NCBI RefSeq assembly: GCF_026151205.1 | Contig: NC_087076.1 | Location: 15,051,675-15,115,674 of the forward strand | Reading direction: 5' to 3' | Length of the DNA stretch: 64,000 bases | DNA from: Bolinopsis microptera | Taxonomy: Eukaryota; Ctenophora; Tentaculata; Lobata; Bolinopsidae | In this document: in pieces, positions 1 to 64,000 of the stretch | Numbering within the stretch: the first letter of the stretch is position 1 | How the letters are laid out: every line of letters starts with the position of its first letter | The notes under the pieces: model-generated | What the model was told of the DNA's origin: nothing | What the model saw: the letters and a program-made list of their open reading frames with translations, nothing else | The model's database searches: none | Made by a program: the position numbers and the translations under genes

Positions 1-2
1 CA

Positions 3-2405
3 GATAAAGACTTTGGTTTTGGTCGTTTCATGGGTAAACATGGTATGGGTTTGCGCAACGATATGGGAGAAAACTTGTTGGACTTGTTATCAGAATTTGA
101 CCTCTTTGCCTCCAACACTGGTTTTTATCATCCTGCCCGACATACGACCACCTACACTGGCTGGAGGAAGGACTGGAGTGCCGGGCGAAATAGTAAAAAG
201 ACGATCCCGGTCTATTCTCAGATCGATTTCATCCTGTGTCGAAGTAGGTCGAAGCCAATGCTACAAGATTCTAGATCTTATGCAGGCACCTTGACATACT
301 CTGATCACAGATTTGTTGTCACTAGAGTAGATTTTAAGGACATCTGTCTTTGCTATAAACGCCACTCCAAGTCATCCTTAAAGTTCAACACCTCTGAACT
401 CACCTCGAACCCCACCATTCAGGTGAAATATCGTCAATCCTTAGATGATAACTTAAGTAACACTGTTTCTGCTCTGGATCCAAATTCAGACTTGAATGGC
501 TTACTTGAGTCCATAAAGGATGCTGCAAAATCGTCAATAGGTGTCATCAGACACAGGAAACGTAATTGCAGCGACGATGATGAGGTGAAAAACTTATCTA
601 GCCAGCGTTACTTATTGAGACAGCAGCTTAATGATAACCAGTCTTTAGACAGAACCTCACTTAGATCATCTATTAACTGCCTCACCAATCAGATCAAGCA
701 GAGACTTTCTAACATACGATCAGCTGCTGCTGATGCTATCTGTAATACCATCAGATCAACAACAGATAGTAAGAAAATGTTTGAAGCTGTTCGAACCCTG
801 AACTTACCTAAAAGTAAAGCCCCTTCTAGTATTGGTGTTCATGATGAGCAAGGGTGCAATATTGCAACAGACACTGGTAAAGCTGCCGTAGTTGCTAAGT
901 ACCTTGAGCAACAACTTACTCGTGATGAAGCACCTTTAGAACCTTTTGTAGGACCTCCTCGCCCACTAGTTAAGCCATTCACTAGTGAAGAAATCGGATC
1001 AGCTGCTAGAAGTCTCAAAAATGGTCGAGCTAACGGCCCAGATGGGATTCCTAATGAGCTTCTCAAGTATTCTACTGGATCAGTACACAGACGTTTTGCA
1101 GACATTATCAATAGAAGCTTCGAGACCAATTCCTACCTTGACCCCATTGGACAGGCAAATATTACCCCCTTACAGAAGCCAAATAAGCCCATTGGTCCAG
1201 TGAAGAATCTACGACCCCTCACTCTCTCAAATGCTGTTAGAAAGATTCTTTCAATGGCAACCTTGAAGAGAATTGAGAATAAAGTCAATGCCTTCACTGG
1301 TCCATGGCAATGTGCTTACAAGCAGGGTAGATCATGTGCTGACATTGTATGGTGCCAGCGTGTGATGTTATCAGTTGTCCAGAGGAAGAGGTGGGAATAC
1401 CATCGCATGGGGATCGACATGTCTAGTGCCTTTGACACTATACGACGATCTACCATCCTCGATCTTCTTGTTGAGTGTGGCTGTGATGATGACGAAGTCC
1501 GTTTGGTAAGACTTTTGCTTTCCAACACCAAGCTCAAAGTCAACATCTACGGTACACTGTCTGCTGAATTCCAGAGTTTTCTCGGTGCATTCCAAGGTGA
1601 CTGTCTGTCTGGATGCTTGTTCACACTTGTCTTAGCGGGTGCCTTGCGTGACCTCCGTAACAGGCTTGAAACTGCAACGAATAGGCCTAACCCACCTATC
1701 ACCGATATTGGTCTTCCACTTGACAGTGAGTATGCTGATGATATCGACTTCAATGATGAAGATGAAGACAATCTGAGGGAGCTGTTGCCTATTGCAACAG
1801 AAGTCCTTAAAGATTGGAATCTCTTCGTTAACGATGACAAAACTGATTTCACTCATGTGTACTTAGCTGAAAAGGGAGCTAAAGACGATCAGGGTAAGCC
1901 AATTGCAGGGAACGAGCTCTGGAGAAAGAGTATCACGCTTGGCTCCATGCTTTGTAGTAAGGAGGACATCTCTAGAAGGATATGTCTGGGATATGCCGCG
2001 TTTAACAAATACAAGAAAGCTTGGAACCAAAAGATCCCTCTGAGCAAGAGGCTTCTGTTGTATGAGGCTCTGGTAGTATCCGTTTTAATGTATAATTCAT
2101 CTTGCTGGGCTGCCCCTAAATCAGTATTGGAAAAACTAGATATTGCTCACAGACGTCATCTGCGATCAAATTTGAATTACAAATACCCTCACATCATCTC
2201 CAACAAGAACTTGTATAAACGCTGCAATAGCGAACCATTGTCAGCTAAAGTGGCTCGTAGTCGGTGGAGGATGCTCGGACATGGCTGGGCCATCTGTAGG
2301 CTGGGCCTACAGATGGCCCAGCCTATTCGTCGCTTGTTTTTGCTGTCAACACCTTACAGCTTCAAGGGCGGCGTGGAAGACCGCAGTCAAACCTTTTCTC
2401 ACTGA
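3..2405 (+). CDS. Non-LTR retrotransposon (LINE) ORF2, 5'-open, damaged 3' end
   Basis: The frame is open from base 3, so the start lies outside the window. The first ~110 codons are the C-terminal half of an APE-type endonuclease (GKHG near the start, SDHRF close to codon 98). A reverse transcriptase domain follows: NGRANGPDGIPNE, a LRPLTLSN box, the catalytic DMSSAFDTI block, GAFQGDCLSG and the YADDID box near bases 1732-1748. The region ends with SRWRMLGH, typical of the thumb/C-terminal part of such ORFs. Immediately after that the frame runs into a 41-bp hairpin (2283-2323) and the last ~40 codons no longer look like LINE protein, so the 3' end is rearranged. The element would copy its RNA into DNA at a nicked target. 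Clade (CR1, RTE or other) was not determined. Confidence 0.88.
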   Translation, partial: DKDFGFGRFMGKHGMGLRNDMGENLLDLLSEFDLFASNTGFYHPARHTTTYTGWRKDWSAGRNSKKTIPVYSQIDFILCRSRSKPMLQDSRSYAGTLTYSDHRFVVTRVDFKDICLCYKRHSKSSLKFNTSELTSNPTIQVKYRQSLDDNLSNTVSALDPNSDLNGLLESIKDAAKSSIGVIRHRKRNCSDDDEVKNLSSQRYLLRQQLNDNQSLDRTSLRSSINCLTNQIKQRLSNIRSAAADAICNTIRSTTDSKKMFEAVRTLNLPKSKAPSSIGVHDEQGCNIATDTGKAAVVAKYLEQQLTRDEAPLEPFVGPPRPLVKPFTSEEIGSAARSLKNGRANGPDGIPNELLKYSTGSVHRRFADIINRSFETNSYLDPIGQANITPLQKPNKPIGPVKNLRPLTLSNAVRKILSMATLKRIENKVNAFTGPWQCAYKQGRSCADIVWCQRVMLSVVQRKRWEYHRMGIDMSSAFDTIRRSTILDLLVECGCDDDEVRLVRLLLSNTKLKVNIYGTLSAEFQSFLGAFQGDCLSGCLFTLVLAGALRDLRNRLETATNRPNPPITDIGLPLDSEYADDIDFNDEDEDNLRELLPIATEVLKDWNLFVNDDKTDFTHVYLAEKGAKDDQGKPIAGNELWRKSITLGSMLCSKEDISRRICLGYAAFNKYKKAWNQKIPLSKRLLLYEALVVSVLMYNSSCWAAPKSVLEKLDIAHRRHLRSNLNYKYPHIISNKNLYKRCNSEPLSAKVARSRWRMLGHGWAICRLGLQMAQPIRRLFLLSTPYSFKGGVEDRSQTFSH
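2283..2323. repeat. Perfect 19-bp inverted repeat (hairpin) in LINE ORF
   Basis: Bases 2283-2301 are the exact reverse complement of 2305-2323, with a 3-base spacer. The hairpin sits at the point where the LINE translation loses family resemblance. A template-switch inversion during reverse transcription, or an assembly fold-back, would both produce it. Confidence 0.95.
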
Positions 2406-2673
2406 TTCTACACGACCTTAGTGTCCGAAAATTATCGTTAAATAATTTATGTGATTTAAACTATTTAACGTTAATTGCTCAGAATAGAGTTAAATGGAGA
2501 AGTATGCAAATTGCATGAATTTTGTTTGAGAAAGATTAGGGGACAGAAATGTTTACTTTGTTTACTATCTGTTTCTTAGAGCTTTTTGTTTATAAATCCA
2601 GATAACAGATAACAAACTTGTTAAATTTAGTCATGTGACAACTAGAGTAGAGTGATTTATCATTCATTTTTTC

Positions 2674-2937
2674 GGACCTTTACTGATAGTTGAAATTCGA
2701 CATATGACGTCATCTAGCGTCATCTAGCGTGAAATATCGCCAGATGATGATAGATGACGCTAGATGACGCTAGATGACGCTAGATGACGCCAATTAGCGA
2801 CATTGTCGCTAAGTGCACGGCACCTTTCGAATGTCGCTATCTAGCGCTATCTAGCGCTATCTAGCTAGATGACGCTAGATGACGCTAAGCACGCAGCACT
2901 GACGCCAGGCGACAGATAGCGCTATTTTCATAAAAAT
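2674..2937 (+). repeat. Left terminal inverted repeat of foldback element
   Basis: Outer part of the left arm, collinear and inverted with 7027-7363. It contains runs of TAGATGACGC and a conserved unique block (GTGCACGGCACC) that occurs inverted in the right arm. Confidence 0.88.
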
Positions 2938-3330
2938 TCTAGGGACGACATCTAGCGTCATCTAGCGTCATATGTTGCCGCGACATCTGACGCTATCTGA
3001 CGCCATCTAGCGATATCTGACGTCATCTGACGACATCTGTCGCGACGACATCTGACGCAGGCGACATCAAGCGCTGGATAGCGGGATAAGTCAGTTTACG
3101 ACAGTTCACGCTATCTAGCGCTATATAGCGCCAGATAGCGCTATATAGCGTCAGATGTCGTTGCGACATATAGCGCTAGATAGCGTTAGATAGCGCTAAA
3201 TAGCGTTAGATAGCGCTAAATAGCGAAGAATTTTGGGTCGTGACAGTCCAGGCTATTTAGCGCTAGATGTCGCTATCTAGCGCTATATGTCGCTGCGTCA
3301 GATGTCGTCGCTACATATAGCACAAGATAT
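2938..3330. repeat. TAGCG/GACATC short-motif array (inner left arm)
   Basis: Dense repetition of 5-10-base words (TAGCGC, TAGATAGCG, GACATCTGACG). The words also fill 6655-7026, but the two inner arrays are not simply collinear. No reading frame of interest. Confidence 0.85.
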
Positions 3331-3359
3331 CATATCCTATCACAGTAACAGTAATCCTA

Positions 3360-3509
<150 letters not shown>

Positions 3510-3599
3510 ACTGGGACCGTAAGCGCAGCCTGTCTTTTCCCACCCAATCTTTTTTGTTATTTTTATTTTATATGAAAATTAATTTTTACTGTGTATGAA

Positions 3600-6340
3600 A
3601 ATTAATTATAATTTAAGTGAGAATGCAAATGATATAACTATAAGCTTGCGCGGCTCGTCGAAGTCACCCAACTATTACACTCGATTTATCAAATATTCGG
3701 CTGAGTGGAACAAAATATTAAATATCACTTAATCAAGGGGTCGTTTACATATTATCACCTTAATAACACCAGAATGTGTGTGTGTGTGTGTGTGTCTGTC
3801 TGTCTGTCTGTCCGTGTGTAATTTCCGGTCGGTTATACAAAAAAAAACGGTAAGAGTTACGGGACTGATTTTTTCGGTATAGTGTCGACAAAACTCTGAT
3901 GAAGCCCATAGGAAATTTTTAAAAAAATCGGCCGGTGGTTAGTGGTTTTATTGATGGTTTTGTACCACAAATGTTACATAAAGTTGCTTGAGCAGAACGG
4001 CAAGAGTTACGGGGCCTGCTCTCTCTTTCTCTCGCTCTCTCTCATTACTGTGTAATATGTTATCTGCTGCATTTAAGTAGCGTCATAATTGGATTAGCCC
4101 GGAAGATTTGCTGTAATGTTATACCTTAAGCTTATTAGGGGAGGGAGTACTGTTAGTGTTTGGGGTCTGTTTGGACTGCAGAGAGAGAGAGAGAGAGAGT
4201 TCATACGACAATGTTATGCGTGTTTTCAAATATAATATGCGGGTGTGGTGCGGAGTTAACAAGGGTTAATTTCTATAACGATTTAAATAAAAATAGAAAG
4301 CGGTTCAGGACGGGAGTGATGAGGTGTAATACTCGGTGTTCAGACCTTATGATCATGGAATGTGGTGCCTAATAATGATTAAATTATCCACAAGAAATAG
4401 CTGATTATGAGATTATTGTTTAAGAAACTATTGGGTCACCTAATGCGGGTTTTGACTCAGCGGGTAATTACTCCTACCCTTTTTAACTGCGGCAGTGAAA
4501 TCCCGGCCGTAGGCCGGGTTACACTAGTAATTATATAAAGGGCCTGATGCCGCCGGCCGGGGTTTTCCAAATTATTACGCTCGCTAGTGTGATTGTGACA
4601 TAATACTAATAGCTTAATAGCTATGTATGGAACTGATTACTAACAATGAGGGGTCGTTCACATACCCCGTAATCAGTTTTACCATAGCTATTATATTTAT
4701 GTCAATATTACACTAGCGTAATCAATAATAATTTGAAAACCCCAACCTCCTCAGCTGATTACGTAATACTAATATGTAAACGACCGTCGACCCTTAACAT
4801 TTCGGGATCGGAAGAAAGCGGCACGTACTATTTTTGTAGCGCGATGCACTACTAGTACTGGGTCGCGCGCGCATCAAATATGCTTCTCGCAACCACGTAT
4901 GCAGATCGGCGAGATGCGAAGGATTGACATCGTGAATCAAGTACTATTTCGACGAAATTTATACAAGTTACTAACATCGTTGATTCATGATGCAAATCTT
5001 TCACAGCTCAGTGGTGCATTTCGCCGAAAAGCATCATTGGATACCGAGAAGCATTTTTGGATGCGCGGCGCGACACACTCACAGTAACGCATCGCGTTGA
5101 TTCACGATGTTAATCCTTCACTGTTCATGTTCACAGCTCGGCGAGGCCCAGTCATGGTGCATATCGCCAATTTAATAACATAGTTAGTCAGTTCGTACAA
5201 AAGTCGTAAAAAATTCGTACAGTTCGGCACGTTTTTTTAGTTCGGGATTAGTTTGGGAAAAATTCGCCTCATAAATTTTCGAAATATATAATAAAAAGCT
5301 AATTGCAAAAATGTGTGTTAAAATGGCGGGAAACGATAACGTGCGGATGCATGTTAATATTTTAAATCTGAAATGTAACCTCCCGGACAAAAATAACAAA
5401 TTTTTCGGACTGAAGTGATTACTGATTAAAAAACAAAAATTTTTTTAAAAATTCGGTAAAAATTCCTCGACAGCTTTTTAAAATTTGTTCAGTTCGACAC
5501 CTTTTAAAAGTTCGTACATACAGTAACGTACTGACCAAGTATGTTTAGTAAAGCACTAGTGGTTGCAAGAAGCATTGCCATTATATTATTGGCTGCGCGG
5601 CGCGGCCCAGTAGTGCATCGCGCTACAACAAACATCGTCAAATAGATTACTCGAAGCTCAAAAGTATTTATCCAAAATAATTCCGATCCCGAGGATTGTT
5701 ACTGGGCCGCGCTCAGCCTGTCATTCCGCCAAATCTTAATGTTTATGAACATGTACATAATAGCCTGGGTCCCTTGTCCGCGCACGAAGTGCGCGGCTCC
5801 CCCTGTATCGTCGTATAGTGAAACGACCGTGGGGGTCGCAACGTGATACAATGGGTCCCCAGGTAAGAGGATTGACATAACTTATAAATTTATAATATAT
5901 TAATTCTAAATACTGAATGCATCGCATTTTAAGGGTTTTGGTATTTTCGTAGCTAAATTGCACTAAAGCTTTCGCGCTTGCACTTCACACTTGCGCGTAG
6001 TTCGTAAACTGAAAACTCGTGGGTACGATATATGTGATTACTGAACAATAAATTCGGCTCGACTCTCATTACATTCTTTTAATAACTTGCTGTGCGAGAT
6101 TTCAATACTATTAATTTGCAAATGCTAATTCAACATTTAGATCTTTACAATTACATCATCTTCTTTCACATAGCCATGTGTCTAAGCGCACTACTAGCGA
6201 GAGGGCTATGGTTAGAGCATAAACAGGTTATACTGGACGAATCTCACTCGTTAACGGGTGATACTCGTAATTTACTATCACGCGCCGCTTTTTCTCAAAA
6301 TATTAGTCTAAGCCTATACCAGCCGGCAAAGTTTTTAAAT
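3600..6340. other. Foldback interior without recognisable gene
   Basis: Holds a short TG/TCTG microsatellite (3776-3812), CT- and GA-rich tracts (4019-4045, 4181-4198), a palindromic insert (4559-4743) and GC-rich patches with repeated TTCG words (5190-5540). ORFs of 60-90 codons here show no family signature. Confidence 0.6.
4559..4743. repeat. 185-bp imperfect palindrome (MITE-like)
   Basis: The left half (GGGGTTTTCCAAATTATTAC, then an ACACTAGCG-type block, then an ATAGCTAT block) recurs reverse-complemented in the right half ending AATTTGAAAACCCC. The dyad centre is near 4650-4665. It has the form of a small hairpin element nested in the foldback interior. Confidence 0.75.
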
Positions 6341-6650
6341 GTAACCTTCATACCATGTTAAAATTTAGTTGAGTTTTGAACGTTGCTTATAGTTGATAAG
6401 GTAACCTTGATCTAACGTAAAATAATAAACGTTTTGCAACGTTAAAAATAAAACCTATAACCAACGTTAGATATTTAACGTTTAACAACGTTTTATATGT
6501 AACCTACATACACCTTTAAAATGTAGTTGAATTTTAAACTCTGCTTATAGTTAATAAGGTAACCTTGATCTGACGTCAAATAATAAACGTTTTGCAACGT
6601 TAAAAATAAAACTTATAACCAACGTTAGATATTTAACGTTTAACAACTAT
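6341..6650 (+). repeat. Two tandem copies of a 158-bp unit
   Basis: GTAACCT...TAGTTGA at 6341 recurs at 6499. Both units contain the words AACGTTTTGCAACG and CCAACGTTAGATATT. Noncoding. Confidence 0.85.
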
Positions 6651-6654
6651 AGCC

Positions 6655-7026
6655 ATAGCTATAGCTGTCGTCGCGATATCTAGCGCTAGATAGCGCTATC
6701 TAGCGCTATCTAGCGTTAACTGTCACAAACCGATATTCTCCGCTAGATAGCGCTATCTAGCGCTAACAAGCGTTATCTAGCGGAGAATGTCGGTTTGTGA
6801 CAGTTTACGCTAGATAGCGCTATCTAGCGCTAGCTGTCGCCGCGATATCTAGCGCTAGATAGCGCTATCTAGCGCTATCTAGCGTAAACTGTCACAAACC
6901 GACATTCTCCGCTAGATAGCGCCAGATAGCGCTAGATAGCGCTAGATAGCGCTGCATCAGATGTCGTTGCGACATATAGCGTTAGATAGCGCTAGATACC
7001 GCTAGATGTCGCAAAAAAAAGGGCGG
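6655..7026. repeat. TAGCGC array with nested palindromes (inner right arm)
   Basis: Repeated TAGCGC/GCTATC words. At 6718-6805 AACTGTCACAAACCG is followed by its own inverted copy, CGGTTTGTGACAGTT, and the surrounding array continues the dyad outward. A further copy of the ACTGTCACAAACCG block lies near 6888. Confidence 0.85.
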
Positions 7027-7363
7027 AAATTTTATGAAAATAGCGCTATCTGTCGCCTGGCGTCAGTGCTGCGTGCTTAGCGTCATCTAGCGTCATCTAG
7101 CGTCATATAGCGTCATATAGCGTCATGTAGTGTCATATAGCGCTAGATAGCGCTAGATAGCGCTAGATAGCGCTAGATAGCGACATTCGAAAGGTGCCGT
7201 GCACTTAGCGACAATGTCGCTAATTGGCGTCATCTAGCGTCATCTAGCGTCATCTAGCGTCATCTAGCGTCATCTATCATCATCTGGCGATATTTCACGC
7301 TAGATGACGCTAGATGACGCTAGATGACGTCATATGTCGAATTTCAACTATCAGTAAAGGTCC
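7027..7363 (-). repeat. Right terminal inverted repeat of foldback element
   Basis: Inverted partner of 2674-2937, longer through expansion of TAGCGTCAT and TAGATAGCGC units. Confidence 0.88.
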
Positions 7364-8540
7364 ATTTTTTCTTATCAGTCATTATCATGTCACCCATCAC
7401 AACATTTTGAACTTCGATAGTACCTCACATGAATTTATCGACAGTTAACTCTCTTTTACTACAGCATTCTTAACTTTGTCACACAGTATCACATTTTCAT
7501 TATGCACCTACATTCTGAGAATCATTTAATTTTCGAATGGAACTTTACCGAATTAAAACCTAGTGTGTGTGTTTGAGCGATTTGTACAACATTTCTGTAA
7601 TGTTTCAAATTATATTCAAATGTTCTAAATTTAAAAAAATGTTCTTCTAACCCCTAACGGAAAGTAAGACCCCTTGTAGGTTTACAACCTACCAGGACGC
7701 GCGCCGAGTTGGACTCGTCGACGGTCCAATATATGGAACAGATATTTTACGAGTATCACCCGTTAAAAGACCCCTAATTAGCATAAGAGGAGGGGCTGCA
7801 AACTCCTGACGTCTCAGTCTGAAAAATCCCTATGCTTGCCCATGAGAACTGTTAACTATGCTATCCCTCCAAAATCGAGGTGACCCTAATATATGGTAAC
7901 TAATCTATATTATATCTCAAATTCTACATCCGGTACGGCTCTGCACACATGATATCTCTCTCTGCCATGAAACATGGCTAACCTTTCAAACTATGATTTA
8001 AAACATAAACCTAAACTAAAACTCAACTGGGCTCTCCTATGTCACCAAACTAGACCAATAAGCAATTTTAGCTTAGATAACTATATTTTTCTATATTTGT
8101 ATAATAAGTTTATTGACGTAGTGGATGGTTGAGGGGGTTTCAAGCACAGGTCACTCTCAAATCCTAAAGATAAGCAGTGGCCTTCGGCACTTGAAACCTC
8201 TTCAAACCTCCCCTGATTTATTTATTATTTATATTGTTTGATTGTGCCGTAAAAATAAATATTTGTTTTATTAAATATTTGTTTTATTAACAGAAACTGA
8301 ACTACCGATATGAGTTAGTAGAACGTCACAGGTATTTCGAGATAAGCAGAGGTGTGGTACTTACACATCAGGTCATGTTATCCTGATTCGATGCATCCGC
8401 TTATAGATAGGTTTTGTTTAACTTTAACCCTATGCTTCTACTTAATAAAGACACCGCGGTTATCGCGATGGCTCTTGTACTGGGAGAGGTTCAAAATCTA
8501 AGTCCAAATGAAAGTTCATCGAATGAACAATAAATTATTG

Positions 8541-8730
8541 AACAATAATGAACAATAATGAACAATAATGAACAATAATGAACAATAATGAACAATAATG
8601 AACAATAATGAACAATAATGAACAATAATGAACAATAATGAACAATAATGAACAATAATGAACAATTATGAACAATTATGAACAATTATAATGAACAATA
8701 ATGAACAATAATGAACAATAATGAACGATG
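8541..8730 (+). repeat. 10-bp minisatellite AACAATAATG, about 19 units
   Basis: Twelve exact AACAATAATG units followed by variant units. The homologous place in copy B (17419-17486) has only about six, so the array changed length after the duplication. Confidence 0.95.
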
Positions 8731-9919
8731 AACAATATTTTCTTATCCAAAGTTCACGAACCTTCGCAAAAATTGTTTTTAAATTTGGGCGAGCGATGAA
8801 TAGTACGACCAGCTGGAAGGACACCGAGCCCCAATATTAGTATTCGTTGGTGAGCATTGGAAGTTGCGTAATTCTAAATTCTATATTTTGGAAGAGCTTG
8901 TTATCAATTTCAAACGTTCTTGTTTATTGGAGGTTGAAAGGGTAACTCCAATCTCTATGAGGTTAACTGGAAGTTAATGCCCTCCTTTTATTTCCTTTGT
9001 TATCATTGTTACGGCCAGTGTTTACACGCTGCTACGTGGTAATTGGAACTGCACCCTTCTCCAATAGATTCCACATTTTTAATTCACAAAAACTACGGTA
9101 TCTTACACAACTTGCTTATCTTTGGCGGTCGGGAAGCATCTGACAAATGCTTCAGAATTCGAACTGTAAAGTGTAAAGGTGTGCACCGATGCAGCAAGCC
9201 TCAAAATTATTAACATTCCATCCTACGCGATGAAAATTTTATCGTTAAAAAATGGCCCAGTAGTCAATTTGGTATTGTATCACGTTAGACTTAGACTTAG
9301 AGTTTGAAAGTATGAAATACCTGCGAGTATAATTTTAAAACAGTCACACAAGTCTTGAAACAATGATTGATATTTCTGTATATAAAAAATTCCCCAATAT
9401 TTGGTAGAGGTCTAAGCTAAATGGGAATTTTTGATATACCGAAATATCAATCAACCGATCTGATAACATTAACTAAGTGAATGTATAATCTGAATCTGGT
9501 CTGATTTTAAATATCAACTTCCCGGCAGCCTTAAATTGCTTCTTCCAAACATCCGTGTCCGATGCGGTAAAATGTGACAAACCGATTTTACCTATCGAAT
9601 TCGGTTTAGCAGCCTAATTCACAGACCGACCGTTTCCTAGACAATAGACTGACGTAGAACTGTAAGTTCAACATGGTTAGCTATAGCTCACTGATTAATG
9701 AATTTAGATTGTCTGATGGCCCCACCCTCTTGTAGCTTCGTAAAAGACTCCTTTACAGAACTAAAAATAACTCTTCAATGACCACACTCCAATTGGTATT
9801 GTTCCATTCATCTCCCCTGGGTTAGCAAAGCCGTACATCCCTCCACATTTTTTGTTATTTCAACATGAAGCGTGTCTCACACTCTAATATTTATTGTTTT
9901 CCAATAACTAATTGATATA

Positions 9920-11080
9920 CCTTATCGGACCTTATTTGGACGGACATTACATGAACGGACATAATTATGAACGGACATTAATATGGACGCTCAAAGGCAT
10001 TCAAAACCATCAAAAATCCGAATTTTTTTTCAATTTTTTTGACGTTTTTTTAAATTTCAGCAAATGATTTATAAATCCATTTTCTATACAGTAAGTAAGA
10101 AAAGCAGTTGTTAAGCAGTAAAATTGTTAAAATATGTGTACATGATCAGTGTCTAATATAACATATCATCTTCATCAAATGGGTTTTCGTGCATGAAATA
10201 CCTTATCGGACCTTATTTGGACGGACATTACATGAACGGACATAATTATGAACGGACATTAATATGAACGCTCGAAGGCATTCAAAACCATCAAAAATCC
10301 GAATTTTATTTAAAAAAATTGACGTTTTTTTAATTTCAGCAAATGATTTTTAAATCCATTTTTTATACAGTAAGTAAGAAAAGCGGTCATTGTTAAAATA
10401 TGTGTACATGATTAGTTTCTAATATCACATATCATCTTCATCAAATGGGTTTTCGTGCATGAAATAGTCCATGCTTAAAGTGAATTCTAGCTTTTATATG
10501 GAAACCTTTTTTTATCAAACTACCCCGGTCCTGCATTTCAGTGTTAACTTTTACAAGCCATTCGGCGTGAAGTGGTTTTATCTTAGACAACTTAAGGTTA
10601 ACCTTAACATCACGTGGAGCTTTCCCAGCACTTATCTGTTTCATTACCTCACCTGAGTAATATGAGCTATAACAACGTCGGACAATGTCCTTGGCAACAC
10701 GATTTACCGTAATATCTAGAGGCTGGAACAAGTTTGTCATGTTGGCGGGGACTAGTTCATGAACTATGTTGTTGAGTGCCATAATTTCGTTGACTTTTTT
10801 CCGCCAAGTGACCCTTGAAAATATCATATACTAGCAGAGTTTTCTGTGCCTCCGGCAGACCAAAGAGAACCTTTCCATCGTTAACTTACGGCACAATAAA
10901 GTTCTCAAAGTTGTCATATTCTGGACAAAACGTTCGAAATGAAAAAATTTTTGAAAAAATTTCAACGGACTTTAACTTGGACGGACATTAATTGAACGGA
11001 CTTTATTTGAACGGACATTAAGATGAACGCTAGGGCCTCCAGCGTTCAAGTAATGTCCGTCCAAATAAGGTCCGATAAGG
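9920..11080 (-). mobile_element. Degenerate pogo/Tigger-type element, 1161 bp
   Basis: Ends are the inverted pair CCTTATCGGACCTTATTTGG / its complement, flanked by TA (9918-9919, 11081-11082). Copy B at 18680-18681 shows the uninterrupted site with a single TA, so the boundaries are directly confirmed. The left end is duplicated in tandem (9920-10200 and 10201-10466). Words such as GAACGGACATTA repeat beside both ends. The TA target and the transposase remnant inside place it in the Tc1/mariner-pogo superfamily. Confidence 0.9.
10441..10827 (-). pseudogene. DDE_1 (pogo/Tigger) transposase fragment
   Basis: 128 codons containing VPANMTNLFQPLDITVNR, the signature around the last acidic residue of pogo/Tigger DDE transposases. 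The N-terminal DNA-binding region and the first two catalytic acids are absent from the 1.16-kb element, so it is a deletion derivative unable to encode a working enzyme. Confidence 0.8.
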
Positions 11081-12866
11081 TAGGTGTTCTGCTGAAATCT
11101 TCTCAAATTCCAATCTAGAAAGATCTACACCGACATGCCTCATTGCTCATGTTGGCTGCGTAGAGCTTAATCCTAACGAAAAATGTGACTTACTTCATTA
11201 ATCATTATAGTATGACAGTCACGTGATAAATACATTGTTCGCCGATAACTCGACAGGAAAGCATTTTTACCTTACTGTGGGGTGATTCGAAATCAGCGTT
11301 CAAAAATGCGCCGGATAAGTTGGTTTCAACTTCTGGGGCCCTTCTAGAAAACCAATAACCTATTTGTATTCTTCATACGAACACAAACCGTTATTTTAAT
11401 CCACCCACTAAACTAAGCGAATTAAAAAATTCTATTTCCAGATTTCTATAGATATTGAGTTATAGATCACAGTCAATATGCATATAAAGTTGGTATTATT
11501 CAAAATATTGATAATTGATTAATTTATAGGCTGAAAGTTGTACAAATCGGCATATGGTTTTTGGCTCAAAACGTAACTCAGCCATTTTTCGTCCAACCTG
11601 GAAAAAAATGTATATATACATTTTAAAAAACACTTGTATATATACTAGTTCAGCATATTTTGGTCTTAAGCTAAACATAAGCTGATTAGGCGTAATTGAG
11701 TCAAAACAACTTTCTGATTAATGGTTTAAGGTTTTTAGCTTGCGCTTGATTTTTCTCACGATTCAAATCCATAACTGAGCTAACACGAACAGTTTAATTG
11801 GACAGGTAGCAACTTGAATCTAAGACATGCACATTAAAATTTAAAAGTTTAGGCTACAATTTATTAAATGATTATTTTCACAACAATTCAAGTTTCAGTT
11901 CGTGTGCTCATTAAAGAAACCTATGTTTACCTCTTTATGAAGCCCTACGATGGGCGCAGACGTACTTGAGAAAGCCTCCATTATTTTGAATCTCGCAAGT
12001 TAGAGTAAGAATACAATGGAGGATAAAAACAATACGATAGGTTTTCATCAATCATCACCAACGTTGTTTACGATTTGATAATAAGGCCGTTGCGTCTACA
12101 TTTGCCATTTATATACCCGAATCGTATAAAGGACGCGACTTCGATTTTCATGGTCTCTTTTTAGACATATTTTTACCGTTTCTCATTTAATAAAAGGTGG
12201 ATATTTTGACGTATGAGCGTAAAATTATACTTAAAGTAAAACAATAAGATAGTGTTTACTATTTTTTATGGCGCATAAATATATAAAAGCATATAATTAT
12301 AAATGCATAAATACTGCTATACGTCAAGGAAAATTGGCATAGACCTGCAAAAAGCGTTTTGGATTTTTATAAAACACTCAACCTAGCTATCTAATGCTTG
12401 TCTGAGATCGACCGGACTGCAGTCGACTAGTTCAAAAAAGTGTAAATGTATGATGTTACAGGGTGGCCCAAAAGTAACTACCCACACGCAACCCTTAAAT
12501 AACTCACGTCATTGGCATTAGAATTGCTTAAAAATTTCAGAGAATATAGATATGAGTCAAACTTAGATTTTCTGAAATTTTCGTAAAATTTCATCAATTA
12601 CAGAGGGTGTGGTACACCACTCCCTCTTTTTCTTTTTTGTAACCATTATATTAAGTGAGAACGTTTTGAGTTAGGAACTCCAAAATTTCCAGACATGTGG
12701 TTTGATAATTGAAGTGCTTTTTTCAAAATTTAAGTTGGTTGTTTACAGCTAAGCCAAGTTATGACCCTTTTAAGATCTTTCGGATACGTGATCTTGGCAC
12801 TTAACCAGTGATTTCGTCACCCAATCAGTGATCTCATCAGGAGCTATTCAGTAGCGGGCAATAATG

Positions 12867-13507
12867 AGGGTACCCAATCTAAGGTTTCTGATCAGAAGTT
12901 CGGATGGTTTCGATTGGGTTAGGGTTCAGCAAAAATTCATGCTTCAATCGTTTCCTAGTTTAAGTTATGAGCCAAAATCCCATATTTCGGGCTCATGCAC
13001 TAATTCTAAAGCTCTTAGCCCATCAAATGGTCAAGAATCAATATTTTTGAACGAGACATAACCAACGTTATACGGAAATAGTAAACCTAACTATATTTTT
13101 TGTGATCTATAGCATTAGCATATTGCCCTTATATCAGTTCCCGATTTTCACAAAACACTTCAGCGACTTTTATTCGCTCATTACCCTGGGGTCTTTAAAT
13201 ATTTCAATACTTTCTGCGTGACAATTTTAGAAAAAACGTTCAATCGCATTTCGCAGTCATTAAATTTGGCTGTTGGATTGAATTTGTAGTTGGCGTCTAT
13301 AGATTACGACTTTGGCCGACTGCCATTATCAATGGCTCAGCTCCTGGTTTGTGGTTTATTTTAATTGAATGTTGTGCAAATAATAAGTTACAAACGGAAA
13401 CACAATTAATAACTTTAAAATGCGATCTACACAATACAGTAGTAACATTTAATTGATCAAAATTTCGAATATTTCCTATCGAAAAATTCTTTATGGATCG
13501 TCAAGTT
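12867..13507. other. Intergenic, nothing recognised
   Basis: Between the end of copy A and the 3' end of the lectin/TSP1 gene. It presumably includes that gene's 3' UTR. An ORF at 12864-13061 shows no family signature. Confidence 0.5.
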
Positions 13508-15872
13508 CTAACAAAGTCCATCAGTCTCTGTCTCCCAGACCACTGTAAGGTTGTCAGTGTAGAGAACAACGTTTCCGTCATCCTGTATTTGCAACATGGT
13601 ACCTTCGGTGTTAGGAGTTCTGGAGCTCCAGAGTGCTCCACCTTCTGTGCTGTATATGACGAGGTTGCTATCACGTTGGAATGCAAGACCTTTTACTGAG
13701 CCGTTAGTTCCAGAGGACCAAAGCGAGTTTCCATTGCAGTCAAGTACCAAGTCTCCTTCTTGCTGCATGCTAAATGTGTAATTTCCGTTGGGAGACGTCA
13801 GTGAAGAGCCAATTTCTAGTGCGATGAAGGATGTGTCTCCTACGTAGCAAACGCTTTCGATACAGCATCGTTCTGCAATATTACAAGCTTGAGATTCAAA
13901 ATTCTCCCCCTCACAGTCAGCTCCATTATCAGCTGGGGCGGGGTTTGTACAGGATCTAGTTCTTGTCTGTGTTCCATTTCCACAAGATACTGAGCAGTCA
14001 GACCAGTCTCCAAAGTCACTCCATCCACCATCAATTGGGTCACATCTGCCGACAGTCTCTGTCTCCCAAACCACTGTAAGGTTGTCAGTGTAGAGAACAA
14101 CGTTTCCGTCATCCTGTACTTGCAACATGGTACCTTCGGTGTTAGGAGTTCTGGAGCTCCAGAGTGCTTCAGCTTCTGTGCTGTATATGACAAGGTTGCT
14201 ATCATGTTGGAATGCAAGACCTTTTACTGAGCCGTTAGTTCCAGAGGACCAAAGCGAGTTTCCATTGCAGTCAAGTACCAAGTCTCCTTCTTGCTGCATC
14301 CTAAATGTATAATTTCCATTGGGAGACGTCAGTGAAGAGCCAAGTTCCAGTGCGATGAAGGATGTGTCACCTACGTAGCAAACGCTTTCGATACAGCATC
14401 GTTCTGCAATATTACAAGCTTGAGATTCAAAATTCTCCCCCTCACAGTCAGCTCCATTATCAGCTGGGGCGGGGTTTGTACAGGATCTAGTTCTTGTCTG
14501 TGTTCCATTTCCACAAGATACTGAGCAGTCAGACCAGTCTCCAAAGTCACTCCATCCACCATCAATTGGGTCACATCTGCCGACAGTCTCTGTCTCCCAA
14601 ACCACTGTAAGGTTGTCAGTGTAGAGAACAACGTTTCCGTCATCCTGTACTTGCAACATGGTACCTTCGGTGTTAGCAGTTCTGGAGCTCCAGAGTGCTT
14701 CACCTTCTGTGCTGTATATGACGAGGTTGCTATCATGTTGGAATGCAAGACCGTTTACTGAGCCGCTAGTTCCAGAGGACCAAAGCGAGTTTCCATTGCA
14801 GTCAAGTACCAAGTCTCCTTCTCGCTGCATCCTAATGTATAATTTCCATTGGGAGACGTCAGTGAAGAGCCAAGTTCCAGTGCGATGAAGGATGTGTCTC
14901 CTACGTAGCAAACGCTTTCGATACAGCATCGTTCTGCAATATTACAAGCTTGAGATTCAAATTCTCCCCCTCACAGTCAGCTCCATTATCAGCTGGGGCG
15001 GGGTTTGTACAGGATCTAGTTCTTGTCTGTGTTCCATTTCCACAAGATACTGAGCAGTCAGACCAGTCTCCAAAGTCACTCCATCCACCATCAATTGGGT
15101 CACATCTGCCGACAGTCTCTGTCTCCCAAACCACTGTAAGGTTGTCAGTGTAGAGAACAACGTTTCCGTCATCCTGTACTTGCAACATGGTACCTTCGGT
15201 GTTAGGAGTTCTGGAGCTCCAGAGTGCTTCAGCTTCTGTGCTGTATATGACGAGGTTGCTATCATGTTGGAATGCAAGACCTTTTACTGAGCCGTTAGTT
15301 CCAGAGGACCAAAGCGAGTTTCCATTGCAGTCAAGTACCAAGTCTCCTTCTTGCCGCATCCTAAATGTATAATTTCCATTGGGAGACGTCAGTGAAGAGC
15401 CAAGTTCCAGTGCGATGAAGGATGTGTCACCTACGTAGCAAACGCTTTCGATACAGCATCGTTCTGCAATATTACAAGCTTGAGATTCAATTTCCTCCCC
15501 CTCGCAGTCAGCTTTGTTAAAAGAGGGGATGGGGTTAGTACAGGATCTACTTCTTGTCTGGTTTCCATTTCCACAAGATGCTGAGCAGTCAGACCAGTCT
15601 CCATAGTCGCTCCATCCTCCATCTTCACACGAAAATCCACACTTTACCAGCGCTTTCTGGAGTTTTAGGCATGCTGTCATGGCGACCCGGTCTCGTCTTA
15701 ATGAGCCACCATCATACCCATAAGAAAACTTGCAGCCATCAACCGTGGTAGGGTACCCTTTAGTCAGACATTCCGCTTCGAATGTCGCCTGCTTCTCTTC
15801 GCCGCAAGTGTTCTCCGATGTTGCAAGAGCAAACAGTAAGGCTAAAAGAGTAGATGGGAAAAACTTTATCAT
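13508..15872 (-). CDS. Secreted TSP1/bulb-lectin repeat protein, two frameshifts
   Basis: Starts at 15872 (MIKFFPSTLLALLFALATS is a clear signal peptide), then a cysteine-containing N-terminal segment of ~65 residues. Four modules follow, each a thrombospondin type-1 domain (WSDFGDWSDCSVSCGNGTQT, ending CNIAERCC) plus a bulb-type mannose-binding lectin domain (QEGDLVL, QHDSNLVIY, QDDGNVVLY). The module period is 531 bp and modules are nearly identical. Two single-base deletions, near 14959 (CAAAT for CAAAAT) and near 14831 (CCTAATG for CCTAAATG), shift the frame in module 2. Each spacing is exactly 530 instead of 531, so either this is a pseudogene or the assembly lost an A in two short A-runs. 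No introns. Probable role: extracellular or mucus mannose-binding lectin, inferred from domains. Stop at 13508-13510. Confidence 0.85.
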
Positions 15873-16897
15873 TGTAACAAAATCCTCAAGCTCAGATCAA
15901 AATAATGAGAAATGAAATGTTGTTGCCGGTCTTAAACATCCAACATGGGGGCATGTCGGTGTAGATCTTTCGAGGTTGGAATTTGGGAGTGGTCCAGCTG
16001 AAGACTTATACCAGCTAGTGAATTGAAAAACAATAGCGGTTATAGTGAGAGACTGCCAGACATCTTTTCATGTTGAAGATTAAACTAACATTAACAAAAG
16101 GTGGAAGAACGTACGGCTGTGTTTACCGAAAAGGGAGAAGGAGGAGTCCAGCAGAACACTTATACCAGTTAGTGATTGGAAAACAATAAATATTAGAGTG
16201 TGAGACATGTCTTCATGTTGAAATAACAATAAAGGTGGAAAGATGTACGGTTTTGCTAACCCATGGGGAGATGGATGGAACAATAACAATTGGAGTGTGG
16301 GCAATGTGCAATGGGCATTGAAGAGTTCTGTTAAGTTCTATATCAAATGGTCCTTCACTAAGCTACAATTGGGTGGGACCATCAGACATATTTTTGGTGG
16401 AAACCTTCCAAAAAGGTCAGCTCAGCGGAACCAATCCACAGACAGTATTAAAGAGATTACTAAACACGATAAACATTATACGTTTGTGCCACCCATTAAT
16501 ATTATATATTACATATTGATATAAACCGGGGATAATGAGGTCTGACTGTCTGATCGTCTTCTTACAGCGTTCGATGTCTGTGTGAAGGAAAAATGGTGAC
16601 ATCCTCTGGATCGGGTGACCGACAAATGAACCCTAGTTCCCACGCAGTTAACAGGTGACCAATCAGATTAATTGGGTGACCAATCAGCTTAAATCTCAAA
16701 ACGACAACTAAACCCAGGTCATATCACAACTGCACAGAAATCGGAAATACGACAACTGAACCCAACGATAAGGAATTCAATTCCTTGTTAGTTTCAGGGT
16801 TTTGACAACATTTGCTTGAGTTACTGGGTTAGTATTGGTTCAGGGTTAAAGGTAGAGGATAAGGCCGGGCTTTTGTATGTCGGATTTTAAAATTTAA
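15873..16897. promoter_or_regulatory. Upstream region of lectin gene built of repeat fragments
   Basis: Bases ~15943-16075 and ~16140-16320 are inverted copies of parts of 18536-18745 in copy B and the matching part of copy A. The minus-strand lectin gene begins just below them, so its promoter or 5' leader probably lies in this repeat-derived DNA. No TATA box or other factor site is claimed. The remaining stretch 16321-16897 shows nothing recognisable. Confidence 0.5.
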
Positions 16898-19800
16898 ATC
16901 CAGATTACAGATAACAAACTTGTTAAATTTAGTCATGTGACAACTAGAGTAGAGTGATTTATCATTCTTCTAACCCCTAACGGAAAGTAAGACCCCTAAC
17001 AAGCATAACAGGAGGGGCTGCTGACTCCTGACGTCTCAGTCTGAAAAATAAAAAATTCACATGCTTGCCCATATAATTATATGAGAACTGTTAACAGAAA
17101 CTGAACTATCGATACGAGTTAGTAGAACGTACAAGGTGTTTCGAGATAAGCAGAGGCGTGGTACTTACCACAAGCAATGCGATAGCCTAACTAAAGTTTT
17201 ACTGTCCGAAAGATTTACTATAAGGTGTAGGCCGTTACACATCTAATCAGGTCATGTTATCCTGATTCGATGCATCTGTTGATAGATGGGTTTTGTTTAA
17301 CTTTAACCCTATGCTTCTACTCAATAAAGACACCGCGGTTATCGTAATGGCTATTGTACTGGGAGAGGTTCAGAATCTAAGTCCAAATGCAAATCCATCG
17401 GATGAATAATAAATTATTGAACAATAATGAACAATAATGAACAATAATGAACAATAATGAACAATAATGAACAATAAGGAACGATGAACAATATTTTCTT
17501 ATCCAAAGTACACGAACCTTAGCAACATTTGTTTTTAAATTTGGGCGAGCAATGAATAGTACGACCAGCTGGAAGGACACCGAGCCCCAATATTAGTATT
17601 CGTTGGTGAGCATTGGAAGTTGCGTAATTCTAAATTCTATATTTTGGAAGAGCTTGTTATCAATTTCAAACGTTCTTGTTTATTGGAGGTTGAAAGGGTA
17701 ACTCCAATCTCTATGAGGTTAACTGGAAGTTAATGCCCTCCTCTTATTTCCTTTGTTATCATTGTTACGGCCAGTGTTTACACGCTGCTACGTGGTAATT
17801 GGAACTGCACCCTTCTCCTGGCTGCAATTCCCAATAGATTCCACATTTTTAATTTACAAAAACTACGGTATCTTACACAACTTGCTTATCTTTGGCGGTC
17901 GGGAAGCATCTGAAACATGTTTCAGAATTCGAACTGTAAAGTGTAAAGGTGTGCACCGATGCAGCAAGCTTCAAAATTATTAACATTCCATCCTACGCGA
18001 TGAAAATTTTATCGTTTAAAAAATGGCCCAGTAGTCAATTTGGTATTGTATCACGTTAGAGTTAGAGTTTGAAAGTATGAAATACCTGTGAGTATAATTT
18101 TAAAACAGTCACGCAAGTCTTGAAACAATGATTGATATTTCTGTATATAAAAAATTCCCCAATATTTGGTAGAGGTCTAAGCTAAATAGGAATTTCTGAT
18201 ATACCGAAATATCAATCAACCGATCTGATAACATTAACTAAGTGAATCTATAATCTGAATCTGGTCTAATTTTAAATATCAAATTCCCGGTAGCCTTAGC
18301 TTCTTCCAAACATCCGTGTCCGATGCGGTAAACTGTGACAAACCGATTTTACCTATCGATTTCGGTTTAGCAGCCTAATTCACAGACCGACCGTTTCCTA
18401 GACAATAGACTGACGTAGAACTGTAAGTTCAACATCGTTAGCTACAGCTCACTGATTAATGAATTTAGATTGTCTGATGGCCCCAACCTCTTGTAGCTTC
18501 GTAAAATACTCCTTTAGAGAACTAAAAATAACTCTTCAATGGCCACACTCCTATTGGTATTGTTCCATTCATCTCCCCTGGGTTAGCAAAGCCGTACATC
18601 CCTCCACATTTTTTGTTATTTCAACATGAAAACATGTCTCACACTATAATATTTATTGTTTTCCAATCACTAATTGATATAAGTGTTCTGCTGGACTCCT
18701 CCCAAATTCCAACCTCGAAAGATCTACACCGACATGCCCTCATTGCTCATGTTGGCTGCGTAGAGCTTAATCCGAACGAAAAATGTGACTTAGTTCATTA
18801 ATCATTATAGTATGACAGTCACGTGATCAATACATTGCTCGCCGATAACTCGACAGGAAAGCATTTTTACCTTACTGTGGAGTGTGGAGTGTGGGGTGAT
18901 TCGAAATCAGCGTTAAAAAAAACGCCGGATAAGTTGGTTTCAACTTCTGGGGCCCTTCTGGAAAACTAATAACCTATTTGTATTCTTCATACGAACACAA
19001 TCCGTTATTTTAATCCACCCACGAAACTAAGCGAATTAAAAAAATCATATTTCCAGATTTCAATAGATGTTGAGTTATAGATCACAGTCAATAAGCATAT
19101 AAAGTTGATCTTATTCAAAATATTGATAATTGATCAATTTATAGGCCGAAAGCTGTACAAATCGGTACGTCTGCATAAATATGTGCATATGGTTTTTGGC
19201 TCAAAACGTAACTCAGCCATTTTTCGTCCAACCTGGAAAAAAATGTATATATACATTAAAAAAACACTTGTTTATATACAAGTTCAGCATATTTTGGTCT
19301 TAAGACTTAAGCTCTAAGCCATAAGCTGATTAGGCGTAATTGAGTCAAAACAACTTTCTGATTAATGGTTTAAGGTTTTTAGCTTGCGCTTGATTTTTCT
19401 CACGATTCAAATCCATAACTGAGCTAACACGAACAGTTTAATTGGACGGGTAGCAACTTGAATCTAAGAGTTAAACTTTAAAAGTTTAGGCTACAATTTA
19501 TTAAATGAATATTTTCACAACAATTCAAGTTTCAGTTCGTGTGTTCATTAAAGAAACCTATGTTTATCTCTTTATGAAGCCCTAAGATGGGCGCAGACGT
19601 ACTTGAGAAAGCCTCCATTATTTTGAATCTCGCAAGTTAGAGTAAGAATACAATGGAGGATAAAAACAATACGATAGGTTTTCATCAATCATCACCAACG
19701 TTGTTTACGATTTGATAATAAGGCCGTTGCGTCTACATTTGCCATTTATATACCCGAATCGTATAAAGGACGCGACTTCGATTTTCATGGTCTCTTTTTA

Positions 19801-20476
19801 GACATATTTTTACCGTTTCTCATTTAATAAAAGTGGACATTTTGACATATGAGCGTAAAACAATAAGATAGTGTTACTATTTTTTATGGCGCATAAATAT
19901 ATAAAAGCATATAAATGCATAAATACTGCTATACGTCAACGAAAAGTTGGCATAGACCTGCAAAAAGCGTTTTGAATTTTTATAAAACACTCAACCTAGC
20001 TATCTAATGCTTGTCTGAGATCGACCGGACTGCAGTCGACTAGTTCAAAAAAGTGTAAATATATGATGTTACAGGGTGGCCCAAAAGTAACTACCCACAC
20101 GCAACCCTTAAATAACTCACGTAATTGGCATCAGAATTGCTTAAAAATAGAATATAGATATGAGTCAAACTTAGATTTTCTGAAATTTTCGTAAAATTTC
20201 ATCAATTACAGAGGGTGTGGCACACCACTCCCTCTTTTTCTTTTTTGCAACCATTATATTAAGTGAGAACGTTTTGAGTTAGGAACTCCAAAATTTCCAG
20301 ACATGTGGTTTGATAATTGAAGTGCTTTTTTCAAAATTTAAGTTGGTTGTTTACAGCTAAGCCGAGTTATGACCCTTTTAAGATCTTTCGGATACGTGAT
20401 CTCGGCACTTAATCAGTGATTTCGTCACCCAATCAGTGATCTCATCAGTAGCTATTCAGTAGCGGGCAATAATGAG
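16898..20476 (+). repeat. Long duplicated sequence, copy B
   Basis: Same order and orientation as copy A but without the foldback and pogo insertions. It contains a ~60-bp segment near 17163-17230 that copy A lacks. A block with CAGGGTGGCCCAAAAGTAAC occurs at the matching place in both copies (12462, 20071). No coding gene recognised. Confidence 0.85.
17419..17486 (+). repeat. Short allele-like version of the AACAATAATG minisatellite
   Basis: About six units, homologous to the 19-unit array at 8541-8730. Confidence 0.9.
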
Positions 20477-21628
20477 CCTCATTAGGCAGTACCGAGCATG
20501 TTGGGGGATGACGATCTGATCACTTTAAGTAAATACTGATTGTGACTTTCCTTAAAATCAAAGAAATTCACGTTATAGCGCTTCGGTTGCTGTCCTATGA
20601 GCAGGTTCTAACCAATCAGACCATTGATCACAATACTACAAATCTACTACGTTTATTGAGGACGTTACAGAAGGAATGTATTTAATGTAGCCGAGGATGG
20701 CGTTTATCTTGTCGCATATTACAGAGAGTAATCTTACCAATTTATCAACAATTTTATATTTTTAAAAATTGGCGCGATTCGCGGATTGTTATAAAATTTG
20801 GAGACGAATTTCCGAACAAGTAGTAGTATAGAAGTTATAACTAAACCTTTATATAGCGAGTGGTTCTTTTTAGGGGTGCTGCGGTTGAAGTTGATGATGG
20901 ATTCAAGAATGAAGATGTGAAGTGAAGCAAGCAGGAGTTGAACAGTGTCCACACACAAGTGACAGATCAACGCACATGATCGATGAGACAGAGCGCTTGA
21001 AATATACAAATCCAGATTCCAGAAAAAACTGAATACAAGAAATTTCGAACAATTATCTACAATATAAAACGGGATCAATACAAATAAACCAAGAAACAAT
21101 TTGTATCATTTAAAGTACTAGAGGGATGACTAAAAAACTAACTTCAATTGAGTATAATAATAGAAAAGCGTGATGTCAGTACACTATATGAAAGTATCAC
21201 CCGATACTATTCGAAATAAAGGGTTTGTTTAAAATAAATATTTCAAGATACAGTGCTCAGGAAGGCCAGGAATCTAAATTTCTTATTCTATACTTAGTAC
21301 GGTATGGTATGTATACGCAGAACGGCACACAAAAATGTCATTTCACAATTATTAATAATTATGACTAGTTACCTTGTACACTGCAATTATACATATGACT
21401 AGCTACACCAGTTACATTTCACAAACAAATGTGACGCAGTTGTAAGACTGCACTCTGCAGTCTTGAAAAAATTAATTGGCTCGAATGAACAGCCTGGCTT
21501 TGACAGTACATCAATCTCATGAGCGAGCTACTTTCCTCAATCGCTTCCAGAGAGTAAGAACTGGAGTAAAGTTGTTGTGATTGTATGTGGTCACGTGTAC
21601 AGTGACGTCATCTTCAAAAGTTACATGT
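20477..21628. other. Intergenic, nothing recognised
   Basis: One minus-strand ORF (20734-21099, 121 codons, hydrophobic stretches) has no family signature and no supporting context. AT-rich elsewhere. Confidence 0.5.
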
Positions 21629-24600
21629 ACGTCACAGTGGAAAATGTTGGGATTTTAATTTCGCAGAAAACGATATAAAAATAATCGTACGATTATCGAC
21701 GATAATCGTCGCGCGCGCGTTAAACGCACGATAATCGTCTAATCTGACGATAATCGTCATATTTGGCGAATAACGCTATTTCGCGACGTTTATTAGGCGA
21801 TAATGAGCGATATCACGATAATCACACAATAAATCATGGAAATAAAATGTATTTGTTATTTCATGTAACGAAGGAAGTATTTCGGTTATGCTTTAATATG
21901 GAAATAAGAAATCGGATTCATATTTACAGTCTACTGGTAATGTTCCGCAAGCTTCGTAATCGTAGTGAACGCAAAACGAATGAAATTGAAAATGTCATGT
22001 TTCACAATGAAATTTGATACTTTAATTTATTGTTATTGATAAGATTAGTTACATATATGATATAAGACAGCGGTAGTAAATATGAAATATTTATCATCTA
22101 TCTAAGTTTGGCACGCAGCGCGCGGGCCGGTATCTTTTGTATAATGTATAATATGTAGTTTCCTAGTGTAATGTTTAACCCGAGAAGTAATTGCCACAGT
22201 GAAAAATTAGATTTTATAAAATTATATTATTTATTTTAACTATTGTGTTTAGTGAACAAATTTTAGCGATAATTGAACACATTTGTCAAATTGAATTTAA
22301 ATTAATGTCTAAGCGGCACGGTACGCCAGCGCGTTTTTCTGAGCCGCGCACCAAAACAGATTTTAATGGACTTAGAATTCATAATACGAATCGAGCGCCT
22401 GTAATGTCGTTCGAGACAGATACGCTCTCCTTGGTAACGAGCCAAGTCTATTGTTTACATTTTGTACGTGATAAATCTGATCGGGCCTTGTGATAGGAAT
22501 TTAGTAGTCGGCAGTCAGAACTTTAATGACGATTATTTAGATACATGAAATTGTGTAATTTGCAATCATAACTGTTTTGACTTTTGAACCACGCAACTAA
22601 ATTACTCTTGGTAATCAGTAAAAGTAATAACACATTCACAATAGAACTCAAATGGATAATTCGAGACTGGTAATGTTCGCCGGGCTTACTGAGACGAATC
22701 AGCTGAAGCCCCTGGGCTCAAATGAGCTCAGGGGGAAATGCTGGCAGTGAGTTATCTTACCTCAATTATGAATATTCAAACATAGCATCAAAAAATTTCA
22801 TTTTGAACAACACTTTAATAAAAAGATTTTATCCGTTGAGAAACTAATAATCACCAATTCAATCCGATTTTATTGAATCATGTTGCATCGCGACCTCTCA
22901 CAGACTGTTTCGGGAATGATAATGATGATCTGATTAACTGGGTCGCTGTTCCGTTCTTGCACATAGTATGTGACACGAATTGAAAAACTGTTGATGTTCA
23001 TTCCTGTTTCAGTCGTGCTTTATTTATTTGAATTAGCTAATTTTCATCGTGGAAAACAGTCACGAAACCTTAAGCTTTCTCAGACCATCAAAGTGGGGAC
23101 TGTCCTGTGGACTGAGTACGGTAAATTGTGCGAGGACATTGACTTTGTGCTAGCTTGCAACGTCACGGACGGATTTCTCCCCAACTGTTATAGCAGCACA
23201 ACTGACTTCGGTGCCATGATCCTCCGCATACAGCAAGGTACTTGATAAATGTCTTGTTCCAAAACAATACGAGGGTTTTCGAGTAACAATTAAAATTAGA
23301 AAGTATTTTCGTTAGATGGTTACAATAAGCAAATTCTCTTCTTAAGGTAATCGTGTAGCCACGAAATGTAACAGTGGCCCGCTCTCCTCTCAATATGAGA
23401 AGTTTCTGAGGGGAATTAATGTAATACCTGAGGCTTATCATGGTGTGTCGCTGACGGGTGTTAGAGCTGGATACCTGCTGAAAAGTGACGACTCCCAATT
23501 CTGGAGGGAACAGTTTTACCAAAATGAGTGAGTTGCGTTTAATCAGAACAGTTAATCTCATGAACAAATAACGAATGAGTTGATAAATCTCCTTTGCAAT
23601 TGAAAAGTTACCACGTGAATGACAGGGTCTGTATTCAGGAATTTGAGACCACAGGACAAGGTGCATTTTCAGCATCGACTCTTAGCCCTCGACAGGATTA
23701 AGACCGCCTACAAAGATCTCTTGGTTGTTGGAGGCAAGAGCGGGAAGGCAGAACCTCAGAATATAAAGACTCTGATACAGTCGAGAGATATCTTTTTAGA
23801 GGAGTACAGGAAATTTGGACAGTCATCGTCTATCAAGGTATTGTTGTAGCTTGTAGCGAAACTGGCATTCTTCCAACTCCCAAGATAGCCTGCAACAATT
23901 TAGGATTCGTGCTTAAGTCTGATATTGGAAAATTCTAGTCTGATTAATTGTAGTAATTCTCCAGCATCGTTTTCTTAACAACCTTTCAATTTAACTAGAT
24001 CCACATGCTCGAGGATCACTTTGTCGACCAGATCATACTGTGGGGGATGTTATCGGGCTCATTTAACGAGCAAGGAGGAGAGAGCTGTCATTCCCTTTTC
24101 AAGCGACATGAACACCTGACTAGTACGAAAATCAGCTAATTTAAGACAGTTTGATCAACTCATTTGGAGACAGAAGTTTAAGTCAACTCGTTATTAGCAT
24201 TAATCACGTTTAAAGTGTACAAATAATCTCTTTCCCCCTTTCAATTTTCATGCTAGACAGTCACTATACAGTAGAATCTTAACAGCGACAATTTTCAGAT
24301 CACATTCGCAACGAAGAGGAAAGAGTGACTAAGAAATGTGAAATAGCCACCAGGAAATATCTCCTTAAACTTAAATCACGGCAAAAGTCATGAGCGGACA
24401 CTATTATGATATTTGAAACACATCTTTCGGAAAACGCTGCCTATTCATTATTCTACTAAAAAGTTTTCGTAAGCAGCGACTGCAACAAGATTCGCGCACG
24501 CGCGTTTTTATCGCCGCGCGAAGCTTTTAAAATTTTGATTACGTGTCAAGAGTGTGCGATTAACACAATGCTAGACCTGTACGAAACCTTATTGAAGCTC

Positions 24601-25256
24601 TTAAAACCGATTAACGTGCAGTTGTCAAGCATAATTCCGAGTTTTCCGGTCAAAAATGGATTCAAAACGACTGAATAGTGAAAATAGTTTCAATGAAACT
24701 CGTTTATTCAGCAAACATGGAGAATAACGCTCCTTACAGCTCGATGCATTGTTTTAAGTGACTTTCAGGTATTTGAAACTGAAATGCAAGCAAGTCAGCT
24801 TAATTCTGACCCATTGATGAGGCATCAAATATTAAATAATGGTAAAGAGACCGGTTCCTCCCAAAACCTAGCTTTAGAACCTACTTAGATGTCAGACTTG
24901 GGTGAACCATGTAGCTGTTAAGATATATCAACTTATTTGATATGTGCACGCATTCTACATGAGTTACTGATCATACTCAAATCACAACCACCATGCTAAT
25001 AATATATTAATAAGCAAATATCATACTTGGAGTTTTATCCTCGATGGGCGAGCAATAATTGGACGTTTCTCGTCATTCTGACGTTTATCGTACGATAGAG
25101 AGGCGAGAAACGATTATCGTGCGAATATCGACGATAATCGTCGGGATGTATAATAATTGCGCGCAGCAGACGATTATCGTCGAACTGCACGATTAACGTA
25201 CGATTATTGTGCGCGACTAAAATCTGCGAAATGGCCCACATTTTCCACTGTGACGT
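21629..25256 (+). mobile_element. 3.6-kb DNA element with short inverted ends and transposon-type gene
   Basis: The left end ACGTCACAGTGGAAAATG (from 21629) recurs inverted at the right end (to 25256), followed inward by a shared ATTTCGCAGA word. Both sub-terminal regions are packed with CGATAATCGTCG/CGACGATTATCG words in either orientation. A spliced transposon-type ORF lies inside at 23013-24139. Target duplication is ambiguous because the flanking ACGT is itself palindromic. Remaining interior, including a small plus-strand ORF at 22245-22493, is unassigned. Confidence 0.65.
23013..24139 (+). CDS. Multi-exon transposon-derived protein (KDZ-like), 5' incomplete
   Basis: Four exons join without a stop and with agreeing phases: 23013-23237, 23347-23527, 23639-23837, 23999-24139, each bounded by AG acceptors and GT donors. 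The translation contains NVIPEAYHG, then IHMLEDHFVDQIILWG and NEQGGESCHSLF. From memory these resemble the C-terminal core of large transposon-associated proteins common in cnidarian genomes (KDZ/Zisupton-like); that family name is tentative. The first exon starts in phase 1, so upstream exons exist or are lost. The C-terminus is short after the GEQG-type block. Preserved splicing argues against a very old corpse. Confidence 0.6.
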
Positions 25257-25475
25257 GCGCGGCGTAAATAGCATGTGCTAACATTCAACTTTACATGTAA
25301 AAAGATTTGTTACTATGACAACCAACGCAAGTACCCGTGCGCGCTTTTAGGAATATTGTGAATTTTCCAACTTCAGTTACGAGATGGAGGTCACCTAGAA
25401 ACGCCCAAAATAGATATATTCGCACGTGTATCGATCATTTCAATCAATATTAACTAAGATACGCCTTAATTTGAT

Positions 25476-25997
25476 ATGACAATGTTCATAGTTGTCAGGT
25501 GTGGAAATGACGAAAAACTCCTCTTCAACCCCGATTGCCACATTGCAAATCTTCTTGACAACATGCGAGAAAGATTCAATATAGAAAACATTGACTACAC
25601 TCACTTGGATCTGTGCGATGAAGCTGGTATCGCCAAAGATCTCCCGAAGTATCTCCAACTAAATGGGTCCAGATTCCTGGCCACTCCCGGAACGTACGTG
25701 TTAGTCGAGAGAAGATTGGTAGTGGGGCTCGAGGAATGTTCGGAATTGGGAACAGAAGAGAGCAGGCCAATGCAGCCTGTTTACACCTCGCTCCTAAATA
25801 ATGCCGCTAATTTAATTCCCGGTTTTGAACCAAGGGGAGCAGTTTTAAAGACACAAAACCCTAAAGAGTTAAGAAAAGCTAAGCTCGGGAAAGAATTGTC
25901 TAAAAAGAGAGGAACTAGCCCGCCTTTAAAATCTGTCAGTAATTCCAAATTAAAATCTGGTAATAAAGCAACAAAAGGTGGCAGAGGAAAGAAGTAA
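25476..25997 (+). CDS. CXorf65-like protein
   Basis: 173 codons in one exon. The N-terminus (FIVVRCGNDEKLLFNP, ANLLDNMRERF, then LDLCDEAG with a tail ending YVLVERR near residue 79) matches my memory of the human CXorf65 family, whose fold is ubiquitin-like in appearance and whose function is unknown. The C-terminal ~50 residues are lysine-, serine- and glycine-rich, ending KGGRGKK, and look disordered and basic. An earlier in-frame methionine two codons before MFIV was taken as the start (25476). It lies 220 bp right of the 3.6-kb DNA element and is oriented towards the minus-strand coiled-coil gene. Confidence 0.75.
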   Translation: MTMFIVVRCGNDEKLLFNPDCHIANLLDNMRERFNIENIDYTHLDLCDEAGIAKDLPKYLQLNGSRFLATPGTYVLVERRLVVGLEECSELGTEESRPMQPVYTSLLNNAANLIPGFEPRGAVLKTQNPKELRKAKLGKELSKKRGTSPPLKSVSNSKLKSGNKATKGGRGKK

Positions 25998-26597
25998 AAA
26001 AGAAGACTAATAATAATTTTGTGAATTACCTTTTTTTTGTGAATGTAAGTTGATTCTTCTTGTTTTGTTGTCAGGGACATTATATCGTTGTGGTTTCAAT
26101 CGAAAAGTTTCCTAATACTCGAAATGGTATTTAGCCACACATAATGGACGGTCGCAGATAGTTACAGATTCAATATTGTTGGTTCAAATGACGAAATTTT
26201 AGAGAATGAAGGACGGGAACTGTTTTTCGGAAATCTTGCACATATTTCGGAATGAGAACCTTGCTCACAGACGATTACAACATCAACATAATTTCTCAAG
26301 AAGTAGTGAAATGAAGTATATGCGACAATTATCAAATTTTAAAAACTAATTTACAGGTTTCAGTCAACATCATTCACCCAAACATTCTTACAGCAAAACT
26401 AAAGTTTTGCCAATTATTTTAGATCTCTGTTATTTTGATAAAAGATTAAATTAAAAACAGTATAAATTATTATGATGATACTCTGACTGATTAAATAAAA
26501 AATAATTATTTTACAAGTTCGAAGAATCTTCCCACTATCTACGGAAGATCAACATAAGAAACCAATTTGTTCATTTCAATCGTCTTTTTTTACATTC
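25998..26597. other. Convergent 3' ends, nothing else seen
   Basis: Space between two converging genes; probably both 3' UTRs. AT-rich with no ORF of note. Confidence 0.5.
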
Positions 26598-29500
26598 TTA
26601 AGACTTCTTTCCGTATTTTGCTAGTTCTTCGTGTAGGCTCTCTATCTCCGCATTCAGCATAGAAACTTGAGTACTTAATTCGATAACTAGACCATAGTCT
26701 GTGTTGGAGTTTTCTGAAATTAAAATGTCAACTCAAAATTGTTAATCCTTCAGAATACAGTTCCAGTTGCTGATCTGTTTGAGCTGTTCTACATAATATG
26801 ACCCAAGAAGAATACTGATAAAGTTCTGTAATACAACTAACTGTGGAAATTTTGATTACATGATAACAAGATTACTGTTGATCGTAAGGCACATACGCTT
26901 GCTACAATTTTTGTATGATTCGCAAGCATATTTGATGCCAAGCTTAATGATCAACATGTAAATCTGTTTCATATCTTATTCCATAATGCGAGTATTTTAG
27001 CCGTATATTCAATACTTAAAAAGTATCGTCAAATGAAATGGGCTTCTCAGATAACCGAGAGCCCTGACACAGAAATTAGGATAGTGAATTTCTGGCCGAG
27101 CATTCAGGAAATATTTTGCTCACCTTTGTTTTGATTCCTCAATTGGTCCCTGAGTTCGAAAATGTCAAGATTTAACGTGGCTACCTCTTCTGCATGACCC
27201 GTTTTTAACTTCTGAATCCTTGTCTTGTGCAACCTCTCCTGTTAGAGAAGAAAATAAACTATTAACTTAATTATATTTTTCAGTACAAGATCAACATTCA
27301 ACAATCATAACGTGATGTGATCCAAAAATAAGTATTTTTAATTACTCTGAAGAAATAAAGATCATAGACTAGAATCCCGACGGGCCGACGACATAACCAT
27401 GTCACAACTGTGTTATAACCGAGCTGTAACATGGTTATGATATGGTTACGTCGTCAGGATTCTAATCTATGACCGAAATATTTAAAAGACATGGAGTTAT
27501 GAATTGATGAACAACGAACATACATATTTCTGTAAAGCTTGCTGTAAATTCCTAACTTCTGTCTGCAGTCTCTGGTTCTCCTAAAGTAGAAATTAGTTAA
27601 TATCGTTTATAACGTACCTACTCAGAAATACCGATAAATAGCTGATCATCTCTGAGCAGTTACAGTGTAATACGGCATCAGTAGACGTAAAGTTTGATTT
27701 TTCATAAGCATAGTCACAAAACACACACTTTCTATTGTGTCTAACTGTATTTATTTCTTTTAAACTGCCGATCTACATTTTACACAGCAACTGTACATAA
27801 TGATATTACGAAATGCTCTATTAAATTTATCTGATCCTATGAGAAATAATTATACCATACCAGCATAAAACTAAAGTATACTGATCGACCTGTAGCAACA
27901 CTATTAACATAAACAACACTATAAACAAAACCATAAACAAAACTATAAACAACACTATAAACATAAGCATGTGTCGAGAAATTAATGTAAATTTGTAAAT
28001 CTGAAATATATTCTATTTTAAAGATCCTATCTTAAAGATTTAACTAAACAATCAGTTAAAACCAGGAATACATTTCTGTAAAACCTGCTACCATTGGTAA
28101 TGTTCAGTTACCTCAAGAGAAACAGGCGGGGTGGACGGTCTGATTATTTGTGGTTCCTCATAACCAAGCTTTCTAAGCTCCTTCTTGAGACTTGCTATCT
28201 GATCCTCAACTGAGAGATCTCGACTTATATTGATCTGAAATATTAATTTATATTATTAATATTATAGATAAATATTTACTTGGGACCAAGCTTAGGAAAC
28301 TTCAAGGGAAAAGTGACTAAGTACTATGTACCCCTATGCTACAAGATTATAAAGTTAAAATCTAACTCCCATTTCCGGGATCGGAATTTTGTCCCGGCCG
28401 GGACCGGGACCGGGATGAAACTGAAATCCTGGCCGGGACCGGGATGAGCTCAATCCTGGCCGGGACCGGGATTTTCGCGATAGTTCTATGTTTAAATGAA
28501 ACATCTATATCTTCGGATGAAGATGAGCCTGAAATCTAATCAATCCATTCGAGTTTCGATTTTCATTTCGATTAGTTTGATTCTTAACAGTCGTTTCATT
28601 TGTACAAGTCAAAGTAATAAAATATGAATTTGAAGCTAAATTGGATTAAAAAGATCGAAATTCTGAACTTTTAAAAATCCCGGCTAATATCCCGGCCAAA
28701 ACGGTAATCCCGGCCGGGACCGGGACAAAAACGCCAAATCCCGGCTTCGCCGGGATCCCGGTAGAGCTCTGGACTAGCTCATAATTATTCATTCAACGGC
28801 AAGTTAAGTTGATGCCTGAACGGAAAGGTTCATTAAAGTAGAGACACGATTTAAAAACTACGAGACTGCTTACTCTGTTAATAATATAATCCTTCATCAT
28901 TAGTTGCTGCTCCTTCAATTCGTTATCCTTGTCTTCCAGCTGCTTCTTTAAGTCATATATCTCAGAGCGAAGATCAACTGTGGCATTTCTGAAAAAAACA
29001 ATAATGTAGATGTTATGATATTTATTAGCGACAAGAGAAACGTCATTGTCGTTTAATAGTCTACACAGATAGAGCTACATGTTATTTTACGTAATATGAC
29101 ACTCGTACATTTACTGCACTTGTTCCGTGTGTAGTGTTTGTTGTTTGTCGGTGCAAGCTGCGTATACGCAACGTAATTTACTCTTTTCAATTGATTTCTT
29201 GAAGATCATTTCCTTCGTTTTATTCAATATTTCTAATTATAGCACTTTTTTGACAGCAGTCAATGACAACAATACGTTTGATCCCTAGAAATATTTTTGC
29301 TGTCTGTTGAGTCGACCAGTTCAGCAATTGGCTCCTACTTAATTACTATTAACTTCTAGATTACCTAGACTTAGTAACTTTGTTCTTATGGCTGAGGTAG
29401 AGCGACCCGAATTACGAATTTTTACGGAATCTTTGGATTCCAAAATCCGATGTCGTACCCCCGAGATGAAATACTTAACAATGATTATGACGGTGTAAGC

Positions 29501-31014
29501 TGTGAAAGTTTAAATTTCCTATAAATATTTGTTATATAACCTATATAATTATAATAGTTACAATTACTCAGCGGTTTGACTGAATAAATGATGGAAAATT
29601 TGGTTCAGAACATATGCGGCTTTTGTGGTCAGAAAAGACTGGATTTACTGAAATGTGCTGCCTGTAAATCAGTTCGGTATTGTAATGTTCAATGCCAGAA
29701 GAAGGCCTGGAAAAGCCATAAAGATGAATGTAGAAAAGAACGGAGTCATGATTCAGTAAAAATGGGAGAAGCACATAGTTCAAATTCTGATCAGGCCAAG
29801 AAGTGTCAGGCCAAGGAGTGTGTATCATGCGGCAAAACTGGGATCAAGTTAAAGAAATGTGGAGCCTGTATGTTAGTGAAGTATTGCAGCACTGTATGTC
29901 AAAAGACAGATTGGGTGAGTCATGAAAAGGTCTGCGGTGTGATCAAAGTCTATCCGAAGATGTATCCTCCGGAAATATGGATAAATACAGATTACTTAAC
30001 CGGTAATATCACAATTCCCGACAAAAAAAAATGCGAAAAGTTCATCGGTAAGGAAGAGGGCATGGTAGTGAAAATTCAAACCACTCTGAATCTGGGAACC
30101 TTTCTGGATCCTTTATCTGGATCATTTACCCCAAAGCCGTCTATGAGGGTTTATAATAAATCAAGAGACTACGATGTTATAATAGGATTTAATGACAGGA
30201 ATTATGATACCCTCAGTGAGAAGATCCTAAAGGAAGGACTGTCATGCGTCCACGTGCATCCTGGACTCAAGAAACTATACTGCAAGGCTTACCTTAATTC
30301 TGATTTCTCCCTAGATTTATATCTGAAGTGTACCTATACCATTACAGATTGGTAGTTTCTAATGTTTCGTACTTGGATTATCATGAACAACAAAAAGGAT
30401 TTTTACACTGAGAAAGCATCAAAGGTACGCATATTGATATGCTAATTGAATGACTCAGCAGCTTCACGTCATCTAAAGTGTTATGAACAATAAGGGACAA
30501 TATATAAACAATCGGCATAAAATTAAGAACCAATTTGCCACAGCAATTCTGAGCGCCAACGTGATGTCCCGGTAACACCCTTAAAAGAGTGAGCAAGGTA
30601 GATATGGAGATATTGAAGGGGATGAAAATGACTGTAATGGTCACAATATGTCAGCCAAGTGAGAGTTTGAACCATCACGAATCGATAAATGTTCAGATTA
30701 TCTCCAAAATGACTGTAACTGCGTCAATTTCGAATTATTTGAAAAAAAAATTATATATAGTTATATTGGTTTTTCAAATTAGTGAAAAACAAGTACTTAA
30801 ATAATAATAATTTTTATTTGCTGTAGACATATTAACATCATTTAAGAAACTTACTTGGCTGGAAGCATAGGCTTATTTATCTCAGGTGTTATGTTTATGT
30901 TTGTCACTGCTGATAAGTTTGTCATTGACGATCTTCTTTTCCAAATACCACTCATTGACTTCATTTTTACGCTAAGAGTTTCCATAACTTGATTACTGCC
31001 ACATTTCCTAAGAT
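26598..31014 (-). CDS. Coiled-coil protein, six C-terminal exons (5' incomplete)
   Basis: Exons in transcript order: 30855-31014, 28874-28988, 28112-28234, 27524-27580, 27124-27238, 26598-26713. All junctions have GT/AG and phases agree throughout (1-2, 2-0, 0-0, 0-0, 0-1, 1-stop). The joined protein of ~200 residues is rich in heptads: DLKKQLEDKDNELKEQQ, ASLKKELRKLG, ENQRLQTEVRNLQQALQ, ending ELAKYGKKS. A proline-containing patch (IIRPSTPPVS) separates two coiled-coil stretches. The first listed exon begins in phase 1, so further upstream exons are expected beyond 31014 but I could not identify them. Family not recognised; cytoskeletal or centrosomal roles are common for such proteins but unsupported here. 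Confidence 0.75.
27361..27474. repeat. 114-bp hairpin (MITE-like) in intron
   Basis: ATCATAGACTAGAATCC at the left pairs with its near-complement ending ATTCTAATCTATGACC at the right, with further pairing through GACATAACCATG. Lies in the intron between the second-last two coding blocks of the coiled-coil gene. Confidence 0.75.
27893..27968 (+). repeat. Degenerate AACAACACTATA tandem repeat
   Basis: About five imperfect units of ~14 bp in an intron of the coiled-coil gene. Confidence 0.7.
28367..28765. repeat. CCGGGAC/TCCCGGCC-rich repeat in intron
   Basis: Clusters of CCGGGACCGGGAT-type words lie at both ends (28375-28475 and 28678-28765) around an AT-rich centre. The outer words are inverted with respect to each other (TTTTGTCCCGG against CCGGGACAAAAA). 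Probably a small inverted-repeat element; GC content is unlike its neighbours. Confidence 0.6.
29588..30355 (+). CDS. Protein with two MYND-type zinc fingers
   Basis: 255 codons, no introns. Two complete MYND fingers of C-x2-C...C-x2-C...YC-x3-C...H-x3-C form: residues ~11-49 (CGFCGQKRLDLLKCAACK, ending HKDEC) and ~77-115 (CVSCGKTGIKLKKCGACM, ending HEKVC). The remaining ~140 residues contain no SET or other domain I recognise. MYND fingers bind proline-rich peptides in partner proteins, often in chromatin and transcription. The gene lies antisense inside the large intron (28989-30854) of the coiled-coil gene. A single-exon gene nested in an intron suggests retroposition, not proven. Confidence 0.85.
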   Translation: MMENLVQNICGFCGQKRLDLLKCAACKSVRYCNVQCQKKAWKSHKDECRKERSHDSVKMGEAHSSNSDQAKKCQAKECVSCGKTGIKLKKCGACMLVKYCSTVCQKTDWVSHEKVCGVIKVYPKMYPPEIWINTDYLTGNITIPDKKKCEKFIGKEEGMVVKIQTTLNLGTFLDPLSGSFTPKPSMRVYNKSRDYDVIIGFNDRNYDTLSEKILKEGLSCVHVHPGLKKLYCKAYLNSDFSLDLYLKCTYTITDW

Positions 31015-31479
31015 CTAGACAAAATACTTTTAGTATATTTATGTTGAAATGTAATACAGTAAACATTGTAACAGTGCTGGAAGTTTGAAAGTTGTGGAAT
31101 GTAGGTGCTTTTGGATCATTTACGATTTGTTTTGGAGGAAGAGGGTGAGCAATTAAGGGAAACAAAATGTCACATTGTCATACATGTAAATTAGCCCATT
31201 ATGTGATTGTGGAAAATCGGCCCAAATCAGAGTTTCATTGTATCACACAAATGACTTTGAATTTGGATCCCATATAAGTAGTGATGTAGCAGTTCGTAGG
31301 AATAAGCTATATAATATACTGTGCTTCTACAAATATATAAAATATGCACAATAAAATTGTAATTTACTTCTAATATATTCACCCTGATCGACCACAAGCA
31401 TCTATTAACCACATGTTAGATGGTAAATAGTATAGTACCGTGGTTTGCATGGCTAATCAGACAATAGTTGATAATAGTT
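31015..31479. other. No gene recognised
   Basis: Expected to contain part of the upstream intron of the coiled-coil gene. No further exon was found. Confidence 0.4.
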
Positions 31480-32160
31480 AAGGGAACTTAAAAAAATTTG
31501 GCGGCCAAATTCCAAAATTTGCCAGGCATTTTTCAGAATTTGGCCGCCAAATTTTTTTAAAGGCCTAACTCAAAATTTCAATACAAGAGATAAGGTCGAA
31601 ATGCGATTCTACGTTGGTTCTGAAAATTTCATGTAAACATATTGAAACCCTATTGAGTTCTATTGTTTTGAGCGAAATCAGTTTTGCAAATATCGCGTAC
31701 TGAGATATGGACGATTTTGTTCATTTTTTGTAATTATTTGAACACAGAATCCACAGTTAGGTAGATACTGAGCTGATAATCACAGAGAATGTGTAGTATA
31801 AGCTCACCTTTCATATAAAGTTGGTTTCATTCAAAAATATTGATATTTGACCAATTTATGGGCCAAAATCGATCAAATTTGGTGCGTATGCCCAAATATG
31901 GTCGTATGGTTTTTGGCTCATAACTCAGTCATTTTTTGCCCAATCGTGATGAAAATGCATATACTTGTTCAGGGGACCACTAGCTACAAGTAGAGCACAT
32001 TAAATCTGGGTTTTGGGCATGTTCAGGGTATTTGGCTAAATTGAGCCTAATTTAGACCAAATATGGGCGTTGCTGCCCCGCGGGCACCGTTTGGCGGTTG
32101 GGGTCGGGGACCCCCTCAAAAGTTCGGTCACCGGTTCTAGTTTGTTGGTCAACTGCTATC
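31480..32160 (+). repeat. Dispersed repeat headed by a hairpin
   Basis: Starts with inverted arms at 31489-31512 and 31536-31559 (core AATTTGGCGGCCAAATTC). Next comes TTAAAGGCCTAACTCAAAATTT, which recurs near 59533 after a different hairpin. Bases ~31800-31960 match parts of copies A and B (near 11480 and 19095; shared GTATGGTTTTTGGCTCA-type words). The block ends in a GGGGTCGGGGACCCCC patch also present in the second copy near 59830. Confidence 0.7.
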
Positions 32161-32162
32161 TC

Positions 32163-32440
32163 GAAACCAAGTTTCACAAAAAATCAGGGTGAACCCCCCC
32201 CCCCCCCTTAATAGTACTATGTTTACAGTATACACTGAAGGGGCATCCCTTCTTTCTTGAACTTGCAACAGGTACCCTTCCTCATATTTTAACCCTCAAT
32301 TCAGTTTCCTATCATTCGGCTAAGTACACCGAGAAGATCCTTAGCTACTCCCTAGACTAGGTGACACTGGGATTCGAACCCCAAACCTTCTGCGCAGAAG
32401 GCGGATGCTCTAACCACTAGGCCACCTAGCCCCTAGACAA
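32163..32440 (-). mobile_element. tRNA-derived SINE, most complete copy
   Basis: Read on the minus strand: a tRNA-like head with A-box TGGCCTAGTGG and B-box GGTTCGAATCC, then GTGTCACCTAGTCTAGGGAG, TAGCTAAGGATC, CCGAATGATAGGAAAC and a 3' part with ACCTGTTGCAAGTTC and CAGTGTATACTGTAAACATAG. The anticodon arm does not fold as a normal 5-bp stem/7-base loop, so it is not a working tRNA gene. Body and tail recur at both ends of the LINE at 40219-46687 and around 47095-47450, indicating mobilisation by that LINE (inference). Confidence 0.85.
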
Positions 32441-34117
32441 CTACTGACCACTGTTTAGGAGCCATTCAGCACCTTTTTATGCTAATGAGGAACCGGATAG
32501 CATTGCTTATTAACGGGATAGCCCTGTTTATCATCGCTTGAGAACCGGATAACTGTGTTAACAGAACTATAACTTCAAAATCAGTTGGCCAAACATGTTC
32601 ATATACTCTATAAGAGCAAAAGCCGTATTAAAATCCATTTTAACTGGAATCCTAAAACTTTTTGGCATGGAATAGTTACAGTTTATAAAACCATAAATCA
32701 AGGTTTTTTATTTAAGCATTCAACTACTATTGTTATTACTATTATGAGATAGCGGACCGGAACGAAAATGCCACCTTCTGTTTCAGATCATGTTTGAGCT
32801 GATAGGTTTCGTTTGGAAGTGCTTATAAAGCATAAAAAGTCCTGTTGGAGTCAAGAAGTCAGAAGTGGAGATTCAAATGCAAATAATTGCTATACAAGAT
32901 TACAAGTCATTGAACATGTATCGAAATAAAAAGCAATAGAACAAAATAATATTGTAAACATCGTTTTAACATAATTTAGGCACAAAAAATGTTGGAGTTT
33001 TTGCAAAACAAAATTTTATTAATACTCCGCACAATATATAGCTAGTAAGTTTATAATCTTTTAAAACGTGTGCTGAGTTGGACTCGATTGACAACGCAGT
33101 TTTGGATCGGTCAATATAAATAGCAAAACAAATTTTTATAATTCCTATAATTCCTAAAATAATTATTTAATTCAAACAAAAAAGTTTTATGAAATGCCAG
33201 GCGCAAAGTTTTAATAACCATTTTGCTTTGTTGTTCAACATTGTATTTGCTAAAATAAACTTAGTTGACAACGTCAATCATTCCCAGCTTGTAGTTCTGT
33301 GAGACCGAGGCCAGGACAAATATCTAATGTTTGATATGATTGACAATATAAGCTCACAGTGGCTGCGCCGCAACTAGCACACAAATTTGGCGCCCCACCG
33401 TCAGTCGAACTAAGTAGACCTTATACGTCGATTTATCATTGACAACGTATGATCAATGATTTTGCCATATTTGCACAAATATTTTGTAAATGCGCAGTAA
33501 CGCCGCGCACAGTCGCAACACAATTTTTGATAAAACAGCTAGGACCAATGTTCTCCGCAATCTTTTCACTTTTCAGCCTCTTCCACAGTTTCACATACCA
33601 GGCAGCCTTAATTTGCAATACCTCTTCCACAAGAGCTCCACTCGAAAATTAGATTTCCAGAGCTCAATCTAGAATCATTTCTTTGTGTACTATTTCAAAG
33701 CGCGATCAACGCCTGATCAACCAATGTTGGTCGCACGTCAATGCATAAAAAAGCTTCCGCATTGCTTTAAATTGTTACAGTACGTTTTCCGAATTTATAA
33801 ATGCTACATCATACTTGATACTACTTTCTTCTTTGTTCTGTAGGGCCACATACTTATGCCGTCAGCAGTCAGCATAATTTTCGTTTTGTAGACCATCCGC
33901 TTAAACTTGTCCATAGTATAGTTCAGATTCGTCCGAAGTTTTAAAACACCCATTCCTGTATTTCCGAACTTATGAGTCACGTATTTTAACAATTGACCAC
34001 AGGTTTCTATTATTCCCTGTTAACACCATTACTTTATCAACCACAAATATTCCGCTTTCGACTGTTGATTTATGTGGTTACTGGCTTTACTTGTAAAGTT
34101 GTACTTTTTAGTTAAAG
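32441..34117. other. No gene recognised
   Basis: AT-rich with a weak similarity at 32457-32490 to the right end of copies A/B (GGAGCCATTCAG, GCTAATGAG). Short ORFs at 33436-33672 on both strands have no family signature. Confidence 0.4.
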
Positions 34118-36247
34118 ATGGAGTCTGCGAGTATGAATTCTACCGAAGAAACTTCTACTTCTAATTCTCACAAGGAGATCAGGAAATACTCCTTACGAAT
34201 ACGAGTGAGTAAAAATGTTGAAGTTTAAATAAAACACGCTTTATATAGTTTATTTTTAATATCAAATATATTTATATGTTTTGGCACGAATAATAATAAT
34301 TCATAGGTCGGTCGTGAATTGCAGCTACAATTACACTGGAAATACTTTCCAGCGTGCGGTACTTTAGATTTAAAAACCGTTAAATTTTCTTTACCCGTTT
34401 TACTTTTATGCCATCTGCATTAATTACAATGTTACAGTACTAATTAACATTTCGATCGAATTTGATGAATAAAGCTCGATCTTTAGTTATGGATTTTTTA
34501 AACATCTGAAACTACTTTTATTTAGCGAATCAAGAGATACAAGAAATAATGGATACCGAAAGAGAGTCGAGTGAGTCCGAATCTGATTCAGAGTTCGATC
34601 GAATCGAAACTAACGTGGACGATATAGCTGGATATAGAGATATAATAATACTTCAGTCTATCTCAAAAGGTATGATTATTATAATATTAATAGAGTTATT
34701 TGTAATGGACCCGACAAGTTAAAACATTACGGAATACGGGCAATAGGCATAAGAGTTTCGATCAGACTGCGATAACTCAATCCGAGAAATCTCTCACAAA
34801 CAAAGTCTCGTAGTGTGTCCACTTTCATCGGACGTGATATGAGAGATGTCCCACAGTCCCACACACGAAACGAAAATACAATGAATTGCCCGTGTTCAAT
34901 GATCAAAATAATGTTCCGTTTGTACTAATTCTTGCTACCTATCTATCTAGTCCTTAGGTTTGCAGCTTACTCTGAATGAGTGTTGCCGACTGCCAAGGTT
35001 TAATAATGGCTTTGTGGTCGAGGTCCCTCTAGTAGAAAGTATTTAATAATTTTCAATAATATGTAATAATATAATTATGACCTGATTTTATCAGGTCAGT
35101 CAATGAATTCTGAGAAGAGTACTACGCCAGAACCATTATTTCGGAAGAATCTAGGTCAGAATGGATATCGAGAGGAAAGTTCATCTGATTCTGATAAGGG
35201 GACGATATCAGGTAAGGGCAATTTGGTAATCTATCGATGGTCACTTAATTAAAGGCACGGTTACCGTTAAGTGTCCGTTCCTTAAGTAACCATATTAGGC
35301 GTTAAACGTGTCTTTACTGTGCCTTTATCGTGGATTGAGTGTCCGTTATGTGTGCGTTGACCATGCCGTAACACTAACTGTACCTTAAGTGACCTGTTAT
35401 TGTGCTATCGTATATTGACGTGTTACTACGCGTGTAACTAGGCTATTTAACAGCGGAATCACAGGGCTATTATGTGTTTACCTTACTAAATACCTGTCTA
35501 GCAATGTTTACTTGTGACTTGGGAATCTTGCGGTGATTTATTTAGTTTTAGGATTACATTTACCTTACCTGATAATTAGGTTCAGCACCCTTGAGGGGCT
35601 TTATTTGGTTTACTGTCGTATCACGTGAGCCTATTGGGGGTCATGTGATTCGGTGATTTTTGTGTAGAATGTTCTTCTACGAGACCGAAGATTTTGGATA
35701 TATCTCCGGTCTCGTTTCTCTTTGTATTACGTACTACATAGATCAAATATTATTACATAACTGTTAAACAGTATAAATCTATTACAGGAATTCCCGCTCT
35801 TGGCTAGGAAATTTGATTACGAATTTGGGCCGTGGTACGACTTGTTCCTGAATCACATTGTTGAAGGAATGAGGTAAATCTTTAAAACCAATTTCTTATG
35901 GACTGTAGGTCTGTAGAAGCATTAAAATCGGGCGTTGCTTGCCACAGGCTATCCCGAATTTAGAAGGCTTACTTTGATCTTTAACAGTATCACTGACATT
36001 GTCTCTTCCGCGGTGGTCCCAGACCACTAAACTAATATTGCCTGGGAGTTTCATGAAATGAAGTATTAGAGACGATCAAATTTTGCGTTTGTAAATAGAC
36101 ATTTAGTTGTCGGCTATATCGAAAGGGCAAATTAACCCTGGAAATAAAGTTCAGATTATAATTTTATTCTTTTATAGGTACGTAACAGCAAAGCAAAAAA
36201 GATCAAGTCATTATACTCAGACGATTTCATTAGTTCATCGGAGCTAG
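34118..36247 (+). CDS. Unknown acidic/serine-rich protein, six-exon model
   Basis: Exons 34118-34204, 34537-34669, 35095-35211, 35668-35708, 35788-35873 and 36178-36247 join with agreeing phases into 177 codons with no internal stop. Starts MESASMNSTEE; the middle is Ser/Asp/Glu-rich (ESSESESDSEFDR; SSSDSDKG) and likely disordered. The C-terminal part (FPLLARKFDYEFGPWYDLFL, HIVEGMRYV) looks like a short folded segment. Weak points: the exon 2 acceptor is CAAGAG rather than the better TTTAG 11 bases earlier, which would break the frame, and the exon 4 donor GTCTCG is poor. Function unknown. Confidence 0.5.
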
Positions 36248-38559
36248 GCGGGATAAATTTCTTGAAAAAAGTTATCAGAAAAAAAAATCAGCAATGTAGA
36301 GAACTGAAAGTGAAGATGTCCTCTTTCAAGATTTTTAAAACTGTCTCGACCATTTATATTTGATATGATATTGTAAGAAAGTTGGTATAATTTATCGTTA
36401 GGGTTAATAAGATTTTACCGTTAATAAGATTTCAACGGGTTAATAGGATTTCACCGTATGCTTTAGTTAGGAATTGGGTTAGGGTTGAAGTCTTCTTTCT
36501 TGGAGTCTGTAGTCGATATCTTCAAACATAGATATCGACTACAGACTTCGAGAGTCTTGAAGCTCTGTTATCACCACCCCTGGTTCAACCCCGTCGCGTC
36601 GGGTTGAAGACGGAGAGACAGGGACTTCCAGGAGATATCATGGCCTGCTATGTGCAACTCGTATAGTAGGAGTGTGCAGTGTTCCTGGTGAGTGTTCCTG
36701 GTGAGTGTTACTTCTAAATCTGCTTAATGGGATCGCCAAACAGTTTATAGACAGTTGCCTAGGTACTGTCATATCTAAGCGGAAACTTGTCTTTGGACAT
36801 CGCTTATGTGTTTATATCTCGAACTACACAGTGTCCTGCTCCTGTAACCTGGTCAGTGGTAGCCTGTGAGGGTGTAGACTGCTCCTCTATTGTTTTATGT
36901 TTATCTATATCGGTATTTTGATTGTCCGATCCAAAACTAAATCCTGGGTTCCCACGAGACGTGGTAGCCTGTAAGCGTGTAGACCGCTTTTCTATCTTTG
37001 TTTTGAGTGTCCGATCTAAAACCAAAACCTGGGGTCGGTTACATGAAACATGGGAGCCTGTGAGGGCGTTTATAGTTTCCTGCGAAAGGAGTTATTTGCT
37101 CATGCTGGTGCATTGTGGAAAGAGCATGGTTATGCTCTAAGGCTAGTACTAGTACTAGTAGAGCTTATTAAACACCTACGCATATATGATATAAGATCGC
37201 GCGCGTTCCGCGCATTTTGTTCAATTTAAAGTCAATCTTTTAAACAAATAAGTATAATTCGTATATCTTTGATTAACGTTCTAGTTATGAATATTTTCCT
37301 GCCTATACCTAAAACTTTGACTGTATTGTTATTTAGAAAATTTCTGATCATTTCGTGTAAATATGCCCATTTAGTTTGACTTATTTCATATGTTATGATC
37401 AAAACAAAATGGAGGACTTTTATTATATTTGTTTTAAAATGCACTTAACTCTATTTACAGTTAAGCTAGAAATTTCAAAATTGCTAGATAATGATATTTA
37501 GACCATAAATTGTATGATGTATTAAAAATCATACTGAAAGGATTGTTCTGGAATTTATGGACAGCATTTAAAGAGTGCTTATAATATATATCTTGTCAAA
37601 ACGCGAGAAAACGCGCAAAATACTTATTTTGCAATTTGCGCTTTTGCAGCCACTGTGAAGCTTTTACTAATTCACTCGCCCAAAAATTTCACGTGACTTT
37701 GGTTTTTATGGTTTAGCAGCCGTACAAAACGGTGTTACATAAATTTTAATCTCAACCCTCACCCTAACCATAACCCTGAAGCCAACCCTAACCCGAGCCC
37801 TTGCTATATCCAAAGCTCTTTTGACCATTGTTAATGATATGGCGCGGCGCGCGCTACTTCGTAGCACTTGCCATCGGGCCATTTCGAGAAGAAAGCGGCG
37901 CGCGCTACTTCGAAGAAATTTAGACGAGTAACATCCGTCAAGAGCTCTTGCGCTTGCAGTGGCGCGGCGCGCGCCCACCTCCCGGCGGTAAAAGTTTTTC
38001 CCGGCTTTTTCCGGCGGTAAAATTCTTTATTTGTGAAATAAGCGCGCCCGCAGGGCCATTGTGATATAATGTGTATATAATCGCTTGAATAGTTTTAAAA
38101 TTGAATAAAATATTAATAATTTAAACTTTTATGTTATAGTGGCACAATAACTTAAAATGCACTAGTGTGCCACGAAAACAGTTTAGGACACAATGGCCTG
38201 GTAGTATGGTTAAAATATCAGATTTAGATATTAATTTAGAGTCAACATATTGAATTGGCTACTTTTACTACTACTACAAAGGGTTTTTATGAAATTTTCT
38301 AAGATTTATATTGAATTTCTATATCGAATTTTTATATATGGTCATTCAATGAAACAAGAAATATTGTATTTTCCCAAATATAAACGTACTTAAGAGTTCA
38401 GGACACAATAAAACCTGAAAAAGCAACCCACATTTATATTCTAAACCAGGTAACGGTAATTAGACTTGTTACACGGAATAAACGATAATGTGTATGCATT
38501 TTCCAGTAGAAACAATTAGGGAAAACTAGGATTGAAAAATATTAAGACACAATATTATG
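36248..38559. other. No gene recognised
   Basis: A minus-strand ORF at 36804-37025 has two ~110-bp imperfect repeats with PGFSFGSDNQN-like words but no gene context. 37830-37990 is GC-rich with GGCGCGGCGCGCGC words. The rest is AT-rich. Confidence 0.4.
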
Positions 38560-40218
38560 AGCACGTTTGAAAAGAAATGTTTTCAGATACACTTTAAAAG
38601 AGTCCAAACTCCAATATTGGTTCCATAATATTGGTAATGTTAATGAATTGTAATTGATTGATATGCAATATTTAGGCCCGTGGCCAGTTTACAAAATAAA
38701 GGTTTATTCCATAATTTAGGGCCAACTTTCTGAAAAGATCTTTCTCCATATATTGTGTATGCACTCTAGGTTAAGTCAATAGATAAGATGATTATAGTTT
38801 GCAAATTTTAACATTGTACTTAAATAATCTGGTCTCATACCATTACGACATTTATAAACAAGAAGTAATGTTGATTTTCTGTGAATGTCTTGTTGAGATG
38901 CCCAGAGAGGCATTATTTATAATGTAATGTAATAAAATGTACTGAACTCTGATAGGCAGCCAATGAAGTTCTTTCAGAGTATCTCCTTAATCACTTCGAG
39001 ATGGCCAGGCCTACTCTCATGCTGTCTATAGGTGATGATTAACTCTGAAAAACTAGGGACAACTGGGGAATGATCCCAGAACCTCGATATTTCGCGTCTC
39101 TTGCTCTACCAATTGAGCTACTGACCCTGATTCTCACAGCGAAATCACCACTCATATACAGCACAATTTCATGCTTTGTGTGGAATATCATTTATCAGTT
39201 ATTTAGAATATATATTCGCATGTATCCACACTATATTTACAGTACACGTACAACGTGATATCATTATCAGTGCAGTGTGTACAACACCAACTACACCGAT
39301 CAATTGCCAATCTGCGAAACATTTAATTATTATTATCACTTCGAGATGGCCAGGCCTACTCTCATGCTGTCTATAGGTGATGATTAACTCTGAAAAACTA
39401 GGGACAACTGGGGAATGATCCCAGAACCTCGAGATTTCGCGTCTCTTAATCATCACCTATAGTGTGGATACATGCGAATATATATTCTAAATAACTGATA
39501 AATGATATTCCACACAAAGCATGAAATTGTGCTGTATATGAGTGGTGATTTCGCTCTGAGAATCAGGGTCAGTAGCTCAATTGGTAGAGCAAGAGACGCG
39601 AAATATCGAGGTTCTGGGATCATTCCCCAGTTGTCCCTAGTTTTTCAGAGTTAATCATCACCTATAGACAGCATGAGAGTAGGCCTGGCCATCTCGAAGT
39701 GATAATAATAATTAAATGTTTCGCAGATTGGCAATTGATCGGTGTAGTTGGTGTTGTACACACTGCACTGATAATGATATCACGTTGTACGTGTAATGTA
39801 AATATAGTGTGGATACATGCGAATATATATTCTAAATAACTGATAAATGATATTCCACACAAAGCATGAAATTGTGCTGTATATGAGTGGTGATTTCGCT
39901 CTGAGAATCAGGGTCAGTAGCTCAATTGGTAGAGCAAGAGACGCGAAATATCGAGGTTCTGGGATCATTCCCCAGTTGTCCCTAGTTTTTCAGAGTTAAT
40001 CATCACCTATAGACAGCATGAGAGTAGGCCTGGCCATCTCGAAGTGATAATAATAATTAAATGTTTCGCAGATTGGCAATTGATCGGTGTAGTTGGTGTT
40101 GTACACACTGCACTGATAATGATATCACGTTGTACGTGTACTGTAAATATAGTGTGGATACATGCAAATATATATTCTAAATAACTGATATCTCCTTAAT
40201 GGTCATGTTTATATTGTC
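38560..40218 (-). pseudogene. Old LINE relic, C-terminal part, split by insertions
   Basis: On the minus strand, below 38990, translations give LKELHWLPIRVQYILLH and further on YGERSFQKVGPKLWNK, the conserved C-terminal landmarks of CR1/L2-type LINE proteins. Stops and frameshifts make it dead. The relic continues across the tRNA-like multimer (38991-40188) to 40218, and then resumes at 46688 after the younger LINE. Removing both insertions restores a continuous ...QNAAAKAIVGQYKHDH...LKELHW sequence. Confidence 0.82.
38991..40188. mobile_element. Inverted multimer of a ~345-bp tRNA-like SINE
   Basis: Flanked by an 11-bp duplication TATCTCCTTAA (38980-38990 and 40189-40199). Inside, a ~345-bp unit is repeated head-to-tail at 38991 and 39337 (the second truncated near 39446), followed by two copies in opposite orientation up to 40188. 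Each full unit holds a tRNA-like box (GGTCAGTAGCTCAATTGG, AGAGC, and a CTGGG/CCCAG T-arm). The anticodon arm is degenerate. The dyad centre is near 39447. The single outer duplication means the whole multimer arrived as one insertion. Confidence 0.85.
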
Positions 40219-40315
40219 ACCTAGTGTGTCACCTAGTCTAGGGAGTAGCTAAGGATCCATTGGATCTATGCGATCTCCTCGGTTGACTCAGCCGAATGAT
40301 AGAAAACTTAATTGA

Positions 40316-42910
40316 GCGCTAAATGAGGAGGGATACCTGTACAATAAGTGTGATTGCATCATTCACAAGAGATGTAAAACACAGGAAAACATTGCCACTT
40401 TTAGAGAAAAAACTTACTGCTCAAATTGTATTCAAAATCATGATATAATTCGTTATAATCCATTCTATCAAGCACCTCACTTTTCAAACAACGAACTACT
40501 TGACAATGAACCTCACGACTATATAGACTCAATAGGTACAATCTCAAAAACTCTTGAGAACTGTCAATCATATTCTACTAAAAACTTCAACAACCTCATA
40601 AAGCAGATTCCTCAAACAACATCAAAGAGCATTTTCTCACACTACTTTCGAAATATTGATGGAAATGGTACTAACTTTGACAAATTGGCTTTAGAATTAG
40701 CCTGCATAGACCACAAATTTTCTGTGATAGGTCTAGCAGAAACAAACATTGATCCCTGTAATAGTCAGCTGTACCAACTTAAAGACTATACTTCATGTTA
40801 CCAAAAACGCTTCGTTTCTAATAAGACACAACAGGTAAAAAGGAAAGGAAGTGGAGTTTCTCTCTACATTCACAACTCCTTTAACTTTAGTGTGATTGAA
40901 AAGTTATCTGTTTGTACAGAGCACTTTGAGTCCCTATTCGTAACAATAAGTAATGCTCCAGAACCAGTAACAGTTGGAGTTGTATACCGCTCACCAAGCA
41001 ATCCACTTGCTAACTTCAATGCACAGTATAAAGAAGTTCTTACTGCACTGAAAGGACATAAAGCATACATATTAGGGGACTTCAATGTTAACATAACCAA
41101 TTTATCAGGCCCAGATGAAGATATATTTGAAGAAGTTATTTATAGTCATGGGTTCACGCCCACAATATCCATTCCCACACACCAAATGCCCCACTGCTCA
41201 AAAACGTGCATTGATAACATACACACTAATGACATTCACTCATCAACTATATCTGGAGTAATTCAGGATAGTGCTTCACATCACCAGCCCATTTTCTGCC
41301 TTCAAGTAATGAATTCTGATGCTAGTTCGGAACAGAATAAACCACCTGAAAAAACAACCATTTATTATAACTATAGTAATGCAAACCTTGATAAGCTCTG
41401 TGAAGAAATTGAAAACGACATAGATACATTCTACCACAGATGTGACTCTTTTGAATCCTTCATGGATCTGTTTCAAGAAAAGATAGATATATCTTGCAAA
41501 TTGGCTTCACCAAAAACCACCAAACGAAATAACATAACAAATCCATGGATCACAAACGGCCTTATCAACTCTGTGGAGAAAAAAGCCAGACTTTATTTTG
41601 AATGGAAAAAAACAAAAACATTGTTAATTCCAGATGGGGATCTGGAAAGACATAATGTTTACAAGGACTACTCAAAATATCTTAAAATTGCCATAAAAAC
41701 TGCCAAAACCAGGTATTATGCTGAAAAGTTTGAGAAAAATAGCCATAACTCCAAAAAAACCTGGCAAATAATCAACGAGCTTCGTGGCAAAAAGAAGAAT
41801 CAGCTAAAAGATGACTTCATTATAGATGGAACTAGAGTAATTTGTAGGCGGACAATTGCAAACAAATTCAATAGTTACTTTACATCTTTAGCTAGTAATT
41901 TAAATGAGAAAGTTTTGTCCGACAACCAACTGTCTATCCAACCAATGCAATCATTTGTTGAGTTTATGTCGAAATCAGTCAACAGTTCAATACATCTAGA
42001 AGAAACTCATCCTGAGGAGATTCTTGAAATAATTCAAGAATTCGTTAACAGAAAAGCCAGTGATATACCAATAGCAGTTATCAAGAAACCGGCTTATCTC
42101 TTATCCAACATATTAGCAAATTTGTATAATACATGTATTCAAAAAGGCACGTTCCCATCCATATTCAAAATAGGCAAAGTAACTCCTATCCATAAAAAAG
42201 ATAATAAAGAAAATATTGAAAATTATAGACCTGTGTCAATATTGCCAATCTTTGGTAAGATATTTGAAAAAATAATATACAAACGGCTTTACACCTTTTT
42301 CACTGCTAATGATATTCTCAGTAATGAACAATTTGGTTTTCGAAAAGGCCACTCAACCTCACATGCACTTCACAAATCAGTTGATTCAATCACAACATCA
42401 ACATCCAGTGGTAATCATGTTCTAGGAATCTTTATTGACCTAAGCAAAGCTTTTGACACTCTTGACCATGGCATTCTCCTGAGGAAACTGGAAAATTATG
42501 GGGTTAGAGGTCTAGCTCTAGGACTTCTAAAAAGCTATTTATCCGATAGATCACAGTATGTTTCATTTCTCAACACTACATCAGAGACTATGAATGTAAA
42601 ATATGGAGTTCCCCAAGGTTCCATACTAGGCCCTCTACTTTTCTTATTATACATGAACGACATAATAAACTGTTACAAAGGCGATGAATGCAAATTTGTG
42701 CTCTATGCTGATGACACAAATATATTTATCACTGGACCGTCCAAAGAATCAACATACTTGAAGGCCAATAAAGTTCTTGATTTCGTATGCAAATTCATGA
42801 GAAGTAATCTCTTACATATAAATATGTCTAAATGCTGCTACATACATTTTCTACCTGCATACGAATCTGATGAAACCTGCGCCAGGGTTAGGCCGTATGC
42901 CAATGAATAT
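40316..42910 (+). CDS. LINE ORF: PHD-like remnant, APE endonuclease, reverse transcriptase
   Basis: The frame is open from about 40316, within the SINE-like leader, with no certain start codon. A Cys/His block (KCDCIIHKRC, then YCSNC) resembles the second half of a PHD finger, seen at the start of some LINE proteins. The endonuclease follows with GLAETNID, GVVYRSP, ILGDFNVN and a terminal SASHHQP. Reverse transcriptase has NYRPVSILP, EQFGFRKGHST, IDLSKAFDTLDH, YGVPQGSILGPLLF and LYADDTN. At 42910 the frame is cut by the inserted element inside codons for an ANEY-DKSQG junction. It continues at 45133. Confidence 0.88.
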
Positions 42911-45132
42911 GGTCATTGTCAATTTTGCTTTGCCCATTTTGCTTACTTTTTGATTTAAATTTTTGAGCAGGTTGATAAAGAGCAATTTAATCCTTTCTGA
43001 TATCATTTTCATCTGAAGATTCCGAATTTTCTGAATTCTTTGGAATGAAGTTTCTATCTCATGTGGAGCAAAAGTTATGACCTGGTTTTCGATGTGGAGC
43101 AAAAAAGTGTGGAGCACCCCAATAAAATCTATGCTTTTTGACTATTTTGATCGCCATTTAACAAATAGATCCTGGACGTTAATTGCAAAATATTTTCACT
43201 GCCAAATCATAAAATGGACCTCAGCCAGTGTGGAGCAGTCGAAATATACTCATATTTTTCGTCTCAACCAGGGGTAAACATTACAGTAGAATCTCCGTCT
43301 TTTCACAAAATCTTAGTTTAAAGGAATACGCACCAGATAACATTATCAATAATGGTACACCTTGCTCAACCGATGCGGAGCACGAAACTATTATACCTAA
43401 GTTGGGAATACTGATTGGGAAGAAACTGAGTTTTGAAAGTGAGTGTGATTAAAAACGATAAATACATCTAATCAGGCCATAAAAATATCATTTTTTCTTG
43501 TGATTATGTTCAGACCCCCTGACTCTATTCTTTGGAACTGCTGATAAACCTAGTAATGCTCAACCATGTGGAGCAGAGGACTTTTACTGCATAACATGAC
43601 TCCTCATCGGCTGATATGACTTGGATGAGAAATTAGAATGAGTATTTTAGCTTTTACAATAAATTACTAGCAGAACAGATTGAAAAATTGTATTTAATAG
43701 GCTCAACCAGAGAGGAGCAGAATGGAATGATAGATTGATAACACAACTATTTGTAAGGATCAGTGTTGTTATATTAGGATAAAGGAGGAATGATATCATC
43801 AATACTTAAGAAGCTGTTGATGTATGTAGTACTGTGTCCTTTAAAGAGAAATGTGCCACCATAGAAAAAGACAATATGCTCAACCGTGAGGAGCAACAGG
43901 CTTTTCTACGGTAAAAAGAGTCTCCATGATGGTCGATCTGTAGCCAATTTGTACGTAATGCAATTTAAAGTTTACTGAAATACTTTTCTTACCATGATTG
44001 GGCCATGATTGATGTTCCAGAACTGTTCAGCCAGAGTGGAGCAGAGCTAGAAATGACATGTCATGTACGGGATTCCTCAACTGCCTAACATTTAATGAAG
44101 ATCTCTCTTGCATGCGGCTGTAGAATGAAGTAGTGAGCTTCAAAAATCTAATACAACAGAAATCATCTCTGCTCCACACAGGTTGAGCACTGAATAGTTC
44201 CCGTGAAGTAAGTTTATTGACCACCAATATTATAACATATTTTCTCTAGAATGAATAAAAATAATATCCCATGAAGCACTTAAAAGTTGTCTCGATTGAT
44301 CAAAAGGAAGACCTCTTTTTGCTCCACATGGTTGAGATAGGCTGTTCTCGACTAAAGAGTCGGCATCAACGGTGAAAATATAGATACAGGAGTCAAGATG
44401 TAAATCACAGAAGTCACTTTATCTCAACCCAGAAAGAATTTAAAAGTTGGCAAATTTTTAACCATTTTGGGCTCCACAGGGTTGAGAGAAGTGTACTGAA
44501 TATAAATATCCGTTTCAGTACTCAAAATAGAGTTAGTAAGAGTTACCAAGCTAAAAAAATCTTACAGATCTAAACAAAAGCATTATGAAAAGCTAATAAA
44601 TTAAAAATTTACAAATTTCTACATTGCCAAAACCTCGCTCCACGTCGGTTGAGACATGGTGTGTTATCGCAAATAGTCAAAAACTCTTGAGAGGGGTTTC
44701 AACTAAAAAGTTCATAGAGTTTCAACCAAAAACTTGACTGTTTAGCGTATGATTTTTGGTCTTGAAAATTGCCTAACTTTCAAGCTACTGCTCCACACAG
44801 GCTGAGCATTAAAAGTTGTCTCAACCGGGGCTTTCTGTGTAGATGGGACCTTTTTCTGAGAGTCTCAACCTGTTTTGACTGCCAGATTCAGTTACCAACG
44901 AGATTGCAAAAAGTTTTAAAATGTCACTTTGAAGCACTGATATGCTCCACATTGGCTGAGTAACACATATAGATTACATGTTAAAGTGTCCAGTGAACAT
45001 TTGTTTGCATCTGGGTGAAATATTAACAAAGGGTGAACACCAGGTGGCATGCTAGCTCACTAAATAGCTCAACCGGTCAAATTGTACCAATTTTGGCAGT
45101 CAAATTTGGGCAAAGCAAACTTTACAATGACC
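42911..45132. mobile_element. 2.2-kb TIR element with spaced palindromic motif array
   Basis: Ends are inverted repeats matching at 24 of 26 positions (both begin GGTCATTGT and include TTTGCTTTGCCCA). It is flanked by ATAT (42907-42910, 45133-45136), and removal restores the LINE reading frame. No ORF with a product is visible. Instead an 18-20-bp motif, GCTCAACCATGTGGAGCA in its best form, recurs about every 145-195 bp: 43220, 43364, 43558, 43701, 43878 and 44025 in one orientation, then 44170, 44320, 44471, 44637, 44789 and 44943 in the other. Degenerate copies occur near 43061-43116. Superfamily unknown. Confidence 0.85.
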
Positions 45133-45993
45133 ATATGACAAATCACAAGGAATATTTATAAATGGACACAAAATTGTCAAGGTTAGCAACACCAAATTTC
45201 TTGGTGTAGTAATTGATGAAAAACTTAGCTGGGGCCCACATATAGAATATCTAAGAAAAAAATTAGATCCACTACAGGAGCACTTAACAGGATTAAACAT
45301 TCAGTTCCAGGGGAACACTACCAAAAAATATACTCTGCATTATTGGAATCACATCTTGCTTACGGAATAAGTGTTTGGGGCTCAGCCCTCAAAGACCAAC
45401 CAAACGATAAGCTGTTCATAACTCAGAAACGTTGTATAAGAATCCTTTTTGGAGACCTAAATGCATACCTTGACAAACATGCCACTTGTGCACGAGCCAG
45501 ACCTTATACAAAACAGAGGTTAGGAGCTGCTTTTTTCGAAAAGGAGCACACCAAGCCCATTTTTAATCGACTAAAATTGCTTACTGTTCAAAACTTGTAC
45601 AAATACCACTGTATATCTGAGATATTTCGAATTATGAAATTTCGCACTCCATACTCGTTGTATTGTACTATAGACTCATCAAAACGTGATACAAGTAATG
45701 TCATAATCCTCCCAAGAAAAACCAACACGTTTCTTTATATAGCCTCCAAATTGTGGAATAGCATACATAAACGGATTCTAAATGAGAATGGGGAAATCCT
45801 CACTACTTCTGTATCTTTGGTTAAATTACGCTGTAAAACTATCATCCTGGGATCCCAATCCATCAACAATAATAACACCTGGACTTACCACAACTTTCAC
45901 ATCGCCCCTCACTCAGTCGCAGACCAAACCAGTTCATCACTCACTCACCAAATTGCCGACCCAATATCTATTGAAGTGGCGAAAATTTTCTAA
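45133..45993 (+). CDS. LINE ORF, C-terminal part with one frameshift
   Basis: Continues directly from 42910 (TKFLGVVIDEKLSWGPHI, a standard LINE landmark after the catalytic domain). A frameshift at the A-run 45254-45261 moves the continuation (LNRIKHSVPG, LAYGISVWGS, NTFLYIASKLWNSI) to the next frame, which runs to the stop at 45993. The shift is in a homopolymer, so sequencing error and true decay are both possible. Confidence 0.82.
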
Positions 45994-46521
45994 ATTTTCT
46001 AGACAAATGACATATCGATATTATTGCTGCAGCAGATACAAATACCAACATTATTATATTCCCAAACGTTTGAACCATTAAATTAACTAGGAAATTCAAT
46101 CCTCAACTTAACATTTACTGTTTTAAACTGATATGATGATATTAACTTAACTTATTTTTTTTTACATACTCCTTCTTAGTGTGGTGACTTGGGGTCCATA
46201 AATATAACAATACAAGCTGATAAACCAAAAAGAACAACTGGGGTAGGTAGGTAGCCCTGGTGGGTGCGTAAACTTTACGGTCTGCTCTCTCCAAGATCAG
46301 CCTGCTTCTCCATTTTACCGTGAAGCCTAATTTCTAGTTTTTATAAATACGATGCAAGTGCAGGTTTACTAATCTTAATCTACTTAACAACTCAATAGCC
46401 CAAGTCACCATACCCGTAGTATATTCCATGGTAATAGAAGAACTTTAAAGTTTTTCAAATTGTCGCTATAATTGATTTAAATAAAAAATTGTTGTTTTCT
46501 TGAAAAAAATTGTTGTTTTCT

Positions 46522-46687
46522 TGTTAGCTAAGGATCTTCTCAGTCAACTTAGCCGAATGATAGGAAACTGAATTGAGGGTTAAAATATGAGAAGGGGTAC
46601 CTGTTGCAAGTTCAAGAAATTTCCTAGGATACCCCTTCAGTGCATACTGTAAACATAGTGCTATTACTATTAACTATTAACTATTAC
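46522..46687 (+). repeat. SINE-like body and tail at LINE 3' end
   Basis: GTTAGCTAAGGATC, CCGAATGATAGGAAAC, GTACCTGTTGCAAGTTC and ACTGTAAACATAGTGC match the minus-strand SINE at 32163-32440. The tail is an ATTACT/TTAACT simple repeat just before the 9-bp duplication. Confidence 0.85.
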
Positions 46688-46995
46688 TATATTGTCCTAC
46701 TATAGCTTTAGCAGCAGCATTTTGAATGAGTTGAAGCTGATGGATGAGGTAGTCACTAATTCCAAAATAAAGGGCGCTGCAGTAATCCAATTTGCAGACG
46801 ATAATGCTGTTAACAATAAGCTTAAGCTGAGTTTTACTAAAAATATACTTTCTTCTGATAACATTCCTAAGGAGTCTAAAACAATTTTTTTTCTAGTTAA
46901 GAGGGGAAATGGGCTTAAAAGTGCTAGGTCCAGAAGTCGGTGTGAAAATGTTAGAGCTCTCATAACATAAATATGTTTCATGTTTGAGACTTTGC
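46688..46995 (-). pseudogene. Old LINE relic, second piece
   Basis: Minus-strand translation reads KLDYCSALYFGIS, then QLQLIQNAAAKAIVGQY, the block that precedes the ...LKELHWLP block found at 38990. Frameshifted upstream of it. It is the upstream (N-terminal) side of the relic split by the insertion at 40219-46687. Confidence 0.8.
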
Positions 46996-47094
46996 AAATG
47001 GCACAATGTTACTACTCATTCATGTAATCTGTCACCAAAGTTGTTAAGCTCGATCACTGGAGACAACGGCGTTTCGACATTAAATTGATTCTGA

Positions 47095-47450
47095 GAAACA
47101 TGCTAGACGGCCGCCCTTCTATGCAGAAGGTCCAGGGTCCGGTTCTATTATCATGTCACCTAGCCCTAGGAGAAATCTAAGGATCTGTTGGATCTATGCA
47201 AATTTACACAATTGTGTAATGTTTCCTTGGTCGAGGATACATTTTACAGTGAGGGTTAACACCATAATTTTCAATTCTCATTTTCACTTATATATTGAAT
47301 ACAATTATATTGTTATGTACCATATGATTTTGTAAACATTTGACCGGTGTACCAAAAGCCGGTCCCCAAATAAAAATAATAACCAAGGAGGGTCCCTGCG
47401 AAAAGATCAAGAATCTTCTTAGGATACTCCCTTTTACAATACCCTCTTTA
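47095..47450 (+). repeat. Degenerate SINE fragments
   Basis: 47107-47190 carries CGCCCTTCTATGCAGAAGG, GTCACCTAGCCCTAGGAG and GGATCTGTTGGATCTATGC. 47390-47445 carries AAGATCAAGAATCTTC and AGGATACTCCCTTTTA, similar to the SINE tail. About 150 bp of unrelated sequence lies between. Confidence 0.6.
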
Positions 47451-47716
47451 TCTATATTCTTATTACTTATTATCTACATGATCCTTTCAATTGAATTGGA
47501 AACAATGATGTACTTCGCATATCTGTTTCTTGATAATCGAAAGGCCAACTGTTTGTGATTAGACAAGTTGTATGTGTAATTTATTGCTCTTTTGATATAT
47601 CCAACGCCTAAAACTGGACAAAATATTCATGAAAAGAATACAAGAATATGTATAAGCTTCTTTTGATTTATCCTGATAAACACAATATTTTTGAATAGAT
47701 AACCTACAATTGTGCT

Positions 47717-48628
47717 ATGGAGAAAAGACCTCAGTTTGGACAGAGATTTTTAACAGATGATGCAGAAGTCTTTGCCCATAATGCTTGGGATATGGTCGAC
47801 TGGGGCGAAGAACAAGAATTAGCTGCACAAGATACAGTGTCAAAAAATAGCTGCCGTCCATCTGAAGATGTATACCAAGATGTACTCAACAACTCTGCTA
47901 AAAAATGGGATAAATTCTATGGGATCCATAATAACAAGTTTTTCAAAGACAGACATTGGTTGTTCACTGAATTTCCTGAACTAAAAGATTCTTCGGAAAA
48001 TGTAGAAAGGGTGAATATTTTTGAAGTTGGTTGTGGTGCTGGAAATACCATATTTCCCATCATAGAGCACAGTGATGAAAATGCAAATATTTTTGTATAT
48101 GGGTGTGACTTTTCGTCAACTGCAGTTGATATTGTGAAGTCGAGTAAGTTGTACAGTGATGACAAGTGTCATGCTTTTGTTTGTGACATCTCACAGAAAT
48201 CTTTGCAAGTACCTATTCCTGAAGAAAGTCTTGATCTCATAACTATGATATTTGTTTTATCTGCACTAAATCCTGATGACATGGCTCATTGCATCCAAAA
48301 TCTCTCTAAATATCTCAAACCTGGTGGTCACATCCTCTTTCGTGATTACGGGCGTTATGATTTAGCGCAACTGAGGTTTAAAAACGGAAGATGCCTCTCA
48401 GATAATTTTTATGCTCGTGGTGATGGAACAAAAGTTTATTTTTTTACACAAGATGAGATGGACAAATTATTTACAGATGCTGGCCTTGAAAAAGTGCAGA
48501 ATATTGTTGACAGGAGACTGCAAGTTAACAGAGCTAGAAAACTGAAAATGTATAGAGTTTGGATTCAATGTAAATATGCCAAACCTATTGCTAATGTTAA
48601 CAAATCAGCTGAAATTGATTTATCTTAA
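47717..48628 (+). CDS. METTL2: METTL2-like tRNA cytidine-N3 methyltransferase
   Basis: 303 codons, one exon. The N-terminus [11 protein letters not shown]...HNAWDMVDW and the block [15 protein letters not shown] are signatures of the METTL2/METTL8/METTL6 family, and the RPQFG-type start fits METTL2. The S-adenosylmethionine motif EVGCGAGN is at residues 103-110, followed by [10 protein letters not shown] and the [16 protein letters not shown] block. Family members make 3-methylcytidine at position 32 of tRNA-Thr and tRNA-Arg, usually in the cytosol and with a partner protein. Human METTL2 proteins are somewhat longer (about 378 residues); the shorter N-terminus and the absence of introns are notable. 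All core motifs are intact. Confidence 0.92.
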
Positions 48629-48984
48629 ATTTACTTGAATCGGTAAAGATGTTTCTTATAATTAGGATTTATTCTTTGGAGATAACACAATTGTTTTATT
48701 GTTACACCTATGTACTTTAGGACTCGCTGAAGTTTTACTTTTAGTAGTCATTAATTGATTAATTGCAACAAAAATAATTCACAGACAGTTTTATCCTACT
48801 GTTAAAGTCAAGTCATATTTAACATTTTAGCTGAACATTTATCAATAACTGATATGAAAGTCAATTCTGATATATAGATATGATATTACAGAATTAAAAG
48901 TATTTCTTGAGTGTTATTTATATGTGTATTATAATCCAATGATGATCCCACAGTATAATAACAGTAACCATTTCTTTTTAGATA
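48629..48984. other. Intergenic / 5' leader of FMO gene
   Basis: AT-rich. A TTCTTTTTAG tract just before the FMO ATG could be an acceptor of a 5' UTR intron. Confidence 0.4.
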
Positions 48985-50492
48985 ATGAAAGATGTTTGTG
49001 TCATTGGTGCAGGAGTGGCTGGTCTTGTTGCTGCTAGATATTTGCGAGAAAAGTTTTGTGTAACCGTTTATGAAGCTTCTCCATCAATTGGCGGAATTTG
49101 GTTGTACAATAAACATGAGACAGGAGTTAAGCACACTCCTATGTACAAGAACCTCAGAACAAACTTGCCAAAACAACTGATGACTTTTAGAGACCTTCCT
49201 TATCATAAAGATATTCCAACTTTTCTCACTCATGGGCAAGTGATGAAATATTTAGAGGATTATAGTGAGAAATTCTCGATAGCAGACCTTATCCAATTCA
49301 ATACTCCTGTCACCTCTGTTAAACCAGAAACCTCAACTGACCCTGTTAAATGGATTGTGTCCACGGCTAATGGTAAGTGTATAATATTATGTTTGACAAA
49401 AATTTAAAATCTATAATATTATATATTCAATATAGGTTGAAAATCGTATTTTCTTCGCCATCTCAATGTGCAATTCATAATTTTAATCATTTATTTGAAA
49501 AATTGACTGGTAAATATTAATATTTCACTCTCATCACTGACCTGAAAACTCAGTCATCAACTTCATCTGAAACACCAACTGTCTCAAGTTTTACATCTTA
49601 ATATTGTTTTTGAGTGTTTAGAAAAAAGTGGAATAAAACGTTTGCAGGCCAAAAGACCTATGATGCTGTAGCAGTTTGTACCGGCTCCTTCAATGAACCA
49701 CGGTATCCTGATGACATTGACCTGACAAATTATTCTGGAGCAGTTTATCATAGCTCAACATACAAAGATCCATCAGATTTTACTGATCATGAAAGTATAT
49801 TTGTTGTTGGAGCTGCTAATTCTGCAGTAGACATAGCCTTAGAGCTGTGGAAAGCTGGCAAGAAAATTGTTCTTTTCCATCGAAAGTCAGAAGACCTACC
49901 TGGTTTTCCTGACGACGTTATTCAAATCCGGAAATCTATTTCAAGTTTGAACAACAAGGATATAAAATTTAATGATGGTCATTCAGTAATCTGTGATGCT
50001 ATACTAATGTGCACTGGGTTTGATACAGACGTTTCCTTTATAGATAAGTCGTGTGGGCTATCTGTTAAAGGTGATTTGACTGTCGTTCCTCTTTATCTGT
50101 ACATGATAAATCCTCACTTTCCATCTATGGCTCTGTTTGACAGACTTTTCACGATAACTCCTTTCTTGCTTTGCGAGTATCAGGCAATTTTATTTGCAAA
50201 ATTACTCAATAAAACAGTCAAGTTGCCTTCTGAGACCCACTGTATGTTGAAAGAAGCAAACAATTTGATAAATCATAGCAAAAGATTAAGTGATCGTAAA
50301 CTTTATCTTTCGACGAATGGAATGCAGAATCACATGGATTACTATCGTGAAATTGGAAACATTATAGGCGATCATTTGATTGAGTATGAGTATGGTGTTA
50401 CTCTTCATGAAAAAGTTCTACATTGTCGAAATATCAACCCTTTAGAGTATCGGGACTGGCCTAATTCTCATTGGGAAAACTTGGGGTTTTAA
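48985..50492 (+). CDS. Flavin-containing monooxygenase-like protein, exons 1 and 2
   Basis: Exon 1 (48985-49372) carries the FAD-binding VIGAGVAGLVAARYL at residues ~5-19 and the GGIWLY block; its donor is G|GTAAGT in phase 1. Exon 2 (49648-50492, acceptor TTTGCAG) carries DAVAVCTGSFNEPRYP, the second Rossmann motif VVGAANSAVDIALEL, CTGFDTD and FPSMALFDR. The joined protein is 410 residues, slightly short of typical FMOs (~430-530). Members oxygenate nitrogen or sulfur in small molecules with NADPH and FAD. The second motif has alanine-asparagine where GxGxSG is usual, so catalytic competence is uncertain. A second, homologous exon 2 lies at 51295. Confidence 0.85.
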
Positions 50493-51294
50493 AAGAAGGG
50501 AAGAGTAATTTGATATGATGCATGATGTCAATTTATTGGGACAGGTATAATTGGTACCTAATATAGAATCAACTAAAATGAAACTAAATGTGCCCATTTT
50601 GAAAATATTGTAGTTCTATTAAAATCAGCATTTATTTAATGTACGTTGATGAGGTGTTTATTTTCTTAAAGTCTGTGTTCACTTTGTTCAATATTTTACA
50701 TGAAAACAACACCATCTGTCATGTCCTTGGTTTCAATTAATTTTATATAATGTATTTAAATACAATAGGTTTTTAAGCATGTGTTGATAAATTTAGTGTT
50801 GATGTTTTTAGTTTAGTGTAATTTGAATTAAATACAAGGTGTTTAACCCAAAGGATGGTATACCAGACATATACTCGTACTGTAGATTGTTTATTGTGAC
50901 CCTGACAGATGCTATGTAGATAATTGTGTATATAATATACAAACTCTCCATACTGTGAAACTATACCGTGGCCATTTCTTTTCATGGTAAAGAAGATTAT
51001 TACTTAGCATAGATTTAACTTTATACCAACAAAAAGCTTTTGTTTATGTTTCATGACTAAACATTTTTCCTCTTTACAACAATTACATACGTTCTAGAAG
51101 TAATCATTTTAACATTCTTTGGAATAGTATCGTATAGTTCAAAAGTTTAATCTTTCGGCACAACCTAGTCTTTCCACACAACCAAGTATAAAACCTTCCT
51201 GTTTTGGGAGAAGTTAATATTAATTGATTTTTACATATGCGTCACATATATCAATAAATTTCATTTATCTTTTTCAAGAAATCCATGTTTTCAG
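50493..51294. other. Spacer between the two FMO 3' exons
   Basis: AT-rich; no FAD-binding exon or other ORF of note on the plus strand. Confidence 0.5.
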
Positions 51295-52168
51295 GATCAC
51301 GTTTGTTTGATGCAGTGGCAATATGTACGGGCCGGTATGACACCCCGCACATTCCCCCAATAAAAGGACTGGATACTTACACTGGTAGATACGAGCACAG
51401 CAAGGACTACTCCTCTCCAGAGCTCTACGAAGGACAACATGTGCTGATAGTTGGAGCACATGCTTCTGGAACCGATCTATTAATAGATCTCTGTGAGCAT
51501 GGCGTGAAAGCAGATATCAGCCACAGGAGACCGGAACTGAAAGTGGGACTTACACCAGGGGTTTTCCAGTACACTGAACCTGTACTGTTTGAGGGGGATG
51601 TTGTGTATTTTAAAGGAGATGCTGAAGGTCACAGGTTTGATGTTATCATATTTGCAACAGGATATGATACGAATTTACAGTACCTTGATCCTGACTGTTT
51701 GATAGAAACAGATGTCATTCCTAGGCCTCTGTACAAGTTTGCAATAAACCCCAAGTATCCGACAATGGCTATTTTCAACCAGTGTGTCTTCATTGCTCCC
51801 TTCCCGTTTAGTGAGTACCAAGCACTCTACTTCCGGCAAATACTTCTGGAGAGATAAAGTTGGATTCTTATGAGAAGCGTTTAGAGGAAGCATGGAATCT
51901 GGTGAAGAGGAAACCTGACCTACATTTGAAGTATCAATATGGTTTACATCTCGAACAATTCGAGTACAACAAGGATCTAGCGGACATGTGTGGGATTTTA
52001 CTTGAGCTGGAGAATGACATGGAGGCGCTGAGCCGACTGTATGATTCCGTTGGAAAGGACCGAGGTGTGAATCCTTCGACTTACCGAAACAAGGAGTATA
52101 AATATGAGGGAGAAAGTGGGGATTATAAAATGATTGAGGACTGGAATTTGCTTGAAACCCGGATTTAG
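51295..52168 (+). CDS. Second FMO-like 3' exon (alternative or orphan), frameshifted
   Basis: Begins after a TTTTCAG acceptor in phase 1, at the same position and phase as exon 2 of the preceding gene (DAVAICTGRYDTPHIP corresponds to DAVAVCTGSFNEPRYP). It contains LIVGAHASGTDLLIDL, FATGYDTN and YPTMAIFNQ. No matching first exon exists between 50493 and 51294, so it may be spliced to 48985-49372 as an alternative last exon, or be an orphan duplicate. One base is missing near 51845-51850: the first frame stops at 51857, while the homologous continuation (GEIKLDSYEKRLEEAW) runs in another frame to 52168. Confidence 0.75.
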
Positions 52169-52728
52169 ATTGAATTCCTAGTTTTGTTTTAATTTTGGTT
52201 CCTCTGCCTCATTGTAACACTGGAGACTGTAATGTGATCTAGTAGTGTGGGTTTGTAGATTTTATTAGTTATCTTGATTGGAGTTATTTACATTTAATGT
52301 CAGATTTTTAAAATTAATTTTAATAACAGTTTTTAGATTACCATGGCCTGGTAAGTACAGAAAATACATTAACATACATTTAAGATTTGTTTTATTTTTC
52401 AATGTTACTTTCTTATTTTTTATATCCGTGTTTTTGTCAATAAGAATTATGGTTTTTTCCTTGATGTAGATTGTAAAATTTTTGATTACTGTAGTAATTA
52501 TTAAGTAAAAACGTTTAATTACTAGAAAAATGGTTTTACTGCTTATCTCAGATAAGAGATCTGATTACGAGAGTCCCCTAATTCTTTGCAATACTGATAG
52601 GCCCTTAATTTTCCTTTCTTACTTACATTACTTACTGAACGAATACATTATAAATTAATGAAAATGAGCAACTATGTACTGGGTTTTTATTGATTTGACA
52701 TAAATAATAACGCCATGTTATCCAGGGT

Positions 52729-53424
52729 ATGAAACTGAAAACATGGCTCCCAGGCCTCAGTCGACGATCCCTCCACGTTGCTGTTCTAGGAGAAAGGCTA
52801 ATTTTAGCAGACAACAAATTTTTCGTCAATTCTCCCCACCTGCCGGCTCCAATAACAAACAGACTTGCTATGGCTCACCGCTGTCCATATAGAAATAATG
52901 AAATAGACTTCAACTTAGCCGAAAATGAGGAATCTGATTTTGCTGCAAAATCAAGTGTTTTGGGGAATTCCTCTTCTTTGTTTACCACTAGTTCTATTGT
53001 CAGCTCCTCAAAACTGTTAAAAAGACGTCAAATGTCCTATCTTGATGGAAGAAAATTACAGTCGAGGCAACACAAATCCCAAGAAAAAGATTACTGGATA
53101 TCGAAAGAGGATATTTTCATAACTGAAGCTGGTGCTAAACTAATCCACGCTGGTACTTATGGTAGATATCTAAACATCATATTTGGAGTTGGCGGATGGT
53201 GTTTGTATCCATTGGAGGAAACTATGATTGATCAGCTTAGCGAGGGGTTTTTCATTACCAGGAAGTTTGGATTTGTTTCCCATGGGCAATTGTTGTCGGA
53301 AACAGAGACTGAATTTATTTTAAACCAACGAACAGCTAAGTATGGAGTTGAAAGTATCCGATCTAAAGCAGTATCTGTGTTTGCTCAAAAGCTAGGTTTA
53401 GGGTTAGATAATGAAGAAGTATAA
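52729..53424 (+). CDS. MGM101-like mitochondrial Rad52-type recombinase
   Basis: 231 codons. The C-terminal half matches my memory of fungal Mgm101: a short segment ending YGRYLNIIFGVGGWCLYP aligns with its Y-R-LN-FGPGGW-L-P block, then ITRKFGFVSHGQLLSE with TREYG-HGQLIS, then KAVSVFAQKLGLG with the final alpha-helical block. The N-terminus (MKLKTWLPGLSRRSLHVAVL) is basic and hydroxylated without acidic residues, like a mitochondrial presequence, and the middle is low-complexity serine-rich. Mgm101 anneals single-stranded DNA and maintains mtDNA. It follows the FMO exons by 560 bp and precedes REC114. An AG just before the start could be an intron acceptor. Confidence 0.8.
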   Translation: MKLKTWLPGLSRRSLHVAVLGERLILADNKFFVNSPHLPAPITNRLAMAHRCPYRNNEIDFNLAENEESDFAAKSSVLGNSSSLFTTSSIVSSSKLLKRRQMSYLDGRKLQSRQHKSQEKDYWISKEDIFITEAGAKLIHAGTYGRYLNIIFGVGGWCLYPLEETMIDQLSEGFFITRKFGFVSHGQLLSETETEFILNQRTAKYGVESIRSKAVSVFAQKLGLGLDNEEV

Positions 53425-53865
53425 ATAGAATGATAATCATGAAATGTAGTGTTATCTTGCCAGTTACACATTATTAAAGTTTCAATTAAGCATTGATTTC
53501 CGCCACACTGTATTTTGATAGTGGATTCTTTTAGAAATCTAAAAGCATGAAATGCACGAGCCTTTTTATATGATGCCCATGACATAATATTTTGCAAATT
53601 ATATGATAATATATATTTTTTAAAAGATCGTATAATTCTTAAATATATTTCTACATGTGATGTTATGATTATTTATCAGATTAATTTTACTCATTCACTA
53701 TCATTTGACTCGACTCACACATTTGTATTGGATGCTATTATTAAAGATTTGCTGATAATACGATAATTTTCTTTCTCCACATTCATCAAAGCAGTTGACA
53801 TTCATTTCATGCAACTTTATTTTGTTAAATTTCTTTGTCTGATTAGATTTCAGACAGGACACAGG

Positions 53866-54495
53866 ATGTTATCTGCAAGAACGTGGAAGCTTGAACGATA
53901 CGCCAAGCAGGTGAAAGAATGGAGTCACACTGTCGCCACCCCTCAAGAACCAGTGACACTGTCCATCTTAAATGATCACAAACTTATCGTTGCTCAAGGC
54001 ACCACAAAAATCCACGAATCTCTCATGCTGTGGGAGTCAACCACGTGGATTAAGGGGGTCAGAAAAGGAGCTGCTATTCTCCTCATGATAAAAAGTCCTC
54101 TGAGTGATTCAGTAAGAAAGATAAGGTTTAAATTCCTTCCAGATAACGAAGGCACTGCTGATGCACAGGCAATAGAATGTGCCACATGTTTAAACGCATA
54201 CTTTAAATTCGAGAAGGAGTACACTAAGGAGGCGTTCTCTCAGTTTCAGCAAGATCCACTACAAGGGACGGGCAAGAAGCTCCTCGTATCTGATATGAGT
54301 AAGATGATGCTGAATGGTGATGTGACCGAGTTGTTGGGTGAACTTTACTCCAAAACAGTGTTCCCCAAGGAGCAGATTCGGCACATGTTGACTTTGTGTC
54401 TGTCAGATCCAAACTTCCCGGGCTTTGTTGCTGAAGTGGAGAAACTTCTAAAACAGATGAACAGCCAGACATCAACTCAGAGGGCTTCTCAGTGA
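53866..54495 (+). CDS. REC114: REC114-like meiotic recombination protein
   Basis: 209 codons from the ATG at 53866, chosen because a GATTTCAG acceptor ends 12 bases upstream; a longer frame from 53809 would run through that intron. TWKLERYAKQVKEW at the N-terminus, HKLIVAQGTTKIHESLML and TWIKGVRKGAAILL form the PH-like domain typical of REC114. The C-terminal LTLCLSDPNFPGFVAEVEKL resembles the conserved end of vertebrate REC114 that binds MEI4. REC114 with MEI4 and IHO1 promotes SPO11-dependent meiotic double-strand breaks. A CA|GTGAGT at the stop could also be a splice donor, so the true C-terminus may differ. Confidence 0.8.
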   Translation: MLSARTWKLERYAKQVKEWSHTVATPQEPVTLSILNDHKLIVAQGTTKIHESLMLWESTTWIKGVRKGAAILLMIKSPLSDSVRKIRFKFLPDNEGTADAQAIECATCLNAYFKFEKEYTKEAFSQFQQDPLQGTGKKLLVSDMSKMMLNGDVTELLGELYSKTVFPKEQIRHMLTLCLSDPNFPGFVAEVEKLLKQMNSQTSTQRASQ

Positions 54496-54908
54496 GTAAT
54501 GAACTTGTTTGTACATTTCACCTCTCATTGCTGCATTATTTTTATTGCAGTAGTAGAAACTATTAATCTGTTCTTTACGTATCACTATTTATTTGAAAGT
54601 CTTATTACATAACATGGTAGAGCTTTATTTCATATTTTGTAGCATATTTTATTTCAATTAGTTTGTTTTAAACATATGGCTTGGAATGTTGTAGAGTTTT
54701 GACAAGTTTTTAAATTTTCTAATTCATCCATTGAACTGAGTTTTACTGTGCAACCAACTAGAACTGTTTGGATCAAATTTATTGTTTAAATCATGATATG
54801 AAATATGCAGACCAAAATCAACAATAATTGACTATTCGATGTACATAATAACAAAAAAGTAAGTCAAATATTTCCATTCGCACTTTTTTAACCGAAAATT
54901 TTGTAGAC

Positions 54909-55550
54909 ATGGTGGTTCACACAGTGAGGCGGATCGGGGAGCCGAAGGGAATGTACCCATACCGGAGATACCTGGAACACTTCCTCAGGAAGCGAGCTAT
55001 GCTTCTTACCGAACAGGTAGCTGCTGTTAACGTCGTTTATTCTAATCAGTATAGCAGCGAAACTGTCAAGTATTTCTGGAATGAACTCTCTCCACATCTT
55101 GTGTATCGGAATCAGGATAAGCAGATCTTTAAGACTACAATTGGCAATGGTCCAACTGGAATCAAGATCTGTTTTGAAAATGGACGAGTGGTGTTTTTGG
55201 ATGGTGACGAAGATTTTGTAAAGCCCAAACCTATAACCCAGCTTGTTGAAGAGTTCATGAAAATTGCAGGTTGCAATGATTTAGAATATGAGGAAAGAAT
55301 AACACCAGAAAACAAACGTTCGTGGAGTATTCCAGAAGCGAAGTGTATTTGTGAAATCAGAGGGCAGTGTCCATGCCCAAAATACGTAGACTTACCCATG
55401 TCAGTGTACGCCAGTTCAATTGAAGGTGGTCCTAGACATAGAATGGCTCCGGTAGTTGATATGAATGAGTTCCCCGAGGGAACTACTCAAATTTTCAGTC
55501 CAGCTGCTAAAAAACATTATATGACTCATAATATGCTCAAGAAGTATTGA
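54909..55550 (+). CDS. MRPS25: Mitochondrial ribosomal protein mS25
   Basis: 213 codons, no introns after the start, which follows a TTTTGTAG acceptor by two bases. YPYRRYLEHFL near the N-terminus, the central FWNELSPHLVYRNQDKQ and the C-terminal CICEIRGQCPCPKYVDLP with clustered cysteines match mS25, whose human form (173 residues) ends with CICEVEGQVPCPSLVPLP as I recall. mS25 is a small-subunit protein of the mitoribosome. This copy has ~45 extra residues after the cysteine block (ending THNMLKKY). Confidence 0.88.
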   Translation: MVVHTVRRIGEPKGMYPYRRYLEHFLRKRAMLLTEQVAAVNVVYSNQYSSETVKYFWNELSPHLVYRNQDKQIFKTTIGNGPTGIKICFENGRVVFLDGDEDFVKPKPITQLVEEFMKIAGCNDLEYEERITPENKRSWSIPEAKCICEIRGQCPCPKYVDLPMSVYASSIEGGPRHRMAPVVDMNEFPEGTTQIFSPAAKKHYMTHNMLKKY

Positions 55551-55860
55551 ACGAATTTTAGAGCTCGGAACTGATTACGTTCGGCATTTGTGACGTTGAT
55601 AAATTAATTTCAAAAGTTTGAAGTTGTCTTTCGCCTATTCTTGTTAATGTGTTACTTTACACCATTCTTGTAAATTCTCATAATACATCTGAAATATGGA
55701 TTGTCTATCTCTCTTTTGTGTTTCTTTATCCCCTAATAATGTAAATATAATGTTTTTATACCACATCGAATTGATTGGCAGCCAAATGTTCAATTGTTCC
55801 ATAAATAGACGTAAGAAAGTTTTAAAAAATATTTGTTTCACTTCCACAGTATCGCTAGGA

Positions 55861-58229
55861 ATGTCGTTATCAGACCTGTTCGGTGATTTGGGGGATGAAG
55901 AAGATGAAGACGATTACCGACCAGACGCTAACCAAATATCGGACATTGAAGATGAAGAAGAATTGGAATCTGTTCCCTCAAACAGTGTTAGGAATTTAAT
56001 CTTATCTGCAGGTGTTTCCGGCTCTTAGAAAAGAAATTTCGCGTGTGCTTATTATCGGTCGCATTTTTCTGTATCTGTTTTTGGAACGCGCGATGACTTG
56101 GTACTTCAGAAAGATGAACGTTTTGCACGCTTTGCACGACCGAATCTGACAATCACTGCTTGGAAATTTGTATAGCACAATATTCTGACGGACACGTGAT
56201 ATTGTTTGAATGCAATTCTGACATTTTAAGTAGAAGTCTGTCATTTTGGACTCACTATTCCCGAGAGGAAATGTCCAACGAAATTTACCGATGGGCTTTT
56301 CTGGGCACTATTTTCCAACTTAGTATAATCGTGTTTGTACCTTTGACTAAACTTCTCTCAGGTCAAAACAGGCGAATCAAGAGGTTTTTCTATGGGAGAA
56401 GAGCTTCTGAAGCCCATGAAACCACCAGAATTTGATTCAGATGAAGACATAAGCACAAATAGGAGTCATGAAAAGCGGAAAACAACCATTAGCAGTGACG
56501 ATGACGCTGAAACGGCGTCAGGTGAGATATTCTATATAATATTGCTCGATTCAAATTATTGCATGCTTAATCGTACTAAAACGAATAATGTTTGCCATAT
56601 TTAATTTCTCTATAAATTAATATTACTTTTACTCAGATCTAAGGCAGTTAAACAAGAATTTGTTCGGAAGTGACGATGATTCTGATGAAGATGACCCGGT
56701 TGTGCCTGTCCCTAAGAGTGAACCTGAACCCATTGCTGTACGACCTCTCCAAAATGCGGACGATTTTTTCAAGTTAGTACTTAAATGTAATTTATTAAAC
56801 TTGCTATAAAAATAATCTGTCCCAGGAATCGGTTTCTGCACTCATAAATTTAATAAAAACTAATCGATTTACTCAGGGACTCTGATGACGACGATAAGAT
56901 CGACAAAACATCTAAAACGACCGCAGCAGATCTATTTGGTAGTGATATTGATGATGATAGTGATGTAGAGAAACCTGCTGATTCAGCTACTGCTGCTGCT
57001 ACTCAGGTTATTATTTTTCGAAATTAGTCTAAAATTAATTTCATTTATGTACGGTTTGGAATTAACGTACTGCTTGAAATCAAAGGTTCAAACCACAATT
57101 TCTGTTCTATTCTCCACTGTCCCACAAGTTTATATTGCTTTTTTTCCCTTAGGAGGACATATTTGGATCTGATCTCTCCATGTCAGATGATGATCAAGCA
57201 CCAAAACAAGCCAGTCCAAAAGCAGATTCCCCCAAAGCAGGGTCCGACGACGATCCTATTTCTTCAACTATTCATCGGTCGGACGGAGAGAGCGATGAAG
57301 ACAAGGTTGACGAAGAGAGTGAGCTACCAGTTGAGATGCCATTGACTGACATCAAACTCGGAGAAAATTTAAATCTTGTCAAACTTCCAAATTTTGTTTC
57401 CATCGACACCAGACCATTCGATGCTGAAACTTACGAAGACGAGATTGAGGACGATAACGAAATTACAGACGACGAAGGTAGATCTCGACTGAAACTGAAA
57501 GTGGAAAACACCATCAGATGGAAACATGCGTTGGACGAGCAGGGCAATCTGATCAAACAGAGTAACAGTAAGATTGTGAGATGGAGTGACGGTACTATGA
57601 GCTTGTTTGTAGGATCTGAAGAATTCGACATAATACAGGCTCCCCTAACAGGGTCCCACAGTCATCTTTATGTTAAACATGGTGCTGGTATCCAGGGACA
57701 AGCTCAGTTCCACAACAAGATGATGTTCAGGATACACTCAACAGACTCCTACACCCATCGTAAACTAACCATGAGAATATCAGACCGAGTCAGCAAGGCA
57801 TCCAAAGCAAAAACTCTGCCGGCAGTTGGAAAGAACCCGGAAACAAGACGAGAGGAAATGTGCAAGAAGGAGGATGAACGCCAGGCTGCTTCCAGACGAA
57901 GGGAGAACATGCAGAAGAAAATCAGGGAGAAAAACATAAATAAAACAATCAGCACCCGTTATCTAGAGCCGGATATCGACGAAGAGGACGAGGGCGAATC
58001 TCTCTCCGCCATCAAAAACTCTTACAAATCCGGGGGAGCTAAGAAGAAACAAAAGACAAAACAAAAGAAAGTTTCAGAAGTTTACAGCAGTGAAGAAGAG
58101 GAGGAGCCACTTCTTAGTGAGGATGAAGAGGAAGAAGAAGCGGTGGCAACTGAAAGTGACAGTGATGACGACAGGAAGAAACAAAAGAAGAAACCTGCAG
58201 TCATTGACGATGAGGAGGAGAGCGATTGA
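55861..58229 (+). CDS. LEO1: LEO1, PAF1 complex subunit
   Basis: Five exons with consistent phases: 55861-56011, 56372-56521, 56637-56772, 56877-57006, 57153-58229 (547 residues; human is 666). The start MSLSDLFGDLGDEEDEDD is the usual acidic LEO1 opening. Repeated DLFGSD/NLFGSD words mark the N-terminal half. The conserved core in exon 5 has NLNLVKLPNFVSIDTRPFD, ENTIRWKHALDEQGN, NSKIVRWSDGTMSLFVG and a Lys/Arg-rich stretch ENMQKKIREKNI. The C-terminus is acidic again. LEO1 acts in the nuclear PAF1 complex in transcription elongation and histone modification. The exon 2 acceptor could instead be CTCTCAG at 56361, but only AAAACAG at 56371 keeps the phase. Confidence 0.9.
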
Positions 58230-59003
58230 AGTGAGTTTGAGATCTGTGTACCATATTTGTTCAGATGTTCTATAACTCGGTTTGTTGTAATGACGATCAT
58301 GGTTAGTCTGTTAATAATAAGAAATCATTGGAAAAGTATGTGCTATGTGCGAGGCATTGAGCAAGTCATTTATAACATTCCACTATCGATTTCCCCCACC
58401 GATTACAGTCATTTCCAATGTCACAAGCATATTTAATGGACAAGGAGTTAACGTATAAATTCATGACTTTAAATACAACTCTTTTAATATTTATTTTAGA
58501 TTCTTTGCTTTCATAACCTTCGTCGTTATTGTTTTGAAAAATTCTGTTTCAGTCAAACTCCTGATATATTGTGCCTTAATTAACTGGAAACCACGACTGC
58601 CGACTTTCTTACTTCTCCAACAATGTACATTTTCGTTTACTGTAAATCAATACCCAGATATATCATGAACTCCGATTTACTAGAAATATTCAATTTCAAT
58701 TTCCCGATAAGTTTAGGTTTCACTGATATCTTATGCTGAAATTGCTGAATTATATCCACGGAATTTTCTCATTGCAACCAATTCACTCTAGCTATACTAT
58801 GAAGAGTTAACGTCTAAGAAGCGTGTTTTTGTAACGCTTGCCGGTATTTGCTCAGCCTGATACAAGTAAGTTTGTCTGTTTGTGAGTGATTTTTTGAAAT
58901 TCGATTAAATCAGTATTAAATAAATTATACCCAATTCAATAAATAATCATCGATAAATCAGCCATCAATCACTGTGCACATCACCACATGTCCCATATTT
59001 GTA
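58230..59003. other. Convergent 3' region, nothing recognised
   Basis: Between LEO1 and the minus-strand phospholipase; presumably 3' UTRs. Confidence 0.5.
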
Positions 59004-61988
59004 TTAAGAGATAAGCTCGATAATGCTCTTGATAAACTCCTTGTTTCCCACTATCTTGTCATGCTCTCCCGCGTCAGCTCCACTGTACTCCGTGACTGTT
59101 ACAGTACTGTTCCAATTGTGACACACCTGGTGGTAACATATAATATTATAATTAGCGTATTTAAAATAACATTGTTAACAACTTAATTGCTACTTTAAGT
59201 GCAATAGTACAATATCATTAAGAAGTCCTGTTATGTGGCACAATCTTCAACTACTAAGACTAAAAACCCTAAAAATATGTAAAATATTTAAAGGATGATA
59301 TTTTGATCACATGACACAATATAATAATTTACCTGAAGTGATCTGGCTGGCACGGTACCGTCCCCGTCTCCTGACACTGTCTCCGGTACTACATCTGGGA
59401 AATCTTTCTGGTCCTTGTAACTGTAAAAAGAAGTAAGTTACTTGTCAAGGGGTTAATCAATTTTGAAAATCTTGGACCTGAAAAAATCGTAAAAAAACGA
59501 GGTCCAAGATTTTCAAAATTGAATAAAAAATGTTTAAAGGCCTATCTCAAAATTTTGGCTCGATCAAATCTTCTAAATGGTCCCTAGAACATATCCTGAA
59601 AGTTTCAGGGTGATTGCTCAAAAAATGTAGGAGAAGATAGATTTTTAGACTCGATTTTCAGAATTTGCGATTGAAAAACGCTCGCGCAATACAATTACAC
59701 ATAAGCGCTGACCTTAGACCGGCGATAATTTCGGCTAGGAACAATATTTTTCCATGGGACCAAAAGCAGCTGGTAGATATCTACCAGAAACAACTATTTA
59801 AAGTCATTTTCGAGAGAATTTTGATGAAGACCCCCCCGGCCCCGGCCCCCTTAAAAGTAACTTGTTCAATTTAAATTTAGTTATTATGTGACGATCTTTC
59901 CATGTTTAACTGTTTAAGGCTTTATACTAATTCATTTTATCAACTTTTCAATACGATTTTGTTTGTGATTATTAAGATTCCCCATCGAAGCAAATTTGTT
60001 TTATAAAATTAAAACGTCAGTATTTACTAGAAAGAGGCAGAGGTAGGAACATCCTTCCCGTTAAAGCAGTGTGTTGGTACACCGGGATCTCCTGTGTAAC
60101 TAGCATTCCGCACTGTCTTCCACTTTTCTACACCTGAACCAATTAAACGGTAGTTCTAACTGTTAATCTCTCCGGAATGTCCTCTTGTGAATAATTAATT
60201 CAGTGATTTGTTGTACATGATTATGTGTGTTTAAATATTGTTAATAATATTAAGATGTGCAGTAGTTTTTATCATCAAATATTAATTTACATACCATCTG
60301 TGACGCCCATATCAGCAAACAACTGTTCAAGGTTTCCCAGAGTGTAATTAGTGCGGGGTGTCTGTACGAGCACCTCGTCCTTACCCCACACCGGGTAACG
60401 GGGTAACATGAAGTAGTTACCCATTATAGTCCTCGCCTGGGTGTGTTTAGTGTGAGTTAAACTTGAGTAGTTTGGTGGTGTTATTTATTTATTTCAATCA
60501 CCTCAGTACCTTTGCTTTTTTATTTTTTTAACGCATTATTGTCGTCTTGTTTTTGTGAACATTGCGAATATTTGATATTGTTGATAGAAATGTGTATTAG
60601 ACTTACCACATCTCGTTGAACTAGTCTGTTGACTACAAAGTCTGGTAGATCAACTACACCGTGGCTAACCAGAACCTTCACCTCCTGTTAAAATTTAGCA
60701 TTGATTACATAGAATATGGTTTAACGAACGTCTTATTTTGGCTATTTCAAAGAGCAAAATTCAGAGAAAGCCTCCAAAATGACACATAAAAATTCTGATT
60801 TTGATAATTCAACTTTTTTTAATTAGCAGTTTTGTTATATATTATCGAATAGTAATATTTAAAAAGGCATATACAAAATTAAACCATAATTGCATATTAT
60901 TGCTAAAGTTTCTACTACCTTAACAGCACCTCCAAACACGCCAGCAGCGGACACCCAGGCGTGTACATACTGATCCTTCCACTGCTGTGACATTGTGTGA
61001 AGGAATGTGGAAGTGGTCAGTCCTCCCAGACTGTGTGAAACTAGAACTACCTTGCTCCCACTGTAGTTATACGTGTCCTCTATCAACATCTTCAATCTGC
61101 CGGTTATTGGACAGTTTCATTCCCGGCTAAAAAGTAAAATGATAAAGTGCTAACTTTGATTTTTGATGCGTTGGCCACATTCTGCATAAAGCAAGGTATC
61201 AAAAAAACAGCAACTGAAAAGTGGACCTGACCCCTCAAATACTGACTTGTGAAAGAAGAGTTTAGATTGACTGGAGGGGGGGCTATATCTGAAGTCATAC
61301 GGAGCAGCCCTAACAGAGACCCCATCTTCAGCTCCTGGCTGAGACATGATCCCCTCCACCAGGTCTTTGTAGTAGGAAATGTAGTTCCAGTCGTCAACAT
61401 AGTCTAGGGTGTGGGTGTCACCAAACCCTGCTACTCTTGTTTCTACACCTGTTCAAACATAGAGTTTAACATAGAGGATAATTCGTTTAAATTGATGGAA
61501 CTATGTTATTTGGTTAGATTAATTGTGTTGAACAAGTGCATGGTCTACTAAACTAATACATTAAAAGTATAAATAGAAATGATCTACCTGGTGTGTTGGA
61601 GAACACACCGTCACTGAACTCCATCTTGAAGTTATCAGCCCAACAGTTGACGGCTGGTGCGACTATGGAGTCCAACTTTAACCATAACGTGTACCAATCA
61701 GAGGTTTTGGAGCAGTAGAAGTGTGATCGTTCGCTCTTGTTCAACTTTGCCTGTGTTCAGATGTCATTCAAACGCCGTCAAATGTATTCAAAGTCAGCTG
61801 TTACGCTGAGCTATGCTGGAGCGATCGTTAAATATCTTCAAAAATTTAAAATAAAGAAATTCAAGTTACAATTATAACAATGATGATTTAAATCTAACCT
61901 CGATTTTACTGGCAAGAGCTCCTGGAACCAGTATGACCGGCTTCAGGGACTGCACCGTCGCCACGAATAACAACACAAGCCAAAGCAT
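59004..61988 (-). CDS. PLA2G15: Group XV lysosomal phospholipase A2 / LCAT-family acyltransferase
   Basis: Nine exons with matching phases: 61899-61988, 61588-61750, 61247-61448, 60919-61096, 60607-60684, 60295-60436, 60028-60133, 59333-59420, 59004-59126 (389 residues; human PLA2G15 has 412). A signal peptide MLWLVLLFVATVQS leads to KPVILVPGALASKIEAKL, the family opening with the oxyanion region. Then come FYCSK, VAGFGDT and APYDFRYSP. Catalytic serine is in VSHSLGG (exon 4), aspartate in GDGDGTVP (exon 8) and histidine in AGEHDKI (exon 9), so the triad is complete. The enzyme deacylates phospholipids and transfers acyl groups in the lysosome or extracellularly. Lysosomal location is inferred from family. 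Confidence 0.93.
59457..59522. repeat. Perfect 23-bp hairpin heading a dispersed repeat
   Basis: 59457-59479 is the exact reverse complement of 59500-59522 (20-base loop). It lies in the intron between the last-but-two exons of the phospholipase gene. It is followed by TTTAAAGGCCTATCTCAAAA, also found after the hairpin at 31489-31559. Confidence 0.9.
59523..59870 (+). repeat. Dispersed repeat, second copy
   Basis: Shares with 31560-32160 the GGCCTA-CTCAAAATTT block at its start and a G/C-run block (CCCCGGCCCCGGCCCCC, then TTAAAAG) near its end. The middle is diverged or different. Confidence 0.55.
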
Positions 61989-63553
61989 GGCACTAACGTA
62001 CAGAGTACTAATCTACAGGAAATATCTGTATATTTCCCCGAGTAACCAGATACAAAACTACCCCTTACTGGTGGCGGAGTGTCAAGTTACTTCAGCACTA
62101 CAGCATGATACAATCTTCACAGACAATAACATACTTTCAACATTAGCAACATTGCAAAGTGTAATATGTAATGAGGGACATCATGTGCAAACATCTTGGT
62201 ACCAACTGTGCATTCCAGGATGTGCAAATGATAATAACACTGCAGTACGCACTATATAGATCAGATAGTCAATGCAATGAGGAGAAGGTTAAGACAGACA
62301 ATGCGTGTAGGTGCTCAAGATACACTATACACTATACAGTATACATATATTATAATATGCAACGCGACAAAGACAAGCGGGGTGTTAAGAATAAGGGATA
62401 AACATAAAACAAACATATAATACATGTAATATCGCGTACGTGGACCAGATACAAGAATGTGGTGCTGAATGTTCGATACTCTCACATGAATTAATTGTTA
62501 GTTAATCACATTAGCATACGCTACGGAGTTAGTATTCCTTTAAATGCATGCTTTATTATTTATGAATAAGAAAGCTGTTGGTTGAAAAAAAGTAGAAGTA
62601 TCGTTATCTGAACTAGTGATCAATGTAAATATTTCTAGACTAGGGATCGTATATTACGTAAGCTATTTATTGGCCATTTTGACCCCCCTCCCTCCCGTAA
62701 CCTACTCAGATAACCATTGCGTAGAAATGATTATACAAGCTTTTCCGAACCCCCTCCCCTAGGGCTTAGACTGGTGAACGATATCTTAATAAATAATATT
62801 CAAACTAAAATCACAACTTTCTAACATTTACTAATTTAGATAAAATCTAGATAAGACGTAGATAAGATCTAGATGAGACATTTATTCTGAAAACCAGCTG
62901 CCATTATAGAATTTAAACTTTTGGTTAAAAATAAAACCTTCAAAATGGTAAAATCACTGATTAATTAAATTAAAGATTTTGTTGTTAAGCAGTGACTCTC
63001 GGAACATGATGCTGGTACTCAGCACAAGCCCCGGATCGTATGAGAATTAATTTCTCATATTTAAGGCAGTTTTCCTTTTATGGCATAATGTCTCGTAACA
63101 TCGGCATAGTCATGCTTATCATACAAACGTTATATTGGCTACCAACCAGGGATATTATAGCTAAGAGCAAGCTGTTGAACAATGAGGACATGCACACTTC
63201 AGATTCTTAGATATATGTAGTTCTTCTCTTTGAATCAGTAAATAGGGAAACAAAACAGCAGTGGTGATGTGTGTGATGGAGGTCAGGGTAGACTTTTAAA
63301 AGTTTAGTCAAGTTGTTGTAACCCGTTAAGGTGCGAAATTTGACAGAATTAAATTTCAGTTCCGCTGATTAAAAATTACACAAGATCCAGCATGTGTTCA
63401 CAACTGTTGATCTAAATCCAGACTCATTTAAGAAAATTCTATGACCATTTAACTGCACCAGTTGTTTCGGACGACTTTGAGTTAAATGCATATATATAGA
63501 GTAAAACTAATAAATTACAAAAATTGTAATAGCATACTGCTAATATATAACTA
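61989..63553. other. Intergenic, nothing recognised
   Basis: Contains the 5' region of the phospholipase gene and the 3' UTR of the receptor. Short ORFs (61933-62259, 62171-62401) have no family signature. Confidence 0.45.
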
Positions 63554-64000
63554 TTAAAACATAACAATGTTTCTGGAGTGTAGTCCGGGGATTAACGTCT
63601 CCAACTCTCTAACATCACATCTGGCTAACCTGTGATGCAATGGGGAACTGAGTGCGAAACTAGTTAGAGTTTGAACTTTCGACAAAGTCTTTAACTCTAG
63701 TTCTTCCTCTGTACTTGCTTCATTGTTCCGTTGAGTTTTACAGAGCAGATCGGTCAGAGTTCTCACCTTGGCCTTGGTCTTTCGGAAAATGTTTGTTATG
63801 TTTCGAGTAATAACACGATCGTATATAAGTGGATTTATCATTGAGTTTATGGGAAGGACTATTGTTGAAAACAGTGCATAGTATGGTGTTGCATCAATCA
63901 ATTCAAGGTAGTTCAATAGAGATACAATGGCAAATGGGGTCCAACAAATGAAATCAGTTCCGATGATTATTGTTATCTTCCTCTGAAGCTTGCTGTTACT
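63554..64000 (-). CDS. LGR/relaxin-type class A GPCR, C-terminal end (partial)
   Basis: Open on the minus strand from the right edge to the stop at 63554-63556, 148 codons. The edge starts at the end of intracellular loop 3 (KLQRKITIIIGTDFICWTPF), where TDFICW-PF is the sixth membrane helix as in leucine-rich-repeat receptors. LFSTIVLPINSMINPLIYD is the seventh helix with the NPLIY form of NPxxY. The cytoplasmic tail of ~95 residues has acidic and serine/threonine patches. Hormone- or peptide-receptor function is expected from the family; the leucine-rich ectodomain, if present, lies outside the window, so LGR membership rests on the helix motifs. Confidence 0.82.
   Translation of the reverse strand, partial: SNSKLQRKITIIIGTDFICWTPFAIVSLLNYLELIDATPYYALFSTIVLPINSMINPLIYDRVITRNITNIFRKTKAKVRTLTDLLCKTQRNNEASTEEELELKTLSKVQTLTSFALSSPLHHRLARCDVRELETLIPGLHSRNIVMF

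Follow-up and report, generated by a model that had tools for sequence, protein, structure and literature searches.

This study concerns a complete 2,222-bp, A+T-rich (63%) element at positions 42911-45132 of a 64,000-nucleotide stretch of the Bolinopsis microptera genome (the window; C5:15051675-15115674 of the 264.65-Mb genome that was also used for the family searches), the interior of which carries twelve near-palindromic motifs at almost even steps, six facing one way and six the other. The family to which it belongs is best read as a gene-less, recently amplified, non-autonomous cut-and-paste DNA transposon built from two arms studded with sites, and it is the regularity and direction of the motifs that are the surprising part.

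The original prediction, made from the letters of the window, described the ends as true inverted repeats and the insertion as a clean interruption of a LINE, and both descriptions are borne out. Terminal inverted repeats (TIRs) of 26 bp bound the element, with an exact ATAT target-site duplication (TSD) outside them (Table 1). The host of the window copy is the reverse-transcriptase ORF of a LINE; when the flanks are joined minus one TSD copy, the first stop is met at aa 942 in place of aa 880, and the frame of a LINE-like protein is carried without a break over the junction of this reconstructed empty site. Eight ORFs scanned from the element gave no Pfam match at E<=1. A match to the Rfam model SCARNA7 at window 43403-43522 scored 27.9 bits against a gathering score of 65, covers 120 bases against a model of 330 positions, and is probably due to chance.

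Table 1. Features of the element in the window copy (positions counted from the first letter of the window).
Feature	Position	Strand	Remark
TSD ATAT, left copy	42907..42910	.	
Left TIR GGTCATTGTCAATTTTGCTTTGCCCA	42911..42936	+	
Solo B-type half-site GTGGAGCA	43063..43070	+	
Solo B-type half-site GTGGAGCA	43094..43101	+	
Solo B-type half-site GTGGAGCA	43109..43116	+	
Motif m1	43220..43237	+	motif alignment
Solo A-type half-site TCTCAACC	43262..43269	+	
Motif m2	43364..43382	+	motif alignment
Motif m3	43558..43575	+	motif alignment; best form in the original prediction
Motif m4	43701..43719	+	motif alignment
Part of s4 replaced in L017	43722..43837	.	window counterpart, edges approximate
Motif m5	43878..43895	+	motif alignment
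Motif m6	44025..44043	+	motif alignment; last in left arm
Part of central spacer s6 replaced in L017	44059..44131	.	window counterpart, edges approximate
Motif m7	44170..44188	-	motif alignment; first in right arm, orientation reversed
Motif m8	44320..44337	-	motif alignment
Solo A-type half-site TCTCAACC	44422..44429	+	
Motif m9	44470..44487	-	motif alignment
Motif m10	44636..44654	-	motif alignment
Motif m11	44789..44807	-	motif alignment
Solo A-type half-site TCTCAACC	44819..44826	+	
Solo A-type half-site TCTCAACC	44863..44870	+	
Motif m12	44943..44961	-	motif alignment
Solo A-type half-site GCTCAACC	45067..45074	+	
Right TIR GGTCATTGTAAAGTTTGCTTTGCCCA	45107..45132	-	equals left TIR at 24/26
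TSD ATAT, right copy	45133..45136	.	

The twelve imperfect palindromes of the window copy have the form TGCTCARCC-spacer-GTGGAGCA, with 11 columns invariant across their alignment, and at three mismatches or fewer the best form matches four times in the window, compared with a mean of 0.03 and a maximum of 1 in 100 shuffles. Their steps of 144-194 bp (mean 156.6, CV 0.10), with eight of the eleven gaps falling at 144-154 bp, agree closely with the 144-193 bp and mean of about 157 bp that had been predicted. None of 200,000 random placements equalled this evenness; when a minimum spacing is forced, its chance becomes 1.6e-4 (110 bp), 0.0017 (120 bp) or 0.028 (130 bp), and the gaps show no helical phasing (P 0.20-0.28). 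The predicted flip near the centre is also present, as a single switch of orientation from m6 to m7 that separates six plus-strand motifs from six minus-strand ones (P = 4.9e-4 under random orientation). Since the two half-sites of a motif differ constantly, with A opposite G and CTCA versus CTCC in the same reading sense, each motif has a direction: in either arm of about 1.1 kb the A-type half is the outer and the B-type half the inner one, and each arm is thus directed at the end to which it belongs. Corresponding motifs lie at similar distances from the centre in both arms; in the majority copy, for instance, these are 72.5/72.5 and 229/222 bp.

Eight solo half-sites lie outside the motifs, five of CTCARCC and three of GTGGAGC, which is above chance (0.3 expected overall; shuffle means 0.23 and 0.07, respectively). 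Near-palindromes with short loops could in principle act as RNA hairpins, but this is scarcely credible here, since the twelve motifs have folding z-scores between +0.73 and -1.76, the A.G mismatch recurs throughout and is not repaired by pairing, and the single Rfam match is below its gathering score and off the motif period.

The sequence between the motifs had been described as not obviously repeated, and across 110 comparisons the spacers are indeed essentially unrelated. One pair, s3/s6 in direct orientation, stands out (0/3000 shuffles reach it), and s8/s9 (9/3000) and s9/s10 (11/3000) give weaker signals that are not secure given 110 tests. These weak direct likenesses are what might be expected if the array were a relic of a tandem duplication of about 150 bp, joined as an inverted pair, in which the spacers decayed and the motifs survived, through selection or by chance. 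We consider such an origin improbable: the s3/s6 alignment is out of register with the motifs, the columns adjoining the motifs stand at background identity in all twelve units, and, because the copies of the family are young (see below), the decay of the spacers must predate the family. It is, moreover, an account of origin, and the need for a function remains.

An element with long inverted-repeat arms that have since diverged, i.e., a foldback, would place corresponding motifs at similar distances from the centre in both arms, as is seen. With motifs and ends masked, however, the two halves are marginally alike in either sense (direct, 8/200 shuffles; inverted, 7/200), and mirror-position spacers give z-scores between -0.95 and 1.39. 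The halves thus match no better in the inverted than in the direct sense, which argues that no foldback is hidden in the element, and this alternative is largely refuted and highly improbable. Neither the spacers nor the masked halves resemble one long inverted repeat in which the motif has no special conservation, and the option of a decayed foldback, raised in the original prediction, becomes unlikely because no such repeat was found.

Genome-wide, the TIR pattern (three mismatches or fewer) gave 36 matches, comprising 17 end pairs, a single end (L025) and a chance match (L026). The end pairs belong to 12 complete copies (2,202-2,239 bp long), to three copies that later insertions have split (L009, L011 and L015) and to a 412-bp deletion derivative found at two places (L010 and L018); a 508-bp fragment of the element also occurs. 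Exact 4-bp TSDs flank 16 of 16 counted insertions, a number that leaves out L018, as the same insertion as L010, and L025, with one end only; 13 of the 16 have a central TA. Eleven complete copies differ pairwise by 0.3-1.6% and the twelfth, L017, by 4.1-5.0%, and 156 of the 176 variable positions in the complete copies are singletons. No older, degraded copies were found in the genome with the whole element, L017 or either end alone as query. Judged by this divergence, the family is a recent burst.

All 12 complete copies carry the evenly spaced, mirrored array when aligned, although copies so alike mean that a shared number and spacing of motifs says little by itself. Outside the family the array is not seen. 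The pair pattern CTCARCC-N2-5-GGAGC-N112-142-CTCARCC has 82 matches genome-wide (one for the reversed control), of which 81 lie within family loci and the remaining one at C11:2113200. For the single-site pattern, 132 of 169 matches are in family loci, and, among the matches listed, the 15 non-family ones counted are all isolated. By these pattern matches, the motif array is confined to the element family within the genome searched.

Comparison of the complete copies provides a further, if limited, indication that the motifs matter. Of 144 motif instances, 137 retain the core, and all 15 distinct indels lie outside the motifs, several of these indels belonging to the replaced blocks of L017 described below. 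Ten substitutions occur in motifs against 26.7-26.9 expected from composition (P = 1.7e-4), yet under random placement the deficit is reached in 153/4000 trials for all 12 copies, 346/4000 for the 11 without L017, and 418/4000 for L017, the last figure being inflated by its block replacements. The apparently strong selection on the motifs is in large part due to these replacements. Among ten slid controls, one (shift +45, ratio 0.41) is nearly as low as the motifs (0.37). When the split copies and L025 are added, the motifs have 14 substitutions against 34.2 expected (by composition only), and there is no clear deficit in the solo half-sites (10 against 11.4) or the TIRs (4 against 7.1). The steps between motifs shift from copy to copy through small indels. 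Altogether, the evidence for constraint on the motifs beyond chance is suggestive but weak.

L017 is nearly identical to the rest of the family except for two blocks, one within spacer s4 and one within s6, where, as cut, 100 bp stand in place of 114 and 56 bp in place of 71, respectively. The corresponding steps change from 176.5 to 162.5 bp and from 145 to 130 bp, and the flanking motifs persist, bar a single change in m4; away from the blocks, m11 is also changed. Neither block has a further match in the genome, and neither convincingly resembles other parts of the element. Their likeness to the sequences they replaced is equally unconvincing, both for s4 (global alignment, 71/2000 shuffles, the cut including some matching edge bases; local, 651/2000) and for s6 (768/2000 and 425/2000). 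The simplest reading is an exchange with a sister element bearing other spacers, the alternative being gap repair with foreign filler; either origin implies that spacer sequence is replaceable.

The 412-bp derivative retains element positions 1-305 and 2095-2119 plus 2139-2222. It lacks all 12 full motifs, keeping three B-type and one A-type half-site, and since its left break lies some 4 bp short of m1 and its right break some 43 bp past m12, it is precisely the ladder that is gone. The TSD of L010 is exact and the flanks of L018 show one mismatch. The two lie on different contigs (C1 and C6), in flanks that are alike at 298/301 and 253/326 aligned positions; on account of these shared flanks they were counted as one insertion, and the locus or a surrounding repeat would thus have been copied after the insertion took place. 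Copies devoid of the spaced motifs would speak against the array as a property of the element, and this derivative is the one such case, the 12 complete copies all having motifs. To judge by this one insertion, the array may not be needed for movement, unless the deletion came after insertion. If the 412-bp form moved as such, the ladder would be dispensable for movement, and a reading of the motifs as sites for a host factor would gain.

A longer, autonomous copy with the same ends, which the original prediction had suggested looking for, did not emerge: neither it nor a transposase was found in the assembly with the TIR pattern, the whole element, L017 or a shorter terminal pattern (66 matches; 18 for the reversed-pattern control) as query. 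With the terminal 128 bp on the right or 150 bp on the left as sole query, at E<=10, all matches were to the element family, in searches that scored the best candidates and that faint relatives could escape. The long copies L009, L011 and L015 (6.8-9.1 kb between ends) were considered as autonomous elements and rejected, since each is the 2.2-kb element interrupted by an insertion that carries LINE-type ORFs. L011 and L015 were struck at almost the same element point (about 752-759) by different insertions; that in L011 (near 1061 and 5621) has inverted ends beginning CGGGTATCGGCC, a TA duplication and reverse-transcriptase ORFs inside, and that in L015 (near 6354 and 1785) is LINE-type and of opposite sense to the former.

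A near-match to the terminus, GGTCATTTTGGCATTTGC, occurs with variants at about 12 places and was rejected as an unrelated repeat on the evidence of four of them, where its likeness starts 7-8 bp before GGTCA and no opposite end was found within 4.3-4.4 kb. In L029, L030, L031 and L032 this repeat has a TGTTGTA[TG]GGTCATTTTGGCATTTGC-like reading; it resembles the TIR by chance, and L032 holds a tandem array with a 117-bp step. In IMG/VR and prokaryote genomes the element ends had no exact match, and in IMG/VR the pair pattern was found in 57 stretches, with one match in each and no arrays.

What, then, are the motifs for? The original prediction named transposase, chromatin and replication proteins as candidate binders, and of these transposase-related sites seem the most likely. 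The reading we favour, at a little short of an even chance, is that they bind the transposase, or a partner protein, of a lost autonomous element. The binder, which could be the family's own transposase or another DNA-binding protein belonging to an autonomous element now lost or unseen, would act as a dimer touching both half-sites; the whole element would be wrapped into one nucleoprotein complex and its ends brought together. The central flip would then mark the meeting point of two end-arms, probably after loss of a coding middle, and the spacers would be stuffing, tolerated within limits of length and free in sequence, as L017 supports. Counted against this reading are the failure to find an autonomous element or transposase in the assembly, the TSD around the array-less 412-bp derivative, and the solo half-sites of the right half, which do not obey the mirror orientation.

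It is also possible, if rather unlikely, that the binder of the motifs is a host protein of chromatin or transcription, with one factor per nucleosome helping to keep the element open or insulated, or to allow its expression in the germ line; the mirror symmetry would then follow from the building of the element out of two arms. The gaps of 144-154 bp are near nucleosome size, the 412-bp derivative lies within a duplication in spite of having no array, and host proteins that bind phased sites are known, such as that of the 17-bp CENP-B box of satellites (PMC8122249). However, step length varies by as much as 50 bp and is altered between copies by small indels, and the single comparable pair of sites outside the family, among 82, implies that no host array uses these motifs.

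Beyond binding as such, we entertain, doubtfully, the idea that the heritable content between the ends is essentially a pattern of spaced addresses, in which 12 directional sites form two mirrored, nucleosome-sized ladders with swappable spacers, and that the element may be a self-folding, full-length, symmetric scaffold for chromatin or transposase. To our knowledge, no transposon has a design of this kind; arrays of transposase sites are known mostly as irregular clusters just inside the ends. No described element with such an array was found in the open-licence literature, as covered by titles and the beginnings of abstracts, and one may exist in print. As far as that literature shows, the mirrored, even layout is undescribed, the kind of element being otherwise ordinary. 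An even, mirrored, full-length ladder allows spacing and direction, versus sequence, to be tested as the signal for a transposition complex or for chromatin, and the family is well suited to such tests, with its near-identical copies, known empty sites, array-less L010/L018 and spacer-swapped L017.

Several other features of the window may be recorded. Degenerate, near-palindromic 10-bp repeats, GCGCTATCTA / CGCTAGATAG, form two separate blocks at 2738-3294 and 6673-7329. Minus-strand ORFs at 13508-15872 contain, by eye, repeated thrombospondin-like and bulb-lectin-like segments. A short inverted pair beginning AATTTGGCGGCCAAATT at 31493-31553 resembles TTTGGCAGTCAAATTTGGGC beside the right TIR, with no link established. 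A 345-bp tandem repeat (39458-40190; 2.1 copies, 99% matches) contains a tRNA-D-arm-like GCTCTACCAATTGAGC, and ARAGORN found no tRNA in the window.

Several known groups of elements can be set aside. PiggyBac, with TTAA duplications and CCYT ends, is rejected (TTAA in 2 of 16 insertions, and ends of GGTC), as are PIF/Harbinger, with a 3-bp duplication (4 bp in 16/16), Helitron/Helentron, with a tandem core and neither TIR nor TSD (a TIR and a 4-bp TSD are present, and the spacers are not repeated), and Foldback, with long inverted-repeat arms, on the comparison of the masked halves. The hAT elements, to which Ac/Ds belongs, make 8-bp TSDs, versus 4 bp here, and Sola and Chapaev make TSDs of 4 bp. 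AcademX makes TSDs of 3 or 4 bp (PMC10045372). For AcademX, Sola and Chapaev the length of the TSD thus fits, and no such transposase was found linked to the element ends in the assembly.

Other systems share particular aspects of the layout. The CENP-B box is likewise a short (17-bp) site that recurs at near-nucleosomal or double steps, and the protein that binds it derives from a transposase (PMC8122249), whereas the present motifs are unrelated to it by eye, and are mirrored within a single mobile element and not arranged in a tandem satellite. The coral CMITEs are, like the element, non-coding animal elements with TIRs, in which the internal region seems to matter, but they are of about 100 bp, have TTAA duplications, are linked to piggyBac and are without a motif array (PMC2872659). 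In the Ac/Ds system, elements with internal deletions are moved in trans and keep their subterminal motifs (PMC3260210); the present motif and ends are different, and no autonomous partner was found. The closest likeness, and the precedent for the favoured reading, is to be found in En/Spm (CACTA) with its TNPA/TNP1 sites, in which a short motif is present in many copies and both orientations inside both ends, beyond the TIRs; there, TNPA, a protein encoded by the element, binds the repeated subterminal sites, which are cis-determinants of transposition, and the sites of the soybean element Tgmt* can form stem-loops (PMC2613891). The present element differs in its ends (GGTCATTGT, not CACTA), in its TSD (4 bp in 16/16, not 3), in motifs that are spread evenly over the whole interior and not crowded at the ends, and in that no transposase was found for it. 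Of the features by which CACTA elements are recognized, it thus departs in termini and TSD length and shares the repeated subterminal motif, with twelve copies, six per arm.
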